Below, piece by piece: positions 1 to 64,000 of a stretch of 64,000 nucleotides of DNA. Source of the DNA: Pseudodesulfovibrio profundus. Its GTDB lineage: Bacteria > Desulfobacterota > Desulfovibrionia > Desulfovibrionales > Desulfovibrionaceae. The position numbers and the translations under genes are program-made. The notes beneath the pieces are model-generated. The model worked only from the letters and a program-made list of their open reading frames with translations. It had not been told where the DNA came from and made no database searches. The stretch lies in NCBI RefSeq assembly GCF_900217235.1, contig NZ_LT907975.1, positions 1,897,001 through 1,961,000 of the forward strand, written 5' to 3'. The number at the start of each line of letters is the position of its first letter. Position 1 is the first letter of the stretch.

Positions 1-50
1 GGCTTGAGGGACGCGTCATCCTTGAGTTCACCAAGTCGACCATCAAATAA
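1..50 (+). CDS. C-terminal end of an upstream gene, probably the TRAP substrate-binding protein
   Basis: An open frame enters from the left edge and ends at TAA 48-50, giving a short tail that ends EFTKSTIK. The next two genes are the small and large TRAP permeases, and in many TRAP operons the periplasmic DctP-type binding protein comes first. The identity therefore rests on position, not on the 15 visible residues. A strong hairpin with a T-run follows at once. Confidence 0.4.
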   Translation, partial: LEGRVILEFTKSTIK

Positions 51-64
51 TCATCCGCAGTCCA

Positions 65-97
65 AGCAGGACGGGTGATGTGCCCGTCCTGCTTTTT
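65..97 (+). terminator. Rho-independent terminator/attenuator between the binding protein and the permeases
   Basis: AGCAGGACGGG and CCCGTCCTGCT form a perfect 11-bp stem with a 7-nt loop (76-82), followed by five T. It sits in the 71-bp gap before dctQ. Partial termination here would give more binding protein than permease; that role is inferred. Confidence 0.75.
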
Positions 98-121
98 CAT
101 GCACAAAGGAAGCTAAGGAAC

Positions 122-610
122 ATGGAAGAAACGAGACCAACCGTTCTCAAACGCATTGAAAAGCTCATGCGCAATCTCGCCGCAGCCAGCCTGATAGGCA
201 TGGCGCTCGTTACCGGGGCAGATGTCCTGATGCGCGGCGTGTTCAACCAGCCCATTTTCGGCAGTGAGGAAATCGTAGCGATTCTGGGCATCATCGTCGT
301 GGGTTTTGCCCTGCCGTATGCGCACTCCCAGCGCTCGCACATCGGTGTCGAAATTCTTGTCCGACGCCTCTCGCGCAGGACCCGATCCGCTGTCGGCCTC
401 ATCACCAATACGGCCACACTGATCCTGATTGGGATACTCACATGGCGCATGTTCCTGTATGCCGCTTCCCAGGCCGAGACCGGTGAAGTTTCCATGAACC
501 TCGAATTGCCCGAGTACATGGTCATCTACATACTCGCTGCTGGATTCCTTGTTTACACGATCTGCCTTGCCGTGGACGTGATCAAATTTTTCAAAAAGAG
601 CGAGGGATAG
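122..610 (+). CDS. dctQ: TRAP transporter small permease, DctQ type
   Basis: This 162-residue protein has about four hydrophobic segments, as expected of the small (4-TM) subunit of tripartite ATP-independent periplasmic transporters, which use an ion gradient to import organic acids and similar solutes. The segment GADVLMRGVF followed by GSEEI is typical of DctQ, where an R and an acidic pair close the first helix. The ATG at 122 is chosen over an upstream ATG at 80 because AAAGGA (105-110) and AAGGAA (115-120) precede it and the longer form would start inside the terminator hairpin. It is followed after 1 bp by the large permease. The substrate cannot be told from sequence. Confidence 0.88.
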   Translation: MEETRPTVLKRIEKLMRNLAAASLIGMALVTGADVLMRGVFNQPIFGSEEIVAILGIIVVGFALPYAHSQRSHIGVEILVRRLSRRTRSAVGLITNTATLILIGILTWRMFLYAASQAETGEVSMNLELPEYMVIYILAAGFLVYTICLAVDVIKFFKKSEG

Positions 611-611
611 C

Positions 612-1925
612 ATGGACCCGACAATGGCCGGTATCATCGGCATCATCGTTATGGTCCTGCTTTTCATGACCCGGATGCCCGTGGCGTTCGTCATGATGCT
701 CGTAGGATTCGTGGGCTTTTCCCTGCTCACCTCGTGGAAAGGCGGACTCAACCTCATGTCCCGCAACATCTATGACGCATTCGCTTCATATGAGTTGTCC
801 ACCATTCCGCTTTTCATCCTCATGGGACAAATCGCATTCAACAGCGGGATTTCCAAGCGGCTGTACAACACGGCCTACCATTTTCTCGGCAATGTTCGTG
901 GCGGCCTCGCCATGGCCACGGTATCCGCCTGCACCGCCTTTGGTGCTGTGTGCGGCTCCAGTCCGGCCACGGCAGCTACCATGTCCACTGTCGGCATTCC
1001 CGAAATGAAACGGTACGGCTACGCCAACTCGCTGTCCGCAGCTTCCGTGGCATCCGGTGGCGGGCTTGGCATGATCATGCCCCCGTCCGTTGTCCTGATC
1101 ATTTACGGCGTGCTCACCGAGCAGTCCATCGGCGCGCTGTTCGTGTCCGGTATTCTGCCAGCCATCCTGCTGACCGTGCTGTTCGTCATCGGTATCTACC
1201 TTCAGTGTAAGGCCAACCCGGCCCTCGGCCCCAAGGGTGACTCCTTCACCATGAAGGAAAAGCTCCGCTCGCTGGTCAACCTGATCGATACCATCCTCAT
1301 CTTTTCACTGGTCATCGGTGGTCTTTTCCTCGGCTGGTTCACCCCCACCGAAGCAGCCTCCATCGGCGTCATCGGCGTACTGGTGCTGGCGGCCGTCAAG
1401 CGGCAGTTGAGCTGGGAGGGTTTCGTCAACTCACTGTATGAAACCCTGCGAACCTCCTGCATGGTGCTCGTGCTCATCGCCGGAGCCGTGGTATTCGGCA
1501 AATTCCTTGCCGTGACCCGGATTCCCTTTGATATCGCGAGCTGGGTCTCGGCATTTGACCTACCCCCGTTCGCCATCATGGGCGCGATCATTCTGATCTA
1601 CTTCATCGGCGGCTGTTTCATGGATTCGCTGGCCCTAATCATGCTGACCATCCCGGTGTTTTTCCCGGTAGTGACCAGCATGGGCTACGACCCCATCTGG
1701 TTCGGTATCATCATCGTACTGGTCACGGAAATGGGGGTTATCACGCCACCGGTCGGCATCAATGTATATGTCGTGTACGGCATGTGCCAAAAGATAGCGC
1801 CCGATGTGACGCTGGAAGAAGTATTCAAGGGCATCCTCCCCTTCATGCTCTCCATCATCATCGGCATCGCCCTGCTGTTCATCTTCCCGCAGATCATCCT
1901 GTTCCTGCCCGGACTGATGTACTGA
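612..1925 (+). CDS. dctM: TRAP transporter large permease, DctM type
   Basis: This 437-residue polytopic membrane protein has the length and about 12-TM profile of the DctM/SiaM-type subunit that forms the transport channel. Family hallmarks visible are the internal hairpin region GAVCGSSPATAATMSTVGIPEM, here split as GSSPATAATM and STVGIPEM near residues 115-132, and a C-terminal half with GCFMDSLALIML and GVITPPVGINVYVV. The start lies 1 bp after the dctQ stop, so the two are translationally coupled. A terminator follows at 1944-1970, closing the operon. Substrate is unknown; dicarboxylates, keto acids or sialic acid are all possible for this family. Confidence 0.93.
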   Translation: MDPTMAGIIGIIVMVLLFMTRMPVAFVMMLVGFVGFSLLTSWKGGLNLMSRNIYDAFASYELSTIPLFILMGQIAFNSGISKRLYNTAYHFLGNVRGGLAMATVSACTAFGAVCGSSPATAATMSTVGIPEMKRYGYANSLSAASVASGGGLGMIMPPSVVLIIYGVLTEQSIGALFVSGILPAILLTVLFVIGIYLQCKANPALGPKGDSFTMKEKLRSLVNLIDTILIFSLVIGGLFLGWFTPTEAASIGVIGVLVLAAVKRQLSWEGFVNSLYETLRTSCMVLVLIAGAVVFGKFLAVTRIPFDIASWVSAFDLPPFAIMGAIILIYFIGGCFMDSLALIMLTIPVFFPVVTSMGYDPIWFGIIIVLVTEMGVITPPVGINVYVVYGMCQKIAPDVTLEEVFKGILPFMLSIIIGIALLFIFPQIILFLPGLMY

Positions 1926-1943
1926 TTGAGATTGATTAAAAGG

Positions 1944-1970
1944 AAAGCCCGGTTCACGCCGGGCTTTTTT
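1944..1970 (+). terminator. Rho-independent terminator after the TRAP operon
   Basis: AGCCCGG (1946-1952) pairs with CCGGGCT (1959-1965), followed by a run of six T. It lies 20 bp downstream of the dctM stop. Confidence 0.85.
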
Positions 1971-1995
1971 ATACATATTGGAACCAGGAAGGAAG

Positions 1996-2060
1996 ACCGC
2001 CTTCGGCGGGGTTGTCAGGTGACTTCGCCTCCGGCGGCCAAAGGGCTGTAACCCTTTGGA
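1996..2060. repeat. Cluster of three short GC-rich palindromes (REP-like intergenic element)
   Basis: Three small hairpins lie head to tail: CCGCC-TTC-GGCGG (1997-2009), CGCC-TCC-GGCG (2026-2036) and CCAAAGGG-CTGTAA-CCCTTTGG (2038-2059). The combination of 'cctccggcggccaaaggg' followed by its pairing half resembles dispersed intergenic palindromes that I recall from Desulfovibrio genomes. No coding frame is convincing in 1971-2254, and this element is the only structure I see there. Confidence 0.55.
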
Positions 2061-2254
2061 ATCCAGTTCTCTCCTTCGGCGAAACCATCGTTGAGAAATC
2101 CACGTCAGCCTACCATCCACCGCTGGTGCAGTCTGGTGATTCCATGCTATAAACTGCCAACTAAATAGTAACGATGGAGTCGGGCTGCTTTTTCGTGTTG
2201 CCGAAAACCGACGCTTGCCAAAGGTACTACATATAATATACCCATCCCCACGTC

Positions 2255-3838
2255 ATGAGCATTGCCAACGAAAAATACACCCCGCGTCTGGATGTCATCG
2301 CTTTTGTGATCATCGCCCTGTCCTTTGCCGTGCGATACTGGTTCGTCGATTCGGGCCAGCTCAATCTGGTTCAGGACGAAGCCCAGTATTGGGACTGGAT
2401 ACGACGACCGCAGCTTTCCTACTACTCCAAAGGGCCACTCATCGCCTGGGTCATCACCACATGGTGTCAGGTGTTCGGCTCCACTGAGCTGGGAGTTCGC
2501 TTTGGCGCGATTATCGGCATGACCGGCATTCAGGCGGCGCTCTATATCGGTATTTCCCGTGTTTGGCGTGAGTATCGCCTTGCCGTCTATGCGCTGCTCA
2601 TCGCAGCCACCCTGCCGCTGCTCAATGGCCTCGGCATCCTCATGACCACGGACAATCCGCTCATATTCTGCTGGACCGTGGCCTTTTTCGCCCTGTCCGC
2701 CGCCACACGGAACAAGCCCGACTACACCCCCGGCAACCTGCCGTTTATCATCATGGGTGTGTGCATCGCCGTTGGCATCCTTGCAAAATACATGATGATC
2801 GCGTTTTTGGGGCTGGGTACGTTCTACGCCCTGGTGCTCCACTTCCGCGGCCAACTGCCCGAGCGGTTCTGGGGTCGTTACCTCATCGCCTCCCTTGCCG
2901 GTACCATTGTCGGCCTGTTGCCGATCATTATCTGGAACATGCAGAACGACTGGGTCGGATTCAAGCATGTCGCCAAGCTTTCCACTGGCAAGGACAAGCC
3001 GTTTACCATTCGCTTCCTTCCATTTCTTGAAATGCTCGGAGCACAGATCGGCCTGTTGGCGCCGTGGTGGTTCCCGTTCATCATCTGCGGCGGCTGGCGC
3101 AGCGTGAAAAAATCTGTCATCGGCCCCATTGGCGCCTTTGACGAAAAGTACCGCCACCTGTTGCAGGCAGCCCTCTTTTTCTGGCCCCTCTGGCTTGCCA
3201 TCACTTTCTGGTCGCTCAAGGCGCGCACCGAAGCCAACTGGACCGCTGTTTCCTTCATGGGCGCGGCCATTGTCGGCGGCATAGCCCTTATGCGCTGGTG
3301 GGAAAAACCACACCGCACCAACAGGGGAAGAGCTCTGCTCGCGGGAACGGCCATTTTGTTTACCGCCGTTGTATTTGTCTCCCCCGTCATCCCCCTGCCC
3401 GACAATCTCAACATCACGCACCGACTCAAAGGCTGGGATAGCCTTGGTCAGGAGATGCACCGCCTCGCCCAAACCGAATTTGAAAATTCCAAACAGGTTT
3501 TCCTCTTCAGCGACAAATACGATATCACCTCGGAGTTGGCCTTCTACACTCCCGGCCAACCTATTACCTACTGCCTGTGGACCAACGACCGCCGTATGAA
3601 CCAGTATGACATCTGGCCCGGCCCCGGTGCAGAACAAAAAGGGTGGGGAGCGATCATGGTCCGCAAACGCCACCAGAATTCTCAGGCTCCCAAGCTCGCT
3701 CGCGAGTTGTTTGAGTATGTATCGCCTCCGATTCACTTCACCGGAACCTTCAACGGAGAACCCGCTCGCAAATTCACCATTCATATCTGCAAGGGATATA
3801 AGGGGGAATGGTTATTTGAAGAATCCGGACGCTACTAG
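2255..3838 (+). CDS. Family 39-type integral membrane glycosyltransferase (PMT/ArnT-like)
   Basis: This 527-residue protein has many hydrophobic segments and a first periplasmic loop reading LVQDEAQYWDW, matching the acidic DE(A/S)xYW motif by which GT-C family 39 enzymes (ArnT, protein mannosyltransferase) bind the lipid-phosphate sugar donor. Such enzymes transfer a sugar from a polyprenyl-phosphate carrier to lipid A, protein or another acceptor at the outer face of the inner membrane. A soluble C-terminal part of about 130 residues follows the last helices. No good ribosome site precedes ATG 2255, so the exact start is uncertain. The gene stands alone, so the acceptor cannot be predicted. 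A long antisense frame (2147-3784) is a shadow. Confidence 0.85.
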   Translation: MSIANEKYTPRLDVIAFVIIALSFAVRYWFVDSGQLNLVQDEAQYWDWIRRPQLSYYSKGPLIAWVITTWCQVFGSTELGVRFGAIIGMTGIQAALYIGISRVWREYRLAVYALLIAATLPLLNGLGILMTTDNPLIFCWTVAFFALSAATRNKPDYTPGNLPFIIMGVCIAVGILAKYMMIAFLGLGTFYALVLHFRGQLPERFWGRYLIASLAGTIVGLLPIIIWNMQNDWVGFKHVAKLSTGKDKPFTIRFLPFLEMLGAQIGLLAPWWFPFIICGGWRSVKKSVIGPIGAFDEKYRHLLQAALFFWPLWLAITFWSLKARTEANWTAVSFMGAAIVGGIALMRWWEKPHRTNRGRALLAGTAILFTAVVFVSPVIPLPDNLNITHRLKGWDSLGQEMHRLAQTEFENSKQVFLFSDKYDITSELAFYTPGQPITYCLWTNDRRMNQYDIWPGPGAEQKGWGAIMVRKRHQNSQAPKLARELFEYVSPPIHFTGTFNGEPARKFTIHICKGYKGEWLFEESGRY

Positions 3839-3870
3839 ACAATCCAGTTTTACTAGATAAAACCACTCGA

Positions 3871-3914
3871 AAAGAGCGCTGATCCATATTTTATGGATCA
3901 GCGCTCTTTTTTTA
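3871..3914 (+). terminator. Strong rho-independent terminator after the glycosyltransferase
   Basis: A perfect 17-bp stem (3871-3887 with 3893-3909), loop ATTTT, ends in an uninterrupted T-run. The A-run on the 5' side could allow some function on the minus strand too. Confidence 0.9.
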
Positions 3915-4081
3915 TACACCCACCAGAACAATCAAACCACTGTATTCATTGAATTCCCGATCGACGGAGTATGGCAGGATTTTTGCTCTACCTACAATGG
4001 ATGAGACCTCAACCGCATTGTTGAGGAGGTGCAATCAATGCGAAAAATACACATTATTTTCATACTAGGGTGTGTCGACAA

Positions 4082-4489
4082 TCACTTCAGCCACAGCCAC
4101 ATTGCTCCTACGTACACGAAAGCAAGATAGGACGTCGCCAGCTTGTCGTATCGTGTTGCAATCCTTCGAAACTGTTTTAAATTTCCAAACATACACTCTA
4201 TAGCACTTCGCTCCTTATAGAGATGTTTGTCATATGTTCGCCTTGTCTTTCTGTGAGAGCGAGGAGGGACAACCGGATTGGCATTCATGGCTTCAATTGC
4301 CATTACAATTTCATCTGAATCATAGCCCTTATCAGCAAGGACATGCTCGGCAGCCTGTCCTTCAATAAGCGGAATCGCCATACTGCAATCCGCTGTATTT
4401 CCAGGTGTTAATATGAATTTAGTTGGACATCCGAGAGCATCTGTGGCAGCATGGACTTTCGTTGAAAACCCTCCTCTAGATTTCCCCAC
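4082..4489 (-). CDS. IS5-family transposase, second frame (OrfB), copy 1
   Basis: This 135-residue frame supplies the rest of the DDE domain: the second Asp in VLADKGYDSDE, and the Glu in RSAIECMFGNLKQFRRIATRYDK. Joining it to OrfA needs a +1 (or -2) shift at the GGGGAAATC stretch next to the OrfA stop, or reinitiation at the GTG beginning this frame. Either is plausible; neither is shown by sequence alone. It ends 14 bp from the IS end. Confidence 0.88.
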   Translation of the reverse strand: MGKSRGGFSTKVHAATDALGCPTKFILTPGNTADCSMAIPLIEGQAAEHVLADKGYDSDEIVMAIEAMNANPVVPPRSHRKTRRTYDKHLYKERSAIECMFGNLKQFRRIATRYDKLATSYLAFVYVGAMWLWLK

Positions 4490-4835
4490 CGACTGCTGGA
4501 GGTGCCCCCTTTCCGCCAGCCGAATGCTGATGAGCTCGCACTATTGTGCTGTCAATCATGAGCCATTCAGTATCAGCGTCTACCGCAAGCGTGTTGAAGA
4601 TCATTTGCCATACACCTTTCTTGGCCCAGCGGATAAATCTCTTATGGACCGAAGACCACTTGCCATAGCTTTCTGGCAAATCTCGCCAAGGCGCCCCTGT
4701 CTTGCCAATCCACATGACTGCATCAATGAATAGCCTGTTATCTTTTGCAGTTACACCGCAGTCACTTTGTTTTCCTGGAAGATATTCTTTGATTTTATCC
4801 CACTGATCGTCGCGTAGAGCGTGTCTTTTTTGCAC
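4476..4835 (-). CDS. IS5-family transposase, first frame (OrfA), copy 1
   Basis: This 119-residue frame begins at a GTG preceded by AGGAGG (position inferred from the identical plus-strand copy). It carries the N-terminal DUF4096-like region with DDQWDKIKEYLPG and GAPWRDLP, then the first catalytic Asp in WLMIDSTIVRAHQH. It ends at TAG overlapping the start of the second frame by 14 bp. The catalytic domain is completed only by the second frame, so activity needs a frameshift. It lies within the disrupted lipoprotein gene. Confidence 0.88.
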   Translation of the reverse strand: MQKRHALRDDQWDKIKEYLPGKQSDCGVTAKDNRLFIDAVMWIGKTGAPWRDLPESYGKWSSVHKRFIRWAKKGVWQMIFNTLAVDADTEWLMIDSTIVRAHQHSAGGKGAPPAVGGEI

Positions 4836-5740
4836 TGCCAACCTCCTGCCAAGAAGTATAGCAAATCTCAGAATGATTGTCGACACGCCCTAAGCGTCGT
4901 CTTCCTTTTACCCGGATGTGCCGCGGTGCCTTTTGGCATCGGGCTCATTCCGGGGGCGCCAGCATATATATCATCGGTCATCGGCAATGGGCAGACTGCC
5001 TACACAACGGCCATGGATGAACGAACCACACAACAACAGATGCTGGATGCCATTATTGCCGGTCATGCACAGGCCGAGCTTTACAAACACAAGGACATCG
5101 AGCCGAGGTTGATTTCAGCCCACGCATATTTCGGTAAGCTCTATCTCGTGGGCGAATACGAATCGCAGGCTCAACTCAAAACCATATATGAATGCGTGGA
5201 AAAGGTGGACGGAAAGAAGGCCGTCATCAGCCAACTGTATCTGAAAAAGGATATGGCGGCCTCGGACTTTCTTGAAGAACAAGCCACGGCAGCCGAGATC
5301 GAAGCACAACTGCTCGCCGACTATCAGGTCACCAGTTCATCGCTGACAGTGGAAGTCGTGCAGGGAGACATCATTTTGCTCGGTGTGATCTCGGACAAGG
5401 AAGAACGGGACAGGATCATTGCACACGCTCAATCAGCCGCAGAAAACAACCGGGTCATCCCCTATCTCTATCATCAGGAAATAGCCGGTCCCAAGCCACG
5501 GGTCATGACGGCAAAGCTGTCGACGGAACCGAAGAAGTCACCCCCGGCACCCAAGCCCGTCGTCAAGAAGCGCAAGCGCAAGCAAAAGCCCAAACCATTG
5601 GTGGTGAAGGCCAAAGAACCTCTCAAACAGGAACCCAAGTCGATGGCGGAAAACCGGCCCAAGCCGCCGGAAGTGATCCACGGTCGGGTTCTTGGACTCT
5701 AACCTCCCGGAAGACGACAGTGTGTTGCCTTCTCTCAATT

Positions 5741-5769
5741 AAAGCCGTTCCTCCCCCGGGGCGGCTTTT
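5741..5769 (+). terminator. Probable terminator after the BON lipoprotein gene
   Basis: AAAGCCG (5741-5747) pairs with CGGCTTT, enclosing a C/G-rich interior, followed by TTTTC. It lies between the convergent lipoprotein and prepilin peptidase genes and is of moderate quality. Confidence 0.5.
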
Positions 5770-5788
5770 CTCATGGATAAGATAGAAG

Positions 5789-6571
5789 CTACAAGGACAT
5801 GTACCAGCGCATGGCCTGTTCGCCATAGAGAAGGTACAACATGCAGCCCAAGCTGAGAAAGGGGCCAAAGGGTATCCGGGTTTTCAAGCCATCTCCATCA
5901 CTACGCATCATGAAAATGACCATGCCCACCACGGATGCGGCTGAGGCGGCGAGAATGGTAAACGGCAGGCCCGAAAAGCCGACCATGGCGCCGATGCATA
6001 GCATGAGCTTGACGTCACCGGTTCCCATCCCTTCCTTTTTGCGCCACAGACGATACCCCTGCTGGAGTACCCAGAAAAGCCCGGCACCGACCACGGCTCC
6101 CAGAATGCCATCCTGCCATCCCGGTTCCTCAAGAAAAAAGCAGGCGACCAAGGCAATGGCCGCCCCACCGAGAGTGATGCGGTTGGGAAGCAGAAAGGTC
6201 TCAAAATCGATGAAGCTGCCCGTAATCAGCATGACACCGAGCACGAGATAGACGGCCCAGTCCACGGTGGGGCCAAAGTGGTGCGCAGAAGCCAGCGCCC
6301 ACGCCAGACAGGAAATCTCGACCACCATATACTGACCGCCGATGCGTGCATCGCAGTGCCTGCATCGCCCCTTGAGCAGCAGGTACGAAAGCAGCGGGAT
6401 GGTATCCAGCAGGCGCAATTCCGTTTCGCACGCAGGACAGCGCGACCGCCATGGTTTGAGGATGGGAAGTTCGTCGATCCAGCGCTGGATGAAGATGGTT
6501 GAAAGTCCGCCCAGTTCCAAACCGAGCACGGCTGCACCAAAATAAAAAGCCCACAAAGGGAATACGTCCAT
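5789..6571 (-). CDS. pilD: Prepilin leader peptidase/N-methyltransferase (type IV pilus/type II secretion)
   Basis: This inner-membrane aspartic protease cleaves the leader of type IV prepilins and pseudopilins and methylates the new N-terminus. The 260-residue protein shows the N-terminal cytoplasmic domain with two Cys pairs (CPAC near residue 45, CRHC near 70), and both catalytic aspartates: GSFIDFETFLLPN, and the GXGD motif in GMGTGDVKLM. Length and about eight TM segments fit the family. The start at 6571 is chosen because hydrophobic sequence begins at once and GAAGGGC precedes it; an extended frame upstream would run into the divergent gene. No pilin genes are nearby. Confidence 0.92.
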   Translation of the reverse strand: MDVFPLWAFYFGAAVLGLELGGLSTIFIQRWIDELPILKPWRSRCPACETELRLLDTIPLLSYLLLKGRCRHCDARIGGQYMVVEISCLAWALASAHHFGPTVDWAVYLVLGVMLITGSFIDFETFLLPNRITLGGAAIALVACFFLEEPGWQDGILGAVVGAGLFWVLQQGYRLWRKKEGMGTGDVKLMLCIGAMVGFSGLPFTILAASAASVVGMVIFMMRSDGDGLKTRIPFGPFLSLGCMLYLLYGEQAMRWYMSL

Positions 6572-6701
6572 GAAAAGCCCTTCACACTTGAAGATTGAGC
6601 GGTTTTCCTGCATGAATACCGCGTAGGCGACCCCCTTCAGAGCTAACGGATTTGACGTGCCGACACAAGGGGGCTGCCGCGCCAACGAAAAAGGAGCAGA
6701 G

Positions 6702-7991
6702 ATGGACCATCGATTCATACCCAAACTGACAGAAGAACAGATCGCCGCCAAACAACTGGCAGGGCTTCAATGGACTGCCGGACACGCATACAAAGGCAGT
6801 CCGTTCTACCGCGAACGCATGGACAGGCACGGCGTGCGTCCGGAAGATATCAAAACACTGGACGACATCCGCAAGCTCCCGTTCACCACGGCGGACCATC
6901 TCAAGGAGGGGTATCCCATGCCCCTGCTCTCCGTACCCGAAGCCGATGTCGTGCGCATCCACGGCTCCAGCGGCACCACGGGTAAACGAAAAATTCTTGC
7001 CTACACGCAAAACGACATCGACCTTTGGAAGGACATGTTCGCCCGCTGTTACGAGCTGGCCGGACTGACTGTCGAGGACAGGGTCCAGATTTGTGTGGGA
7101 TACGGCTTATGGACTGCCGGTGCCGGTTTCCAGCTCGGCTGCGAGCGGTTCGGCGCCATGGCACTGCCTGTCGGCCCGGGCCTGCTGGAGATTCAGCTCC
7201 AGATGCTCACCGATCTCAAGTCCACCTGTCTCTGCTCCACGGCTTCCATGGCGCTCCTCATGGGTGAAGAAGTGCAGAAACAGGGACTGGCCGACAAAAT
7301 CGCGCTCAAGAAAGCCATTTTCGGCGCCGAGACACATACGCCCAAGATGCGCAAACAGTTCGAGGAAGCCCTCGGTCTGGAGCACTCCTTCGACATCATC
7401 GGCATGACCGAGTTGTACGGTCCCGGTACTGGCCTGGAATGCATGGCCCACGAGGGCATCCACTACTGGTCCGATCTCTACATCATGGAAATTCTCGATC
7501 CCGAAACGCTGGAACCGGTTGCTCCGGGCGAAGTCGGCGAGATGGTGGTGACATCCCTGCAAAAGGAAGGCTCCCCGCTCATCCGCTACCGCACGCGAGA
7601 CCTGACACGCATCCTGCCCGGCACCTGTTCATGCGGTGTCACCATGCCCCGTATCGACAAGATTCTCGGGCGCAGTGATGACATGTTCATTTTCCGCGGC
7701 GTTAATATCTACCCCGGCCAGATCGGTACCGTACTCGAAGGATTCCCCGAGCTGTCGGCAGAGTACCAGATTTCCCTTACCCGCCGCGACGGTCTGGATC
7801 ACATGGCTGTTCGTGTGGAGCACGCACACGGTGCTGATGAAGACACCTGCGGCAATCTGGCCAATGCGGTGGCCAACGAAATCCGCAAACATATCCTTGT
7901 TCGGAGCGATGTACGCATACTCGGCCCCGGCGAACTGCCGCGCAGCTTTGCCAAGACAAAGCGCGTTCAGGACGAACGAGGCGAAGAGTAA
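6702..7991 (+). CDS. Phenylacetate-CoA ligase-like AMP-forming acyl-CoA synthetase
   Basis: The 429-residue protein belongs to the PaaK-like branch of ANL adenylating enzymes, which activate an aryl or alkyl acid with ATP and couple it to CoA. The phosphate-binding loop is visible as IHGSSGTTGKRK (about residues 86-97), the adenine-side motif as GMTELYGPG, and the hinge region as YRTRDLTRIL before the mobile C-terminal AMP-binding domain. Start 6702 follows AAAAAGGAGCAGAG. The next gene begins 2 bp after its stop, so it is co-transcribed with a BNR-repeat protein. Such ligases are frequent in anaerobes; the acid substrate is unknown. Confidence 0.88.
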   Translation: MDHRFIPKLTEEQIAAKQLAGLQWTAGHAYKGSPFYRERMDRHGVRPEDIKTLDDIRKLPFTTADHLKEGYPMPLLSVPEADVVRIHGSSGTTGKRKILAYTQNDIDLWKDMFARCYELAGLTVEDRVQICVGYGLWTAGAGFQLGCERFGAMALPVGPGLLEIQLQMLTDLKSTCLCSTASMALLMGEEVQKQGLADKIALKKAIFGAETHTPKMRKQFEEALGLEHSFDIIGMTELYGPGTGLECMAHEGIHYWSDLYIMEILDPETLEPVAPGEVGEMVVTSLQKEGSPLIRYRTRDLTRILPGTCSCGVTMPRIDKILGRSDDMFIFRGVNIYPGQIGTVLEGFPELSAEYQISLTRRDGLDHMAVRVEHAHGADEDTCGNLANAVANEIRKHILVRSDVRILGPGELPRSFAKTKRVQDERGEE

Positions 7992-7993
7992 CC

Positions 7994-9523
7994 ATGCCCA
8001 CCCTGACGCACCTTGCGGACAGGCACACGATCATTGATCGTCGTGACAATGAATACATCTGTTTCCCGGATGTCATTCGCGCTGCGGATGGTGCGCTTGT
8101 GGTCGCCTACAACGAAGCTGACCAGCACGTGACACCGTCCAGACGTGTATTGTTGGTGCGTCGAAGTTCAGACAATGGACAAACATGGGGTGAAATAAAC
8201 CGTATTGGTATCTCCAGTCATTGCCCGCGCCTGAACCTGCTGCAGGGCGGCGAACTCTTCATGACTTCCTGTACCGCCTATTGTCATTTCAGTCAGGACA
8301 ACGGAAAAACCTGGGACACACATAAGACCAGGGGTATTGCCCACGACATGCTGGACCGGATCATCGACCTTGGGGAAGGAGGCTGGCTCTGCACCGGCCA
8401 TGGGCACCGAGGCACGTATCCGCATCCCGCCATCAGACAGGCACCGGCAGAGCAGATGATGTACCGCTCCGAGGATCGGGGCATAACCTGGCAACCGTTG
8501 TCGGTGATCGCACGCGAGCGAAACCTTGTGTTGTGTGAAGCGTCCGTTGTCCAATTGCCTGACGGCAGTCTGCTTGCGCTGATGCGGGAAAACAGCTTTG
8601 TCTACGAACCCATGTACGCCTGCCTGAGTGAAGATGATGGCGGCACGTGGTCCGACCCCATCCCCACACCCTTGATTGGCCATCGACCCACCATTGGTTT
8701 CACCGGTGATGATTTGCTTGTGACATATCGAAATGTCGCCCCGGACATGGGAACCTGCGCATGGCTCGGATCGTTGGAAGAACTGCTACAGGGCTTTCAA
8801 CCCCACGGACGCCATGCCGAAGCAAACAACCCGACACTCACGGATAAAGGGCTTCTTGTGGAGAATGAAGCCGGGGAGGACAACGTTGTCCGCTACGCGC
8901 TCCGCCCCATGACCGATCCGCGCTCGGCCACGGCCACGCTGGAAGCGGAAATCCGTGTGGACGCAGCAGATGAAAACGGCTGCGCCTTGCGTCTTGGCTG
9001 CTGGTGGCGAATCACTCCCGAAGGAGTCACTCCAGAAGATGGGGACACCACATACCCGCTGCCCAAAGACGATTTCAACACCATTCGTCTTGAGTACCAG
9101 CGCGGCGTGGTGACTCTCTTTATTAATGAAGAGAAGCACGGCAGCGTGACCGTTGACGCGGACCATGCCAACACCCGCCCCATACTGTTTGGCGCACCCT
9201 ACCCCTTTGAGAACAACAGGGTTCGCTGCATATGGAAACGTGTTTCACTCCAAATAGAAGAGCCGCGTCTTGACCGCTCGTATAGCTGGAACTGGGACCA
9301 CAAGGACGGATACCCCGACCAGTGGATGCAGGACAATATACTGGAATTGCAGAATGATCGGCATGCCGCAGCCCCGGATTTCGGCTACTCGGGCTGGACT
9401 GAACTGAAAGACGGGTCGTTTTTCTGCGCCTACCACCATGGTGGAGGGACGGAAGAAGGCTATTCACCCCTCTTCTCTTCCCATGTGATGGGAACCCGGT
9501 TTTATCGGAAGGATTTCGGCTAA
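7994..9523 (+). CDS. BNR/Asp-box (sialidase-like) protein, no signal peptide
   Basis: The 509-residue protein carries at least four Asp-box motifs (SxDxGxTW): SSDNGQTW, SQDNGKTW, SEDRGITW and SEDDGGTW, spaced about 40-80 residues apart in the N-terminal 230 residues. This is the blade signature of the six-bladed sialidase propeller. Residues about 300-430 look like an inserted lectin-like beta-sandwich, and the last blade follows. No export signal is visible, so the protein is probably cytoplasmic, unlike most secreted sialidases. It is coupled (2-bp gap) to the acyl-CoA ligase. Whether it is a glycosidase or only a propeller scaffold cannot be told from here. Confidence 0.72.
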   Translation: MPTLTHLADRHTIIDRRDNEYICFPDVIRAADGALVVAYNEADQHVTPSRRVLLVRRSSDNGQTWGEINRIGISSHCPRLNLLQGGELFMTSCTAYCHFSQDNGKTWDTHKTRGIAHDMLDRIIDLGEGGWLCTGHGHRGTYPHPAIRQAPAEQMMYRSEDRGITWQPLSVIARERNLVLCEASVVQLPDGSLLALMRENSFVYEPMYACLSEDDGGTWSDPIPTPLIGHRPTIGFTGDDLLVTYRNVAPDMGTCAWLGSLEELLQGFQPHGRHAEANNPTLTDKGLLVENEAGEDNVVRYALRPMTDPRSATATLEAEIRVDAADENGCALRLGCWWRITPEGVTPEDGDTTYPLPKDDFNTIRLEYQRGVVTLFINEEKHGSVTVDADHANTRPILFGAPYPFENNRVRCIWKRVSLQIEEPRLDRSYSWNWDHKDGYPDQWMQDNILELQNDRHAAAPDFGYSGWTELKDGSFFCAYHHGGGTEEGYSPLFSSHVMGTRFYRKDFG

Positions 9524-9535
9524 AGGCTGGGCGTA

Positions 9536-10333
9536 TCAAACATCGAGTTTGATCGGTTTTGAATCGAGCGAGCTTCTACGTCTGTTGTGAGGACGCGAGT
9601 CTCCTGACTCCTCACGATCCAGAGCCCTGAGAAAGCCCTTGGCCTCACGCATTTCCGGGTGCAGTTGCAAAGCCCGATTCAGATGCTTACGGCACTGCTC
9701 GTTTTTTCCAACACCGTAATAGGCGCGAGCAATGTTGAAGTGAAGATTCTCATCGTCCTCGTTCACTTCCAGCGCCTTCGAATAATAACGAATGGCGTCA
9801 TTAAACTGCTCTCCCTTGCGCAAATTGATTCCGAACTCGTTGAACTTGTGCCGCTGCTCTTCCCTAAAGTCCGCATCAACGTTCAACAGTTTATCCAGAA
9901 TCATTCGTAGCTGGGTGTACCGTTGCTGGTCGGCATAAACCTGCTTCAACCCGCCATCTTCATCAACCTTCTCGGGGGATTCAAGAACCGCTTCACAAAA
10001 AGCCTGCTCCTGGCTATCGAGATGCTCGAAACTGAAAAAACGCCGTCCCATGCGGACTTTTTCCTGCAACGACTCCAGAAACGGCAACTGCTTGTCCTGA
10101 TAGTACTGAAGTTCCGGCGTATAATCCTTGAGGAACTCAGCCCTGGAGATGGTTTTACGCACCCGACCCGGAATATGCCGACCATCCAGAGGCCGAACCT
10201 CGAACGTGTCATCATCCTGCTCGCACACGAACCAGAACGTACCATTACGGTACTGTGACTCATTTTCACCGGTTCTGTACTCATACTTGGTGCTATGGGA
10301 ATACACACCAAGCACTTTGTCTGAATCGTTCAC
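9536..10333 (-). CDS. TPR-repeat protein of unknown function
   Basis: This 265-residue protein probably starts at GTG 10333, preceded by GGAGGCAGGC. Residues about 20-75 form a PilZ-like or beta-rich region (GTFWFVCEQDD, FEVRPLDGRHIPGRVRKTI). The middle is helical. Residues about 170-245 hold at least two tetratricopeptide repeats (FNDAIRYYSKALEVNEDDENLHFNIARAYYGVGK, split as AIRYYSKALEVNEDD and HFNIARAYYGVGK). The tail is basic and Ser/Arg-rich. TPRs bind protein partners; the partner is not apparent. It is convergent with the BNR gene, 12 bp away. Confidence 0.75.
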   Translation of the reverse strand: MNDSDKVLGVYSHSTKYEYRTGENESQYRNGTFWFVCEQDDDTFEVRPLDGRHIPGRVRKTISRAEFLKDYTPELQYYQDKQLPFLESLQEKVRMGRRFFSFEHLDSQEQAFCEAVLESPEKVDEDGGLKQVYADQQRYTQLRMILDKLLNVDADFREEQRHKFNEFGINLRKGEQFNDAIRYYSKALEVNEDDENLHFNIARAYYGVGKNEQCRKHLNRALQLHPEMREAKGFLRALDREESGDSRPHNRRRSSLDSKPIKLDV

Positions 10334-10447
10334 GCCTGCCTCCGTTGTTGATTGCGCCAAAGCAGCGTAAACGTTCGAAGTGACATTTTCAAGACACCCC
10401 CTTGGCCTTATCAATATTTTACTGCATACTTGAAGAAAGGAGGTAGT

Positions 10448-10750
10448 ATGGAACGAACTGATATTGAACGCATTTTCGAGGCCTATTTTGAAAAGTACAA
10501 AAAGACAGAGGGCGATCGATCATCATGGTCGGCCTTCTGGACTGAAATGACATCTGAAGGCGTACTGGAACTGAACATGACGAAATGCCCTAAAGGCACG
10601 ACATTCAAGATTTTCGTGGACAAAAAAAAAGTAGCCGAAGCCAAAGGATGGGATGAGTACTTCAAGACTATGGAACAACTGGAGAATACTCACCCCGGAC
10701 TGTATGATCCAGACAAGATTTTCAATGATATGGAGTTTGTCCTTGAATAA
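10448..10750 (+). CDS. Small conserved-looking hypothetical protein, 100 residues
   Basis: I do not recognise this family. ATG 10448 is preceded by AAAGGAGG, so translation from here is well supported; an in-frame extension upstream to 10352 lacks a ribosome site. The protein is acidic, soluble and without a signal peptide or cysteine cluster, apart from one Cys in NMTKCPKGTTF. It is divergent from the TPR gene, with 114 bp between the two starts. Confidence 0.7.
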   Translation: MERTDIERIFEAYFEKYKKTEGDRSSWSAFWTEMTSEGVLELNMTKCPKGTTFKIFVDKKKVAEAKGWDEYFKTMEQLENTHPGLYDPDKIFNDMEFVLE

Positions 10751-10988
10751 AAATCCTGTATCAACCCCACTTTTCTCTTGACGCATTTACGCGGCACAGG
10801 TAAGGCGTCTAATACAGTAGTCGGCGAAGTCCACGGGGACCAAGCCGGTTAACCACCGGTGAGCGCTGACAATTGGTGGGCAAATAGTAGTTTGGTTAGA
10901 AGCTTGTTCGCGTCTGTTTCCTCCTCCTCTTTGTTTCACCTGGCGATTAATCGCCGATCATTCATCTATCATTTGGAGATTTTTAGGA
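10751..10988 (+). promoter_or_regulatory. Long leader region of the RRM gene with palindromes
   Basis: This 238-bp gap ends with TTTAGGA before the RRM start. It contains CCGGT-TAACC-ACCGG around 10843-10859 and the perfect self-complementary GGCGATTAATCGCC around 10942-10955, then a pyrimidine-rich tract (tttcctcctcctctttg). A structured leader is common before cold-induced RNA-binding genes; I infer a 5' UTR with regulatory structure but see no named riboswitch. Confidence 0.4.
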
Positions 10989-11252
10989 ATGGCCAAGAAC
11001 ATCTATGTGGGCAATCTGCCCTGGAGCTGCTCGGAAGAAGAAGTCCGCACTGCTTTCGAAAACTACGGTGAAGTCTACTCTGTCAAACTGATCAACGATC
11101 GTGAAACCGGACGCCCCCGCGGCTTCGGCTTTGTGGAAATGGAAGACCAGGGCGCTCTCGAAGCCATTGAGAACCTGGACGGCACCGACTTCGGCGGCCG
11201 TAACATCAAGGTCAACGAAGCCCGCCCGCGCCCCGAGCGTCCCCGCTGGTAG
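10989..11252 (+). CDS. RRM-domain RNA-binding protein
   Basis: The 87-residue protein is a single RNA-recognition motif with both ribonucleoprotein signatures: RNP2 as IYVGNL (residues 4-9) and RNP1 as RGFGFVEM (about residues 43-50). The aromatic positions that stack on RNA bases are present. Bacterial single-RRM proteins bind RNA and are often cold-responsive chaperones. A short Arg/Pro tail follows the domain. It has its own terminator and lies just upstream of infA and a DEAD-box helicase, forming a small RNA-handling neighbourhood. Confidence 0.93.
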   Translation: MAKNIYVGNLPWSCSEEEVRTAFENYGEVYSVKLINDRETGRPRGFGFVEMEDQGALEAIENLDGTDFGGRNIKVNEARPRPERPRW

Positions 11253-11279
11253 ACCACCCGCCCGCTATATAGGGAAACC

Positions 11280-11307
11280 AAGCCCGCCCTTGCGAGGGTG
11301 GGCTTTT
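11280..11307 (+). terminator. Rho-independent terminator after the RRM gene
   Basis: AAGCCCGCCCT (11280-11290) pairs with AGGGTGGGCTT (11295-11305) around a TGCG loop, with one G-T pair, followed by TT. It separates the RRM gene from infA. Confidence 0.8.
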
Positions 11308-11338
11308 CATGTCTCATTAAAATAGGAATATAATATTT

Positions 11339-11557
11339 ATGGCAAAAGAAGAAGGAATTACAGTTCAGGGCACCGTTGAGGAAGCTCTGCCAAACGCAAT
11401 GTTCCGCGTTGAACTCGAAAATGGACACACCGTCCTCGCACATATTTCCGGCAAAATGCGTAAATTCCGCATCCGTGTCATGCCCGGCGATACTGTCACC
11501 GTCGAACTCTCTCCGTACGACCTCACTCGCGGACGCATCACCTTCCGTCCCCGCTAG
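11339..11557 (+). CDS. infA: Translation initiation factor IF-1
   Basis: The 72-residue protein is a complete single OB-fold. IF-1 binds the 30S A site with IF-2 and IF-3 during initiation. Conserved stretches are present: [33 protein letters not shown] and [13 protein letters not shown]. The usual first residues (MAKEEGI) fix the start, with AATAGGAATATAATATTT upstream. It stands outside a ribosomal-protein operon, between an RRM gene and a DEAD-box helicase gene. Confidence 0.97.
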
Positions 11558-11571
11558 ACTATCGCCTTCGG

Positions 11572-11635
11572 CTGGGGGGAAGGGGAGTGAGGGACACCTG
11601 ATTAATGGATCCCCCTTCTTTCCCTTTCCCCCCAG
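11572..11635. repeat. Imperfect long GC-rich inverted repeat downstream of infA
   Basis: CTGGGGGGAAGGG on the left pairs with CCCTTTCCCCCCAG on the right, with about 35 nt between them. It lies in the 196-bp infA-deaD gap. The style matches other intergenic palindromes here; it might stabilise the infA mRNA 3' end. No T-run follows, so it is not a classic terminator. Confidence 0.5.
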
Positions 11636-11700
11636 ACTACTTCCTTCTCCGATTTCCAACTCTCGCCCCGCATTTTGTCTTCAGGCGAAATCGGCAACAC

Positions 11701-11725
11701 ATGCTTTTGCTATTGGCAAAAGCAT
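11701..11725 (+). promoter_or_regulatory. Hairpin in the leader of the DEAD-box helicase gene
   Basis: ATGCTTTTGC and GCAAAAGCAT form a perfect 10-bp AT-rich stem with loop TATTG, 28 bp before the helicase start, with CAGTTTTTTC after it. It could act as a weak terminator/attenuator or a temperature-sensitive structure. The role is inferred. Confidence 0.45.
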
Positions 11726-11753
11726 ATAAACAGTTTTTTCAAAGAGATTACGT

Positions 11754-13409
11754 ATGACCACATTTAAGGACCTTGGGCTGTCCGAGCGCACTCTTGCTGC
11801 ACTGGAAGCCAAGGGGTTCAACGCTCCAACCCCGATTCAGGAGCGCACCATCCCTCTACTTATCGAGGGTAACATTGACATCGTGGGACAAGCGCAGACC
11901 GGAACCGGCAAAACCGCCGCGTTCGGTCTCCCTATTATCGAATGCGCCCAAGAAAAAGAAAAGCGGGTACAGGCACTGATCCTCACTCCCACCAGAGAGC
12001 TGGCAATCCAGGTCGCAGATGAGATCAATTCGCTCAAAGGACAAAAAAACCTGCGCGTTCTGCCCGTCTACGGTGGTCAGGCCATTCACATGCAGTTCAA
12101 GGCACTTCGCCGTGGCGTTGATGTCGTTGTCGGTACTCCGGGCCGCATCATGGACCACCTCCAGCGCGGCACCCTGCACATCGACAATCTCGACTTCTTC
12201 GTTCTCGATGAAGCAGACGAGATGTGCAACATGGGCTTTGTAGATGATGTCCGCGAAATTCTGGCTTCTGCCAACACCGACCGCCGCACCCTGCTCTTTT
12301 CCGCCACCATGCCCCGCGAGGTCATGCGTATCGCCAAAGAGTTCATGGGCGATTACGAAACCATCAAGGTCGAAACCCAGAAGCAGGACATCCCGCTTAT
12401 TCGTCACATCTTTCATGAGATGGCCGACTCGGATCGCTTTGAAGCGCTGTGCCGTGTCATTGATGCCCACTCCGGTTTCTACGGGCTGGTCTTCACCAGA
12501 ACACGCGCCGACGCAGACAGAGTGGCTGAGCGCCTGAACGAACGAGGCTACCCTGCCGAGCCGATTCACGGCGACCTCTCGCAGTCTCGTCGCGAAGATA
12601 TCCTGAACCGCTTCCGCAGACGCCGGGCAACCATTCTTGTGGCCACCGACGTTGCCGCTCGCGGCATTGACGTTCCCGACCTCACCCATGTCGTGAACTA
12701 CGCCCTGCCGCAGGATCCGCCGACATTCGTGCACCGTACAGGCCGCACCGGTCGAGCTGGCAAGGAAGGTATAGCCATCACCCTGATCGCCCCCGGCGAG
12801 TTCCGCAAGCTCATGTACATCACCAAGTCCACGGGTACGGAAATCACCAAGCAGAAACTGCCGCGAATTCAGGATGTGATCTACTCCAAGAAGAGCCGCA
12901 TGATTGCGCGCCTGGAAGCCCTTATAGAAGATGATGGGCATGACGCCTACACCTCCATGGCCCGCGACCTCGTGGATGAAAAAGACCCGACCGATGTTGT
13001 CGCCGCCTTGCTGCGACACACCTTCGGCGATGAACTGATCGAGTCCAGCTACCGCGAAATCGACACGGTTACGCAAGCCACTCGCGGTCGCGCCGATCTG
13101 GTGTGTGCTCTGGGACGATCCCAGGGTATGCATCCCAAGGCCTTTGTGGATTTCATCGCGAAAACCGCACAGCTCAAGCCGTGGTCCATCCAGCACGTTC
13201 GGGTTCAGGCCAACCGGACGACCTTCACCGTCCCTGGTGCTGAAGCCGAGAAGGTCATCAAGCGAGTTTACTCTCGCGAGGGCAATCCGCTGGTCACAGT
13301 AGGTGAACCCAAGAAGAAACCGCCCTACCGTCGCGATTTCAAAAAAGGCGGACCTCCCAGAGGGAAGCGCCCGTTCAAAAAGAAAAGCTATAAACCCAAG
13401 TCTGACTAA
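11754..13409 (+). CDS. deaD: DEAD-box ATP-dependent RNA helicase (DeaD/CsdA type)
   Basis: The 551-residue protein unwinds RNA in ribosome assembly and decay, often at low temperature. All core motifs are seen: Q motif in APTPIQERTIP, Walker A AQTGTGKT (about residues 46-53), PTRELAIQ, GTPGRIMDH, DEAD in VLDEADEM, SAT in LLFSATMP, TDVAARGID, and HRTGRTGRAG. Residues about 430-505 form the DbpA-type RNA-binding domain, followed by a basic Lys/Arg/Pro tail. Length and layout fit DeaD rather than the shorter RhlE. A terminator follows. Confidence 0.95.
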   Translation: MTTFKDLGLSERTLAALEAKGFNAPTPIQERTIPLLIEGNIDIVGQAQTGTGKTAAFGLPIIECAQEKEKRVQALILTPTRELAIQVADEINSLKGQKNLRVLPVYGGQAIHMQFKALRRGVDVVVGTPGRIMDHLQRGTLHIDNLDFFVLDEADEMCNMGFVDDVREILASANTDRRTLLFSATMPREVMRIAKEFMGDYETIKVETQKQDIPLIRHIFHEMADSDRFEALCRVIDAHSGFYGLVFTRTRADADRVAERLNERGYPAEPIHGDLSQSRREDILNRFRRRRATILVATDVAARGIDVPDLTHVVNYALPQDPPTFVHRTGRTGRAGKEGIAITLIAPGEFRKLMYITKSTGTEITKQKLPRIQDVIYSKKSRMIARLEALIEDDGHDAYTSMARDLVDEKDPTDVVAALLRHTFGDELIESSYREIDTVTQATRGRADLVCALGRSQGMHPKAFVDFIAKTAQLKPWSIQHVRVQANRTTFTVPGAEAEKVIKRVYSREGNPLVTVGEPKKKPPYRRDFKKGGPPRGKRPFKKKSYKPKSD

Positions 13410-13412
13410 ATG

Positions 13413-13452
13413 AAAAACCGCCCCCGCGCTTTCCAGCGCCGGGGCGGTTTTC
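13413..13452. terminator. Bidirectional terminator between deaD and the rhodanese-YceI gene
   Basis: AAAACCGCCCC (13414-13424) pairs with GGGGCGGTTTT (13441-13451), extended by GCGCT/AGCGC around a TTCC loop. An A-run before and T-run after allow use by both convergent genes. Confidence 0.88.
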
Positions 13453-13478
13453 ATTTCAACATGCAGTGTTACCGCTCT

Positions 13479-14399
13479 CTATTTCAGTACAATCCGGAAA
13501 TCGATTGAGATGAAATCAAATACCAGATGGTAGCTCAGGTATTGGAAGAAACGCGATGAGCCGTAAATGATGCCCCACTGCGTCCGGTCGAAATCGAGAT
13601 TCCCCATCACCACTATGCGCTCTTCGTCCAGATTTCTAACATGAGCGGGAAACGCTATTTCATTGTGGACTCCGCGCATGGCCAACGTCCCCTGTATCAT
13701 GGCATTGGGACGGGTGGCCTGAGCATCATCGGTCAGCCGGATTTCACGAGCAGTGAAACGGGCCTCCGGGAACATCTTTACAAAGAAAAAGTCGTCCGAT
13801 TTGAGGTGACTTTCCAAAACCGCATGTAACGGGTCACCTTCCAGGTCCACGTTGCGGATGGAGTTCATGTCCAGCGTGAAATCCCCACTCAACCCGGCAG
13901 TAGCATCGACCTCTCCTGCGGAGAAACAAAGGGTGCCTCTGTGTCCGCCGTTATTGTTACGCCCGGTCCACCGAATAACTGAATCCTCGCGCAGCAGCTT
14001 GTAAACACGTTTCTCAAGATGCAGCATCGGATGCGGGGCTTCCATTGAATCGGCCGCCACTCCATCCAATGCCCGACCGTGCTCCAACCATTCAGTGAGC
14101 CCGCCCGGGAAGACCGCGAGGTCGGTATATCCAGCTCGCTTGAGTTTTTCAGCCGCGCAAAAACAGTCGTAGGATTCTGTTCCGGCCCCATAGAGCACAA
14201 TCGGGGTAGCCTTGTCCTTGACCAGTTCCGCCATGGAATCGAGGAAGGTCACTTCATACACACAGGCGTTCACAGCTCCGGGTATATGCCGAGCCTCAAA
14301 GTGTTCAGGTGGCAGGGTATCCACCAAAACTCCGGTAGCTTTATCAAGATATTCAACAAGTTCAGCACATTTTAATTGCATGAAGGTTATGGCTTTCAT
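13479..14399 (-). CDS. Fusion of a rhodanese-like domain and a YceI-family domain
   Basis: The 306-residue protein joins two domains. Residues 1-105 follow the rhodanese fold (VDTLPPEHFEARHIPGAVNA, then PGGLTEWLEHGRAL), but the active-site loop after the fourth strand reads IVLYGAGTESYD, so the usual catalytic Cys is Gly; sulfur transfer is therefore doubtful. Residues about 120-306 resemble YceI lipocalin-like proteins that bind isoprenoid-type ligands (GDFTLDMNSIRNVDLEG, AMRGVHNEIAFPAHV). No signal peptide is visible, although most YceI proteins are periplasmic. Start 14399 has AAGGAG upstream. Confidence 0.78.
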   Translation of the reverse strand: MKAITFMQLKCAELVEYLDKATGVLVDTLPPEHFEARHIPGAVNACVYEVTFLDSMAELVKDKATPIVLYGAGTESYDCFCAAEKLKRAGYTDLAVFPGGLTEWLEHGRALDGVAADSMEAPHPMLHLEKRVYKLLREDSVIRWTGRNNNGGHRGTLCFSAGEVDATAGLSGDFTLDMNSIRNVDLEGDPLHAVLESHLKSDDFFFVKMFPEARFTAREIRLTDDAQATRPNAMIQGTLAMRGVHNEIAFPAHVRNLDEERIVVMGNLDFDRTQWGIIYGSSRFFQYLSYHLVFDFISIDFRIVLK

Positions 14400-14587
14400 G
14401 GCTTCTCCTTTGCTGTCATCAATAGTAACGATCGAAAAAACGTCGCATATTCTATCGCACATACACGAAAATCAGTGTTTGTAGCAATGCGAACGTGTTT
14501 TTTTATGTCACTAGACAATTTTTGCCGTTTTTTCGGCATGAAGGAGATGCAGTAAAGAAAGGGAAGCCAATCTCGGTCAGAACCATA

Positions 14588-15880
14588 TCAAAGCAGACAC
14601 CGGACACCCCCCATGCACCAAAGGCAATGCCCACAAGGTATTGTCAATCCATAACAATCCTGCTGGAAAGGATTGCCGGAGCCGGTTACGTCCGAACAGG
14701 GAACCACGGAACAATTGGAGCAATATGGATAGTCATACTCAAGCACTTCCTGACGAAATGTTCGGTACGCCGCACTGTTCCATATATCAACGATAGACGA
14801 TTCCATAATATTGCCGAACGTTTTGGGCGTTATGCGCTTTTCCCCACCATCCATATAGCAGGAATATTCATGCCACAGAAAATAGCATGGGCGCACATCA
14901 CCGTCGGGGGTGATGTGGGCCACTCCCTGTTCCACAAAATCACAGGTGCGGTCATAGGTGGCCGCAACAGGAGGCAGTGTGATATCGACACCCATATCCT
15001 TTGCAATCTGCTGTGCCTTTGCGAGAATGCTTGCAAGCCACTGCTGTTCGGCCTGCTTCTCAGGGGATGCCCACAACAGCAGGCTCTTCAGATTGATGGG
15101 AATATTCTTGGCAAGTGCGGCCTGCTGCCGTGAAGTGACAAACCGAACCAGCTCCCGCTGCTCGGGTGTCTTATGAAATTTCCAACCCAGCCCGAAGAAT
15201 TCGGACAGATCGAATCCCGCAGCATCAGCCTCGGCCTGCCAACGCATGAACTCGGCCATGGAGATCTCGGTATTGGAATTGAACAACTCCTGATCCACGG
15301 TCGTTTCCGTGTAAGGGAGCATATGCGTGACCAAAACAAATTGCGCTCCATGCTCGGCAGCCCACGCAATGGAACGCGGAAGGGACTGCGCATTCTCCCG
15401 CATGAGAACGAACTCGACTCCAATGGTCACAGAACGACCTGCAGACTTCGCAGCACGCTGAAAATACTCAAAGACGTGGGATATCCGGTCAACGGATTCG
15501 CCACCGTGAAAAATCCCGTCCTCGCTTACCATGTCCACAGACAGGCACACGGTATCCACGCCGCTTTCTACCAGTTCCACGGCTCGCGACTCGGTGATCA
15601 GCATCCCATTGGTCTGAAAACGGATGGAAGCCTCGGGGCGCATGTGCTCCCGAGCAAAACGAATCATCTCCGGGAACCTCGGCGTCATCAAAGGTTCACC
15701 AATACCGTTGAGAAGCAAGGTATCCAAAGTAGGAAACGCCGGCTCCAATTGTTTGAAAACGTCTAGCGACATATCCTTTTCCGGAATACAGGCGCCCTCG
15801 GCGTATTTCACACACATGGAACAGCGGAGATTGCAACGAGTGGTTGTCTCCACGTACAATTTGGAAGGATAGTGCGTCAT
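14588..15880 (-). CDS. Radical SAM protein with SPASM-type Cys-rich C-terminus
   Basis: The 430-residue protein shows the radical SAM cluster motif TRCNLRCSMC (CxxxCxxC, about residues 15-22), the GIGEPL glycine motif and QTNGML strand. The C-terminal third is very Cys-rich: CDF, RPCYF, CSNCSVVPCSD, then CGHCLWCMGG near the end. This suggests auxiliary Fe-S clusters as in SPASM enzymes, which mature peptides or metalloenzymes. I recall a delta-proteobacterial SPASM family described as putative metalloenzyme maturases with a similar tail, but cannot confirm membership. A gene for a thioredoxin-like DUF3088 protein lies 12 bp upstream and is co-directional. Confidence 0.85.
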   Translation of the reverse strand: MTHYPSKLYVETTTRCNLRCSMCVKYAEGACIPEKDMSLDVFKQLEPAFPTLDTLLLNGIGEPLMTPRFPEMIRFAREHMRPEASIRFQTNGMLITESRAVELVESGVDTVCLSVDMVSEDGIFHGGESVDRISHVFEYFQRAAKSAGRSVTIGVEFVLMRENAQSLPRSIAWAAEHGAQFVLVTHMLPYTETTVDQELFNSNTEISMAEFMRWQAEADAAGFDLSEFFGLGWKFHKTPEQRELVRFVTSRQQAALAKNIPINLKSLLLWASPEKQAEQQWLASILAKAQQIAKDMGVDITLPPVAATYDRTCDFVEQGVAHITPDGDVRPCYFLWHEYSCYMDGGEKRITPKTFGNIMESSIVDIWNSAAYRTFRQEVLEYDYPYCSNCSVVPCSDVTGSGNPFQQDCYGLTIPCGHCLWCMGGVRCLL

Positions 15881-15892
15881 GACCTCATACTG

Positions 15893-16243
15893 CTAACGCG
15901 GGGAACGACTGACCCCATACGCATAGCTCAAATATAAAAGAATTGATTGCTCATCATCCAGAAACGCCCTGCCGTTCGCTTCTTTGACCGGCAAATCGTA
16001 GGACCGGGCCTTATCCGGATCAGCCAACACAATGGCCGGACTTTCCTGATGGTCTTCGCCCAGGACATCGACGATGGGTTTTCGCGGCCGCTCAAAATCC
16101 ATGTGCACAACATCCAACTCCTCCCGCAAACGGGGGAAATAGGACAGCAGCCCTTCCAGCGCGATACAGTCGGGACAATAGAATGGACCTTCCAGTCCAC
16201 GCATGAAATCACCCTGCAACAAAAACAATATATCCTTGCTCAT
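15893..16243 (-). CDS. Thioredoxin-fold DUF3088-like protein
   Basis: The 116-residue protein has FLLQGDF near the start and a thioredoxin-like redox site GPFYCPDCIALEG (CPDC, about residues 23-26). It later has SPAIVLADPD and a C-terminal helix, as in the DUF3088 family. The function of that family is not established. Start 16243 is supported by AAGGAG upstream; an upstream in-frame extension is unlikely. It leads into the radical SAM gene with a 12-bp gap, so a joint role in redox or maturation is a reasonable guess. Confidence 0.75.
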   Translation of the reverse strand: MSKDILFLLQGDFMRGLEGPFYCPDCIALEGLLSYFPRLREELDVVHMDFERPRKPIVDVLGEDHQESPAIVLADPDKARSYDLPVKEANGRAFLDDEQSILLYLSYAYGVSRSPR

Positions 16244-16377
16244 CTTCCGAAGCTCCTTGTTTGTCGTGAGGTGAAAGAATACGGATATCGCTTTGGATTG
16301 CAACACCAATGGACACCACTTACCCCACAGCCTTATACCTGTCCTTGACCTGAGGCAAAAAACCAAGGGACAGGCCA

Positions 16378-16406
16378 TAAAAAAAGCCCCGCATCTGCGG
16401 GGCTTT
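16378..16406 (-). terminator. Rho-independent terminator of the chemoreceptor gene
   Basis: Read on the minus strand, AAAGCCCCGCA and TGCGGGGCTTT form an 11-bp stem with a 2-nt centre and a T-run of about seven. It lies 22 bp after the chemoreceptor stop. Confidence 0.88.
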
Positions 16407-16428
16407 CTATTAACTTATGAAGAGCCGG

Positions 16429-18141
16429 TTAGAACTTTTCAAACTCATCATCATCCATATCCAGATCCACACCGCTGCCGCTGGAAGAAGCCGCGGTAAT
16501 AGGCTGGGGCTTGGCAGAATGAGTGACCTTCTTGGGCGGTGACTTCACTACCTGAGTTCGAACCGTCTTGGCCTGGCTCCGGCCTTCGCTGCCAGTATCA
16601 AAGAACTCCATGGAGTGCTGGAGCGAGGTTGCATGGCTGGTGAATTCTTCCGCAGTGGACGCAAGCTCTTCAGAGGAGGCGGCATTCTGCTGAATGACCG
16701 AATCCAGTTCCTGAATCGCCTTGTTGATTTCCTGAGCACCGGAGTTCTGCTCCATGCTTGCCGAAGTAATCTCCTTAACCAGTTCAGCCGTTTCCCGAAT
16801 ATTCGGAACCATCTTCGTCAGCATGCTACCGGCTAGGTCGGCCTTGGCCAGAGTGGACGATGACAAATCACCGATCTCTGCTGCAGCGCTACCGCTTCGT
16901 TCCGCAAGCTTGCGAACTTCACTGGCAACAACGGCAAAACCCTTGCCAGCCTCACCGGCCCGGGCTGCTTCGATGGCCGCATTCAAAGCGAGCAGGTTGG
17001 TCTGACGGGCAATTTCCTCAATAATGGAAATCTTTTCAGCGATGTTCTTGATGGAATCAACGGCTTCCAGCACGGTGTCGCCACCCTTTTGGGCGTCTTC
17101 AGCGGTTTGGATGGCCATCTTTTCGGTTTGCTGCGCATTATCGGTATTGCGACTGATCTGCGAAATCATCTCTTCCATGGAAGAGGAAACCTCTTCAACG
17201 GATGCGGCCTGCCTGTTGGCGCCGTCCGCAAGAGTCTGCGCAGAATTGGTTACCTCAACACTACCGGAGGCAACTTCATTGGCACCGAGCTTGGCTTCGC
17301 CGACAATCTTGCGCAAACGCACAATCATGTTGCCCAGTGTTGCAATCAAGCGGCCCGGTTCATCGTTATATTCGGAGGTAAGGTTTCTGGTCAGGTCGCC
17401 GCCAGCAACGACTTCGGCAAACTCGACAGCCTCCCGAATCGGCCCGGCGATCGAACGAACGATGAGCAGACATAGAGGCAGGACGAGGAACATGAATGAA
17501 CAGAAGATGACACCGCCGATCCACCAAAGATAGTTGTCTTCAATACTTTCGATTTCCTCGGTTATCGCCGCTTCCTGTTCCTGAATATTATCGAGATAAA
17601 CCCCAGTACCGATCCACATGTCGGTGCCGGGAATCATCATCGCATAGGAGAGTTTGTCCTGATCTCCTTTGCCCGGTTTGGGCCAGACGTACGTCAGGAA
17701 TCCACCACCGTTCTGTGACAACTTATACAACTCACGGACGAGATAGATACCATTCTTGTCCTTGGTATCCTTGAGGTCCTTGCCTTGGGTTGCAGGACTA
17801 GGCGGCAAGGCGACGTTGACGGTCTTGTTATAGACGAAGAAATACCCTGACTTATCATCCTCAAAACGAATCTCCTGCACGAGTTTGCGAATCATTTCGA
17901 TTTTTTGGTCAGGATCGTCAATGTCCTTGATGGCTTCACTGATGCTGACTGCCATGGAGTGTGTTGCAACGGCAATTTTCCGTCTTTCACCCTCGAGCAT
18001 GGCACTGGCAGAGCGTTCAACACCTACATCCTTGATTCGGGTAATACCATTGAAAAAAGCAATGGTTATACCTAATGTGAATAGAAAAAAAAGAACAATC
18101 AGGGCGATCATTCTTATACTGATCGTTACTTTTCTAAGCAT
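16429..18141 (-). CDS. Methyl-accepting chemotaxis protein with periplasmic Cache domain
   Basis: The 570-residue receptor has an N-terminal TM (residues about 10-30), a periplasmic single-Cache domain ([38 protein letters not shown]), a second TM near 205-230, then HAMP. The cytoplasmic signalling hairpin has the invariant tip [31 protein letters not shown], here given as [17 protein letters not shown] and [18 protein letters not shown]. It controls CheA autophosphorylation. The extreme C-terminus, MDDDEFEKF after a flexible linker, looks like a tether for CheR/CheB. The Cache type with aromatic-rich motif often senses small organic acids. It is divergent from a sensor kinase gene, with 172 bp between. 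Confidence 0.93.
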
Positions 18142-18313
18142 ACCCCTCTCCTCCTGGAAAAATATTGTTATAACAAGCCCACCACTTTGCTGCGTACTAT
18201 GGAGTCCTCAGTAAAACAATTAGAATTATTAATTAATAAACACTGCAAATACATGCTTATACGACTGGCGCCCTTTACAAAAGGTTGTTATAGAAATCCA
18301 ACTGGAGATATAG

Positions 18314-20911
18314 ATGATGAGTGATGATGCCAAGTCCAAAAAAGAACTGATAGCAGAACTGAACGATCTGCGAGATGAATTGGAACGCATAAAAGCGGGT
18401 TCCAGTGATTTATCTACTGGTATTCCTGAAGATTGCCGGACCATTCTCGACAACTTGCCACAGGTCGTTTTTGAACTGGGGATGGACGGGAAGTTCACGT
18501 ACGTCAACAAACTGGGACTTGAGACATTTGGCTACACTCAGGCAGATCTGGACAATGGCGTCTGGGCCATGGACATCTTTCCGGAGAAAGAAGCCCCCCG
18601 TGTTGACGGTAACATCAGGAACATCCTTCGCGGACATGGCCCCTATGGTGAAGAGTACATAGCCTCTCGAAAGGATGGGGTCGAGTTTCCCATCAAAATT
18701 TATTCGCAACCTCTCCGCCATAACGGCAAAACCATCGGCATCCGTGGTACTGTCATTGATATCAGCGACTTCCGTGATGTTGAGTTTGCTCTCAGACAAA
18801 GCGAAAACCATTACAAGGCGTTGTTCGACAATACCGGTACAGCCATGGTTCTGTTCGACAGTCAGGGCATCATAATACGATGTAATGATCATTTCGCCCG
18901 TCTTTGTGCCTGTCCCAAAGAAGAAATACTCGGCAAAATGAGTTGGAGAGACTTCGTTTACGAAGAAGATCTTCCGACCATGATCCAGTACCACAATGTT
19001 CGCAATGATGACGGCGGCTGCGCCCCAAGTGACTACGAATTCACCTTTATCAATCGTAAAGGGAGAAAGCGGAAAATCCACGTTTTTCTTCAGTGTCTGC
19101 CGGATTCCATGGAACGTGTCTGTTCCCTGATCGACATCACAGATCGCAAACAGACCGAAGAAGCGCTCAGGCTCAGTGAAGAGCGCTATCAACTTGTTGT
19201 TCGTGGAGCCAATGACGGCATATGGGACTGGGACCTCGAAAGTGACAAGGTCTATTTTTCTCCGCGCTACAAGGCCATCCTCGGGTATGAGGATCATGAG
19301 TTTCCCAACATGGCCGATTCATGGAAAAACCATGTTCACCCCGATGACCTCGATTATGTCATTGCTGCCAACATGGAATGCATCAATGGCAAAGTGGATC
19401 AGTTTGAAGTGGAATACAGGATGCTCCACAAGGATGGGACGTATCGATGGATTCTTGGCCGCGGTGCCAGTGCGAAAAACCGGCAAGGCGTAACCTACCG
19501 CCTTGCCGGAACGCATACCGACACGACTGCAAGGAAGATTCAGGAACGAACAACTCTTGCGCGGTATGCGATATCCGAAGCAGTCAGCACCACCAAGGAT
19601 TTACCCCAGCTGTATAAACAGATTTATGCCATTCTGGATGACCTCATCGGAGCCCGAAATTTCTACATAGCCCTGGTTGATGAGAAGAAAGACATCCTGC
19701 ACTTCCCCTTCTGGGTCGATGAAAAAGACGATTATTACGAACTCTGCGAATTAAGCACCACAACGAAAAAGGGACTGACCATTCACGTGTTGCGGACAGG
19801 AGAACCGCTGTTCATCTCCCATGCAGATCCACACCTCAAAGAGCTGGAAAAAAAGATCGGCTTTATTGGCTCCTCCTCTAAAGTGTGGCTGGGCGTTCCG
19901 CTGAAATCCAAGGGGAAAGTAATCGGTGTGATGGCCATTCAGGATTACCACAACCCCTTGCATTACCGCCGCTCCGATGCCGCTCTGCTTGAAGCTGCAT
20001 CCGAACAGGTCGCGCTTGCCATTGAACGCAAGCAAAGCGAGGAGCAGCTCACGCAACTCAACGAACAATTGGAAGTGAAAGTCTGCAACCGGACAGCAGA
20101 ACTGGAAACCAAAGCACTGGAACTCGAAAGGGCGAACAAGCGGCTCAAGGAACTGGACAAAATCAAATCGGCGCTGGTTTCTTCGATCTCGCACGAACTG
20201 CGAACACCGCTCACTTCCATCAGGGGATTTGCCAAACTGGCCGGGAAAGACTTCCAGCGCCACTTCAAGTCGTTGACAAACGACAGTTGCCTGACCGCCA
20301 AGGGAGATCGTTTACTCAGAAACCTGGGAATCATCGAGAACGAGGGGGAACGGCTGACTCGCTTGATCAACGACTTCCTGGACATCAACCGTATTGAGTC
20401 GGGCATGGCCTCCTGGAATGACTCGTTTATCAATCCCTGCGAAACCGTGCAGCAGGCCGTCTTTGCCCTGTCGGGCGCTTTTGAATCCAAACCGGGCATC
20501 AGACTGATAGCCGATCTGCCCAAAGAAGTGCCCACGGTATATGCTGATCCGGACAAACTGCAGCAGATACTATCAAACCTGCTGAACAACGCCTGGAAGT
20601 TTACGCGTCAAGGCACTGTCTCGGTATCCATAAGCCACACCCAGGACACCGTGACCATTTGTGTCGCCGACACCGGCCCCGGCATTTCAAAAGAAGAGCA
20701 GCATTCGATTTTTGAGAAATTCCATAAAACCAGAATTGGCGACACCATTACTCAGGACGACAAGGGGACCGGATTGGGGTTGGCCATCTGCCGCGAAATA
20801 GTCGAACACTATGATGGGTCCATCTGGGTGGAATCGACTCCTGGCGAAGGAAGCACGTTCTGCTTCACACTGCCCATTGCTCGCCAGCAAAATGTCGCCT
20901 GCACATTCTAA
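18314..20911 (+). CDS. Multi-PAS/GAF sensor histidine kinase
   Basis: The 865-residue protein lacks TM segments, so it is probably cytoplasmic. Three PAS domains (about residues 35-155, 160-280 and 285-410, the last with typical PAC text YRMLHKDGTYRWILGRG) are followed by a GAF domain (about 420-570, VWLGVPLKSKGKVIGVMAIQ) and a coiled coil. The kinase core follows: H-box SSISHELRTP with phospho-acceptor His near residue 627, then N, G1 and G2 boxes (NLLNNAWKF, VADTGPGIS, GTGLGLAIC). No receiver domain is present and no response regulator is adjacent. Two ATG codons are adjacent at 18314 and 18317; either may be used. Confidence 0.93.
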   Translation: MMSDDAKSKKELIAELNDLRDELERIKAGSSDLSTGIPEDCRTILDNLPQVVFELGMDGKFTYVNKLGLETFGYTQADLDNGVWAMDIFPEKEAPRVDGNIRNILRGHGPYGEEYIASRKDGVEFPIKIYSQPLRHNGKTIGIRGTVIDISDFRDVEFALRQSENHYKALFDNTGTAMVLFDSQGIIIRCNDHFARLCACPKEEILGKMSWRDFVYEEDLPTMIQYHNVRNDDGGCAPSDYEFTFINRKGRKRKIHVFLQCLPDSMERVCSLIDITDRKQTEEALRLSEERYQLVVRGANDGIWDWDLESDKVYFSPRYKAILGYEDHEFPNMADSWKNHVHPDDLDYVIAANMECINGKVDQFEVEYRMLHKDGTYRWILGRGASAKNRQGVTYRLAGTHTDTTARKIQERTTLARYAISEAVSTTKDLPQLYKQIYAILDDLIGARNFYIALVDEKKDILHFPFWVDEKDDYYELCELSTTTKKGLTIHVLRTGEPLFISHADPHLKELEKKIGFIGSSSKVWLGVPLKSKGKVIGVMAIQDYHNPLHYRRSDAALLEAASEQVALAIERKQSEEQLTQLNEQLEVKVCNRTAELETKALELERANKRLKELDKIKSALVSSISHELRTPLTSIRGFAKLAGKDFQRHFKSLTNDSCLTAKGDRLLRNLGIIENEGERLTRLINDFLDINRIESGMASWNDSFINPCETVQQAVFALSGAFESKPGIRLIADLPKEVPTVYADPDKLQQILSNLLNNAWKFTRQGTVSVSISHTQDTVTICVADTGPGISKEEQHSIFEKFHKTRIGDTITQDDKGTGLGLAICREIVEHYDGSIWVESTPGEGSTFCFTLPIARQQNVACTF

Positions 20912-20926
20912 TCGCAACAGGTGAAA

Positions 20927-23176
20927 TCAACGATCGCCAATAGCGACGAACGCCTTTTCCAGATCCTCTTTGGTGAATGGCTTGGCTACGTACAAATCCA
21001 TCCCGGCAGATAACGCTTCCTGCCTGCTCTGCTCTGCAGCGTGGGCGGAAAGACCAATGATGGGGATATTCGAGAATTCGGCATAGTCAGAATTGGTACG
21101 GATGATTCGTGTAGCAGCCAGCCCATCCAGAACAGGCATCTGAACATCCATCAGGATCACATCCACATCAACAGTACGCAGCTTTGACAAGCAGTCACTG
21201 CCGTTGACCGCACTGTAAACAGTATGCCCCATTTTCTTGAGCAGGCGTTCGGCCATGATCCTGTTTACCCGCTCATCCTCCACCAGCAAAATATCGAGAG
21301 CCTGCATACTGCCAGTACTCTCCACATGGTCTCTGGTCTCAACGGGCTTTTCTATGCGGGAAACTTCAACGCAGAACAACACGGTGGTTCCCACTCCGAC
21401 TTCACTCTCGATAACGCAATTGCCATTCATCAGGTGAACCAGCTTTTTCACGATGGGAAGCCCGAGTCCAGCCCCCTGATATTCACGCGATAGCGAACCG
21501 TCCACCTGGGTAAAGGCATCAAACACGTACTCCAACTTGTTGCTGGGAATCCCGACACCAGTGTCTTCAATTAAAAAGAACAGGCGGTCCTTATCCTTTT
21601 TCGGGTGAGGCAACGTAAACACCTCAAGTAAAATTTTCCCCTCATGAGTGAATTTGATGGCATTGCCAAGCAGATTGAAAACAACCTGACGTATCCGCCC
21701 GATGTCGGCGACAAACAACCCTTTGGCGTTCTCATCGACATGCGATTCCACCACGATCCCTTTCTGCTCAAGCTGTAATTTGAAGAGACTGGTGCTTTCC
21801 TCAACCAACTCTTCCAGTTCAAAGGGCTCTTCGTATAATTCCAATTTGCCCGACCCCATTTTTATGAAGTCCAAAAGGTCATTCAGCACCCGTAGGAGAT
21901 TTCTCGACGACTGCAGTGCCGTGTCCACAAATACGTGCTGCTCCTGGTTCATGTCGGTTTCATCCAGCAATTGTAGCATGCCCATAACGCCATTGAGGGG
22001 CGTGCGCACCTCATGACTGATATTGGCAAGAAACTCATCCTTGGCAATATTGGCTGACTCGGCTGTTTCCTTTGCCTCGCTGAGGTCTTCCTCTCGTTTT
22101 TTCAAAAGAACAGACATCGTATCAAAGGACTCAGCCAGTTGACCCAATTCACCGTCGTTATAGTCGAGCCCGCTTGAAACAGCCCTATCCCCTTGACCGA
22201 TCTTCTGGGCAGCCAGCGTCAACTGATCGATTTTCGAGGCAATGGTCTGACGCCCCAGCAACCAGGCAAACGTCAGGGCAATGCACAAAGAGAAGAAGCT
22301 GACGATTCCACCTTGCAACAGGTTGTCATTGGCGCTCTCAAGGACCTTTTCCTTATCAAGCCCCATGAACATGTACATGTACGGCTCATTGTCACCATCG
22401 ATACGCAGGGGCTCATAGGCAATGATTGTATCTCGTCCATTGCTTGTCGCTGTTTCTATGATACCGGGCTGGCCTGAATTGCTGGCCACCTGATAGACGT
22501 CCTGCTTGATGGGTTTCCCTATCTCGAGTTCCGAATGATTGGGGTACCGGAAAATCCGGTAGCCATTGTGATCACACATTCCGAAAAACGTTCCCGCCGG
22601 GAATTTGGATTTGTCAAAGTGGCGTTGGTAATGGTTGAGCTCAACTCCGATGATTATGGCAGAAACCGGCTCACCATTTTCATCCAGAACGGGGATACCA
22701 AAAGGGAAAATGAACTTTTTGCTTTGTTTGCCTACAACAAACTCACCATAGGAAAAGCGCTTGAAAGCAATGGCATCTCTGAATTGTTTGCGATCTGAAA
22801 AGTTGAACCCATTGTCCTTCCCCCGTCCCATGGCGACGACATTGCCCTCCAGGTCGACCATGATGACATTGGTGTACATCGGATTGGCCCTCAGCAAGGT
22901 GGCCAGTACCTGCTGGACCACTTCCGGATTTCCGGATTTCACTTCCGGAAGCTGAGAAACCGTTCGCAGCAATGTTCGAGTCGATTCAGTAATTCGCTGT
23001 TGCACCTCACTGAAACCACGAAGGAAAATTGATGCATTATTCTGGGCAGCCGCAACCTCAGAGCGCCGCTTCTCGAACTCATTGAAAAGGAGCACGAGAA
23101 AAACAGGCAACGTGGCCAGCAAAACAAGATATACCAACTTCTTTCGGATTGAACCCAGAATGAGATCACCCTTCAT
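20927..23176 (-). CDS. Membrane hybrid sensor kinase: Cache, HAMP, HisKA, HATPase and receiver
   Basis: The 749-residue protein has a TM near residues 12-30, a large periplasmic double-Cache-type domain (about 35-300), a second TM near 305-325, HAMP, and a coiled coil. The H-box FLANISHEVRTPLNG follows (His near 395), then the ATPase domain (NLLGNAIKF, DTGVGIP, GAGLGLPIV) and a C-terminal receiver with the phospho-acceptor Asp in VILMDVQMPVLDG. This is the ArcB-like hybrid layout, but without an Hpt domain, so a separate phosphotransfer protein is expected. It converges on the neighbouring kinase with only 15 bp between stops and no terminator. Confidence 0.93.
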   Translation of the reverse strand: MKGDLILGSIRKKLVYLVLLATLPVFLVLLFNEFEKRRSEVAAAQNNASIFLRGFSEVQQRITESTRTLLRTVSQLPEVKSGNPEVVQQVLATLLRANPMYTNVIMVDLEGNVVAMGRGKDNGFNFSDRKQFRDAIAFKRFSYGEFVVGKQSKKFIFPFGIPVLDENGEPVSAIIIGVELNHYQRHFDKSKFPAGTFFGMCDHNGYRIFRYPNHSELEIGKPIKQDVYQVASNSGQPGIIETATSNGRDTIIAYEPLRIDGDNEPYMYMFMGLDKEKVLESANDNLLQGGIVSFFSLCIALTFAWLLGRQTIASKIDQLTLAAQKIGQGDRAVSSGLDYNDGELGQLAESFDTMSVLLKKREEDLSEAKETAESANIAKDEFLANISHEVRTPLNGVMGMLQLLDETDMNQEQHVFVDTALQSSRNLLRVLNDLLDFIKMGSGKLELYEEPFELEELVEESTSLFKLQLEQKGIVVESHVDENAKGLFVADIGRIRQVVFNLLGNAIKFTHEGKILLEVFTLPHPKKDKDRLFFLIEDTGVGIPSNKLEYVFDAFTQVDGSLSREYQGAGLGLPIVKKLVHLMNGNCVIESEVGVGTTVLFCVEVSRIEKPVETRDHVESTGSMQALDILLVEDERVNRIMAERLLKKMGHTVYSAVNGSDCLSKLRTVDVDVILMDVQMPVLDGLAATRIIRTNSDYAEFSNIPIIGLSAHAAEQSRQEALSAGMDLYVAKPFTKEDLEKAFVAIGDR

Positions 23177-23567
23177 GAATATCCACCTCTATCTAAACAC
23201 CTCAACAAACTGAATATTCGTACATCCATACAGAGCAGGGAGCTAAATTCAATTATATATTCATTAAACCATCCATACCTTTATATCTAGATTATCGCCA
23301 AGATAATAACCCATTTCCAATCATCAGTGACAATCTGCATGTCATTTCCGTCCACACTCAGTGTGATTTCTTGGTTTCTGAAAAGAAAGTGAAACCGATA
23401 AACAAATTGTCATTCGACAATAGGTGTAAAAGTATGCATACTGGCTATAGTTTGTAGCCGGTGTGAAACCACGTGCAAAGGTTCACCATTTCACACACCT
23501 GCTAGAAACAGCTATTTTAAGGATGCATAATGCACTAATATTTCCAAAGAGAAACAAGGAAAGCTCG
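23177..23567. other. 391-bp AT-rich intergenic region with small hairpins
   Basis: No coding frame is convincing. It contains the divergent upstream regions of the hybrid kinase and the zinc-ribbon gene. Visible structures are ACACT-C-AGTGT (about 23354-23364), GGTTTC...GAAACC around 23374-23395 and ATTGTC-ATTC-GACAAT (about 23407-23422). No riboswitch or tRNA was recognised. Confidence 0.4.
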
Positions 23568-23777
23568 ATGGACTCGGGAGAATCACCATTCATCTGCCAA
23601 AAATGCGGTGAAAACCTATTGCTCAAAGGGGTAACCTGTCAGGGGTGTACTGCCCTTCTGTGCCCGCAGTGCGATTGCGCCCTTTCGGTAGACCATTACT
23701 GCTACTGCTCTGATTGTGGCAATATGGTCGCCAATGAGTTTGCGGCCTTCCATTCGATTCACCCCGATACCGACTAG
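23568..23777 (+). CDS. Small Cys-rich zinc-ribbon protein
   Basis: The 69-residue protein has four CxxC-type knuckles: CQKCG, CQGC, CPQC and CSDCG (plus DHYCYC), enough to bind two zinc ions or a metal cluster. The layout resembles zinc-ribbon/double zinc-ribbon domains found on regulatory proteins, here standing alone. ATG 23568 follows AAGGAAAG; a longer frame from 23463 has no ribosome site. Function is unknown, and it is isolated between a kinase gene and an exporter operon on the other strand. Confidence 0.7.
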   Translation: MDSGESPFICQKCGENLLLKGVTCQGCTALLCPQCDCALSVDHYCYCSDCGNMVANEFAAFHSIHPDTD

Positions 23778-23874
23778 TATCACTCGCCTCGCCCCGCCTC
23801 CTCCAATCACATTTCATCAGCAGAAATGATGAACAATCCAACATTAACGCGTCAGACTGCGATTCTATCCCGAA

Positions 23875-25008
23875 TTAATCAAGAGTCCGCCGGTATCGCT
23901 TCAATCCCACCAACACGATAAGCAGCCAGAACACGGCTATAGGCCATACATGATGAAGGGACTCTGCAATGCCGTTCCCCTTCAGTAGAATCCCCCTGAT
24001 AAGTCGGAGATAGTGTGTCAGCGGCAGGACAGACCCCAGTGTTTGCGCCCACTCGGGCATACCTCTGAAGGGAAACATGAAGCCGGACAGCAACAGCGAT
24101 GGAAGGAAGAAGAACATGGACATCTGCACGGCCTGCAACTGATTCCTGACTATGGTGGAAACCGTGACACCAACCGACAGATTGGCCGCGATAAAAACGA
24201 GAGAAAGGGCAAAAACCAACAGGACACTGCCGTGCATGGGTACCCCGAACAGGAACCATGCAGCGCCCACGATGAGGGCTATCTGAATATATCCTACCAG
24301 AATATATGGAACGATTTTTCCCAGCATGACCTCAAGGGGACGAACCGGTGTAGAAAGAAGGTGCTCCATTGTCCCGCGTTCCGACTCACGAGTAATGGCA
24401 AGGGAGGTTATCATGACCAGCGTCATGGTCAGGATGACACCCATGAGTCCCGGTACAATATTATACTGTGTTTCGGCTTCAGGGTTGTAGTCGTTGTGAA
24501 TACGGATATCCACCGGCATGCCTGCTGTATTGAGATTGGCATAGGGGCCATCCAGTTCACGGACCAGGGCGCGTCGGACAATCTCCGGAAATGAACCGGC
24601 GGCATTTCCCGTTGCCATGGGATCGGTGGCATCTGCCTCCAACAACAGTACCGGTCTGTCTCCGCGTAAGAGAGATCGCCCGAACTGCTCCGGGAACGTG
24701 ACAACAAACTGGACCTCTCCTTCCCGCAACAGCCGCTTGGCCTCGCTCCGGCTTTCCACATGGTGGGTGATCGAAAAAAATGTACTGGCCTGCATCGCTG
24801 CGGTGATGGATCGGGAATACGGGGAATTGTCGCCGGAAAGAACGGCCGTGGGAAGATTTCTGGGGTCAGAGTTGATAGCGTATCCAAAAAGTATCAACTG
24901 AATCAGCGGAATACCTATCATCATGGCAAAGGTAAGGCGATCCCGCCGCATCTGTACGAATTCCTTGCTGACCATTGCGCTGAATCGCCGGAAAGAAAAC
25001 AGTTTCAT
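23875..25008 (-). CDS. ABC-2 type export permease
   Basis: The 377-residue permease has an N-terminal TM (about residues 25-45), a large periplasmic region (50-175), and five C-terminal TM segments. The ABC-2 signature ESERGTMEHLLSTPVRPLEVMLGKI is visible as ERGTMEHLLSTPV near residue 215. It matches the YhhJ/YbhR-type half of multidrug or hydrophobic-compound exporters that pair with an HlyD-type adaptor. It is the last gene of a three-gene operon; its ATG overlaps the ATPase stop by 4 bp. The substrate is unknown. Confidence 0.88.
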   Translation of the reverse strand: MKLFSFRRFSAMVSKEFVQMRRDRLTFAMMIGIPLIQLILFGYAINSDPRNLPTAVLSGDNSPYSRSITAAMQASTFFSITHHVESRSEAKRLLREGEVQFVVTFPEQFGRSLLRGDRPVLLLEADATDPMATGNAAGSFPEIVRRALVRELDGPYANLNTAGMPVDIRIHNDYNPEAETQYNIVPGLMGVILTMTLVMITSLAITRESERGTMEHLLSTPVRPLEVMLGKIVPYILVGYIQIALIVGAAWFLFGVPMHGSVLLVFALSLVFIAANLSVGVTVSTIVRNQLQAVQMSMFFFLPSLLLSGFMFPFRGMPEWAQTLGSVLPLTHYLRLIRGILLKGNGIAESLHHVWPIAVFWLLIVLVGLKRYRRTLD

Positions 25009-25949
25009 TTGAGCGCTCCCCGGCTTTGCTGCATGAGATCGATGAACACTTCTTCGAGAGAGGTATCTATCTGCCGCCAGTCATACGTATCCCGGTACGG
25101 ACCAATGCTCCGCTCAAGTGCCTCATGGTCCCGCCCGCTCACATGAAGGGTGTTGCCGAAGGCGACCACCTGATCCACACCGGCAAGGGGCTTCATCTCT
25201 TCGGACAATGCGTGCAGTCCTTCGGAACCGCCGCCAGGCGAGACTTTCCAGGTAGCCAAAGCCGAATCCCTGATCATGGCATCAGCCGTCCCCGAAGCCA
25301 GCAATTTACCATAGGCAATGTAGGCGAGCCGGTGACACCGTTCGGCTTCGTCCATGTAATGCGTGCTGATGAGCGCCGTCACCCCTTGCGATGCCAACAG
25401 ATGCACCTGGTCCCAAAAATCGCGCCGTGCTCCCGGGTCCACACCGGCCGTGGGCTCATCGAGCAACAGCAATCGCGGGGAGTGCAACGTGCTGACTCCC
25501 AGCGACAAGCGCTGTTTCCAACCACCCGAAAGGCTTCCGGCCAGTTGCTTTGCAAACGGCCCAAGGCCCATGCGCTCAATACATTCATCGACTTTTTTCG
25601 AGGCATCCTTCAATCCGAAAACACGGGCAGTGAACTCGATGTTTTCCCTGACAGTGAGATCTTCATACAGGCTGAATTTCTGGGTCATGTACCCCACATG
25701 CGGTTTGATGAGGGCCGACTCCTTGACCACATCATATCCCAGACACGTACCAGAGCCGCCGTCCGGTTTGAGCAAGCCGCACAACATGCGAATGGAAGTG
25801 GTTTTCCCTGACCCATTCGGCCCAAGAAAACCAAAGATTTCACCGCGACGGATACGCATGTCCAAGCCGTTCACCACTGTCTTCTTGCCAAAAACTTTAG
25901 TGAGTCCCTGAACGTCGATGATGGTATCTTCAGTCACTGGGCAACTCAC
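25005..25949 (-). CDS. ABC-2 type exporter ATP-binding protein
   Basis: The 314-residue ATPase has Walker A GPNGSGKTT (about residues 40-48), the signature AGSLSGGWKQRLSLG, Walker B LLLLDEPTAGVDP and the H-loop ALISTHYMDEA. The signature LSGGW instead of LSGGQ is a common variant in this subfamily. It energises the permease encoded just downstream. Both ends overlap their neighbours by 4 bp (ATGA), indicating tight translational coupling in an adaptor-ATPase-permease operon. Confidence 0.92.
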   Translation of the reverse strand: MSCPVTEDTIIDVQGLTKVFGKKTVVNGLDMRIRRGEIFGFLGPNGSGKTTSIRMLCGLLKPDGGSGTCLGYDVVKESALIKPHVGYMTQKFSLYEDLTVRENIEFTARVFGLKDASKKVDECIERMGLGPFAKQLAGSLSGGWKQRLSLGVSTLHSPRLLLLDEPTAGVDPGARRDFWDQVHLLASQGVTALISTHYMDEAERCHRLAYIAYGKLLASGTADAMIRDSALATWKVSPGGGSEGLHALSEEMKPLAGVDQVVAFGNTLHVSGRDHEALERSIGPYRDTYDWRQIDTSLEEVFIDLMQQSRGALK

Positions 25950-26941
25950 TCTTGGTCTGAGAGTTCAGGAATGGAGACATCCACCGGCTGTCCCGGATGC
26001 AGAAGTCGGGCCTGCTCCAGAGATGGACGTCCCTTGACCATGAACACCAGCTTGGCCCTGCTCTCGCTTGAGTAGATAACCGGCGGTGTATACTCTGCCT
26101 CGGGCGAGACATAAGAGACCGTGATTTCCACCGGACGATCTATGCCGTCGAAAAATACTTCCGCCTTTTGCCCCTGACGAATGCGGGCGACTTTCGTCTG
26201 TGGGACATAGAACCGGACCTCGACCTGACTCGGCGGCAGGAGGGAGACTACGGGACTGCCGGTCGAGACCCACTCGCCTTCGCGGTACATGGTATCGAAA
26301 ACCAGGGCATCTACTGGAGCCGAACATTTTTTCTGGTCAAAACTCCACAAAGCCTGCTCCAGCTTGGCTGAGGCCTGACGAACTGCGGCCATGGCAGCCT
26401 GAACCTCGTCACTGCGCGCACCCAGTCTGGCCGTTTCCAACTCGGCCCGGATTTCCTTCACCCGCTGCCGTTTCTGATCGTAATCAGTCTCGGCCCGGTC
26501 CAGTTCTTCCTGGGAAATAGTCTGCTCTGCAATGAGCCGTTGACGACGCTGGAATTCCACTTTGGCCAGATTGGACGAAGCAGTGGCCTGTCGCAACCGG
26601 GCGAGTATGGATGCTATCTCGGAAGGGCGCTGCCCTTTTTCCAGATTGGCGAGATTATCCTGCGCCTGCTGCAACCCATGTTCTGCTTCGGACACAACGG
26701 CACGTTCCAGTTCCCGCTCCAAAGTGAACAGAGGACTGCCAGCCGCCACAACCTGCCCTCTCTCGACCGACAACGACATCAACGTCCCGCCAACAGGAGA
26801 AGAAACGTGTACATATTCGCCTTCCACATACCCCTGGAAGACTCCCGATTCCTGTTCTGTGCACCCCACAAGAAGTAGCGCCAAGAACAAAAGGGACATG
26901 CTATATACACAAATCGACGATGTGTTCTGATGATTCTTCAT
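25946..26941 (-). CDS. HlyD-family membrane fusion lipoprotein of the ABC exporter
   Basis: The 331-residue adaptor carries a lipoprotein signal peptide (LFLALLLVGC, acylated Cys near 27). The lipoyl half-motif VSSPVGGTLMSLSVERGQVVAAGSPLF follows; in short, SPVGGTL...GQVVAAGSPLF. A long helical hairpin occupies about residues 80-200, then the second lipoyl half and a beta-barrel (VEVRFYVPQTKVARIRQGQ). It bridges the inner-membrane ABC exporter to an outer-membrane channel, as YbhG does with YbhFSR. No TolC gene is adjacent. The start at 26941 is a reasonable choice; a nearby internal Met is possible. Confidence 0.88.
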   Translation of the reverse strand: MKNHQNTSSICVYSMSLLFLALLLVGCTEQESGVFQGYVEGEYVHVSSPVGGTLMSLSVERGQVVAAGSPLFTLERELERAVVSEAEHGLQQAQDNLANLEKGQRPSEIASILARLRQATASSNLAKVEFQRRQRLIAEQTISQEELDRAETDYDQKRQRVKEIRAELETARLGARSDEVQAAMAAVRQASAKLEQALWSFDQKKCSAPVDALVFDTMYREGEWVSTGSPVVSLLPPSQVEVRFYVPQTKVARIRQGQKAEVFFDGIDRPVEITVSYVSPEAEYTPPVIYSSESRAKLVFMVKGRPSLEQARLLHPGQPVDVSIPELSDQE

Positions 26942-27128
26942 TGTTGTTAGGTACGCCTTGATTTCACAAATTACAACTGCTCGAAATAGTTATTTTACAA
27001 TAACTTTACGCCCCCTCTCTTCCAGCGAAAAAAACCATTTGTATCGAGTAAAAACGAAAAACATGACCCAAGCGCTTTTTTGAGGTATGTTGGAAGCACG
27101 TTTCGACTCAGATCACGGGGAGGCTTTC

Positions 27129-27902
27129 ATGCGGACTGTCCTGGCCATTATAGCCATACTGCTAAGCGTTACTTATGCGCTGGCCGAAGAACCGTTCCAT
27201 CTGAGCACAGATGCAAACTTCCCTCCTTATAGTGAACTGATCAATGACGAAGTTCAGGGAATTGATATTGATATCATCCGCGAGGCAGCCACACGTGCCG
27301 GAATCAATGTTGTCATTGAAGCCTACCCGTGGAAGCGGGCCATGATGATGTTGAGCAATGGGGAGACAGACGGTACGTTTTCCGTCTTCCGCAATGAGGA
27401 ACGAGAAGCCTATGCCCTGTTCTCCAGCAACCCGGTTCATATCAGCGACCTGGCTGTTTTCATGAACCGATCATCCCTCAAGAACTACAACCAGTTGGAT
27501 GACTTGTTCGGCCAAACCGTATTCATTGCAGCGGGTTTTTCCATCAGTGATGCATTTGACGAGGCTGTGAAGACAAACAGGATCAGGCCAACGTACGCTC
27601 GAGACACAGAGGACGGCCTGTCACGGCTGTTGGAATCCCCGAATGGATATCTGATCAGCAACAGGGTTTCCGTGCTGTACTATGCGCGTAAAAGAGGGGT
27701 TCTGGACCAAATCAGAAGCAGTCCGCTTCTGGTTCGGGCCAACAGGGGCGCCTACCTTGCAATTCCTCGCTCAAGGGAAGTGACTCCGGCATTGCAAAAT
27801 ATGCTTGAACGCCTCGACAAGGAACTCGGCAGGATGTGGGCCGACGGCACGATTGAGGCCATCATCACCCCCTACATCACGACGACGTCACCCACCCCCT
27901 GA
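27129..27902 (+). CDS. Periplasmic solute-binding protein (family 3, PBPb type), orphan
   Basis: The 257-residue protein has a cleavable signal peptide (MRTVLAIIAILLSVTYALA). A PBPb domain of the amino-acid-binding type follows, with STDANFPPYSE, IDIDIIREAATRAG and WKRAMMMLSNGETDG visible. These are the canonical first-lobe motifs. Start 27129 has GGGGAGG upstream. No ABC permease or ATPase is adjacent, so the role may be sensing or use of a distant transporter, as is common in Desulfovibrio. Its stop abuts the stop of the convergent MscS gene. Confidence 0.85.
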   Translation: MRTVLAIIAILLSVTYALAEEPFHLSTDANFPPYSELINDEVQGIDIDIIREAATRAGINVVIEAYPWKRAMMMLSNGETDGTFSVFRNEEREAYALFSSNPVHISDLAVFMNRSSLKNYNQLDDLFGQTVFIAAGFSISDAFDEAVKTNRIRPTYARDTEDGLSRLLESPNGYLISNRVSVLYYARKRGVLDQIRSSPLLVRANRGAYLAIPRSREVTPALQNMLERLDKELGRMWADGTIEAIITPYITTTSPTP

Positions 27903-28811
27903 TCAAACAGGCGAAGAAGACAGCTTTCCTTTCAGGTCAACGTAGGAGGTGTGGGCAGGTATGCCCCGCTCGCGAAGCATCTTTATGAGGCTGATAGCCA
28001 TATCGCTTTTCAGGTTCCACGCCTCGGCCGGAGATTCCGCCCAAGCTGCAAGCCAGCAGACAACACTCTCTTTTTCCATACGCATGACCCAGAACTGTGC
28101 CGGTTCCTGATTGATGCGGTACTCGCTGGTCTCGGCTACTTCCAGCGCCACTTCCATCACCTCATCGAGGTCCGCATCGTAGGAAACATGAAATTCCAGG
28201 TAGGCCCACAGCAGGGAGTCATTGAGCGTCAGGTTGACGAACTCCTTGTTGAGCATTCGACTGTTGGGGATGACATACCGTTTCCAGTCCCAGGTTTTGA
28301 TCTTTGTATGGGTAATGGAAATATCCTCGACAGTCCCATACTGCTGATCCATGGAGAGGGTATCACCGACGCGCAGTTGTTTTGAGAAGCTGATGACGAT
28401 GCCGGAGATCATGTTCTCGACAAGAGGTCGCGCAGCAATACCAACGACCGCAGTGGTAATGGCGATCAGAATCGAAAGCATGGTGCTTGGAATGCTGCCA
28501 ATGAAGGGTGCGGTTATGGCAAACAACCAGATGAAGAGAATGCAGAAGAACAGTGTACGCTGAATGATGGTGAATCGGGTTTTGACCCCTTTCACTATTT
28601 TCTTTTTCTCTTGTCGTTCCTCAGATGCGGTCAGAACATCCGTCGGCATGGCCGCCATGGTTTCCGGATCGTGGAACATGTTTTTTATGCGGTCAACACG
28701 CTGACTTTTCAAGGAAGAAACGCGGTGATAGAGCCACCAAAAAGCGAACAGAGCGACAGCGGAAATGCCGATGACATAAAAAATCAGGTCCAAGTCCATA
28801 CCAATATTCAT
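27903..28811 (-). CDS. MscS-family mechanosensitive ion channel
   Basis: The 302-residue protein has an N-terminal TM (about residues 8-26), a hydrophilic linker, and two TMs near 85-130. The pore helix and beta domain are typical of MscS: IAITTAVVGIAARPLVENMISGIVI, then VGDTLSMDQQYGTVEDISITHTKI, with the usual G-T-V-E-D-I pattern and VIPNSRMLN. Such channels release osmolytes during hypo-osmotic shock. A second, divergent MscS paralogue gene lies 155 bp upstream on the same strand. Confidence 0.92.
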   Translation of the reverse strand: MNIGMDLDLIFYVIGISAVALFAFWWLYHRVSSLKSQRVDRIKNMFHDPETMAAMPTDVLTASEERQEKKKIVKGVKTRFTIIQRTLFFCILFIWLFAITAPFIGSIPSTMLSILIAITTAVVGIAARPLVENMISGIVISFSKQLRVGDTLSMDQQYGTVEDISITHTKIKTWDWKRYVIPNSRMLNKEFVNLTLNDSLLWAYLEFHVSYDADLDEVMEVALEVAETSEYRINQEPAQFWVMRMEKESVVCWLAAWAESPAEAWNLKSDMAISLIKMLRERGIPAHTSYVDLKGKLSSSPV

Positions 28812-28966
28812 AGTGTACCCTTTGGCTACTATACTGTCACCGAAACGGCGCCAACTGTCCGTACTCTTTCGGACAACGCCCAGCCTATCCTTCCTGCGTT
28901 GGTCAAAACGGGGACCACTGTATCGAAATCATTACACATTGTCAGCGCATGATTGACGATTATTTT

Positions 28967-29794
28967 CTATGCGATTGTATCGGCCAACTGGATAATGCCT
29001 TCCTCGTGACAACGAAGGAAACGCACAGTGATATAGTCTTCACTCTCGCGTATGAGGCGTGAACGGCAGATGTATCGAACGGTCAGAAGAATATTTCCTG
29101 ATTCGACACCTATATACACCTTGGGGCGGAGAGTGGTAAAATACACGTTTTTCTGCTCAAACGTGGCCTTTACCCGCTCAAGATCGACACGGCTGCTTTC
29201 GAGGTACTCTTCAACGATTGCCAGCAGGCGTTCCCTGCCCTTTTCCCAGTCGGACTTGCGCGTCACCAGGAATTTTACCTCGTTCCAGACGTAACCAGAC
29301 CCGCGCGTGGCATTGATGATAGGCACCGTCATGACAAGGGAGTTGGGTATTTTGATGAGCCTTCCGGTGCTGTGCCCGGTGGAAGCGGCACTCCCCGACT
29401 CAAGGAGCGTGAAATAAAACAATCCCTTATCAATCACATCTCCAGTGTGATCGTTCATCTGCACCCTGTCGCCAATGGCAAACAGTTCACGCCAGAAAAT
29501 GACAAACGAACCAAGGAAATTCAGAATCATCTCTTTGGAAACAATGGTCAGGGCAGCCGCGACAATGGTCAAGGCCGTCAACATCGGCCCGATCCCTTCC
29601 AGCCAGATGATGATCATGGAAACGCCGAAAAGGAAAAAACCGGTATATTTGATGATGAAAGGCGCTTCGGAAGTCCGCTTTCCCCTTTTACGGGTAAGCA
29701 GCATGGCCACTCGACTGAGCAAGAAAACGATCACCACGACGATGACGCTCTTCAACGCTTTAACAAAATATGGATTAGCCAGTAGTTCTTGCAT
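28967..29794 (-). CDS. MscS-family mechanosensitive ion channel (second paralogue)
   Basis: This 275-residue paralogue has one N-terminal TM and then the MscS core: ALTIVSKEMILNFLGSFVIFW, followed by GDRVQMNDHTGDVIDKGLFYFTLLE and KIPNSLVMTVPI. The core is recognisable but diverges from the neighbouring paralogue, for instance lacking the GTVEDI motif and reading GDVIDKG. The C-terminal part ends in an alpha/beta domain. ATG 29794 is chosen (CGGAGTGACC upstream). The gene is divergent from corA, so osmotic and Mg2+ functions are neighbours, but nothing shows coregulation. Confidence 0.88.
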   Translation of the reverse strand: MQELLANPYFVKALKSVIVVVIVFLLSRVAMLLTRKRGKRTSEAPFIIKYTGFFLFGVSMIIIWLEGIGPMLTALTIVAAALTIVSKEMILNFLGSFVIFWRELFAIGDRVQMNDHTGDVIDKGLFYFTLLESGSAASTGHSTGRLIKIPNSLVMTVPIINATRGSGYVWNEVKFLVTRKSDWEKGRERLLAIVEEYLESSRVDLERVKATFEQKNVYFTTLRPKVYIGVESGNILLTVRYICRSRLIRESEDYITVRFLRCHEEGIIQLADTIA

Positions 29795-29887
29795 GGTCAC
29801 TCCGGAGATTCTTGCGTGGACAAGATGATATCATCAATATATTTTGATTTTGAATCAAGAAGTTATTCCAAAATACGGAAGGTAGCC

Positions 29888-30940
29888 ATGTTCGACTTTC
29901 TACAATGGACAGGTTTCAAACGGGACGTTCCTCCGGGAACATTGATATATGCTGGAGAGGAAAAAAACTTTTCTCCAAGTATATCCGGCTATGCCTATGA
30001 TGAGCAGGGTATGGTGGAACTGTCGATAGAAAATACGGAAGATATCGAGACCCAGCCAGGACGAACGCTCTTTATCCACGTGCAGGGCGTGCATAAACCG
30101 GCCTTGATCAAGGAGTTCGGACACGCATTCCAGTTCCCTCCCCTTGCACTGGAGGATGTCATGAATACCGGCCAGCGCCCCAAGCAGGACTGGCTGGATG
30201 ACGAAACCGGTTTTATCGTGGTCAAGAACGTGAGTATCGAAGACGATGAACTTCACAATGAGCAGGTAAGCCTGTTCTGGCGTGATGATTTTGTCATTGT
30301 CTTTTCGGAAAATCAGACAGACATGTTCGATGGCATTCTCAGCCGTATACGCAAAGGCAAAGGACGCATCCGCAAAGGCGGCACCACCTATCTGGTGACA
30401 GCCATTCTTGATGCCATAGTCGACAAGCATCTTTCAGCACTTGGTAAACTCGGAGAGGCTGCCGAGCGACTCGAAGCCGACCTTCTGGAAAAGACAACCG
30501 ACGACCTGCTCAACCAGTTGTACCGAATCAAACGCGAAACCATTCTGCTCCGCAACACACTCGTCCCCGTGCAGGACATCTTCAAAAAGTTATTGGCGGA
30601 AGAATCGGAAACAAACGAGATAACTCTGGCGTATCTCCGAGATGTCGCAGACCATCATATGCAGGCCGTAGAAGGCACTGTGGCCCTGCATGACATACTC
30701 AAATCCATGATCGACTATCAGATTTCGCTGATCGGCATCCGTACCAACAGCGTGATGCAGTTTCTCACCATCATAGCGACCATATTCATTCCACTGACCT
30801 TCATAGCCGGCATATATGGCATGAACTTCCAATACATGCCCGAGTTGCAATGGCGATACGGCTACTTCATCTGCATAGCGGTCATGGCAGTGCTCGGAAT
30901 TTCCATGTTCATTTATTTCATCAGGAAAAAGATGTTGTAA
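29888..30940 (+). CDS. corA: CorA-family divalent cation (Mg2+/Co2+) transporter
   Basis: The 350-residue protein has the acidic N-terminal cytoplasmic funnel (PPLALEDVMNTGQRPK, then the willow helices) and two C-terminal TMs. The first TM ends in the diagnostic YGMNF (GMN selectivity motif), followed by MPELQW and the second TM with basic end RKKML. CorA pentamers conduct Mg2+ down the membrane potential and close when cytoplasmic Mg2+ binds the funnel. ATG 29888 has GGAAGG upstream; a frame from 29789 would overlap the divergent MscS start. Confidence 0.95.
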   Translation: MFDFLQWTGFKRDVPPGTLIYAGEEKNFSPSISGYAYDEQGMVELSIENTEDIETQPGRTLFIHVQGVHKPALIKEFGHAFQFPPLALEDVMNTGQRPKQDWLDDETGFIVVKNVSIEDDELHNEQVSLFWRDDFVIVFSENQTDMFDGILSRIRKGKGRIRKGGTTYLVTAILDAIVDKHLSALGKLGEAAERLEADLLEKTTDDLLNQLYRIKRETILLRNTLVPVQDIFKKLLAEESETNEITLAYLRDVADHHMQAVEGTVALHDILKSMIDYQISLIGIRTNSVMQFLTIIATIFIPLTFIAGIYGMNFQYMPELQWRYGYFICIAVMAVLGISMFIYFIRKKML

Positions 30941-30943
30941 CGA

Positions 30944-30974
30944 TAAAAAAAAGACCTGCCGAGTGGCAGGTCTT
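30944..30974 (-). terminator. Terminator of the small lipoprotein gene (possibly shared with corA)
   Basis: AAGACCTGCC and GGCAGGTCTT form a 10-bp stem (30951-30960 with 30965-30974). The T-run of eight is on the minus strand, so it serves the gene at 31004-31162. Confidence 0.85.
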
Positions 30975-31003
30975 GCGATTGCGATGCGATTGTATGCTGT
31001 TCA

Positions 31004-31162
31004 TTAATTGAACATTTTCTTGGCTGCATCAGTTGCTTCTTCAGCAGCTTCATCAATTTGTTTGCCAGCCTTTTCCATGGGGCCTTCTTCCTGACAACCA
31101 AAAGCAGGAAGCATCATGGCCAACAGGCAGGAAACTACCAATATTTTTTTCCAGAATTTCAT
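31004..31162 (-). CDS. Small lipoprotein, 52 residues
   Basis: This short frame reads MKFWKKILVVSCLLAMMLP, then AFGCQEEGPMEK and an Ala/Lys/Glu-rich helical tail ending AAKKMFN. The basic N-terminus, hydrophobic core and AFGC lipobox (Cys 23) make it a convincing lipoprotein of about 30 mature residues. AAGGATGATTAG precedes the ATG, and a strong terminator follows the TAA, so transcription as a single small gene is likely. The tail with a heptad-like EKAGKQIDEAAEEATDAAKK pattern recalls entericidin-like or Lpp-like small lipoproteins. Function is unknown. Confidence 0.82.
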   Translation of the reverse strand: MKFWKKILVVSCLLAMMLPAFGCQEEGPMEKAGKQIDEAAEEATDAAKKMFN

Positions 31163-31243
31163 CTAATCATCCTTCAATTTCTTACAGCTATTAATGATAT
31201 ACTACTACAAATCAACGATCAGGGCCACCATGTATCGTAAAAA

Positions 31244-32017
31244 TCAAAAAGCTTCAAAGTCGGGATATTTGTACCCCCACTTATCGTAGATGGGCTTGAG
31301 CTCCCCTCGTTTGTGAAGGGTGTATATGCCTTTAGCATACACTTCCTGCAGGCGCTTGCCCCGAGCAGAAGTATTGAACAAAGGGAAGTAAGAGCGACTG
31401 CCCACCTTGTTGATAGCGTACTCTTCTGGCTGAAATGATATTGTACTACTCTTCATGGACTGCCTGATGAGCGTCATGTCATCAACGTAAAAATCCGACC
31501 GATCCCAGACAATTATCTTCAATGCCTGCTCCCCTGTCTGAACATCCTTCACAGTCACGGGGACATTAAAATTCTCATGATCGTAATACGTGGCCTGACT
31601 CAGCACTTCCCTGTCCCGCAGCGTTTCCACGCCACGCCAGGGACCAATGCGTTCTTTTTTGTAAAAGACATAAAAATCGTTCTGGTACATGGGGTATCGC
31701 CCCATAACCAGGGAAGGATACGGCTTGTCATCACACATCATGATGTCGGCCTGATTGTCGGCAACCAACTTTTCCGACCGGCCGGATTTCGAGTACAGGT
31801 GTTCAACGGTTATCCCGTGGAGGGAAAACACTTTTTGCATTATTTCATGGTAGAGACCGGTGCCATCCCGATTGGTGAACGTATCCCAGGAGGGACTGGT
31901 GGTGACGACCTTCTTGATATTTACATCATGCGCATGGGCTGAGGCGCCAAACAAAAGAACAAACCCACATAGAATACTTAAAGTCAGCCTGTTCGCTAAC
32001 AAGAATATAATCTTCAT
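31244..32017 (-). CDS. Periplasmic solute-binding protein (PBPb type), orphan
   Basis: The 257-residue protein has a signal peptide (hydrophobic residues 10-27, ASAHA cleavage region). A divergent type-II binding fold follows, with GTGLYHEIMQKVF and ADIMMCDDKPYP in the first lobe, and WDRSDFYVDDMTLI in the second. It ends at KWGYKYPDFEAF. GGCGGATAT precedes the ATG. It has no transporter partner nearby. Like the proteins at 27129 and 60456 it may be a free-standing sensor or scavenger. Confidence 0.8.
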   Translation of the reverse strand: MKIIFLLANRLTLSILCGFVLLFGASAHAHDVNIKKVVTTSPSWDTFTNRDGTGLYHEIMQKVFSLHGITVEHLYSKSGRSEKLVADNQADIMMCDDKPYPSLVMGRYPMYQNDFYVFYKKERIGPWRGVETLRDREVLSQATYYDHENFNVPVTVKDVQTGEQALKIIVWDRSDFYVDDMTLIRQSMKSSTISFQPEEYAINKVGSRSYFPLFNTSARGKRLQEVYAKGIYTLHKRGELKPIYDKWGYKYPDFEAF

Positions 32018-32196
32018 ATATCCGCCTGCATCGGATTCTTTTAATACGTATCATCCCTATAGTTGCATGCAGCTCAAAAAACAAGCAGTTGTTTTCCTAC
32101 TTTACAACACTTTGACACTGCATGGCTTTTTGCCACCTACCAAAGTGTTCCATCTATTGACCTAGAGAGCGCCATCAGCAACCAATTAGCTAAACA

Positions 32197-32227
32197 CAAA
32201 AAGCCACCTACTGTTGTAGGTGGCTTT
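32197..32227 (-). terminator. Terminator of the OmpA-like lipoprotein gene
   Basis: AAGCCACCTAC and GTAGGTGGCTT form an 11-bp stem around TGTT, with a T-run on the minus strand. It lies 20 bp beyond the OmpA-like stop. Confidence 0.88.
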
Positions 32228-32246
32228 GCTTATACTGATGTGTTCA

Positions 32247-32894
32247 TCATCCATTTCGTATTGGAAGAATAATGATCTCCACACGCCTGTTCATGGAATC
32301 CGACGAGGAGATGGGGCGCGACTCGCCATATCCGACGGCAGTAATCCTCTGAGGCATCACCCCATTACGAATAAGCTCGGCCTTGACGGCCTCCGCCCTT
32401 CTTTCGGAAAGACGCTGATTGTATTCGGCCGATCCTTGTGTGTCGGTGTGCCCGGCTACTTCCATGATGGTGTGGGGATACTTGTTCAGGATCTCCGAGA
32501 TTCTCCGCAATTCCATGACCGCCGCAGGCTTGAGATCACTTTTGTCAAAATCGAAGTAGGCCTCGCCCTTGAAGGTGGCGCGCAGTATATCTTCTTCCCT
32601 TCTGATGCTTGCGGCTTCAGAAGCAGCAAGTGCCTGTCGGAGTTCCTGCTCCTGCCTATCCATATATTGACCGATCTGGTTACCGGCGAGTCCGCCTATG
32701 AGCGCACCGATTCCGGCTCCGATCAGTGTAGACTGCGTATTTTTCCCGATGGCCTGCCCAAGAACAGCGCCTGTTGCCGCTCCTGCCCCGGCGCCATATG
32801 CCGTGCCTCGTTCCTCATTCGTTTGCAGATTGGCACAGCCAACAAGTCCCAAACAAAAACATGCGACAAGAAAACACACGAATACTCTTTTCAT
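32247..32894 (-). CDS. OmpA-family lipoprotein with glycine-zipper segment
   Basis: The 215-residue protein has a lipoprotein signal (LGLVGC). A glycine-zipper region follows (GAGAGAATGAVLG, GAGIGALIGGLAGNQIG, about residues 35-75). The C-terminal OmpA peptidoglycan-binding domain is intact: YFDFDKSDL, VAGHTDTQGSAEYNQRLSERRAEAV, and SRPISSSDSMNRRVEI, with the Asp/Arg pair that grips diaminopimelate. It resembles YfiB/Pal-like proteins that link the outer membrane to the wall. ATG 32894 has AAGGAT upstream; an upstream extension lacks a signal sequence. Confidence 0.92.
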   Translation of the reverse strand: MKRVFVCFLVACFCLGLVGCANLQTNEERGTAYGAGAGAATGAVLGQAIGKNTQSTLIGAGIGALIGGLAGNQIGQYMDRQEQELRQALAASEAASIRREEDILRATFKGEAYFDFDKSDLKPAAVMELRRISEILNKYPHTIMEVAGHTDTQGSAEYNQRLSERRAEAVKAELIRNGVMPQRITAVGYGESRPISSSDSMNRRVEIIILPIRNG

Positions 32895-33205
32895 ACAAGT
32901 TGATCCTTTTTTACCGCCATTCAAAACCAAACTGCCTGCATAGTCACAAACAGATAGTACCATTGAATGTATACACCCTATCACATTCCCGGTGATGTAT
33001 AAAACCGTTTACTTCGCCTTTGGTCGCTTCCACAAGCTATGGCAATTCACTTCAGGGACCGCATCATTGTTCATGGACGTATTGACGCACTGCAATCCGC
33101 CATCTACAGTTTAATTTGGAATCCATGCTTTTAAAACAGTGCAGGCAGAAATCAATCGAAAACTCATTTGCTTTTGGCATATGCATTTTCAACCAGGAGG
33201 ACAGC

Positions 33206-33766
33206 ATGTCTCGATTCGTAAGCAAAGTGTTGTTGATGACCCTATTGGCCATGGTAATGGCTGGATGTGGGACAATCTACAAAGCCGCAATGGATGAGAG
33301 GAGCCTGAGCCAGCAAACCGCAGATGCCAATATTTCCGGCACCATCATGAAACGGTATCTTGATGACGACGACATGTCCGTGTTGAGCATTGAGCCATAT
33401 ACATTCATCGGGCATGTCTACCTTGTGGGCGAGTACGAAACCTCTGTCCAACGCTCCAAAGCGGTTTCAATAGCCAAAAGCGTGGAAGGCGTAACAGGGA
33501 TCACTACACACCTTATGCCTGCCAAGGAAGACCCAACCTGTGGAACCTCCGACAGCCTGGGCATTCTCGCCAACATCAAGAAAGCGCTGATCAGCGACGA
33601 CGAGATATGGTCGACCAATGTTGAGGTTAAGGTTGTCCAATGCAACGTCGTACTGCTTGGCCTTGTCGGCTCCCAGGCACAGATAAGCAAGTCCATTGTT
33701 CACGCCAAGTCCGTGAAGGGAGTCCGCTCAGTCAAATCCTACTTACGTGTCGCCCGTAAGCCCTAA
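33206..33766 (+). CDS. BON-domain lipoprotein (intact paralogue of the gene broken at 4038-5702)
   Basis: The 186-residue protein has a lipoprotein signal (LLAMVMAGC) and, like the broken paralogue, the sequence IYKAAMDERSLSQQ right after it. Two BON-like repeats follow (about residues 45-110 and 120-182) with the pattern YLVGEY...AKSVEGVTG and VVLLGLVGS...AKSVKGVRSVKSYL. BON domains bind phospholipid or the envelope and are typical of stress-related proteins. ATG 33206 has CAGGAGGACAGC upstream. It differs from the other copy by lacking the Lys/Pro-rich tail. Confidence 0.88.
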   Translation: MSRFVSKVLLMTLLAMVMAGCGTIYKAAMDERSLSQQTADANISGTIMKRYLDDDDMSVLSIEPYTFIGHVYLVGEYETSVQRSKAVSIAKSVEGVTGITTHLMPAKEDPTCGTSDSLGILANIKKALISDDEIWSTNVEVKVVQCNVVLLGLVGSQAQISKSIVHAKSVKGVRSVKSYLRVARKP

Positions 33767-33831
33767 GCGATACGCCTGCCGAAAAACCACATCAATGAGT
33801 CTCGTTGCCAATGATTCCAACAGGACAGGAT

Positions 33832-34017
33832 ATGAAAAGACACGAATTACAAGAATTAATGAAGCCCTTTGTCGGGCCTCCCAAAAAGGACAGCAAACCA
33901 CCCTTCCCCAAGGAGTTTTACGGCACTTCTCTCCCGAACAACTCCCAAAGGCTCTCGCGAAGGGAGTGCGATGCGGACGAGGACAAGCAAACACGGTACC
34001 ACAAGAACGATACGTAG
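33832..34017 (+). CDS. Hypothetical 61-residue protein
   Basis: ATG 33832 is preceded by AGGACAGGAT. The frame encodes a hydrophilic, Lys/Pro-rich peptide (MKPFVGPPKKDSKPPFPKEF) with one Cys, ending DKQTRYHKNDT. I recognise no family. It is short enough that it may be a chance frame, but it starts well and shares direction with the upstream lipoprotein gene. Confidence 0.4.
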   Translation: MKRHELQELMKPFVGPPKKDSKPPFPKEFYGTSLPNNSQRLSRRECDADEDKQTRYHKNDT

Positions 34018-34370
34018 GACTGTTCCTTTAACGTAAACATGGCATGCAATGAATGCTGTGCTTGAGATCAAGTCTTTCGGATTAGGGACTACAATTAAAG
34101 GCGTCAGGGTAACTTCTCTGACGCCTTTGTTTTTTGATGGTGTCACGGCGCGAAGGAAGTTCTTGAGCATGAATGGTTCCCTTGACCAGACGCAAATCAG
34201 TAGAAGTGGTTTTTATAACTCTAGAGAAACAGCATTGTTCAATCCCCGCTACTCTGACTGAAGCTCTCTCAAGTTTTGATTCTATATAGATTAGTAGACA
34301 CAAATGCAAAGTGCTGTTAATTTGCACTAGAATTCTATTGCATTAGACCACAAAAAACTAAGGAGACAAG
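34018..34370. other. 353-bp gap at the left edge of the accessory region
   Basis: Apart from the terminator at 34097-34135 I see no gene. The base composition becomes AT-rich from about 34200. A frame at 34049-34261 runs straight through the terminator and is not supported. No tRNA or obvious attachment repeat was found. Confidence 0.4.
34097..34135 (+). terminator. Rho-independent terminator near the accessory-region boundary
   Basis: AAAGGCGTCAG (34097-34107) pairs with CTGACGCCTTT (34118-34128), followed by GTTTTTT. It could end the BON lipoprotein transcript or an unannotated small RNA. Confidence 0.85.
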
Positions 34371-34774
34371 ATGTCTGAAGCACCATTAAAGGTTATTATC
34401 TCTGACAAAGAAGAGATCAAACGATCTGAGACTCTTGATATATTCATCCCATTCGTCAAAGGATTATCCCATTCATTTGTCATTGCCCTCAACTCGCCTT
34501 GGGGGACAGGCAAAACAACTTTTGTCAATCAGTGCATCTCAGAGCTAGGCGAAGATTACCCTTCAATCTATTACAATGCTTGGAAGGCAGATTACAGCAA
34601 AGACCCATTTATAGATTTCTGTGCTGAGATCATAGACCTCGAAGATAGCGATTCAACAACATCTTCAGACGAGAAACAGAACTTACTCAGCCACGCCAAA
34701 AGAATTGGTAAAAACATTTGGGACAAAAAGGCTGACATATCCTTATCTCTAATTTCAAAAATCGGCACTAAAGA
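34371..34774 (+). pseudogene. KAP-family P-loop NTPase, 3'-truncated by an insertion element
   Basis: The frame has AAGGAGACAAG before ATG 34371. It reads as a KAP/AAA-like NTPase N-terminus: VIALNSPWGTGKTTFVNQ is the Walker A region (about residues 37-54), followed by YYNAWKADYSKDPFIDF, a typical KAP motif after the first helix. After about 135 residues it enters the 1268-bp element at 34775; typical KAP proteins are 400-900 residues. No continuation is found beyond the element. KAP NTPases occur in antiviral systems (such as Qat) and in membrane-associated islands; which applies here is unknown. The DNA is AT-rich compared with its left neighbours. Confidence 0.78.
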
Positions 34775-36042
34775 GAGACCTCTGCGCATCCCCTTTTCGC
34801 GTCCGTGCCTTGCGCTCCGCACCCAATTTGATGTTCTGACCGCACCCCAGCTTGGGCTCATTCCCGGCCTTTTCCTGCCATTTCTGGCCGAAATGCCGGA
34901 TTTTGGACGCACCTCTCCCTTCAGGCTCGCGCCAGTCGAACAGCTTTTTTCAAATTGAACGCCATGGCGAGGATGTGGAACTCTCCCTCCACCTTCTCAC
35001 GACCCACGTATCGGGACCGAAAGAATGCGTAGCCACGTTTGAGTGTGCCGAAGGCCCGCTCGACTATTTGCCGAATGCTGCTGATGTCACGGTTGCGGGT
35101 CTTTTCGAAGTCTGTCAGCCTGCCGCCACGAGGCGTCTTGTCCATGGTTCCGTCCTCCAAATCGCGATCAAACAGAATGTCCCGGTTCTTCCCGCTGCAA
35201 TAGCCCTTGTCCGCATAAACCCGTGCGCCGGGATCAAGGCCGACGCCATTCACGAGCCGCTCGAATTCGCCCGTGTCCGAATGGTTCGCGGGAGTGATGT
35301 GACCACAGAGCAGAAACCCGTCTCGACTGTCCGTCGCGGCATGGAGCTTGTAGCCGTAATAGGCCCGATTTCTCTTGCGGAGCCAGGCCGCCTCCTCGTC
35401 ATCCGAATAGCTGACCCGGCAGTCCACCGGCCCATCCTGTTCTTCGGCGTCCTCGGAACGGTCCTCAGGCATCACGTCGATAACCTTGCGCGGCCGCCGC
35501 TGCGACTCGACTACCGAGGCGTCCACCACGGCTCCCTCACGGACAAGAAGCCCTTGTCCTTCAAGCTGGCGGTTAAGCATGTCGAGCAAGGAGTCCAGCA
35601 CCTTCAGGCGGATCAAACCGTTACGGAAACGGCATATGGTGGTCTCGTCCGGCACGTCGTCCTCGATGGAAAAACCGGTAAATCTGACAAAGGAGAGCCG
35701 GTCGAGCAGCGCCTGCTCCACGCCCGGATCACTCAGGTTGTACCAACGCTGCAAGAGCAGAATCTTGAACATCGCCAGAGGCGGATAGGCGGGATTGCCC
35801 ACGGCGTTGGCCTTGCGCCTGATCTTCTTGCACAGAAAGGCGTTGATGGGCTGCCAGTCGATGAGTTCGTTGATCTCATCCAGAAATGTGGTCTTGGTTC
35901 TGCGGTGCCCCAGGAAGTAATCACCCAACCGAGGTCCTTTCTGCCGAATAGCCATGCCTTCCTCCTTTGGATGGAGAAATAATAGCATAATAAATCAAAT
36001 AGTTAAAGAGTAAAAGTGTGGGGTTTGCCGTGCAGAGGTCTC
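34775..36042 (-). mobile_element. 1268-bp IS5-family element, copy A
   Basis: The element runs between GAGACCTCTGC and its complement GCAGAGGTCTC, and a copy of equal length lies at 56514-57781 in the same orientation. The only difference I found between them is G at 36023 versus A at 57762. The transposase is on the minus strand. No target duplication is seen around either copy, which suggests later rearrangement. It truncates a KAP gene on the left and a membrane-protein gene on the right. Confidence 0.9.
34921..35955 (-). CDS. IS5-family transposase, copy A
   Basis: This 344-residue DDE transposase starts at ATG 35955 after AAAGGAGGAAGGC. It has the N-terminal DUF772-like region (NPAYPPLAMFKILLLQRWYNLSD, and SFVRFTGFSIEDDVPDETTICRFR) and the catalytic triad: Asp in GAVVDASVV, Asp in VYADKGYCS and Glu in RQIVERAFGTLKRGY. 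The whole domain is present, so the enzyme is probably functional. The long plus-strand frame over the same bases (34852-35982) is a shadow. Confidence 0.93.
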   Translation of the reverse strand: MAIRQKGPRLGDYFLGHRRTKTTFLDEINELIDWQPINAFLCKKIRRKANAVGNPAYPPLAMFKILLLQRWYNLSDPGVEQALLDRLSFVRFTGFSIEDDVPDETTICRFRNGLIRLKVLDSLLDMLNRQLEGQGLLVREGAVVDASVVESQRRPRKVIDVMPEDRSEDAEEQDGPVDCRVSYSDDEEAAWLRKRNRAYYGYKLHAATDSRDGFLLCGHITPANHSDTGEFERLVNGVGLDPGARVYADKGYCSGKNRDILFDRDLEDGTMDKTPRGGRLTDFEKTRNRDISSIRQIVERAFGTLKRGYAFFRSRYVGREKVEGEFHILAMAFNLKKAVRLARA

Positions 36043-36317
36043 GAAATATATGATCCAACACCGATGGCACCTACAACCAAAGCAAGCATCCCTGTAACCG
36101 TAGTCACAAAATCTCTATATAACCCAAAAGAGTCTTTTGCAGTATCAGCCATCACTGGCGCAACAGGTGCAATCCCAATTATTTCATGCAAAATGCTGCA
36201 AGATTGTCCGCGCAAAGTAACCATAAGAAGGTATACGAATCCCAATACAGAGAGGGCGGCTATCACCCAGCCTAAAAATCTCACGATCGCAACGATACAA
36301 TTCCATATAAATCTCAC
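36003..36317 (-). CDS. Small membrane protein, 3'-truncated by the IS (last gene of the peptide operon)
   Basis: GTG 36317 overlaps the E1 enzyme's stop codon (GTGA) and has GGGAGGAACC before it, so it belongs to the operon. It encodes two hydrophobic helices: FIWNCIVAIVRFLGWVIAAL with LGFVYLLMVTL, and TTVTGMLALVVGAIGVG. Native sequence ends at SYIS where the element begins at 36042; the last 13 residues come from the IS. The missing part might have held a transport or protease function. No family is recognised. Confidence 0.65.
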   Translation of the reverse strand: MRFIWNCIVAIVRFLGWVIAALSVLGFVYLLMVTLRGQSCSILHEIIGIAPVAPVMADTAKDSFGLYRDFVTTVTGMLALVVGAIGVGSYISRPLHGKPHTFTL

Positions 36318-37435
36318 GATAGGTTCCTCCCGCTGCAATATGGACACTCATCCCACACGCAATACTCTTCCAGCACCAACTTCTTCGTAAAAAAATTGAA
36401 TTCGCCGCGTTTGCCGATCATGGTCGGCTTCAGGTTCGGCAGCCCCAGCAACAGCTTCAGACACTCGTTGGCCACAAAAGATGCGGAGATCGCCGCAAGC
36501 GGGGCCAGGTTGCCGAGGTTGCGGTGCTCCTTGACGATGCGCTCCGCACCTTCGATCTCAGCCACCTTAAGCTGGTCCATGCCGTGCGAGATGCAGTGGA
36601 AGCACGGCGTCTTGCCGGGGATGATCGTCGGCCCCACCAGGCTGAGGTGCATGTTGTAGCCGCCGGCAATGATGTAGGGCAGATCGAGCGCAAAGGCCGC
36701 CTCATTGATGATCGCCGAGGTGTGGCCCACCGAAGGAAAATCCGCGCAGTTGATCAGGACCGTCTGCGACCTCAAGCCGTCCTTCAACAACGCGATCAGC
36801 CGTTCCGAACTCTCCAGCTTCTCTTCAATGGCCCGGACCGTGTAATACTCCTCCCGGCGCGAGTTGAGCATCCCTTCGAGAGCCAGGGTCTTGAGGCTGC
36901 CCACATCTCCCTTGGTGAACAGGGAGCGGTTCAGGTTGTGCGGCTTCACCACGTCGTCATCGAGCAACGTGAAGTGCTTGATCCCCATCTGGGCCAGTAG
37001 GGAGACGACCCAGCTCCCCACGCCCCCGGCCCCGATCACCACCGCCTGGCTTTCCGTTAACCGCTGCCAGGCGGATTCCACATCGTAATACGGGACATAG
37101 GAACCGATGAACGTCTTCACCCTCCGGAACGGGTCGGATTCGCGGGACGCCACTACCTGCACATCTTCCAGGGCGCAACGCTCGATCAGGACGTCGAAAA
37201 GCCGCTCCAGCCCGACACACTGCCGGTCAGTGAGGGCGTAGGTTCCCGCCAGCTTGTCATACGGCAGGCTCCCATCCAGATTGGAAAGAATCCTGACGTA
37301 ATCCTCATCGGCAAAGGCCAAGTTGAAACTCTGCCGGATGTCCGAGACAAAAAACTGGTACGTCCTCTCCTGCGGCATGGGCACGAACGAAACCGATGGG
37401 CGGAGGCGGAAGCGCTCCTCGCTGTAGCGGCTCAT
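36314..37435 (-). CDS. E1/ThiF-like adenylating enzyme with PqqD/RRE-like N-terminus (second enzyme)
   Basis: The 373-residue protein begins at ATG 37435, overlapping the upstream stop (ATGA). Residues about 1-95 look like a winged-helix RiPP-recognition element of the PqqD type (RLRPSVSFVP, then ILSNLDGSLPYDKLAG and LFDVLIERCALED). Residues about 125-360 are an E1-like Rossmann domain with VVIGAGGVGSW, DDDVVKPHNLNRS (the ATP-binding D...N..R), and a structural zinc set: TPCFHC and CPYC. Such enzymes activate a carboxylate as acyl-adenylate, as MccB, ThiF and TOMM ThiF-like proteins do. Together with the Cys-rich peptide it suggests a ribosomally made modified peptide. Confidence 0.82.
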   Translation of the reverse strand: MSRYSEERFRLRPSVSFVPMPQERTYQFFVSDIRQSFNLAFADEDYVRILSNLDGSLPYDKLAGTYALTDRQCVGLERLFDVLIERCALEDVQVVASRESDPFRRVKTFIGSYVPYYDVESAWQRLTESQAVVIGAGGVGSWVVSLLAQMGIKHFTLLDDDVVKPHNLNRSLFTKGDVGSLKTLALEGMLNSRREEYYTVRAIEEKLESSERLIALLKDGLRSQTVLINCADFPSVGHTSAIINEAAFALDLPYIIAGGYNMHLSLVGPTIIPGKTPCFHCISHGMDQLKVAEIEGAERIVKEHRNLGNLAPLAAISASFVANECLKLLLGLPNLKPTMIGKRGEFNFFTKKLVLEEYCVWDECPYCSGRNLS

Positions 37436-38556
37436 TTGCGCCCCTCCCCGCAGGACTGGCACTCCTTGTCCCTTTCGACGACGAAGGTGTCGAGGCTGTA
37501 GTCATGGAAAAGGAATTCGCCCCGCCCGCCGGGAGCCGCCTTTCGGTCTTCCGGGTTCATGAAGTAGCCCAGGATATCCAGCGCTGCCGTGGAGGCGCTG
37601 AACGTGGACAGGCCGCCCAACCCGCCGAACCAGCCTTCGCGCTCCTTGACCGGATGGGGAATGGGCTTCCAATCCTTCAGGCTCTCATGAAAAAACGTGG
37701 CGTAGCAATCCGCGCACGGCGTCACATGGGGGATCAGCAACTCGCCCAGGGAGGCGAGATGGGCATCGAACCCTCCGGCCGCCAACACGGGTATGTCATG
37801 CTGCAGGGCATACCGCGAAAGCTTGATATTGGTGTAGCCGACGTAGGGTTGATCGGTGGTGTTGACGATGAGCGAGGTTCCCCGGACCAACTCGTCGAGA
37901 TCGGTGTGCGTCCTGAGGGTGGCATTGCGCAACTCGACTTGGGGTTCAAAGGCAAAATCCTCAACCAGCGCCTTAGCGGCCTCCGTCTTGGGGATGCCGA
38001 CCTGTGTGGCGATCCGATACGGCGTCCGGGCAATGTCGCTCTCCTCGACATCGACATAGTCGATGAGGGTGAAACGCCTGAACCCCATCATGCTGAGTTG
38101 CTGCAGGATGCCGCTGCCCATGGCCCCCAGGCCGAAAACCGTTATCCGGGCGTCGAAAATCCGTTTTTGGACTTCATGAGCCTTCTGCGGCGACTTGAGG
38201 ATATCCAGCAGGAAATACAACTGGCGCTTGTATTGTTCCACATACTCGACCGGCAACAGGTCGGTTTCGAGCGGATCGGACAAGGTCACGATTCCTTCAG
38301 TATCAAGAAAGGAGAGAAAGGCCTCGGTTTCTTCGTCCATGACCAGCCCGGAATGGCTCAGGGAATCCGTCAAGGGCTGCGGCTTGGACAATTCCTTGAG
38401 CAGGGCCGCAAAGGCGGGTTTACACTCAATGCGCAACCGCCTCCGGTTGGACAAAAAAAGGAAGAGAACTGGGCAGATCCCTTCCTTTTGAGGATAAAGA
38501 AAAACCTCCACCCCGTCTCGCAGTTCCGGGGCGGAGGCTTCCGACAGCTGTGTCAT
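37432..38556 (-). CDS. E1/ThiF-like enzyme with RRE-like N-terminus (first enzyme)
   Basis: The 374-residue protein starts 14 bp after the peptide gene at ATG 38556. Its N-terminal about 100 residues have a beta-hairpin and winged-helix character (VLFLFLSNRRRLRIECKP, then AFLSFLDTEGIVTL), like the leader-binding domain of E1-type RiPP enzymes. The Rossmann part reads ITVFGLGAMGSGI, with LIDYVDVEESDIARTPYR, where the usual N of the ATP-binding motif is not conserved, so adenylation may be weakened. Zinc-type Cys pairs remain: TPCADC and CQSC. It may be the leader-binding partner of the more canonical second enzyme. It is tightly coupled to that gene by ATGA overlap. Confidence 0.8.
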   Translation of the reverse strand: MTQLSEASAPELRDGVEVFLYPQKEGICPVLFLFLSNRRRLRIECKPAFAALLKELSKPQPLTDSLSHSGLVMDEETEAFLSFLDTEGIVTLSDPLETDLLPVEYVEQYKRQLYFLLDILKSPQKAHEVQKRIFDARITVFGLGAMGSGILQQLSMMGFRRFTLIDYVDVEESDIARTPYRIATQVGIPKTEAAKALVEDFAFEPQVELRNATLRTHTDLDELVRGTSLIVNTTDQPYVGYTNIKLSRYALQHDIPVLAAGGFDAHLASLGELLIPHVTPCADCYATFFHESLKDWKPIPHPVKEREGWFGGLGGLSTFSASTAALDILGYFMNPEDRKAAPGGRGEFLFHDYSLDTFVVERDKECQSCGEGRK

Positions 38557-38570
38557 TGGGGCTTCGCCTG

Positions 38571-38783
38571 CTAATATTGAACCTGACCGCCCTTGACCGC
38601 CAGATACTGTTCCCAGGCCTCGGTGTTCTCCACGAAATTCGCATCCGCAGAGCAGGTCCTGGTGCAGCAATCGGAGCGGCTGCCGGAACAGGAGGCCGTG
38701 TAGGCGACGCTGTCCATGCCGTCTTCGTCGGAAACGATGGCAAACCCGAATTTTTCCATGTGGTCATCATTCTTCTTCTGCAT
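38571..38783 (-). CDS. Cys-rich candidate precursor peptide, 70 residues
   Basis: ATG 38783 follows TTGAGGACCGAT. The N-terminal part (residues about 1-30, MQKKNDDHMEKFGF and AIVSDEDGMDSVAYTA) is acidic and leader-like. The next stretch is rich in Cys and Ser/Thr: SCSGSRSDCCTRTC holds four Cys in 14 residues. The C-terminus (AWEQYLAVKGGQVQY) contains a GG five residues from the end. No signal peptide or zinc knuckle of a known family is seen. Being first in an operon of two RRE-bearing E1 enzymes makes a RiPP precursor the best reading; the modification is unknown. Confidence 0.68.
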   Translation of the reverse strand: MQKKNDDHMEKFGFAIVSDEDGMDSVAYTASCSGSRSDCCTRTCSADANFVENTEAWEQYLAVKGGQVQY

Positions 38784-38914
38784 ATCGGTCCTCAATCGGT
38801 TAAATTTTCATTCCCGAGAATTCATTTTCTACAGACATTTTTTAGAGGCTGCCAACCGTTAAGTCAAGATATCTCGAAACGGATTGGGATTATGCTAACA
38901 GGCTCTCCACACAA

Positions 38915-39646
38915 CTATTTCATGGGGTCAAAATTATTCAAATGATATGTTATGTCCTTTCCGTTATTCAATAAACACTTGCTGCCATCATACTGCACCA
39001 AAAACGAATGTTGCTTGCCGGATGCGACAACACCAGTTGCAATAAGTTTTGCGATCTCTCCACTTTGAAATACTATATAGTCGCTTCTCCACGCCCCGAC
39101 GATGAGTCGCCTAGTAATAAATACATAAAATGTTGTTGAGGCATTATTCGATTTGTAGCTCTTTGCTTGGATTGTGAATTGAAACTTTCCGTGTTTGTTG
39201 CAATTTGCCGTCTTCACCTGGATATGAAAATACTTGTTTCCCTTGGATGCAACGACGTCAATTCCTTCATCAACCGTCATGATTGAAGCGTTGTACCCTC
39301 GAAACAGGAGTTCGCTTAACAACCCATACTCTCCAGCCTTACCGGTATATAAATTCGAAACCTGTGGAAATTTTTCTGATGCTGTCTTTTTCCGTTTCTG
39401 CTTTGCTTTGTACACGCCGGAGAGGTGCCCGCCTTTGCCATTGGGAACTTTGGAAATCTTGGCTTTTCTTTTGGCGCTACGAATATGATTGCTGATGGAT
39501 TGGCCGACCTTCTTCCCCAAATCCTCCAAATCCAGGCCACCATAAACAGCGGGATACCTTGCGACGAGAATTTGGGCAATTTCGCGAAGGTTCAACTTCC
39601 GTTTCTCTACGGACAACACTTCGATACAATGGTCTAACCTATTCAC
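38915..39646 (-). CDS. Winged-helix (HARE-HTH-like) protein with PD-(D/E)XK nuclease-like domain
   Basis: The 243-residue protein has an N-terminal helical part (residues about 1-90: VEKRKLNLREIAQIL...GLDLEDLGKKVGQSISNHI) resembling the HARE-HTH domain found with restriction enzymes. Residues about 95-215 then read YTGKAGEYGLLSELLFRG, VDEGIDVVASKG and FHIQVKTA. The order G-E-(x)n-D-(x)n-QVK is the nuclease signature of PD-(D/E)XK folds. The gene is AT-rich, lies between the peptide operon and a helicase-nuclease gene on the opposite strand, and probably belongs to a defence or restriction set. ATG 39646 lacks a strong ribosome site. Confidence 0.7.
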   Translation of the reverse strand: MNRLDHCIEVLSVEKRKLNLREIAQILVARYPAVYGGLDLEDLGKKVGQSISNHIRSAKRKAKISKVPNGKGGHLSGVYKAKQKRKKTASEKFPQVSNLYTGKAGEYGLLSELLFRGYNASIMTVDEGIDVVASKGNKYFHIQVKTANCNKHGKFQFTIQAKSYKSNNASTTFYVFITRRLIVGAWRSDYIVFQSGEIAKLIATGVVASGKQHSFLVQYDGSKCLLNNGKDITYHLNNFDPMK

Positions 39647-39804
39647 AACGTCTCCAAGTCACGCTCAAGAAATTCCATTGCCTAGGTAAGATCGAATTAA
39701 ATCTTGACCTTCAGCACCTTTTCAACCCTTTCTATAATGTGTATTGATTAACTTCAACGGAAAACGAAAATTCAAACGTATCTTGATGAGTTCGAGGCAG
39801 TGAC

Positions 39805-42800
39805 ATGAATACGGACAGCACGCTCACTTTGGTAATATTCGCAGCCGAATGCATCAATTTTGCCTCCGCGCAAAATTCGGTTCCCATCCTGCGAAGCATC
39901 CAAATCCGCAACACCTCGGATGTGCCTGTTGAGAATATCACCCTGGAGCTCACTCCTCACCCTCCGTTTTGCCGGAACAAGACTTGGACCATAGACAGAA
40001 TACATGCCAATAGCGACATATCCCTCTCCGACTTGAGGTTGGAATACGACTTCGCTTTTTTCGATGGGCTCAACGAAGCTGAGCGTGGACAACTGACCTT
40101 CCGGCTTCGCCGGAACGAGGCGCCCTTGGGCGAACAGATTCTGCCCATCAGGCTTCTGGCGCGAGACGAATGGGGCGGCTTGGGCGAGATGGCCAGCATT
40201 CTCGCCGCGTTTGTCTCGCCAAACGATCCCGTTGTCGCAAAAGTTTGCAAACGGGCAAGTATACTCCTGGAAAAGGGTGGTCACAACGGAGCGCTCAACG
40301 GGTACCAGGATCAAGACCCCAAACGGGCTTACATGCTTGCTGCCGGCATATGGTCGGCCATCACCGAAAAGGCACTGAGCTATGCACAGCCTCCCGCCTC
40401 TTTTGAATCCAGAGGGCAGAAGGTCAGAGGGCCGCGGCGGATACACGACGAGGGGTTGGTCACCTGCCTCGACAGCTCGCTGCTATTTGCTGGTGCGCTT
40501 GAAGCGGCGGGGCTCAACCCTGTCATTATCTTTACCAAGGGACACGCCTTTACAGGCGTCTGGCTTGCGGACAAGACCCTGCCCTCCATTGAAGAACCGG
40601 ATGTCGTCGAACTCCGCAAAGCCATCGCGGCACGGGAATTCGTGGCCTTCGAAACAACCTTGGTAACGAATCGCCCCGTAGCGGACTTCACCCAAGCGGT
40701 TCAAAACGCCAGGGTGAAACTCAACGAAAAAAACGAAGTCGACTTCGAGCGTGCCGTGGACATCCGTAGGGCTCGTTTTGCAGGTGTCACTCCCCTTGCT
40801 GCCCATCATGTTGAGGAATCATCAAAAGAAGCCGCAGAGGATGTTGCCCCTGCGGCTCTCCCGCCGGAACCGGATTTCGGCATGCTGCCGGGCGAAGTCA
40901 TCGACGAAACTCCCCAGACACCTCAGGACAGAATTGACCGCTGGCAACGAAAGCTTCTCGATCTGACTCTTCGGAATCGCCTCCTCAACTTCAAGGACAC
41001 CAAGCAGACCATCCCGGTCTTGTGTCCTGATCTTCCGGGACTGGAGGACATGCTGGCTGACGGGAAACGCCTTCGAGTCATTTCTTTGAAGGATGAGAAC
41101 CCTGTCGGCGCGAGAGACCCGGAGCTGTATCAACAGCAATACGGAAAGGACATCCATGAAGAGTTTGCCAAGGACGCCCTGGAGCGCAAGCAACTCTGCA
41201 TCGACCTTTCAGGAACCGAGATGCGCAACCGGCTGATCACGCTCTTCCGCAAGGCCAACAGCGAGCTTGCCGAAGGCGGTGCCAATACCCTGTATATGGC
41301 GGTGGGCTTCCTCAGGTGGAAGAAAACGGAAAACGACCCGACGCTGTATCGGGCCCCCATCCTCCTGCTCCCGGTTTCCCTGAAACGTCGTTCGGCGAAA
41401 TCGGATTTTTATCTTGCACACCATGAGGACGACATCCGCATCAACTCGACCCTCCTTCAATTCTTGCAACGGGATTTCGGACTCAGGGTTCCGTCCTTGG
41501 AAGGAGAGCTCCCAAAAGACGAATCAGGTATCGACGTCCCTTTGGTCTTCTCGCTCATGCGCCAGGCCGTGCGGGACATCCCAGGATTCGAGGTTGTTGA
41601 GGAGGCGGCGTTTTCCACGTTTTCCTTTGCCAAGTATCTCATGTGGAAGGATCTGGTCGACCGAACCGAGGACCTGAGAAACAACCGGCTTGTCAAACAT
41701 CTCATCGACTCGCCCGAAACTCCTTTTGTCCAAGCGTGTGACGGCCCCTGTCTTCCCCTGCCCAACGAGATCGATAAAAAGATCCCCCTGCATGACCTGC
41801 TCACTCCGCTTCCCGCCGACAGCTCCCAACTGGCTGCCGTTGTTGCGGCCATGAACGGGCACGACTTCGTCGTCATCGGCCCTCCCGGCACAGGAAAAAG
41901 CCAGACAATCGCCAACATGATCGCCCAGTGCCTATCCGTAGGGAAACGCGTCCTTTTTGTGGCGGAGAAATCAGCGGCGCTGGACGTGGGTTACCGCCGA
42001 TTAAAGGCATACGGGCTTGGCGACGTCTGCCTTGAACTCCACTCCAATAAATCCGACAGGAAACGTGTTCTGGCCCAACTGGGAGCCGCTTGGGAACGTA
42101 GCGAGACATACGCTGCAGATTCATGGACCCGTGCAACCAGCAGACTGGAAGAGGCAAGGGACGAGCTCAACAGGTATGTGGAACAACTTCACGCACCCGG
42201 CAGCCATGGCTTCAGTGTTTTCCAAGCCATCGGCATTGTCACCGGACATCGCCCACGGTTCACTCTCACGTTCGACAATCTCAATGCGCACGATCCGGGC
42301 ATGTTCGCCAGGCTTGAGGAGACCGCAATACGTGCGGACAGGATTCACACCATTGTCCACGACTGCAAGGGATTCGACAGCATCGACGCTGAGGACTGGA
42401 CGTTTTCTTGGCAAAACAGCCTGATTGAACACGCCGAATCAATTTTGGCCACTATTCCCCAACTCAAGGAAACAGCCGACGCCTTGGTGCATAAGATAGG
42501 GCTACCGGACGCTGAAGAAACAAATCTTGAGCGCATAAAGCAACTCAATCGATTCCATGAAGTCTGCCGGATCGCTTCCGGGCAGGACTACAGCAAGGTC
42601 GTAGATGCGGAATTGGGCCGTCTGGAAGAAGCTGCGGCATCTCTCGACGCCGCCATCACCGTCATTCGCCAGGCCCGGTCGAACCTTACGGCCAGCTATG
42701 AAAACGCCGAACTGAAACGCATCCCCGTGGACGACATCGACCGCCAATGGCGAGAGGCAAATGCCAAAATGTGGCCATTTTCGGCCTTCGAGCGCAGACG

Positions 42801-43503
42801 AATCGGCAAACTTCTCCAGAGCTATGCGGCGGACGGCAAGGTGGATGTCGCTTCGGAAATAGTTCCCCTGCGGGAAATCCAAAACAACATTGAAACCATC
42901 GACCAGAGCGAGTTGGCAGGGCTTCCGGTATTTCAAAACGAAGAGACTGACCATTCCAACGTTTTGGAATACCTGAAAGGTGCTGAAGAGTTGCAACAAG
43001 CGCTTGCCGATGTTCGGCGTCATGCCTCTGATGCCCAGCGATTTGGAGCCGCATTGGACTCCCTGCTCAACCACGGGCAGCAACAACCTGACGCCGAACG
43101 CATGGCAACGGCATTTCACTCAGCGCTCAGGGAATTCAAATCGGCCAGTGAAGCCTACGCCGTCCACTCCAAGGGAAAGCTGCATATCCAGTCGATAGAG
43201 TCCCTTGAAACGGACCTGCGACATTTGATCGCCCACAAGACTCAACTTGCGGATTGGGTCCGTTGGGTGGCGGTCAGAGAGGAAGCACGAGCACTGGGTC
43301 TTGATCCATTTCTGAAGGCACTGCGAACCGGGCAAATCGAAAACGCCAAGTTGGATTTCCGGGTGGCATATTTCCATTGGTGGCTGCCTCTCGTCATAGA
43401 CGCCAGTTCTGAGCTTCGCGGCTTCCGCCACTGGTCCCATGAAGATTTGATACGAGAGTTTCGAAAGAGGGACGAAGCCGTCCAAAAAATGGCCACGGAC
43501 TAG
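39805..43503 (+). CDS. DUF4011-type SF1 helicase, N-terminal part (ends at an in-frame TAG)
   Basis: The 1232-residue product carries an N-terminal beta-rich/transglutaminase-like region (about 1-330). A DUF4011-like segment follows (RIDRWQRKLLDLTLRNRLLNFKD, near residue 373-395; here RLLNFKDTKQT), then helicase domain 1A with Walker A VIGPPGTGKSQTI (about 690-702). It stops at TAG 43501-43503. The next 2.2 kb continue in the same frame with the Walker B and later helicase motifs. The conceptual protein would be about 1967 residues, so this fragment alone cannot hydrolyse ATP normally. GAGGCAGTGAC precedes the ATG. Proteins of this layout are known in phage-defence islands. Confidence 0.82.
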   Translation: MNTDSTLTLVIFAAECINFASAQNSVPILRSIQIRNTSDVPVENITLELTPHPPFCRNKTWTIDRIHANSDISLSDLRLEYDFAFFDGLNEAERGQLTFRLRRNEAPLGEQILPIRLLARDEWGGLGEMASILAAFVSPNDPVVAKVCKRASILLEKGGHNGALNGYQDQDPKRAYMLAAGIWSAITEKALSYAQPPASFESRGQKVRGPRRIHDEGLVTCLDSSLLFAGALEAAGLNPVIIFTKGHAFTGVWLADKTLPSIEEPDVVELRKAIAAREFVAFETTLVTNRPVADFTQAVQNARVKLNEKNEVDFERAVDIRRARFAGVTPLAAHHVEESSKEAAEDVAPAALPPEPDFGMLPGEVIDETPQTPQDRIDRWQRKLLDLTLRNRLLNFKDTKQTIPVLCPDLPGLEDMLADGKRLRVISLKDENPVGARDPELYQQQYGKDIHEEFAKDALERKQLCIDLSGTEMRNRLITLFRKANSELAEGGANTLYMAVGFLRWKKTENDPTLYRAPILLLPVSLKRRSAKSDFYLAHHEDDIRINSTLLQFLQRDFGLRVPSLEGELPKDESGIDVPLVFSLMRQAVRDIPGFEVVEEAAFSTFSFAKYLMWKDLVDRTEDLRNNRLVKHLIDSPETPFVQACDGPCLPLPNEIDKKIPLHDLLTPLPADSSQLAAVVAAMNGHDFVVIGPPGTGKSQTIANMIAQCLSVGKRVLFVAEKSAALDVGYRRLKAYGLGDVCLELHSNKSDRKRVLAQLGAAWERSETYAADSWTRATSRLEEARDELNRYVEQLHAPGSHGFSVFQAIGIVTGHRPRFTLTFDNLNAHDPGMFARLEETAIRADRIHTIVHDCKGFDSIDAEDWTFSWQNSLIEHAESILATIPQLKETADALVHKIGLPDAEETNLERIKQLNRFHEVCRIASGQDYSKVVDAELGRLEEAAASLDAAITVIRQARSNLTASYENAELKRIPVDDIDRQWREANAKMWPFSAFERRRIGKLLQSYAADGKVDVASEIVPLREIQNNIETIDQSELAGLPVFQNEETDHSNVLEYLKGAEELQQALADVRRHASDAQRFGAALDSLLNHGQQQPDAERMATAFHSALREFKSASEAYAVHSKGKLHIQSIESLETDLRHLIAHKTQLADWVRWVAVREEARALGLDPFLKALRTGQIENAKLDFRVAYFHWWLPLVIDASSELRGFRHWSHEDLIREFRKRDEAVQKMATD

Positions 43504-43506
43504 GTA

Positions 43507-45708
43507 TTGATTAAGACCGCGCATGGACTTCCCACCAGGGATAGCGTCCCTCGCCGCTCGGAGTTGGGGGCACTGAGACACCAACTAACTTTGCAACGGC
43601 CGAGCCTCTCCATCCGCAGATTGCTCGAAAGCACCCCCACCGTTTTCACCAAGCTGGCTCCGTGTATGCTTATGTCGCCGCTATCAGTGGCTCAATACCT
43701 TCCCGCTAACCAGACACAATTCGATGTGGTTATTTTCGACGAAGCCTCTCAAATCACGACATGGGATGCGGTCGGGGCTATTGCCAGGGCCGAACAATCC
43801 ATCATCGTGGGCGACCCGAAACAGTTACCCCCCACCAACTTTTTCGGCCGCACCGACGACGAGGACGAGGAAGACCTCGCCGAATATGAAAAAGACCTGC
43901 CCAGTATTCTCGAAGAAGCCAGTGCGGCGGGCCTACCGGAAGTCCAGTTGAACTGGCATTATCGCAGCCGAGATGAATCGTTGATCTCGTTCTCGAACCA
44001 TCACTATTATGGTGGCAGGCTCATCACCTTCCCTTCTCCCAAAACCGAGTCGGACGCCCTTGTCTTTCACAAAAACGACGGCGCGTATGCGAGAGGCACG
44101 GGCCGTACCAACATCACGGAAGCGAGAGAAATCGTCCAGTTTGCCAGGTCACGACTGGAACACTGGCTGCAACTCCCCAAGGAATCCAGACCGACCCTTG
44201 GCGTCATCACGTTCAACATCCAGCAACAGGAATTGATCCTCAACCTTTTCGACGAGGCCCGGCGTTCCAATCCGAAGCTTGAATGGTTCTTCAGCGAAAA
44301 TCGGGAAGAACCGGTCATCGTCAAAAACCTGGAAAATATCCAAGGGGACGAGCGGGACATCATGTGCTTCTCCATTACCTTCGGGCGGGACAATGGGGGC
44401 AAAATGTCCATGTTCTTCGGGGCACTCAACCGAGATGGTGGAGAACGACGACTGAACGTCGCCGTGACGCGCGCCCGATCCGAAATGCATGTCTTCTCAT
44501 CAATTGAGGCCGATGACATCGACACATCGCGGACCAAGGCCCTTGGCGTGGCCCATCTCAAGACCTTTCTTGACTACGCCAAGCGCGGCCCGATAGCGCT
44601 CCCGTGCGGTGCGGGTAGGGGTGATTCCGTTGGTGATGCGGAGAGTCCGTTTGAAGAAGCCGTCATGTCCGCTCTTCAGGACAAGGGCTGGGAGATACGG
44701 CCTCAAATTGGTGTTTCCGATTACCGAATCGACCTGGGCGTGGTCCATCCCGATCACGCAGGGGCCTACCTGGCGGGCGTTGAGTGTGACGGCGCAACCT
44801 ACCACAGTTCCGCAAGCGCACGGGATCGAGACAAAATCCGTGAGGCGGTCCTGTGCAACCTCGGGTGGAACATCATCCGCATATGGTCAACAGACTGGTT
44901 CATGAATCCTGCGGAAGCGCTCAAACGGGTTCATACAGAACTGGAGGAGCTTCTCGAAAACTCCCGCCAAAAGGAGAAAGAAATAGAAGCCCAGGCCAAA
45001 GAACAAGCCGAGCAAAATGAAGAATGGAGAGAGGTGCCTGAAGAGCTTGTTGCGGAAACAATAAAATCGCAACCGGAAGAAGAGCATGTTTTGCAGCCTC
45101 GGACTTCAAGACAAGTCAAGCTTCCCAATGTAAGCAATGAACTTGAGCTTCCGTATTCTGATCCGGAACCACCAGATCAAAGCTCAAAATATGCCAAATC
45201 AACCGGTGTGGATGACTCGGCGGCATCAAGTAACGTCTCATCCATCGAATGGCCCGTCCAACCGGATGCGGATCGTTTCTTCGATGCCGGGTACACACCG
45301 ATTCTCTGTCAACTGATCGACTATCTGGTAGAGATAGAGGGTCCCATCGAGGCCGACCGACTTGCCCGGACCATTTGCAAAGCCCATGGCTGGAAAAGGA
45401 CTGGGGCCAATATCAGGCAGCAAATCGATACCTGTCTCGGAAAAAATGAACTCCGCAAGGAAGGTAAGGCGACTTTTATCTGGTCACCTGGAACTTATCA
45501 GGAAAAGGTCCCTTATAGGCCCATCGAAAGCAGAGCCGTCACAGACATCTCGCGCCACGAACTATTCGGGCTTATAGCTGACCATCCTGAACTTGTGATG
45601 AGCAAAGACCGAGTCCGGGACTTGGCGGATATCCTGGGGGTTAAGCGGCTCTCGCAGAAGGTTAATGAGTACCTCGGCAATTGCCTCTCAACGTATTTCA
45701 TGCGCTAG
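43507..45708 (+). CDS. DUF4011-type helicase, C-terminal part with Vsr-like nuclease and DUF3320-like domains
   Basis: This part, 733 residues if it starts at TTG 43507, continues the upstream frame after one TAG. It holds Walker B FDEASQI (Asp 78), VGDPKQLPPTNFF, later SF1 motifs (NWHYRSRDESLISFSN, GDERDIMCFS, RRLNVAVTRAR), and a Vsr/DUF559-like nuclease (about 380-470: SPFEEAVMSALQDKGW, GVECDGATYHSS, NIIRIWSTDW). A coiled charged linker follows, then a DUF3320-like C-terminus (YLVEIEGPIEADRLARTICKAHGWKR). TTG has no ribosome site, so independent expression is doubtful. Single-gene helicase-nucleases of this type have been reported as antiphage genes (I recall the name Hhe). Confidence 0.8.
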   Translation: MIKTAHGLPTRDSVPRRSELGALRHQLTLQRPSLSIRRLLESTPTVFTKLAPCMLMSPLSVAQYLPANQTQFDVVIFDEASQITTWDAVGAIARAEQSIIVGDPKQLPPTNFFGRTDDEDEEDLAEYEKDLPSILEEASAAGLPEVQLNWHYRSRDESLISFSNHHYYGGRLITFPSPKTESDALVFHKNDGAYARGTGRTNITEAREIVQFARSRLEHWLQLPKESRPTLGVITFNIQQQELILNLFDEARRSNPKLEWFFSENREEPVIVKNLENIQGDERDIMCFSITFGRDNGGKMSMFFGALNRDGGERRLNVAVTRARSEMHVFSSIEADDIDTSRTKALGVAHLKTFLDYAKRGPIALPCGAGRGDSVGDAESPFEEAVMSALQDKGWEIRPQIGVSDYRIDLGVVHPDHAGAYLAGVECDGATYHSSASARDRDKIREAVLCNLGWNIIRIWSTDWFMNPAEALKRVHTELEELLENSRQKEKEIEAQAKEQAEQNEEWREVPEELVAETIKSQPEEEHVLQPRTSRQVKLPNVSNELELPYSDPEPPDQSSKYAKSTGVDDSAASSNVSSIEWPVQPDADRFFDAGYTPILCQLIDYLVEIEGPIEADRLARTICKAHGWKRTGANIRQQIDTCLGKNELRKEGKATFIWSPGTYQEKVPYRPIESRAVTDISRHELFGLIADHPELVMSKDRVRDLADILGVKRLSQKVNEYLGNCLSTYFMR

Positions 45709-45962
45709 ATAAATTAGTCACAACTAGGATGATGAAATGGCATTTTATCTAAGAAAATCTGTACGGCTTGGGCCAGTAAGATTTAACTTGTCCAAGAGTG
45801 GTATTGGCGCATCGGTTGGCGTTAAAGGGTTTAGAGTAGGTGTCCGTCCCAATGGGAAAAGCTATCTACATGCAGGCAGATATGGGCTTTATTATCGTCA
45901 GGAATTAGGGCGTGTCGACAATCATTCTGAGATTTGCTATACTTCTTGGCAGGAGGTTGGCA

Positions 45963-46322
45963 GTGCAAAAAAGACACGCTCTACGCGACGATCAGTGGGA
46001 TAAAATCAAAGAATATCTTCCAGGAAAACAAAGTGACTGCGGTGTAACTGCAAAAGATAACAGGCTATTCATTGATGCAGTCATGTGGATTGGCAAGACA
46101 GGGGCGCCTTGGCGAGATTTGCCAGAAAGCTATGGCAAGTGGTCTTCGGTCCATAAGAGATTTATCCGCTGGGCCAAGAAAGGTGTATGGCAAATGATCT
46201 TCAACACGCTTGCGGTAGACGCTGATACTGAATGGCTCATGATTGACAGCACAATAGTGCGAGCTCATCAGCATTCGGCTGGCGGAAAGGGGGCACCTCC
46301 AGCAGTCGGTGGGGAAATCTAG
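45963..46322 (+). CDS. IS5-family transposase, first frame (OrfA), copy 2
   Basis: The frame starts at GTG 45963 after AGGAGGTTGGCA and encodes 119 residues with DDQWDKIKEYLPG, GAPWRDLP and the first catalytic Asp (MIDSTIV). It ends at TAG 46320-46322. The sequence is the same as copy 1, so both elements are recent. Confidence 0.88.
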   Translation: MQKRHALRDDQWDKIKEYLPGKQSDCGVTAKDNRLFIDAVMWIGKTGAPWRDLPESYGKWSSVHKRFIRWAKKGVWQMIFNTLAVDADTEWLMIDSTIVRAHQHSAGGKGAPPAVGGEI

Positions 46323-46716
46323 AGGAGGGTTTTCAACGAAAGTCCATGCTGCCACAGATGCTCTCGGATGTCCAACTAAATTCATATTAACACCTGGAAA
46401 TACAGCGGATTGCAGTATGGCGATTCCGCTTATTGAAGGACAGGCTGCCGAGCATGTCCTTGCTGATAAGGGCTATGATTCAGATGAAATTGTAATGGCA
46501 ATTGAAGCCATGAATGCCAATCCGGTTGTCCCTCCTCGCTCTCACAGAAAGACAAGGCGAACATATGACAAACATCTCTATAAGGAGCGAAGTGCTATAG
46601 AGTGTATGTTTGGAAATTTAAAACAGTTTCGAAGGATTGCAACACGATACGACAAGCTGGCGACGTCCTATCTTGCTTTCGTGTACGTAGGAGCAATGTG
46701 GCTGTGGCTGAAGTGA
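46309..46716 (+). CDS. IS5-family transposase, second frame (OrfB), copy 2
   Basis: The 135-residue frame carries the second Asp (VLADKGYDSDE) and Glu (AIECMFGNLKQF) of the DDE triad. The frames overlap by 14 bp; continuing from OrfA needs a +1 (or -2) shift near GGTGGGGAAATC at 46308-46319. The reading KSRGGFSTKVHAATDALG begins just past that point. Confidence 0.88.
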   Translation: MGKSRGGFSTKVHAATDALGCPTKFILTPGNTADCSMAIPLIEGQAAEHVLADKGYDSDEIVMAIEAMNANPVVPPRSHRKTRRTYDKHLYKERSAIECMFGNLKQFRRIATRYDKLATSYLAFVYVGAMWLWLK

Positions 46717-47026
46717 TTGTCGACACACCCTAGGAGGAGGAGATTCTGCTCCTACAAATGACGCCACGCCCCCAAGGGAAACAGAAATTGTTCATTCTTC
46801 TCATCCTGATGCTGTTCAGTTTAATTCTGCAAGCTCACAGGAATTGACATCAAAATCAAGAGAGGAACTCATCTCAAACCTTGATAAGTCATACAAAGGA
46901 TTCAGGTTTGACTATTTGTGTGGTGGCTTTTTCATTTTCCTGTCAATTGTTTTATTAAACAATAACAAGACGGTCGGAATTGCCACAGCGATCATAGGTA
47001 CTTTGGCTACAATAGCGGTTCATCCG

Positions 47027-48327
47027 GCTAAAGCGTACTTTTGACAAAATGAAAGGACATGGCGTCCAACCGTTGGAAGCATCACCAACCAGCGGGAGGA
47101 GTAATCACCATGTCCACGAGTTTCATCTACCACGCGTTCGGCCTGCGAGGCTACGACTACGTTCGGCAGGATTTCATCGCAGGCAACATCATCCTGAAAG
47201 TGCAGCCCAAGGATGACTTGATTCGTTGTCCTTGCTGCCATTCCAGAAACATCATTCGCCACGGCTTTGCCGAAAGATGGGTTCAGACTGTGCCCATCGG
47301 TTTCAAGCCCGTCTGGCTGGTCATTCCCGTCCAACGGGTAGGATGTCGCAATTGCGGCGTCATTCGTTTGATCGACATTCAGATCGCCGAGTCCAGGCGC
47401 TGGTATACGAAAGCCTTTGAGCGATATGCTCTCGCCTTGGCAAAAAAGATGACGATTCAGGATGTTGCCGATCTGCTGGGCGTCGGTTGGGACACCATCA
47501 AATCAATCTTCAAGCGCTATCTGTTTCGCCGTTTCTCAAGTCCCAGCCTGGGAAAGATCAAGTATATCGCCATCGACGAAATCAGCGTCCGTAAAGGGCA
47601 AAAGTACCTCACGCTGGTCATGGACCTCGAAAGTGGCGCAGTCGTCTTTGTTGGTGAAGGACGAAGTCGAGAAACGCTTACCCCGTTTTGGGAACGTCTC
47701 AAGAAGACAAAAGCCAAGATTGCGGCTGTGGCGACGGACATGAACGCAGGCTACATCAGCGCTGTCATGGAGAACTTGCCGAATGCGGCTATCGTGTTTG
47801 ACCGGTTTCATGTGGTCAAGCTGATGAACGAGAAAATCACGCAGATCCGCCGCCAGCTCTTTCGGGAACTCACCTCGCCACTTGAAAGGAAAGCGGTCAA
47901 AGGAACTCGATGGATTCTTCTGAAAAACCCCGAAAATCTGGATGAAAGCCGTGATGAAAAGGAGCGCTTGGATGAAGCGTTGCGGCTGAACAAACCTCTG
48001 GCGACAGCCTACTATCTGAAAGAGGATTTGCGGCAACTCTGGTCCCAGCCGAACAAGGCGACGGCAGAGAAAGTCATCAACGACTGGATCGCCAGAGCCG
48101 AAGCCTCGGAGATACGCCCTTTGCAGATCATGGCGAGGACGCTTGCCTCGTATCGTTTCGGCATTCTTGCCTATTACGACCATCCCATCTCATCAGGCCC
48201 AATCGAGGGAACCAACAACAAGATCAAGACGCTGAAACGACAAGCCTACGGATATCGGGATACCGAGTTCTTCAAGCTCAGGATCATGGGAATTCACGAA
48301 GCGAAGTACGCTTTAGCCGGATGAACC
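47027..48327 (+). mobile_element. ISL3-family element, 1301 bp
   Basis: Ends are inverted copies of GGTTCATCCGGCTAAAGCG followed by TACTT. The left copy also closes the DUF4236 frame and the right copy supplies an ATG to hydF. ISL3 elements usually create an 8-bp duplication; the flanks ACAATAGC and AGAAAAAA do not match, so the element is probably at the edge of a deletion or recombination joint. Confidence 0.88.
47110..48324 (+). CDS. ISL3-family transposase
   Basis: The 404-residue transposase starts at ATG 47110 after GGGAGGAGTAATCACC. It has the ISL3 N-terminal zinc-finger (CPCCHSRNIIRHG, and CRNCG), an HTH (MTIQDVADLLGVGWDTIKSI), and the DDE catalytic core: IAIDEISVRKGQKYLT, TDMNAGYISAV with FDRFHVVKLMN, and the final ISSGPIEGTNNKIKTLKRQAYGYRD (Glu in EGTNN). 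Length is typical. Its TGA lies in the right inverted repeat, overlapping the ATG of the hydF fragment. Confidence 0.95.
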   Translation: MSTSFIYHAFGLRGYDYVRQDFIAGNIILKVQPKDDLIRCPCCHSRNIIRHGFAERWVQTVPIGFKPVWLVIPVQRVGCRNCGVIRLIDIQIAESRRWYTKAFERYALALAKKMTIQDVADLLGVGWDTIKSIFKRYLFRRFSSPSLGKIKYIAIDEISVRKGQKYLTLVMDLESGAVVFVGEGRSRETLTPFWERLKKTKAKIAAVATDMNAGYISAVMENLPNAAIVFDRFHVVKLMNEKITQIRRQLFRELTSPLERKAVKGTRWILLKNPENLDESRDEKERLDEALRLNKPLATAYYLKEDLRQLWSQPNKATAEKVINDWIARAEASEIRPLQIMARTLASYRFGILAYYDHPISSGPIEGTNNKIKTLKRQAYGYRDTEFFKLRIMGIHEAKYALAG

Positions 48328-49112
48328 AGAAAAAAGGCATTCCGTACGTTGTGGTTTCGGCATCCAACGGCGTCGGCGTGGATGAACTCAAAAGGCTGAT
48401 TATCGAATCGGCCCCGCCCGAGATGCGGGAGGACCCGGTACTCGCCGGAGACCTGATTCAGAAAGGCGACTGGGTTGTCTGCGTCGTGCCCATCGACCTC
48501 GCCGCGCCCAAGGGACGGCTGATTCTTCCGCAGGTTCAGGTCCTGCGTGACATTCTGGACCGGGACGCCATCGCCGTGACGGTCAAGGAGTGCGAGGTAC
48601 AGGCCGCTCTGGAAAACCTCGCAAAGCCCCCAGCCCTTGTCATCACCGACTCACAGGCCATCACGAGTGTTGCCGGCGATGTCCCGGAAGGCATCCCGCT
48701 GACCACGTTCTCCACGCTCTTTGCCCGCTACAAGGGCGACCTCGGCGAGCTGGCCGCAGGAGCGGTACGCATGGACTCGCTTCAGGACGGCGACAGGGTG
48801 CTCATCTGTGAATCCTGTTCACATCATCCAGTGGCGGACGACATAGGACGGGTCAAGCTTCCCCGCTGGATGCGACAGTACACGGGCCGCGCGCTCGAGT
48901 TCGACGTCTACGCAGGACACGACTTCCCCGAAGACCTTGAGCAATACGCCCTTGCTGTTCACTGCGGGGGATGCATGACCAACCGCCGCGAGATTCTCCG
49001 CCGCATCCGGGAATGCCGCAGGCGCGGGGTCCCGGTGACGAACTATGGAATCGCGATTTCCAAGACGCAGGGAGTCCTTGAACGGGTCATGGCCCCTTTC
49101 CGGCACATGTAA
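48321..49112 (+). pseudogene. hydF: hydF, [FeFe]-hydrogenase maturation GTPase, 5'-truncated
   Basis: HydF is the scaffold on which the 2Fe subcluster of [FeFe]-hydrogenase is built. This 263-residue product keeps the dimerisation and cluster domains: GRLILPQVQVLRDILDRD, PPALVITDSQA, and the cluster-binding motif with CSH (in CESCSHHP) and HCGGC about 45 residues later. The GTPase domain with the P-loop (expected first about 150 residues of about 410) is missing; native sequence begins at KKGIPYVVVSAS, the end of the G-domain. The ATG and first two residues derive from the ISL3 end. Scaffold function without the GTPase would be impaired. No hydE or hydG is in the window. Confidence 0.9.
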
Positions 49113-49144
49113 AAAACATGGGCCGGGAGTTTTTCTCCCGGCCC
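49111..49144 (-). terminator. Terminator of the ABC importer operon (possibly shared with hydF)
   Basis: GGGCCGGGAG (49120-49129) and CTCCCGGCCC (49135-49144) form a perfect 10-bp stem, with six A on the plus strand (T on the minus) at 49111-49116. It lies 22 bp beyond the last gene of the importer operon. Confidence 0.88.
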
Positions 49145-49166
49145 AGACGAGAAAACGTTTGCAGCC

Positions 49167-50123
49167 TCAGGCCGCGATTTCATTGGTATCAGCAGCCAAG
49201 GCACATCGGACGTATCGCCCGGGAGTCGGCTCGATGAGCACTGGCAGACTGCTTGAACATGCAGCCACGGCATGGGGACAGAGCGGCGCAAATGCACAGC
49301 CGTCCACACTGGCCTGACACCACTCCATGTCATAGTCGCTGGCAGCCCTTGCGTCGCAGGATTCTATCGCGTCCTCGAAGAGAAGCCGCGTGTACGGGTG
49401 CATCGGGTTGGTAAATATTTCATCAACAGGCCCCGTTTCAACGAATACCCCTCCGAGCATGACCGCGACATCGTGCGCGATGGCCCGAACGGATTCGAGA
49501 TCGTGCGAAATATACATGTACGCCACGTTGTCGCGCTCCTGAAAAGAACGCAAAAGGCTGAGAATCTGCGCCTGAATCGAGCGGTCAAGCGAGGATACCG
49601 GCTCGTCTGCAATCACCAGATCGGGCGCGAGGGACATGGCTCGCGCTATACCGATACGCTGGCGCTGTCCGCCGGACATCTCGTGCGGATACCGGTCCAG
49701 CAGGTCCGGCACGAGGCCCACCATGGACAACAGACGCTCAAGTTGCGCTTCCGCATCGCCATGCAGCAGGCCATGCAGCCGCAGCGGCTCAAGAAGCAGG
49801 TCGCGGGCCTTGAAATTGGGATTCAGCGACCCGTCGGCATCCTGAAAAACCATCTGTAGACGCTGCCGCAAGCTCCTGTCGTCCCATGTCGGCAGCGGGC
49901 GCCCCGCAAAGGAGACCAGCCCTGAATCCGGCTTGAGCAGCCCCGCCGCCATCCGTGCAAGTGTCGTCTTGCCGCAGCCGGACTCGCCCACCACCGCTAG
50001 CGTCCTGCCCGGAGCGATGGAAAACGTCACGTCGCGAACAGCGACGTTCCTCCGTTTGAAGAAAAACCCGGACTCGAACGTCTTGCTCATCCTTTCCAGA
50101 TGAATCACTGCAGGTTGTGACAC
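49167..50123 (-). CDS. Oligopeptide/nickel-type ABC importer ATP-binding protein (OppF/NikE-like)
   Basis: GTG 50123 overlaps the upstream gene by 19 bp. The ATPase has SGCGKTT (Walker A, GESGCGKTTLARM), LSGGQ-type EMSGGQRQRIGIARAM, and DLVIADEPVSSLD (Walker B), followed by ISHDLESV. The C-terminal oligopeptide-type extension has FTNPMHPYTRLLF and Cys-rich PLCPHAVAAC. It is 318 residues and the second ATPase of the importer. The longer upstream frame lacks support. Confidence 0.88.
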   Translation of the reverse strand: MSQPAVIHLERMSKTFESGFFFKRRNVAVRDVTFSIAPGRTLAVVGESGCGKTTLARMAAGLLKPDSGLVSFAGRPLPTWDDRSLRQRLQMVFQDADGSLNPNFKARDLLLEPLRLHGLLHGDAEAQLERLLSMVGLVPDLLDRYPHEMSGGQRQRIGIARAMSLAPDLVIADEPVSSLDRSIQAQILSLLRSFQERDNVAYMYISHDLESVRAIAHDVAVMLGGVFVETGPVDEIFTNPMHPYTRLLFEDAIESCDARAASDYDMEWCQASVDGCAFAPLCPHAVAACSSSLPVLIEPTPGRYVRCALAADTNEIAA

Positions 50124-51049
50124 CGAACGCCTCCGTTGAACTCGGGCACAATGGAACAGCAGGTCTCGCAGGAGTTGCTGCACCGGGGCTGGAACCGGCA
50201 GCCACAAGGCAGATCCGTCAGGGCCGGGGGGCTGCCGGGGATCGGCTCCGGACAGGAACCGTCCATGGACCTGTGCAGGGCCGAGGCATACGGGTGCCGC
50301 GGTCTGTTCAGAACCTGCGCGGCCGGTCCCAGCTCAAGAATCTGCCCGGCATACATGACTGCGGCGGTCTGGCAGAGGCGGCGGGCCGCGTTCCAGTCAT
50401 GGGTGATGCACAAAAGCGCCGCCCCTGTCTCCTCAAGACAGTCAAGCAACAACCCCAGCACGCTCCGGCGCACAGTGGGGTCGAGCGCGGTAGTCGGCTC
50501 GTCGGCCACGAGCAGCACGGGGTCCTTGGCCAGCGCCATGGCGACCATCACCCGTTGGCGCATGCCTCCGGAAAGCTGGTGCGGGAACTGGCGGAACCGC
50601 TTCTTCGCTTCCGGGATTCGGGCCATGTCCAGAAGCCGCAAGGCTCGCAGATTGGCCTCGTGCCTGCCGCATCCCCGGCTGAGCCGGACCGCTTCGGCGA
50701 TCTGCCAGCCTACGGGAAAAAGCGGATTGAGGTAGGCCGAAGGCTGCTCGAAAATCATGCCCATGCCGCGGCGGCGAACGCGGCGCATCTTCCGCTCGCT
50801 GAGCGCAAGAAGATCGTCGCCGCGAAAAAGCACCTGCCCGGAAATCTTTGCGCCCGGCGGCAGAAGACGCAGCAGCGACAACGCCAGAATGGTCTTGCCG
50901 CACCCGGACTCGCCCACAAGACAGGCCTTCTCGCCGCATCCGAGATCGAAGCTCACGTCGTCCACGGCGCGAACCATGCCAGCGGGCGAGTCGAATTGAA
51001 CCTTGATATTTCGTACCTGAAGCAACGATGAATTCTGCTGACTTTTCAT
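50105..51049 (-). CDS. Oligopeptide/nickel-type ABC importer ATP-binding protein (OppD/NikD-like)
   Basis: The 314-residue protein starts at ATG 51049 after AGGAGGATCGC. It has GESGCGKTILALS (Walker A), QLSGGMRQRVMVAMALA (signature) and VLLVADEPTTALD (Walker B). The C-terminus carries GCRFQPRCSNSCETCCS, a Cys-rich extension common in OppD/DppD-type ATPases, where it may bind an Fe-S cluster. It pairs with the OppF-like protein to energise import. The next upstream gene (permease) ends only 10 bp away. Confidence 0.9.
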   Translation of the reverse strand: MKSQQNSSLLQVRNIKVQFDSPAGMVRAVDDVSFDLGCGEKACLVGESGCGKTILALSLLRLLPPGAKISGQVLFRGDDLLALSERKMRRVRRRGMGMIFEQPSAYLNPLFPVGWQIAEAVRLSRGCGRHEANLRALRLLDMARIPEAKKRFRQFPHQLSGGMRQRVMVAMALAKDPVLLVADEPTTALDPTVRRSVLGLLLDCLEETGAALLCITHDWNAARRLCQTAAVMYAGQILELGPAAQVLNRPRHPYASALHRSMDGSCPEPIPGSPPALTDLPCGCRFQPRCSNSCETCCSIVPEFNGGVRCHNLQ

Positions 51050-51059
51050 GCGATCCTCC

Positions 51060-51905
51060 TCATGAGGCAAACTGCAGTTTTCGCCAGTCCGAAAGGTTGC
51101 TGCGCGGGTCGAGCACGTCCCGAAGCCCCTCGCCGAGCATCGTGAAAGCGAGCACGCTAAGAGAAATTGCCGCCATGGCAGAAAGGGATACGTGCGGCGC
51201 GACCTCTATGACGGGCAGTCCCTTGATGAGCATGGTCCCCCATTCCGGAACCGGCGGCTGCACCCCGAGGCCGAGGAACCCAAGCCCGGCGATGTGAATG
51301 ATCTTGCCGCCGATGCCCAGCGTGGAGATGGTCACGACAGAAGGAAGAACGCCGGGCAGGATGCAGTGTCGCAAAATGTAGAACGGCCCGGCCCCGATGG
51401 CGCGGCTGGCCTCCACGTAGCCGCACTCGCGAATGGACAGCGCCTTGGAGCGCGCAACGCGGGCGTATTTCGGCCACCCCGGCAGGGCCAGCGCGATCAT
51501 GAGGCTGGTCTCGCCCGGGCCCAGTATGCTGATGGCGATGAGCGCCATGACAATGCCGGGAAAGGCGAAAAAGCAGTCCGTTATGCGCATGAGCAGGGCG
51601 TCGAGCGCTTTGAAATACGCGGCGAATATCCCGAGCGACGTACCGATGAAGCCAGCCAGCGCGGTGATGGTGACCGCCAACCCGAGGGACGGCCTGAGGC
51701 CGTACATGATTCGGCTAGCAACACAGCGTCCCAGCTTGTCCGCACCCAGAGGAAACTCGGCGCTCGGCCCTTCAAGCCGATGGGCAAGGTGCTGTCTGTC
51801 AGGATCGTGCGGGGCCATCTGCGGGGCGAACACGGCAAAGAACACGAGAATCGAACAGAGGACCATGCCGAGGAGCATGCCCGGGCTTTTCCATCTATCC
51901 TTCAT
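51060..51905 (-). CDS. Oligopeptide/nickel-type ABC importer permease (DppC/NikC-like)
   Basis: The 281-residue permease begins at ATG 51905, overlapping the stop of the upstream permease by 11 bp. It has an N-terminal TM (residues about 10-30), the periplasmic signature DPDRQHLAHRLEGPS...FPLGADKLGR typical of OppC/DppC, and the cytoplasmic EAA loop ECGYVEASRAIGAGPFYIL. About six TM segments are predicted. An extended start lacks a ribosome site. Confidence 0.88.
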   Translation of the reverse strand: MKDRWKSPGMLLGMVLCSILVFFAVFAPQMAPHDPDRQHLAHRLEGPSAEFPLGADKLGRCVASRIMYGLRPSLGLAVTITALAGFIGTSLGIFAAYFKALDALLMRITDCFFAFPGIVMALIAISILGPGETSLMIALALPGWPKYARVARSKALSIRECGYVEASRAIGAGPFYILRHCILPGVLPSVVTISTLGIGGKIIHIAGLGFLGLGVQPPVPEWGTMLIKGLPVIEVAPHVSLSAMAAISLSVLAFTMLGEGLRDVLDPRSNLSDWRKLQFAS

Positions 51906-52842
51906 AAGCGCCCTCCCGAACCCTCGGGTCCAGCCAGACCTGAAGCATATCCACAGCAAGATTTATCAGCACGTAAACGCAGGCGATGACCAGAATGCAC
52001 CCCTGCACCACGTACATGTCCCGAGCCCTGACCGCGTCCACGAGCAGGCTGCCAAGCCCCGGCCAGAGAAAGATGGATTCAACCACAACAGCCCCACCGA
52101 ACAGGTAGCCCATTTGTGCGCCGAGGTACGTCAGCACGGGCGGAAGCGCGTTCTTCATGGCGTGCAGTCCGGTCACGCGCCACTCGCTCATGCCCTTGGA
52201 CCGGGCCGTAATCACGTATTTTTCCTCCAGCGACTGGATCATGCAGGTACGCATCAGCCGGGTGGTTATCCCGGAGCTGGCTACCGCCAGCGTCACGGCC
52301 GGAAGCACGAGATTGGAAAAGGAGCCGTACCCCGCAACCGGGAGCAGGTCCATCTGCACCGACAGGACCAGAAACAACACCACCCCGACACAGAAATCCG
52401 GCGTGGAGACCGCTATCATGGAGCCGGTCATGGCCGCTCTGTCCACCCATGATCCCGGCATGGCGGCCGAGAGCGCTCCAAAGGGCAGAATGATGACAAG
52501 CGCGAGCAGGATGGACGCTCCGGCAAGCAGAGCCGATGGTCCCAACGCCTGCCCGATGGCGGACACGACACTCTGTCCCGTCTGGTAGGAATGGCCCAGA
52601 TCGCCCTTGAGGGTTCTTCCGAGCCAGCGCCAGTATTGGACGTAAAGCGGGCGGTCCAGCCCCATCTCCTTCTCCAGCTCCACGACCGCGGCCTTCGGCG
52701 GTGTTTCAGCCGCAGTGAGCGCTCGAAGGGCGATTTCCGCAGGGTTTCCGGGACTGAACGAGAGGGACAGAAACGCCGCAACGCTGACTCCGAACAGGAC
52801 CGGAGCCAGCGCGGCGATTCGTTTGAGGATAAAGGGAAGCAC
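51895..52842 (-). CDS. Oligopeptide/nickel-type ABC importer permease (DppB/NikB-like)
   Basis: The 315-residue permease starts FILKRIAALAPVLFGVSVAAF, the typical DppB/OppB opening. It contains EKEMGLDRPLYVQYWRWLGRTLKGDLGHS and the EAA loop in EKYVITARSKGMSEWRVTGLHAMKNALPPVLTYLG (here RSKGMSEWRVTGLHAMKNA). It forms the translocation pore with the DppC-like subunit. The upstream binding-protein gene ends 2 bp before it. Confidence 0.92.
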   Translation of the reverse strand: MLPFILKRIAALAPVLFGVSVAAFLSLSFSPGNPAEIALRALTAAETPPKAAVVELEKEMGLDRPLYVQYWRWLGRTLKGDLGHSYQTGQSVVSAIGQALGPSALLAGASILLALVIILPFGALSAAMPGSWVDRAAMTGSMIAVSTPDFCVGVVLFLVLSVQMDLLPVAGYGSFSNLVLPAVTLAVASSGITTRLMRTCMIQSLEEKYVITARSKGMSEWRVTGLHAMKNALPPVLTYLGAQMGYLFGGAVVVESIFLWPGLGSLLVDAVRARDMYVVQGCILVIACVYVLINLAVDMLQVWLDPRVREGAYEG

Positions 52843-52844
52843 GA

Positions 52845-54395
52845 CTACCTGTTCACGCTGACGGTTTCCAGATGATAGCTGCTTTCGGTCGGATGCATGG
52901 TGTACCCGTCAATGTCTTTGGCCACGGCGTCCACGTTAACGTAATAGTTCAGATACATCATGGGAGCCTCTTTCATGAGGATGGCCTGAACCTCGTCATA
53001 GATGGCCTTGCGCTTCGATTGGTCGAAAACACTCCTGCCCTTCAGCAGCAGTTCGTCAACTTTCGGGTTGCTGTAGTGATATGCACCCCAGCCGCTCGCA
53101 ACCGTGTTTTCGGAGTAGTAATCCTTCATGAGGTTGTAGTCCGGATCGGGCACGAAAAGCAGGCCGCGGCCCACCAAGAACATGTCGAAGTCGCCGCTGT
53201 CTCGTATTGAGTGAGCGGCGTCCACCTGCGTCACAACAAGCTCCGCATCAAACCCGACATCCTTGAGCTGCGCCTGCACGACCTCGGCGGTCGGCGGCAG
53301 TGCTGCGCGCTCGGGGTAAGTCACGAGCTTGATCTTCAGCGGCGTACCGTTCTTCTCCCTGATCCCATCACCGTCGGAATCCTTCCACCCGGCCTTTTCC
53401 AGCATCTCTTTTGCCCCGGCCTGATCAAATTTGTAGCCCTTCACTTCCTTGTTTGCCCAATAGACCATGGGCGGATACAGCGTCGTGGCCGATTCCCCCA
53501 CTCCTTCCAGCACATAGCGAACAAGGTCGTCACGGTTCACGGCCATGTTTGCGGCCTTGCGGACAAGAATATCCGTGAAAGGCCCTTCGGCCATGTTGAG
53601 ACCCATCATGCGGCAGCGGCCTATGGACGTGCGGTGAATCTCGAACTTGCCCGACTGTTCGAGAGAGCGAATCGCCTCGGGCGGCAGAATCTGGGCGATG
53701 TCCAGTTCTCCGGCCCGAAGCATGGCCAGACGGGTCACGGCGTTGGGCACACCGCGGTAGAACACCTTGTCAACCTTGGCCTTTTCGCCCCAGTACGCGT
53801 CGTTGCGAGTGACGGTGACGCTGTCTTTCACCTTCCAATCTTCAAAAACAAAGGGGCCGGTGCCCACCGGTCTGATCATCTCACCGCTGGCATCAAAGGA
53901 GGATTCGGCAACAGGCGCGGTTTCGCCCATGGACAGATAGGCAGCCAGCGGAGCAAACGGTTCGGAGGTTTTCAGCACAAGGGTTTGATCGTCAGGAGCG
54001 GCTATAGACTCCAGCGGCACAGCCTTGAACAGGGACCCTTTCTCCTGAAGCCGCTCAAGAACGGCCTTGACTGTCCCTGCAACGAGCGGTGTTCCGTCAT
54101 GAAAGAGAACGCCTTCACGCAGATTGAGCGTCCACGTTTTCCTGTCGTCCGACAAAGACCAGGACTCGGCCAGACCCGGCTTCAGCTCAAGATCCTGATT
54201 CACTTCGATCAGGCATTCGGTCACGCCAAGGCGTTTGAAAACATAGCCTGCTTTCTGGATGTCGAGCGTCTTCGGCCCCCACGGTCCCGCGACGTTCAAA
54301 ACCGTTTCCGAAGCAGTGGCATAGCCTGCCATTGCAATAAGAAGACTCAGGCTCAGCATGAGGATTCTAAGAGCCGGACGAATTTTCAGTAACAT
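52845..54395 (-). CDS. Periplasmic substrate-binding protein of the ABC importer (family 5)
   Basis: The 516-residue protein has a signal peptide (LMLSLSLLIAMAGYATA, cleaved near 29) and the family 5 binding fold used for peptides, nickel chelates and metallophores. LKPGLAESWSLSDDRKTWTLNLREGVLFHDGTP is the signature region (here ESWSLSDDRKTWTLNLR), and YRGVPNAVTRLAMLRAGELDI follows. It is the first gene of the five-gene importer operon (binding protein, two permeases, two ATPases). Its gene is divergent from two methyltransferase genes, 125 bp apart. Sequence does not tell peptide from metal chelate. Confidence 0.92.
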   Translation of the reverse strand: MLLKIRPALRILMLSLSLLIAMAGYATASETVLNVAGPWGPKTLDIQKAGYVFKRLGVTECLIEVNQDLELKPGLAESWSLSDDRKTWTLNLREGVLFHDGTPLVAGTVKAVLERLQEKGSLFKAVPLESIAAPDDQTLVLKTSEPFAPLAAYLSMGETAPVAESSFDASGEMIRPVGTGPFVFEDWKVKDSVTVTRNDAYWGEKAKVDKVFYRGVPNAVTRLAMLRAGELDIAQILPPEAIRSLEQSGKFEIHRTSIGRCRMMGLNMAEGPFTDILVRKAANMAVNRDDLVRYVLEGVGESATTLYPPMVYWANKEVKGYKFDQAGAKEMLEKAGWKDSDGDGIREKNGTPLKIKLVTYPERAALPPTAEVVQAQLKDVGFDAELVVTQVDAAHSIRDSGDFDMFLVGRGLLFVPDPDYNLMKDYYSENTVASGWGAYHYSNPKVDELLLKGRSVFDQSKRKAIYDEVQAILMKEAPMMYLNYYVNVDAVAKDIDGYTMHPTESSYHLETVSVNR

Positions 54396-54520
54396 GATTC
54401 CTCCACGGTGATTAATTTGTTGACACGTTAGTTAATTGGGTGGCACGAATCAAGCATTAAATTCAGAACTGAAATATCGGGCGGCATACCTATTTTGGAA
54501 TCACAAGCAAAGGGGTGAAA
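54396..54520. promoter_or_regulatory. Divergent promoter region between the importer and methyltransferase operons
   Basis: Toward the plus strand, TGGCACGAATCAAGCA (54441-54456) has GG and GC spaced as in a sigma-54 -24/-12 promoter, but the -12 half has AA where TT is usual. Toward the minus strand, TTGATT and TAACGT with 17 bp between make a weak sigma-70-like pair. An AT-rich segment, ATTAATTTGTTGACACGTTA, lies between. None is strong evidence. Confidence 0.3.
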
Positions 54521-55333
54521 ATGAACGAAGCAGATACTGTTTCCTGGCAAGACCGCTGGCGCATTCAGATGGAAGACATGGCAGCGCGCAGCGATACGCA
54601 ATACTGGAATCGAAGAGCCGAAGATTACAACAATTTCATAGTATCGAGCAGTTTTGAGTACGGGGAACGGATGGCCGAAATCCTGCATTCGAACACGATG
54701 CTGGGGGCCGACTCCAACGTGCTGGAAATCGCTTCCGGCGTGGGTGCGGTCACGCTTCCGCTGGCCCGCCGGGCAGCCAGCGTCACTGCCGTGGAGCCTG
54801 CCCAAGCCATGGCTGACCTGCTGGAAGAGAATGCCTCTGCAGCTAATATCAACAACGTCAGCCCGGAAGTAACTGATTTTGCATCTTTTGCAGCACAAAC
54901 GCAGGGCAACGCTTTCGACCTCGCCTTTCTCTGCCACGCGGCCTGGCAGTTTCCGGACGCGACATGGCTGATTGAAGAAATGAGCAGGCTCTCTTCAGGC
55001 TATTGCTGTCTCGCGGATACCATGGGGCAAGGCGACCCGGAAAACCTCGCAATGCAGAAAAAGTTGGGCATCAACGCCCCCGAGGTGGACCGCCCGTTCT
55101 ACCTCTATAATGTTCTGAATGAGCTCGGCAGACCTGCCAGCCTCTCCAACGTCAGCTATGTGATGCGACGCTCCGAGGACTCCGCGCGGTCCATGTGGAC
55201 AAACCTCGTCTCCAAGTATCGCACGGTTTCGGAGCAGGACACCGAGATGATCGACGAGCATATTGCAACCCGGAGCACGGACGGTGTGTACGAAGTGCCG
55301 GCGACAATGACCATGATGTGGTGGAAGGCCTAA
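54521..55333 (+). CDS. Class I SAM-dependent methyltransferase (first of a pair)
   Basis: The 270-residue protein starts at ATG 54521 after AAGGGGTGAAA. It has a Rossmann-type SAM-binding domain: NVLEIASGVGAVTLPLA (motif I, GxGxG-like) near residues 66-82, VEPAQAMADLLEENA (post-I), and FLCHAAWQFPDATWLI (motif IV-like). The N-terminal region contains WQDRWRIQ and YWNRRAEDYN, a pattern also seen in the next gene (WDGLWEQRW, YWQARAEDFS). The substrate is unknown. Its location opposite a nickel/peptide-type importer suggests methylation of a transported metabolite or metallophore; this is inference. Confidence 0.85.
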   Translation: MNEADTVSWQDRWRIQMEDMAARSDTQYWNRRAEDYNNFIVSSSFEYGERMAEILHSNTMLGADSNVLEIASGVGAVTLPLARRAASVTAVEPAQAMADLLEENASAANINNVSPEVTDFASFAAQTQGNAFDLAFLCHAAWQFPDATWLIEEMSRLSSGYCCLADTMGQGDPENLAMQKKLGINAPEVDRPFYLYNVLNELGRPASLSNVSYVMRRSEDSARSMWTNLVSKYRTVSEQDTEMIDEHIATRSTDGVYEVPATMTMMWWKA

Positions 55334-55366
55334 ATGCGCCGGACGGACAACGCAAAGGAGTATGAG

Positions 55367-56218
55367 ATGGACGAGAGACTGAGCGTGGCACACTGGGACG
55401 GACTGTGGGAACAGCGCTGGGACACCCGAGAAAGCCTGTATGTCGGCAGCGCGCACATGGGTTACTGGCAGGCCCGGGCCGAGGATTTCTCTGTTGGCCG
55501 CAAGGCATGCGATTATGATTTTGGACGCAAAATCACCGGTGTCCTTACGCCGTTTCTTCCGGCCGGAGCCGAAGTTCTTGACGTGGGGTGCGGCCCCGGC
55601 AGTATCCTCGTACCCATGGGGCAGGCAGGATGTCGCGTCACGGCTGTGGAACCAGCCGAAGAGATGATCCGGCAACTACGGGCCAATGCCGAAGCCGCCG
55701 GAATAGAAGACTATGACGTCATGCCGTCCATCTGGCAGGATGTGGACACGGAGAGCCTCAGCGGACGCTTCGATCTGGCGCTTTCCGCCATTACCATGTG
55801 GATGTTCCGCGACCTTCGGATTCAGCTGGAGCGTCTTGAGACGGTCTCCCGCGATCTCTGCTGCGTCGTCGGTGGAGCAGGCGGCGAAACCAGCGGGCAC
55901 AGTGACGGGATGTGGAACGCCATCATGGGTGACGTCCCCCAGCCCGGGTATTCGGAGTTCCCCCTCGCGTTCAATCTGCTCTATGCCATGGGCCGTAATC
56001 CGGAAGTGCGCATTGTCGACTACTCCACGAAACGATCCGTAGAGAGTAAAATTCACCAACAAAAGCTCTTCTACACCAAGTATACACAACTCACCGACAG
56101 CGTGGAACGGATGATCGAGGAGAACGTCATGGCCGGCGCATCGGACGGTCTTGTACAGGAAAACTGCAAGGCGTCGGTCATCTTCTGGAAAAGCCCGAAA
56201 GCTGGCGCGTCGAACTGA
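55367..56218 (+). CDS. Class I SAM-dependent methyltransferase (second of a pair)
   Basis: The 283-residue protein starts at ATG 55367 (AAAGGAGTATGAG upstream), 33 bp after the first methyltransferase gene. It has motif I EVLDVGCGPGSILVPMG, TAVEPAEEMIRQL, and FDLALSAITMWMF. It shares the W(x)nRW...YW.ARAED N-terminal region with the first enzyme but is otherwise divergent, so the pair may be a diverged duplication acting in sequence on the same substrate. No regulatory protein is adjacent. The following 295 bp to the IS copy B lack a convincing gene. Confidence 0.85.
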   Translation: MDERLSVAHWDGLWEQRWDTRESLYVGSAHMGYWQARAEDFSVGRKACDYDFGRKITGVLTPFLPAGAEVLDVGCGPGSILVPMGQAGCRVTAVEPAEEMIRQLRANAEAAGIEDYDVMPSIWQDVDTESLSGRFDLALSAITMWMFRDLRIQLERLETVSRDLCCVVGGAGGETSGHSDGMWNAIMGDVPQPGYSEFPLAFNLLYAMGRNPEVRIVDYSTKRSVESKIHQQKLFYTKYTQLTDSVERMIEENVMAGASDGLVQENCKASVIFWKSPKAGASN

Positions 56219-56513
56219 TTTATCAGCACAGACTCGTCACCGGGGCATTCGGGTTGGTTTAATCGTCCGGGAAGCACCGATCTGCCCCACCTCCTATTTG
56301 ACGGCGGTGAACGTACACCCAACAGCTTTGGTCTGGAAGACTTGGCTATCGGGCTGATGGGGCCTCTGCTATCGTGGACGCAAAAGATAGAGAGCGTCGG
56401 CTCACTCTCGTTCGGGGTCAAGTCATAACAAACTGCTAAACGAGTACGGGCGATATGAGCGCTGGTGAACGGATAGTTCAGACAATTACCGGACTGCAAT
56501 GTCACCACAAGAT
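56219..56513. other. Non-coding stretch between the methyltransferase operon and IS copy B
   Basis: I see no convincing gene, ribosome site or terminator here. A minus-strand frame over 56071-56565 overlaps the methyltransferase 3' end and looks like a shadow. Confidence 0.4.
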
Positions 56514-57781
56514 GAGACCTCTGCGCATCCCCTTTTCGCGTCCGTGCCTTGCGCTCCGCACCCAATTTGATGTTCTGACCGCACCCCAGCTTGGGCTCAT
56601 TCCCGGCCTTTTCCTGCCATTTCTGGCCGAAATGCCGGATTTTGGACGCACCTCTCCCTTCAGGCTCGCGCCAGTCGAACAGCTTTTTTCAAATTGAACG
56701 CCATGGCGAGGATGTGGAACTCTCCCTCCACCTTCTCACGACCCACGTATCGGGACCGAAAGAATGCGTAGCCACGTTTGAGTGTGCCGAAGGCCCGCTC
56801 GACTATTTGCCGAATGCTGCTGATGTCACGGTTGCGGGTCTTTTCGAAGTCTGTCAGCCTGCCGCCACGAGGCGTCTTGTCCATGGTTCCGTCCTCCAAA
56901 TCGCGATCAAACAGAATGTCCCGGTTCTTCCCGCTGCAATAGCCCTTGTCCGCATAAACCCGTGCGCCGGGATCAAGGCCGACGCCATTCACGAGCCGCT
57001 CGAATTCGCCCGTGTCCGAATGGTTCGCGGGAGTGATGTGACCACAGAGCAGAAACCCGTCTCGACTGTCCGTCGCGGCATGGAGCTTGTAGCCGTAATA
57101 GGCCCGATTTCTCTTGCGGAGCCAGGCCGCCTCCTCGTCATCCGAATAGCTGACCCGGCAGTCCACCGGCCCATCCTGTTCTTCGGCGTCCTCGGAACGG
57201 TCCTCAGGCATCACGTCGATAACCTTGCGCGGCCGCCGCTGCGACTCGACTACCGAGGCGTCCACCACGGCTCCCTCACGGACAAGAAGCCCTTGTCCTT
57301 CAAGCTGGCGGTTAAGCATGTCGAGCAAGGAGTCCAGCACCTTCAGGCGGATCAAACCGTTACGGAAACGGCATATGGTGGTCTCGTCCGGCACGTCGTC
57401 CTCGATGGAAAAACCGGTAAATCTGACAAAGGAGAGCCGGTCGAGCAGCGCCTGCTCCACGCCCGGATCACTCAGGTTGTACCAACGCTGCAAGAGCAGA
57501 ATCTTGAACATCGCCAGAGGCGGATAGGCGGGATTGCCCACGGCGTTGGCCTTGCGCCTGATCTTCTTGCACAGAAAGGCGTTGATGGGCTGCCAGTCGA
57601 TGAGTTCGTTGATCTCATCCAGAAATGTGGTCTTGGTTCTGCGGTGCCCCAGGAAGTAATCACCCAACCGAGGTCCTTTCTGCCGAATAGCCATGCCTTC
57701 CTCCTTTGGATGGAGAAATAATAGCATAATAAATCAAATAGTTAAAGAGTAAAAGTGTGGGATTTGCCGTGCAGAGGTCTC
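56514..57781 (-). mobile_element. 1268-bp IS5-family element, copy B
   Basis: This has the same length and ends (GAGACCTCTGC...GCAGAGGTCTC) as the element at 34775-36042, in the same orientation, 21.7 kb apart. The only difference noted is one base at 57762. Flanks (AAGAT left, GGTAT right) show no duplication. The copies form long direct repeats around 20.5 kb of accessory DNA. Confidence 0.9.
56660..57694 (-). CDS. IS5-family transposase, copy B
   Basis: The 344-residue DDE transposase is the same as copy A (Asp in VVDASVV, Asp in YADKGYC, Glu in VERAFGTLKRGY), with the same ATG after AAAGGAGGAAGGC. Identity of the coding part suggests recent duplication or conversion. Confidence 0.93.
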   Translation of the reverse strand: MAIRQKGPRLGDYFLGHRRTKTTFLDEINELIDWQPINAFLCKKIRRKANAVGNPAYPPLAMFKILLLQRWYNLSDPGVEQALLDRLSFVRFTGFSIEDDVPDETTICRFRNGLIRLKVLDSLLDMLNRQLEGQGLLVREGAVVDASVVESQRRPRKVIDVMPEDRSEDAEEQDGPVDCRVSYSDDEEAAWLRKRNRAYYGYKLHAATDSRDGFLLCGHITPANHSDTGEFERLVNGVGLDPGARVYADKGYCSGKNRDILFDRDLEDGTMDKTPRGGRLTDFEKTRNRDISSIRQIVERAFGTLKRGYAFFRSRYVGREKVEGEFHILAMAFNLKKAVRLARA

Positions 57782-57806
57782 GGTATAGGATTGTGCGGGG
57801 ACGAGC

Positions 57807-58034
57807 ATGAAGAAGAAATTTTGCAAGACCAACGAACGTCGGCCATGGGATGTGCTCAACTGCTCAAAATCACGCTACCTGGCCAGCGCCCCGTGGAAGC
57901 AGGCCAAGATGAAACGCCGCGAATTCGAGGCACTCCTCCTTGAGATGCCCGACGGGTTCACGGAATATGTCTTTAAGGAAGCCGAGGCCGAGAGGCTGGT
58001 TGAGGTCGTGTTCGGCAAGGGCAGCTTGGAGTGA
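57807..58034 (+). CDS. Small hypothetical protein, 75 residues
   Basis: ATG 57807 has GGGGACGAGC upstream. The product is basic at the start (MKKKFCKTNERRPWDVL) with a Cys in each of the first two segments, then an acidic helical end (KEAEAERLVEVVFGKGSLE). No family is recognised. It begins 25 bp from the IS end, so its native upstream region may have been lost. Between this gene and the recombinase (58035-58155) I see nothing else. Confidence 0.45.
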   Translation: MKKKFCKTNERRPWDVLNCSKSRYLASAPWKQAKMKRREFEALLLEMPDGFTEYVFKEAEAERLVEVVFGKGSLE

Positions 58035-58155
58035 GGAGTGGCGGTTACCATGCAGCTACCTCCTGAATTGCCCAGAGAAGGCCAAAAAAACCATCCAGCA
58101 CAGGGCAAGGAGGATTACGCCCCAAGGGCCTTTCTGCGGAAAATGTAGCCGGTTT

Positions 58156-59940
58156 TTACAGTTGCTTTGATCGAGTAGCGATCCACTTTTGCAAGTCCTC
58201 AAGCTCCCAGTCATAGTGTGTCTGCTCCGGTGGAGCGGGAGTTCCATCTAGCTTAACAAATGGACCACCTGCTACAATGGATTCAGGCGGTACGGGTTTT
58301 TTATAAAGGAATCTTTGCCAGACGACCTTTTCATTTACTCTTCGTGGCGGTGGACAGAAGCATGCATAATATAGGGTCCTATCAGGCATATCTGTATGTT
58401 CGCCACCGATTTCAAAAACAGCTACCCGATCCGGGAAAAAAGTAATTTTGCGGACAACCCGGCGCAACTCGGCGGTCAACTCCCCGCGGAGCCTTGACGC
58501 TTCTTCATCATCTGCATTTTTCAGCTTTTCGGCCAAGGCCGTGATGTTGGACTGTCTTTTTTTGATGGACGGCTTTACCTGGCTTTCCGCAAGTCGATCT
58601 TCAAGGTCCAGGATTTTTTCCTTATAGCCCCTGACGTCCTCGTGTATTTCCCGGATGCGTTGCGCGACTTGCGGGATGGAGTCGGCCCTGAAAGACTCGA
58701 CCAACTTGTCCAAGGTCCTCGTGCTTTCCGCCAGTTCGATTTTCGCCTTTTTCAGTTCCTCCTGAAGGTCCGGTTTTTTGATAGTCTTTTCCTCGCCGAT
58801 TGAGTCCAGGTCGATTTCTTGCAAGAGGCCATCAAGAAGCGCTTGTTCAATTCGGGCGTACTGGTGGAATGATGTGTGTTCGCAGTTCGTCCCGCGACTC
58901 CGGCCGTCACAAACGAGATATTTGTCTCTCGCCCGGGCTGTGCGCAGGCGCATGGCACACCCGCACAGTCCGCAACGGGCAATCTTGCGGAAGATGTTTG
59001 TGACATATCCCTTCCTACCCTTCCCGCCAGTGTCCGGTTTCAGTTTGCGCCGTTTCGAAGCAGCCCTTGCCCGCAACCAAGTCTCCTCGTCGATCACCTT
59101 TGGCCAGTAGTCTTTTGCCGGCTCCCCAAATGCGATTCGTTTTCCATTCTGGCGTTGCCCGCCTGTGTATGGCTGGTATTCACCAAGAACCGATCTGCCA
59201 TCAAGGATTTTACCAATGTACGAAGCCGACCAGCCATTTTTGGACCGGCCCCAGGTTGGGATTTTCTCTGCGTTAAAACGCATTGCGATCATACGTCTGC
59301 CGTAACCAGTAATGGTTTCAGCGAACATCCGTTTGATCAGTGCGGATCGCTCCGGGATTAGGAAATATTTATCCTCGCTTTCCGAGTACTCAATCCACGC
59401 AGGTTTCAGACCGCCAATCGGGACACCCTTCTGTGCTAGATGGTGTTTTTGATCCCACATAGCTCCGAGTCGTTCTGATTTTCTTTCGGATTCTTCGTTT
59501 GCCCTCGCCATGATACCCAAACAAATCAATAGGTCGCTAAAATTGTCATTGATGTTCTTATGTGTGTATGTTTTCCCATTCTCAAGCGTATGGATTTGTA
59601 TTCCAGCGCGAACGATTTCGCGAAAGATGTCAAATGCATCTAAAACCTTGGCTCGTGAAATTCTATCTAGCGACTCTACGATCAGTACAGAGCCACTCGG
59701 TATTTGCCGTTCCCGGACAAGGGACAAAAACTGGCCCAAGGCTCCTTCAGTGACGTTCGCCGCCGTGTACGCCGAAACCCCTAAATCTCGCAGGGTATCA
59801 TCGAGGATAAGTCCATTTGCCTCAGCGTATTTCTGGGTCGCCTCAAGTTGTCTTCGTAAGCTGTCGCCATGAAGCTGTTTCTTTGAAGACATCCTAATAT
59901 AGCTATATGCCTTAGTTTTTTTGTTGTTTGCTTTTGACAT
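58156..59940 (-). CDS. Large serine recombinase (integrase)
   Basis: The 594-residue protein has the resolvase catalytic domain with YSYIRMSSKKQ (catalytic Ser in IRMSS, near residue 15), GDSLRRQLEATQKYA, and SLDRISRAKVLDAF. A recombinase domain follows (KGVPIGGLKPAW), then a zinc ribbon (CGLCGCAMRL and CDGRSRGTNCEH, about residues 320-375), and a coiled coil (about 405-520) typical of integrases that control excision. ATG 59940 (MSKANNKKTK) is a likely start; two Met codons lie just upstream. The gene ends in an island and faces a truncated comM, with only 26 bp to its reading frame. Confidence 0.92.
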   Translation of the reverse strand: MSKANNKKTKAYSYIRMSSKKQLHGDSLRRQLEATQKYAEANGLILDDTLRDLGVSAYTAANVTEGALGQFLSLVRERQIPSGSVLIVESLDRISRAKVLDAFDIFREIVRAGIQIHTLENGKTYTHKNINDNFSDLLICLGIMARANEESERKSERLGAMWDQKHHLAQKGVPIGGLKPAWIEYSESEDKYFLIPERSALIKRMFAETITGYGRRMIAMRFNAEKIPTWGRSKNGWSASYIGKILDGRSVLGEYQPYTGGQRQNGKRIAFGEPAKDYWPKVIDEETWLRARAASKRRKLKPDTGGKGRKGYVTNIFRKIARCGLCGCAMRLRTARARDKYLVCDGRSRGTNCEHTSFHQYARIEQALLDGLLQEIDLDSIGEEKTIKKPDLQEELKKAKIELAESTRTLDKLVESFRADSIPQVAQRIREIHEDVRGYKEKILDLEDRLAESQVKPSIKKRQSNITALAEKLKNADDEEASRLRGELTAELRRVVRKITFFPDRVAVFEIGGEHTDMPDRTLYYACFCPPPRRVNEKVVWQRFLYKKPVPPESIVAGGPFVKLDGTPAPPEQTHYDWELEDLQKWIATRSKQL

Positions 59941-59966
59941 GAACATCATGATAATCTGTTGTCCAA

Positions 59967-60455
59967 ATGAAAACAAGTCCCTGCCCCTGCGGCTATTTGA
60001 GCGATGATACCCACCCGTGCGAATGCACGCCGCTGGCTGTGGGGCGTTACCGGTCCCGTATTTCCGGCCCCATGCTGGATCGGATTGATCTGCAGGTGGA
60101 GGTACCGGCTGTCCCGTATGAGGATTTAAAAAAGGCGCGGGGAGATATCGATTCGGCAACCATGCGCCAACGCATCATTGATGCACGGGCCATTCAGGAA
60201 AAGCGATACGCTGACATGCCTATTCTGACCAATGCCGAACTGGAAGGCGCAGCCCTTGAAAAATATTGCTCCATCGGCGAGGAGGAACACGGATTCCTCA
60301 AACAGGCGGTACAAACACTGGGACTGTCGGCCCGCGCCTATACACGGATATTGCGCATATCCCGGACCATCGCAGACCTGGAAGGGGCACCCGCCATAGA
60401 AACGGGTCACCTAGCCGAAGCCATCAACTACCGTTCCATGGACCGACAGGGCTGA
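59967..60455 (+). pseudogene. comM: comM (Mg-chelatase-like ATPase YifB), C-terminal third only
   Basis: The frame opens at SPCPCGYLSDDTHPCECTP and continues RYRSRISGPMLDRIDLQVEVP, diagnostic for the ComM/YifB AAA+ family. It ends with the helical ComM C-terminus (LGLSARAYTRILRISRTIADLEG, then AEAINYRSMDRQG). The full protein is about 500 residues, with the Walker motifs in the missing first two thirds. ComM drives branch migration during natural transformation. The break lies at the conserved NPCPCG codons, where the recombinase gene begins. The N-terminal part is not in the window. Confidence 0.9.
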
Positions 60456-61340
60456 TTAACCGGACCCGCCGCCCAGGCCGATCCGACGCCAATCAACGAA
60501 AAAGAGCACGAACAACGCCAGCAGAAGAGGGCCAACAATCATCAGCGTGTCCCATATCCACACGGTTGTGCTGGAGTCTTCCACAAACCAGCGCCCGCGG
60601 ATGACATCGATCTCTTCCTCGCTGATTTGGGCCATTCCCCATTTGACGATTTCCATCAACTCCAGGTCGCTCTTGCGAACCGCGGCCCGCAACTGCTCCT
60701 CGTAGAGAACTTCTTTGATCAGCAGATCCTTGGTGCTCCCCAGTCTGCCGACCTCGAACCCAACGATAGGGTGATCGCCCACAACGCCCAACACTTCATC
60801 ATCCATCAGCGCCGAGGCCAGTTTTGCGACGCTCGGATAGCCGACAATGGTCGATTCAGGATGGTTCTCCAGCATGTACGCTTCACCATACCCACCGGCC
60901 AACACCCCCAGACGATACTGCTTGTAAATGGTATCAACACTGCCATTCCGGGATTCTCTGACCACAAGTGCCGCCTGAAGGCTATGGAATGGTTCGGAAA
61001 ACTCGAACAACCGTTCCCGCTCGGCATTTTGAAAAATACCACCGTGGATATCACTCTGTCCCGTGGCAACCCAGCGCAACGTTTCAGACCAGGTGCCAAG
61101 CGTGAATTTCACGGGGATGCCCGTTTTGAGCGACCACAGACGCCAGTAATCGATGATGAACCCTTTCTCGTTGCCGTTTACCCCTTCATAAGACATGGGG
61201 GCAGAGCCGATGCCACTGACAATGCTGACTCCGTTTTCACGATACCATTCGAGATTTTTGGCATGGACATTGGTGGCAAACAACAAAAACAGCAGGCCCA
61301 CCATGAAGAAGGGGCGACTATATAAAGTAATACTATTCAC
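60456..61340 (-). CDS. Periplasmic solute-binding protein with C-terminal membrane anchor
   Basis: The 294-residue protein has a signal peptide (FMVGLLFLLFATNVHA). A PBPb-type domain follows (GVSIVSGIGSAPMSYEG, GFIIDYWRLWSLKTG, SDIHGGIFQNAERERLFEFSEPF). A C-terminal TM (WDTLMIVGPLLLALFVLFFVDW) then leaves a short Gly-rich end. A membrane-tethered binding protein without kinase or cyclase domain is unusual. It may be the sensing part of a signal complex or the product of a shortened sensor. Its stop abuts the stop of the comM fragment. Confidence 0.82.
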   Translation of the reverse strand: MNSITLYSRPFFMVGLLFLLFATNVHAKNLEWYRENGVSIVSGIGSAPMSYEGVNGNEKGFIIDYWRLWSLKTGIPVKFTLGTWSETLRWVATGQSDIHGGIFQNAERERLFEFSEPFHSLQAALVVRESRNGSVDTIYKQYRLGVLAGGYGEAYMLENHPESTIVGYPSVAKLASALMDDEVLGVVGDHPIVGFEVGRLGSTKDLLIKEVLYEEQLRAAVRKSDLELMEIVKWGMAQISEEEIDVIRGRWFVEDSSTTVWIWDTLMIVGPLLLALFVLFFVDWRRIGLGGGSG

Positions 61341-61411
61341 TTGATTTCAGGTCCTGATCATTTGGTCTGGTGAATAATGTAGTCGAGAACCCGGACTAGA
61401 TGCAAGTGACA

Positions 61412-61450
61412 AAAAAGTATGGTTGAACGCGACGTGCACCGCGTTCAACC
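61412..61450 (-). terminator. Terminator of the MinD/NifX operon
   Basis: GGTTGAACGCG and CGCGTTCAACC form an 11-bp stem (61421-61431 with 61440-61450), with a T-run (61412-61416 region, read on minus). It lies 24 bp beyond the receiver-like gene. Confidence 0.8.
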
Positions 61451-61474
61451 AATTGGGGAGGATGTCGGAAGGAG

Positions 61475-61846
61475 TTACCCAACCGTCATTGTTTTAATTT
61501 GTTCTCCAAGCGCCTTTCCGTCCAGGGCTTGAGGCTGTATCGGCAGCCCCTTGAGAACCCCGAGCCCTTCACTGGCTTCATGGAAATCCTCTTCCGAAAG
61601 GGGAGTGATGACTGCCGTCTGTATGGTGGCATCCACTGTGAGAATATCCATTACCAGACGAACAGGGTCCGCCCCCGGCAGTTCCTGATCTACAACGACC
61701 AGATTCACCGGAGTTTGCCTGATTGATTCCAGAAGGGTTTCAGCATCCGGTTTCATTGTCACCGAGACCCCCTGTTCCTTCAGTCCTTCAGAGAACGACT
61801 GCAGGTCATCTGACCGCGGTGTGACGATAATGCAGGAAGTAGACAT
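61475..61846 (-). CDS. Receiver-like protein (CheY fold)
   Basis: The 123-residue protein resembles a response-regulator receiver: CIIVTPRSDDLQ at the first strand, NLVVVDQELPG at the phospho-acceptor strand (Asp in VVDQ), and TAVITPLSEEDF. However the acidic pair after strand 1 is changed (TPRSDD) and the Lys after strand 5 is replaced near GLPIQPQ, so it may not be phosphorylated normally. It lies 14 bp after the NifX-like gene, in the same operon as the MinD ATPases. A similar small protein accompanies ORP genes in some Desulfovibrio; this is recollection. Confidence 0.7.
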   Translation of the reverse strand: MSTSCIIVTPRSDDLQSFSEGLKEQGVSVTMKPDAETLLESIRQTPVNLVVVDQELPGADPVRLVMDILTVDATIQTAVITPLSEEDFHEASEGLGVLKGLPIQPQALDGKALGEQIKTMTVG

Positions 61847-61860
61847 CGTTCCCTTCCTTG

Positions 61861-62238
61861 TTAGTGCTGGCCGCCGCCACAGGTCTGATCCGGGGTGAAG
61901 ACCGGCAGCGAATCTTTGAGCAATGCATCAACAGCCTGCCTGACCGTCGGTGCGCCGCTGCCATGGTAGACTTCGATTCCGGCCTGATTGAAGCCCATGA
62001 GCGGACGGAAGCCCATGCCACCGGAAATCAGTTTGGTGACGTTCTTCTCGGCGAGATAATTCACCGGCGCCAGGCAGCCGCCCTGCTCATGCGGGCAACT
62101 GGGAACAGAGTCGACCTTTTCGACCTTGCCGTCCTTGACCTCGACGAGGGTGTACATGGCGCAATGGCCGAAATGGGCATCAATGGACGCATCCAGTCCC
62201 TCGGGACCGGCAGAAGGAATGGCAATAACGGTATTCAT
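61861..62238 (-). CDS. NifX/NifB-family (dinitrogenase Fe-Mo cofactor-binding) protein, ORP-like
   Basis: The 125-residue protein has AIPSAGPEGLDASIDAHFGHCAMYTLVEV at its start, typical of PF02579 proteins (the 'FGHC' region), and LISGGMGFRPLMGFNQAGIEVY. It then has a Cys/Gly-rich tail TCGGGQH. This fold binds metal clusters such as the Mo-Cu cluster of the Desulfovibrio orange protein or NifX-bound FeMoco precursors. The start 62238 has AAGGAGTTATGAA upstream. The gene lies 31 bp after a MinD-type ATPase gene in a compact operon. Confidence 0.85.
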   Translation of the reverse strand: MNTVIAIPSAGPEGLDASIDAHFGHCAMYTLVEVKDGKVEKVDSVPSCPHEQGGCLAPVNYLAEKNVTKLISGGMGFRPLMGFNQAGIEVYHGSGAPTVRQAVDALLKDSLPVFTPDQTCGGGQH

Positions 62239-62269
62239 TTCATAACTCCTTGTGTTGGTTATCGAACAA

Positions 62270-63157
62270 TCAACTTGTTGCCTTGTCATCTTCCAACAGA
62301 CCGAGGACCTTCTCCCAGGCGCCGTGCAGCACGCTACCCAGTCCAGATGGATCGTATTCGGTCAAAACCTGTCGCTGAATCATGGCATTGACCACGCCCG
62401 GGTCATGGGCGAGTCGACCGACCAGCGAAAATCCCTTTTCCCTGCAATAGGACTCTATTGATTCCGCAAGGGGCGGATTGATATCCCACTTGTTGATCAA
62501 TACGGCCACCTTGGTTCGGAATCCGACACACAGATCAGCCACCCGCTCCAGATCATGAATGCCCGAAGGCGTCGGTTCGGTGACCACAATGGCGACATCG
62601 GTCCCGGCCAGCGAGCTGATCACCGGACACCCTATGCCCGGTGCTCCGTCGCACAGCACGAGATCAACACCGGCGATCTCCGCCATTTCCCGCGCCCGTT
62701 GTTTGAGCAGGGTGACCAGTCGCCCGGAATTCTCCTCACCGGGAAACAGCTGTGCATGGACCATGGGGGAAAAACGGGTATCGGAAACATACCAGTTGCC
62801 GCAGTGCTTTTCGGGAAAATCGATGGCTTCCGAAGGACAGAACTCCACGCAGACCTTGCACCCTTCGCAGTGAAAGGGCTTGATGGAGTAGCCGATCAGA
62901 GACAATTCAATGGCATCGAAACGGCACATGTTCCGACATGTTCCGCACATGACGCATTTTTCGGGATTGATGACTGCCTCATGGCCCGAACGAAAAGCGT
63001 TTTCTTCCTGAATTTTCGGGTTGAGCAAAAGATGGAGATCAGGTGCGTCCACATCCAGATCACAGAGAACAGCCTCTCCTGCGAGATGGGAGAATGCCGC
63101 CATGATGGTGGTTTTACCTGCACCGCCCTTGCCGCTGATGACAACTATCTCACGCAT
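62270..63157 (-). CDS. MinD-superfamily ATPase with inserted ferredoxin domain (second in operon)
   Basis: The 295-residue protein starts REIVVISGKGGAGKTT (deviant Walker A) at ATG 63157, overlapping the upstream stop. Two 4Fe-4S ferredoxin motifs are inserted (CVMCGTCRNMCRFDAIEL, and CEGCKVCVEFCPSEAIDF, about residues 63-115). Then GAPGIGCPVISSLAGTDVAIVVTEPTPSG closes the ATPase. Such paired proteins act in Fe-S or metal-cluster assembly; in Desulfovibrio similar pairs belong to the ORP complex. The upstream gene encodes a homologue. Confidence 0.92.
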   Translation of the reverse strand: MREIVVISGKGGAGKTTIMAAFSHLAGEAVLCDLDVDAPDLHLLLNPKIQEENAFRSGHEAVINPEKCVMCGTCRNMCRFDAIELSLIGYSIKPFHCEGCKVCVEFCPSEAIDFPEKHCGNWYVSDTRFSPMVHAQLFPGEENSGRLVTLLKQRAREMAEIAGVDLVLCDGAPGIGCPVISSLAGTDVAIVVTEPTPSGIHDLERVADLCVGFRTKVAVLINKWDINPPLAESIESYCREKGFSLVGRLAHDPGVVNAMIQRQVLTEYDPSGLGSVLHGAWEKVLGLLEDDKATS

Positions 63158-64000
63158 GGGAGACCTCCGGTACGCCTGCGGCTTCGAGCATGTTGCGCCT
63201 GAGGGAGACAAAGGTCTCGCGCAACGTGGGAACGGCATCGACAATGATATGACCGTGGGAGTAAGCCTCTGCCACTGCCCGGTCGTAGGGGATTTCCGCC
63301 CAGATGGGCAGACCGTGTTCTTCACAGTAGGCGTATACGGACTTGTCGCCGATACCGGCACGGTTGATGACGACGCCCATGGGTTTGCCCAGTGGAGTGA
63401 ACGCCTCGTGCGCCAGACGAAAATCATGCAGGCCGAACGGTGTCGGCTCCGTGACCAGAACGATCACATCCGCATCCATGACCGCGCTGACGGCAGGACA
63501 ACTGACACCCGGAGGCGCATCAATGATGACATCGCCCGCAATCCCCATCATGCCGAGCCGATCCTTGACCTGACGCATGAGCGGTGGGCTCATGGCTTCG
63601 CCTATGCGGGAGCGACCCATCAGGAACCGGATGTCTCCTGCTTGACCCGAGAGCACTTCTCCCAGCTCACGACGACTTGGGAAGAGCGCCTTTTCCGGAC
63701 ACACGGCCAGACATCCGCCGCAGCCGTGGCACATTTCGTTGAAGACGAGCACATGTCCGGCCATGAGCGTGATGGCCTTGAACTGGCAGATATCCCGGCA
63801 GGCGCCGCACTTGGAGCACCTGTCCTCCACGAGTTCCGGCACTTCGAGATAGGCGATTTCAGTATTGGTGAATTCGGGATGCAGAAACAGGTGGAGATTG
63901 GGCTCCTCCACATCCAGATCCACGGCGAGAACATCTTCCCAAAGGGAGGCAAGGGAGGCGGAAACCGTAGTCTTCCCCGTTCCCCCCTTGCCGCTGGCTA
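63150..64000 (-). CDS. MinD-superfamily ATPase with ferredoxin domain (first in operon, partial)
   Basis: This minus-strand gene runs past the right edge; only about 283 C-terminal residues are visible, starting in the Walker A (ASGKGGTGKTTVSAS). It has two ferredoxin motifs (CSKCGACRDICQFKAITL, and CHGCGGCLAVCPEKALF) and DAPPGVSCPAVSAVMDADVIVLVTEPTPFGLHD. It is homologous to the next gene, sharing the TEPTP motif, and overlaps it by 8 bp (ATGCGTGA). The pair probably forms a heterodimer. Confidence 0.92.
   Translation of the reverse strand, partial: ASGKGGTGKTTVSASLASLWEDVLAVDLDVEEPNLHLFLHPEFTNTEIAYLEVPELVEDRCSKCGACRDICQFKAITLMAGHVLVFNEMCHGCGGCLAVCPEKALFPSRRELGEVLSGQAGDIRFLMGRSRIGEAMSPPLMRQVKDRLGMMGIAGDVIIDAPPGVSCPAVSAVMDADVIVLVTEPTPFGLHDFRLAHEAFTPLGKPMGVVINRAGIGDKSVYAYCEEHGLPIWAEIPYDRAVAEAYSHGHIIVDAVPTLRETFVSLRRNMLEAAGVPEVSHA

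Follow-up and report, generated by a model that had tools for sequence, protein, structure and literature searches.

A putative mobile, RiPP-like cassette pairing a Cys-rich peptide with two MccB/PaaA-type E1 enzymes in Pseudodesulfovibrio profundus, with a possible role in phage defence

ThiF-type RiPP clusters, as described in the accessible sections of a review of ThiF-like RiPPs, have one E1-like enzyme each, with products regarded as antibiotics or potential signals. The same review describes PaaA as using both a leader and a follower, and GrcB as forming a Glu-Cys thiolactone; the word 'UvrA' does not occur in its text. A first-pass annotation of the 64,000-nucleotide stretch of DNA analysed here (the window) had proposed a RiPP-type operon, an idea that our analysis largely supports, with a dedicated peptide and twin MccB/PaaA-type E1 enzymes, E1-A and E1-B (Table 1). 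Searches of the open-access PMC literature turned up no description of this gene combination, and there was none in the available portion of a study of RRE discovery (PMC12710340).

Table 1. Positions of the cassette genes and adjoining features within the window
Feature	Position	Strand	Details
IS copy truncating the operon	34771..36043	-	DDE transposase ORF 34921-35988
N-terminal stub of hypervariable TPR membrane protein	36003..36347	-	native sequence stops near 36044, remainder IS
E1-B, paralogous ThiF/MccB-like adenylyltransferase (predicted), 373 aa	36314..37435	-	NLNR, Lys182, Asp232, four zinc Cys
E1-A, ThiF/MccB/PaaA-like adenylyltransferase (predicted), 374 aa	37432..38556	-	invariant Arg177, Lys190, Asp235, four zinc Cys
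Cys-rich precursor-like peptide, 70 aa	38571..38783	-	invariant CS..RS.CCTR.C, AW..YL, G..QY C-terminus
PD-(D/E)XK-like protein 5' of the peptide	38915..39646	-	Pfam PDDEXK_5 3.2e-4, under its cut-off
PDC-S37/Hhe-like DUF4011 candidate defence gene	39805..45708	+	two reading pieces: 39805-43503, 43507-45708

The peptide, E1-A, E1-B and a membrane-protein stub all lie on the minus strand. The 70-residue Cys-rich peptide is as annotated, except that its four cysteines (Cys32, Cys39, Cys40 and Cys44) span 13 residues rather than 14, and its ATG is preceded by GAGG, resembling a ribosome-binding site. Overlaps of a few bases had been described for the peptide and the two enzymes; this holds for E1-A and E1-B, which overlap by 4 nt, but the peptide is separated from E1-A by a 14-nt gap, and E1-B overlaps the stub by 34 nt if the GTG start of the stub is correct. 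A scan for promoters and terminators 5' of the peptide gave nothing above chance. Peptides of the microcin C family, including the substrate of MccB, are short and end in Asn; those found here are 63-70 residues long and all end in QY. Conservation within the cassette is highest in the peptide, at 45% identity between the window and Acinetobacter compared to 29-33% for the enzymes, and the dN/dS of the peptide was 0.02-0.06 against 0.07-0.16 for the E1s in pairs with computable dS. These low values, together with its presence at every locus found, indicate that the peptide ORF is more than chance.

Nine loci were found, in seven genomes of one family and on one plasmid each of Acinetobacter and Moraxella, and at all nine the peptide lies directly 5' of E1-A and E1-B, making the three genes a fixed unit; loci lacking the peptide, which the first-pass annotation would have counted against its idea, were not among them. 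The plasmid search (tblastn with E1-B) returned 171 records, the best 15 of which were considered and 9 annotated. In a phylum-level sample, 79 of 395 genomes matched an E1-A profile, including the genome of the window itself. The best match outside that genome was 1.5e-23, and these outside matches, in open frames of 219-402 aa with none starting before profile position 40, are read collectively as ordinary ThiF/MoeB-like proteins. No relative was confirmed in viral contigs with queries P0002, A1, A2 and A3, and E. coli genomes gave no match in a distant search mode. Query P0008 matched 13 phage records, all with coverage of the query below 80%, and the annotated ones among the 10 listed were ThiF/MoeB.

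Strong conservation of a four-Cys peptide with no exporter in sight would also suit a housekeeping-like modified peptide, such as a metal or redox carrier or an intracellular signal, that is no weapon at all, and some RiPPs are indeed cofactors, PQQ being an example. We regard this as improbable, since the cassette is patchily spread (7 of 348 genomes, plus mobilizable plasmids) and is accompanied by a hypervariable TPR partner and by the defence neighbours described below.

Pfam ThiF matched both enzymes (1.1e-24 for E1-A and 4.1e-35 for E1-B), and each carries two CxxC pairs that are invariant among nine aligned sequences of each enzyme, window included, confirming the annotated pair of 373-374-residue ThiF-type proteins. 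In a PDB profile search MccB was the best match for both (7.9e-23 for E1-A, 1e-33 for E1-B), and PaaA, like MccB an E1 known to adenylate peptides, also matched (6.7e-22 and 4.1e-18). E1-A has DIAR where E1-B has NLNR, from which the first-pass annotation had concluded that one enzyme lost its ATP motif, as in an activator/leader-binding pair. Yet Arg177, Lys190 and Asp235 of E1-A are invariant in 9/9 sequences, so such a pair is not indicated, and the corresponding Arg, Lys and Asp of the ATP site are likewise intact and invariant in all nine E1-B sequences. A degenerate second E1 was therefore rejected, and by sequence both E1s are MccB/PaaA-type adenylyltransferases with a complete set of catalytic residues. 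In a tree covering 8 of the 9 loci, E1-A and E1-B each formed one group spanning both bacterial lineages, with support of 100/99 for one group and a weaker 84/83 for the other (E1-A and E1-B in the order listed).

Searches of Pfam, NCBIfam and the PDB with the N-termini of E1-A and E1-B alone gave no match to the RRE or PqqD domains that had been proposed for both. In hhalign comparisons with seven MccB/PaaA-like N-termini, the E1-A N-terminus scored 93.3%, with part of the match being linker; taken singly it exceeded 50% with three of the seven and reached 0.2% with the E. coli one. The E1-B N-terminus scored 1.2% against the same set, and the two N-termini alone showed no mutual match (1.6%), where unrelated controls gave at most 0.7%. 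An RRE is at most a putative feature of these enzymes, and least supported for E1-B. AlphaFold models of the E1s, built from two-sequence alignments and with pLDDT of 38 (E1-B) and 30 (E1-A), were discarded.

A pair of E1s could also activate the peptide C-terminus and join the peptide to target proteins in the manner of a ubiquitin-like modifier. Paired E1s are known as heterodimers, NAE1-UBA3 for example, the G..QY C-terminus of the peptide is invariant, and PADLOC models of E1-E2 defence are matched by both enzymes across the ThiF core (at best 5.5e-19 and 7e-11). Conjugation nevertheless appears very improbable, as over their full length the enzymes match peptide-modifying MccB and PaaA best, not Ubl E1s, and the Cys-rich core is unlike Ubl proteins. 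The first-pass annotation had named a conserved ubiquitin-like partner as evidence against a RiPP; none was seen among the operon genes, and the proteins of the operon and a selection of neighbours, scanned or annotated, included no E2, JAB or ubiquitin-like partner, a survey that a very small unannotated partner could escape.

The 3' end of the operon is cut by an IS copy that is 99.8% identical to a second copy at 56509-57782. The small membrane protein annotated as the last gene is a genuine membrane ORF, but it is really the N-terminal stub of a TPR protein of 359-401 aa in relatives. The proposal that the IS removed genes kept in relatives was thus right about the cut and wrong about the cargo, as the lost pieces are the remainder of the TPR protein and a UvrA-like ATPase, present in four same-genus relatives, and not an exporter or protease. 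In the pair G283-G301 the TPR gene has 42-64% DNA identity (200-base rows inside the gene), while its flanking genes are 87-96% (E1-B) and 86-100% (UvrA) identical; it is missing from both plasmid loci.

The UvrA-like gene occurs at 6/9 loci, those of the four same-genus relatives included, and not at the other three; genome G199 is only 66% complete. All three copies tested have the UvrA DNA-binding domain and lack UvrA_inter, which canonical UvrA has, and PDB matches include 7sh1, a structure of Ecm16. The window itself lacks this gene, and in its genome only a canonical UvrA was found alongside an intact peptide and E1s; given this and the absence at three loci, the ATPase cannot be required for immunity everywhere. 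Every locus except the IS-cut window (8/9) has the UvrA-like ATPase, the variable membrane TPR protein, or both.

Seven of the nine loci lie next to genes known for phage defence or candidates for it (PADLOC genes or BREX) in about five distinct contexts, with neighbours including BREX, Ppl, restriction systems and PDC-S37, compared to none of a small control set of 10 ORFs. These contexts are not all independent, because PDC-S37 is the common neighbour of three same-genus loci. The remaining settings were a gene read as leuB beside locus G086, and IS and toxin-antitoxin genes around the Moraxella locus. At four same-genus loci, too, the PD-(D/E)XK-like gene precedes the peptide, and it is a possible accessory of the cassette.

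Lanthipeptide clusters are likewise found near defence genes, according to the accessible part of PMC12715929, and the cassette might be an antibacterial (bacteriocin) RiPP cluster that merely resides in mobile or defence islands, with the UvrA-like or TPR protein as producer immunity. Precedents in the available source texts are pantocin A, the antibiotic product of PaaA (ThiF-like RiPP review), microcin C, also an antibiotic, and UvrA-like proteins that serve as self-resistance factors of antibiotic clusters (PMC10192343). Such a cluster is unlikely here: the operons, with their flanks scanned in part, showed neither an exporter nor a protease, and a nearly invariant peptide next to a hypervariable putative immunity protein is the reverse of what a toxin-immunity race would produce.

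The reading that we favour, with confidence a little over even, is a mobile, RiPP-like peptide-modification cassette, for which we propose a DNA-directed antiphage model. Antiphage defence is its most likely role, held at slightly under even confidence, while DNA as the target of the product is a tentative assignment, as is, to the same degree, ring chemistry on the peptide. More speculative still is a complete chemical immune system, in which the twin E1s would process the nearly invariant Cys/Arg peptide to yield an antiphage agent directed at DNA inside the cell, the Ecm16-like UvrA would shield host DNA, and the hypervariable membrane TPR protein would serve infection sensing or specificity. 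In the DNA-directed antiphage model that we propose, E1-A and E1-B, probably as a heterodimer, would recognise the peptide through its N-terminal F-x-[VI]-[VI]-[SN] stretch and activate carboxylates by adenylation, the likeliest being that of the invariant C-terminal Tyr, that of a conserved acidic side chain, or both. Thiols of cysteines in the CS..RS.CCTR.C core would attack, closing one or two rings of thiolactone or related type, with GrcB as precedent. The compact Arg/Cys product would act on DNA and, as the operons showed neither exporter nor protease, would be kept inside the cell, where the UvrA-like ATPase, built like Ecm16, may strip it from host DNA; the membrane-bound TPR protein may sense or tolerate a variable outside factor.

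What distinguishes the cassette is that an old E1 pair, a peptide outconserving its enzymes, an Ecm16-like UvrA and a defence-island location co-occur in two bacterial lineages. Should this be confirmed, the cassette would be a transferable and gene-encoded parallel to chemical phage defence of the anthracycline type, as far as that is set out in the accessible text of PMC13250531, and would possibly add a peptide-cyclising enzyme of a new, paired kind.

CBASS, Bil and 6A-type systems likewise have E1 domains at defence loci, and our enzymes match PADLOC E1-E2 and NCBIfam 6A-MBL models, but these matches are confined to the ThiF core and, with E1-B at 54.7 of 320 bits, far under the NCBIfam cut-off, and no E2, protease or Ubl partner was seen. 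MccB (PDB 3h5n, 6om4) resembles both enzymes in its E1 fold with CxxC zinc pairs; it works alone on a 7-residue peptide (PMC6495379, in the part available), whereas two enzymes accompany a much longer Cys-rich peptide here. PaaA (PDB 5ff5) is the best single-sequence match of E1-A, over PaaA residues 45-229, and is described in the review sections at hand as one enzyme acting on a Glu-Glu core with a mutation-tolerant follower, in contrast to the invariant C-terminus found here. GrcB, EnfB and IndF perform the ATP-dependent activation of peptide carboxylates that we propose, but in Gram-positive clusters that, for GrcB and EnfB, the same sections describe with a single ThiF enzyme where this cassette has a pair. 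Finally, Ecm16 and DrrC, as portrayed in the accessible part of PMC10192343, share with the cassette a UvrA-like ATPase in which the DNA-binding insertion domain is kept and the UvrB-interaction domain is lacking; they guard actinomycetes against non-ribosomal peptides or anthracyclines, whereas here such an ATPase is linked to a ribosomal peptide.

The cassette of a Cys-rich peptide and twin ThiF/E1 enzymes (E1-A and E1-B) is real. The first-pass annotation had read it as a possible RiPP-type operon with two RRE-bearing enzymes; its gene positions were borne out, all on the minus strand, whereas of the few-base overlaps it claimed, E1-A and E1-B do share 4 nt but the peptide and E1-A are separated by a 14-nt gap. 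The membrane ORF shares 34 nt with E1-B, provided the GTG is its true start. A GAGG stretch lies just before the peptide's ATG, and a promoter scan upstream of the peptide found nothing above chance level.

Features of the cassette and its surroundings (window positions unless a locus extract, L, is named)
Feature	Position	Strand	Remarks
Cys-rich peptide, 70 aa	38571-38783	minus	Cys at 32, 39, 40, 44
E1-A, 374 aa	37432-38556	minus	Pfam ThiF match
E1-B, 373 aa	36314-37435	minus	Pfam ThiF match
Membrane ORF (TPR-protein stub)	36003-36347	minus	GTG as putative start
IS copy terminating operon	34771-36043		99.8% identical to second copy, 56509-57782
KAP NTPase (PDC-S20) fragment	34371-34770		abuts IS
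PD-(D/E)XK-like protein	38915-39646		
PDC-S37/Hhe-like DUF4011 gene	39805-45708		two ORFs: 39805-43503, 43507-45708
TPR membrane genes of relatives	L017 7504-8709; L018 5393-6499; L019 7201-8313; L020 8066-9220		L017 is the G283 locus
DUF7946/DUF7947 and DUF169 genes	L017 11323-12225; L018 1616-2506		downstream of UvrA-like gene
Nonomuraea gerenzanensis ThiF enzyme	L034 7998-9068		

In protein searches of the order and then the class (348 genomes each), both enzymes turned up in one and the same set of 7 genomes, all Desulfovibrionaceae. A plasmid tblastn (72,556 records) gave 171 matching records, the best 15 of which included two extra twin-E1 loci, on Acinetobacter johnsonii pXBB1-8 and Moraxella osloensis pNP7-2; the Acinetobacter peptide as query against plasmids matched only itself and the Moraxella peptide. 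The peptide lies immediately upstream of the twin enzymes at 9/9 loci, as the proposed pairing predicted. Gene order is [PD-(D/E)XK-like] - peptide - E1-A - E1-B - [TPR] - [UvrA-like], with the PD-(D/E)XK-like gene at five of the nine loci, the UvrA-like gene at six, and the TPR gene full length at six, a stub in the window and absent from the two plasmid loci. The PD-(D/E)XK-like protein, which in same-genus loci is encoded ahead of the cassette, diverges more than the E1 genes. As first noted for YcaO, radical SAM and LanM partners, the operons carry no visible exporter, protease, YcaO, radical SAM or lanthionine enzyme, with flanks scanned in part.

The two enzymes are paralogous to each other (hhalign probability 100, 343 columns), and their PDB profile matches include MccB (7.9e-23 for E1-A, 1e-33 for E1-B) and PaaA (6.7e-22 and 4.1e-18). 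A tree of eight of the nine loci, with seven outside enzymes added, places each enzyme in a single group spanning both lineages, E1-A firmly (100/99) and E1-B with weaker support (84/83), suggesting that the pair predates the split of the two lineages. Invariant residues are D166, R177, K190, D235 and four Cys in E1-A, and D159, N167, R170, K182, D232 and four Cys in E1-B. Since R and K in each correspond, by motif and alignment rather than structure, to the ATP-site residues reported in PMC12250964 for PaaA and EnfB, both enzymes look active. Neither of the isolated N-terminal domains, the putative RREs, matched RRE or PqqD in Pfam, NCBIfam or PDB searches. Against the N-termini of seven MccB/PaaA-like enzymes, profile-profile comparison gave 93.3% for E1-A, partly via the linker before the adenylation domain (>50% with 3/7 singly), and 1.2% for E1-B, with unrelated controls at most 0.7%; the E1-A and E1-B N-termini gave 1.6% against each other. 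One ThiF enzyme, from Nonomuraea gerenzanensis and sharing about 27% identity with E1-B, may mark a separate ThiF-type peptide locus.

Invariants across the nine peptides include F14, C32, S33, R36, S37, C39, C40, T41, R42, C44, A56, W57, Y60, L61, G66, Q69 and Y70. Peptide dN/dS is 0.02-0.06 versus 0.07-0.16 for the enzymes (pairs with computable dS), and window-Acinetobacter identity is 45% for the peptide, 29% for E1-A and 33% for E1-B. In our judgement this would be unusual for an antibiotic RiPP precursor, which would rarely be better conserved than its own enzymes.

Between flanking genes that are nearly identical, the TPR gene is hypervariable. When G283 and G301, two relatives' genomes, are compared in 200-base rows (only rows inside genes counted), identity is 97-100% in E1-A, 87-96% in E1-B, 42-64% in TPR and 86-100% in the UvrA-like gene; G283 shows the same drop against the other two same-genus loci. 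TPR dN is 0.57-0.73 among four same-genus loci and 0.34-0.70 against the relative G199, versus 0.04-0.06 and 0.12-0.14 for E1-B. This pattern looks like allele swapping. Exchange of alleles while the neighbouring genes stay fixed suggests that the TPR protein meets a variable external partner. Because the peptide hardly varies, TPR variation would not track it.

What the window retains of this protein (359-401 aa in relatives) is its first ~100 residues, the membrane ORF, and the IS cut first noted at the operon's 3' end is confirmed. Past the IS, a KAP NTPase begins on the opposite strand, which means that whatever once followed the stub has been lost; this fragment and a second near-identical IS copy ~20 kb away suggest IS-mediated rearrangement. 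Searching the window's own genome, the G283 TPR protein matched the stub alone, though a very divergent copy might escape, and a cluster-type UvrA matched only the canonical UvrA and general ABC proteins. With a truncated TPR gene and no cluster-type UvrA gene located, the cassette is probably impaired in this strain.

The UvrA-like protein (33% identical between G283 and Acinetobacter) matches UvrA TIGR00630 at 6.6e-124, yet under the family cut-off, and matches PDB 7sh1, which we take to be Ecm16. The UvrA DNA-binding domain PF17755 is present and the UvrA_inter domain PF17760 absent in 3/3 copies tested, whereas the genome's canonical UvrA has PF17760. From these features, and from the self-resistance role of UvrA-like proteins in antibiotic clusters (PMC10192343), we would guess at a DNA-directed product; counting against this, no such gene turned up at three of the nine loci, those of the window genome, G086 and G199 (66% complete). 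DUF7946/DUF7947 and DUF169 genes lie downstream of it in relatives.

Known or candidate defence neighbours occur at seven of the nine loci in about five distinct contexts: a PDC-S37/Hhe-like gene adjoining the cassette in the window, G283 and G296, Ppl in G290 (7.4e-145), MkoC-like plus SngA-like genes in G301, type I plus type IV restriction genes in G199, and BREX-1, by annotation, in Acinetobacter. The G283 PDC-S37/Hhe-like copy is likewise in two ORFs, near its N-terminal end. No defence gene was seen in G086 among those scanned (the putative leuB plus one gene beyond it, downstream) or at the Moraxella locus by annotation and one scanned neighbour. As a small control, ten ORFs were scanned, the longest two from each of five further regions spread over four of the genomes; 0/10 had a defence match at E 1e-20.

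General RiPP-phage links have already been proposed in PMC11118758 and PMC12715929. Judged by title and abstract, no description of this gene combination was found in the open-access PMC literature searched, and a word search of the text of a 2025 ThiF-RiPP review (PMC12250964) gave 0 hits for 'two ThiF', 'tandem', 'phage' and 'UvrA'. The cassette is close to known ThiF-type RiPPs but distinct from them; it is a new twin-E1 variant whose most probable role is defence.
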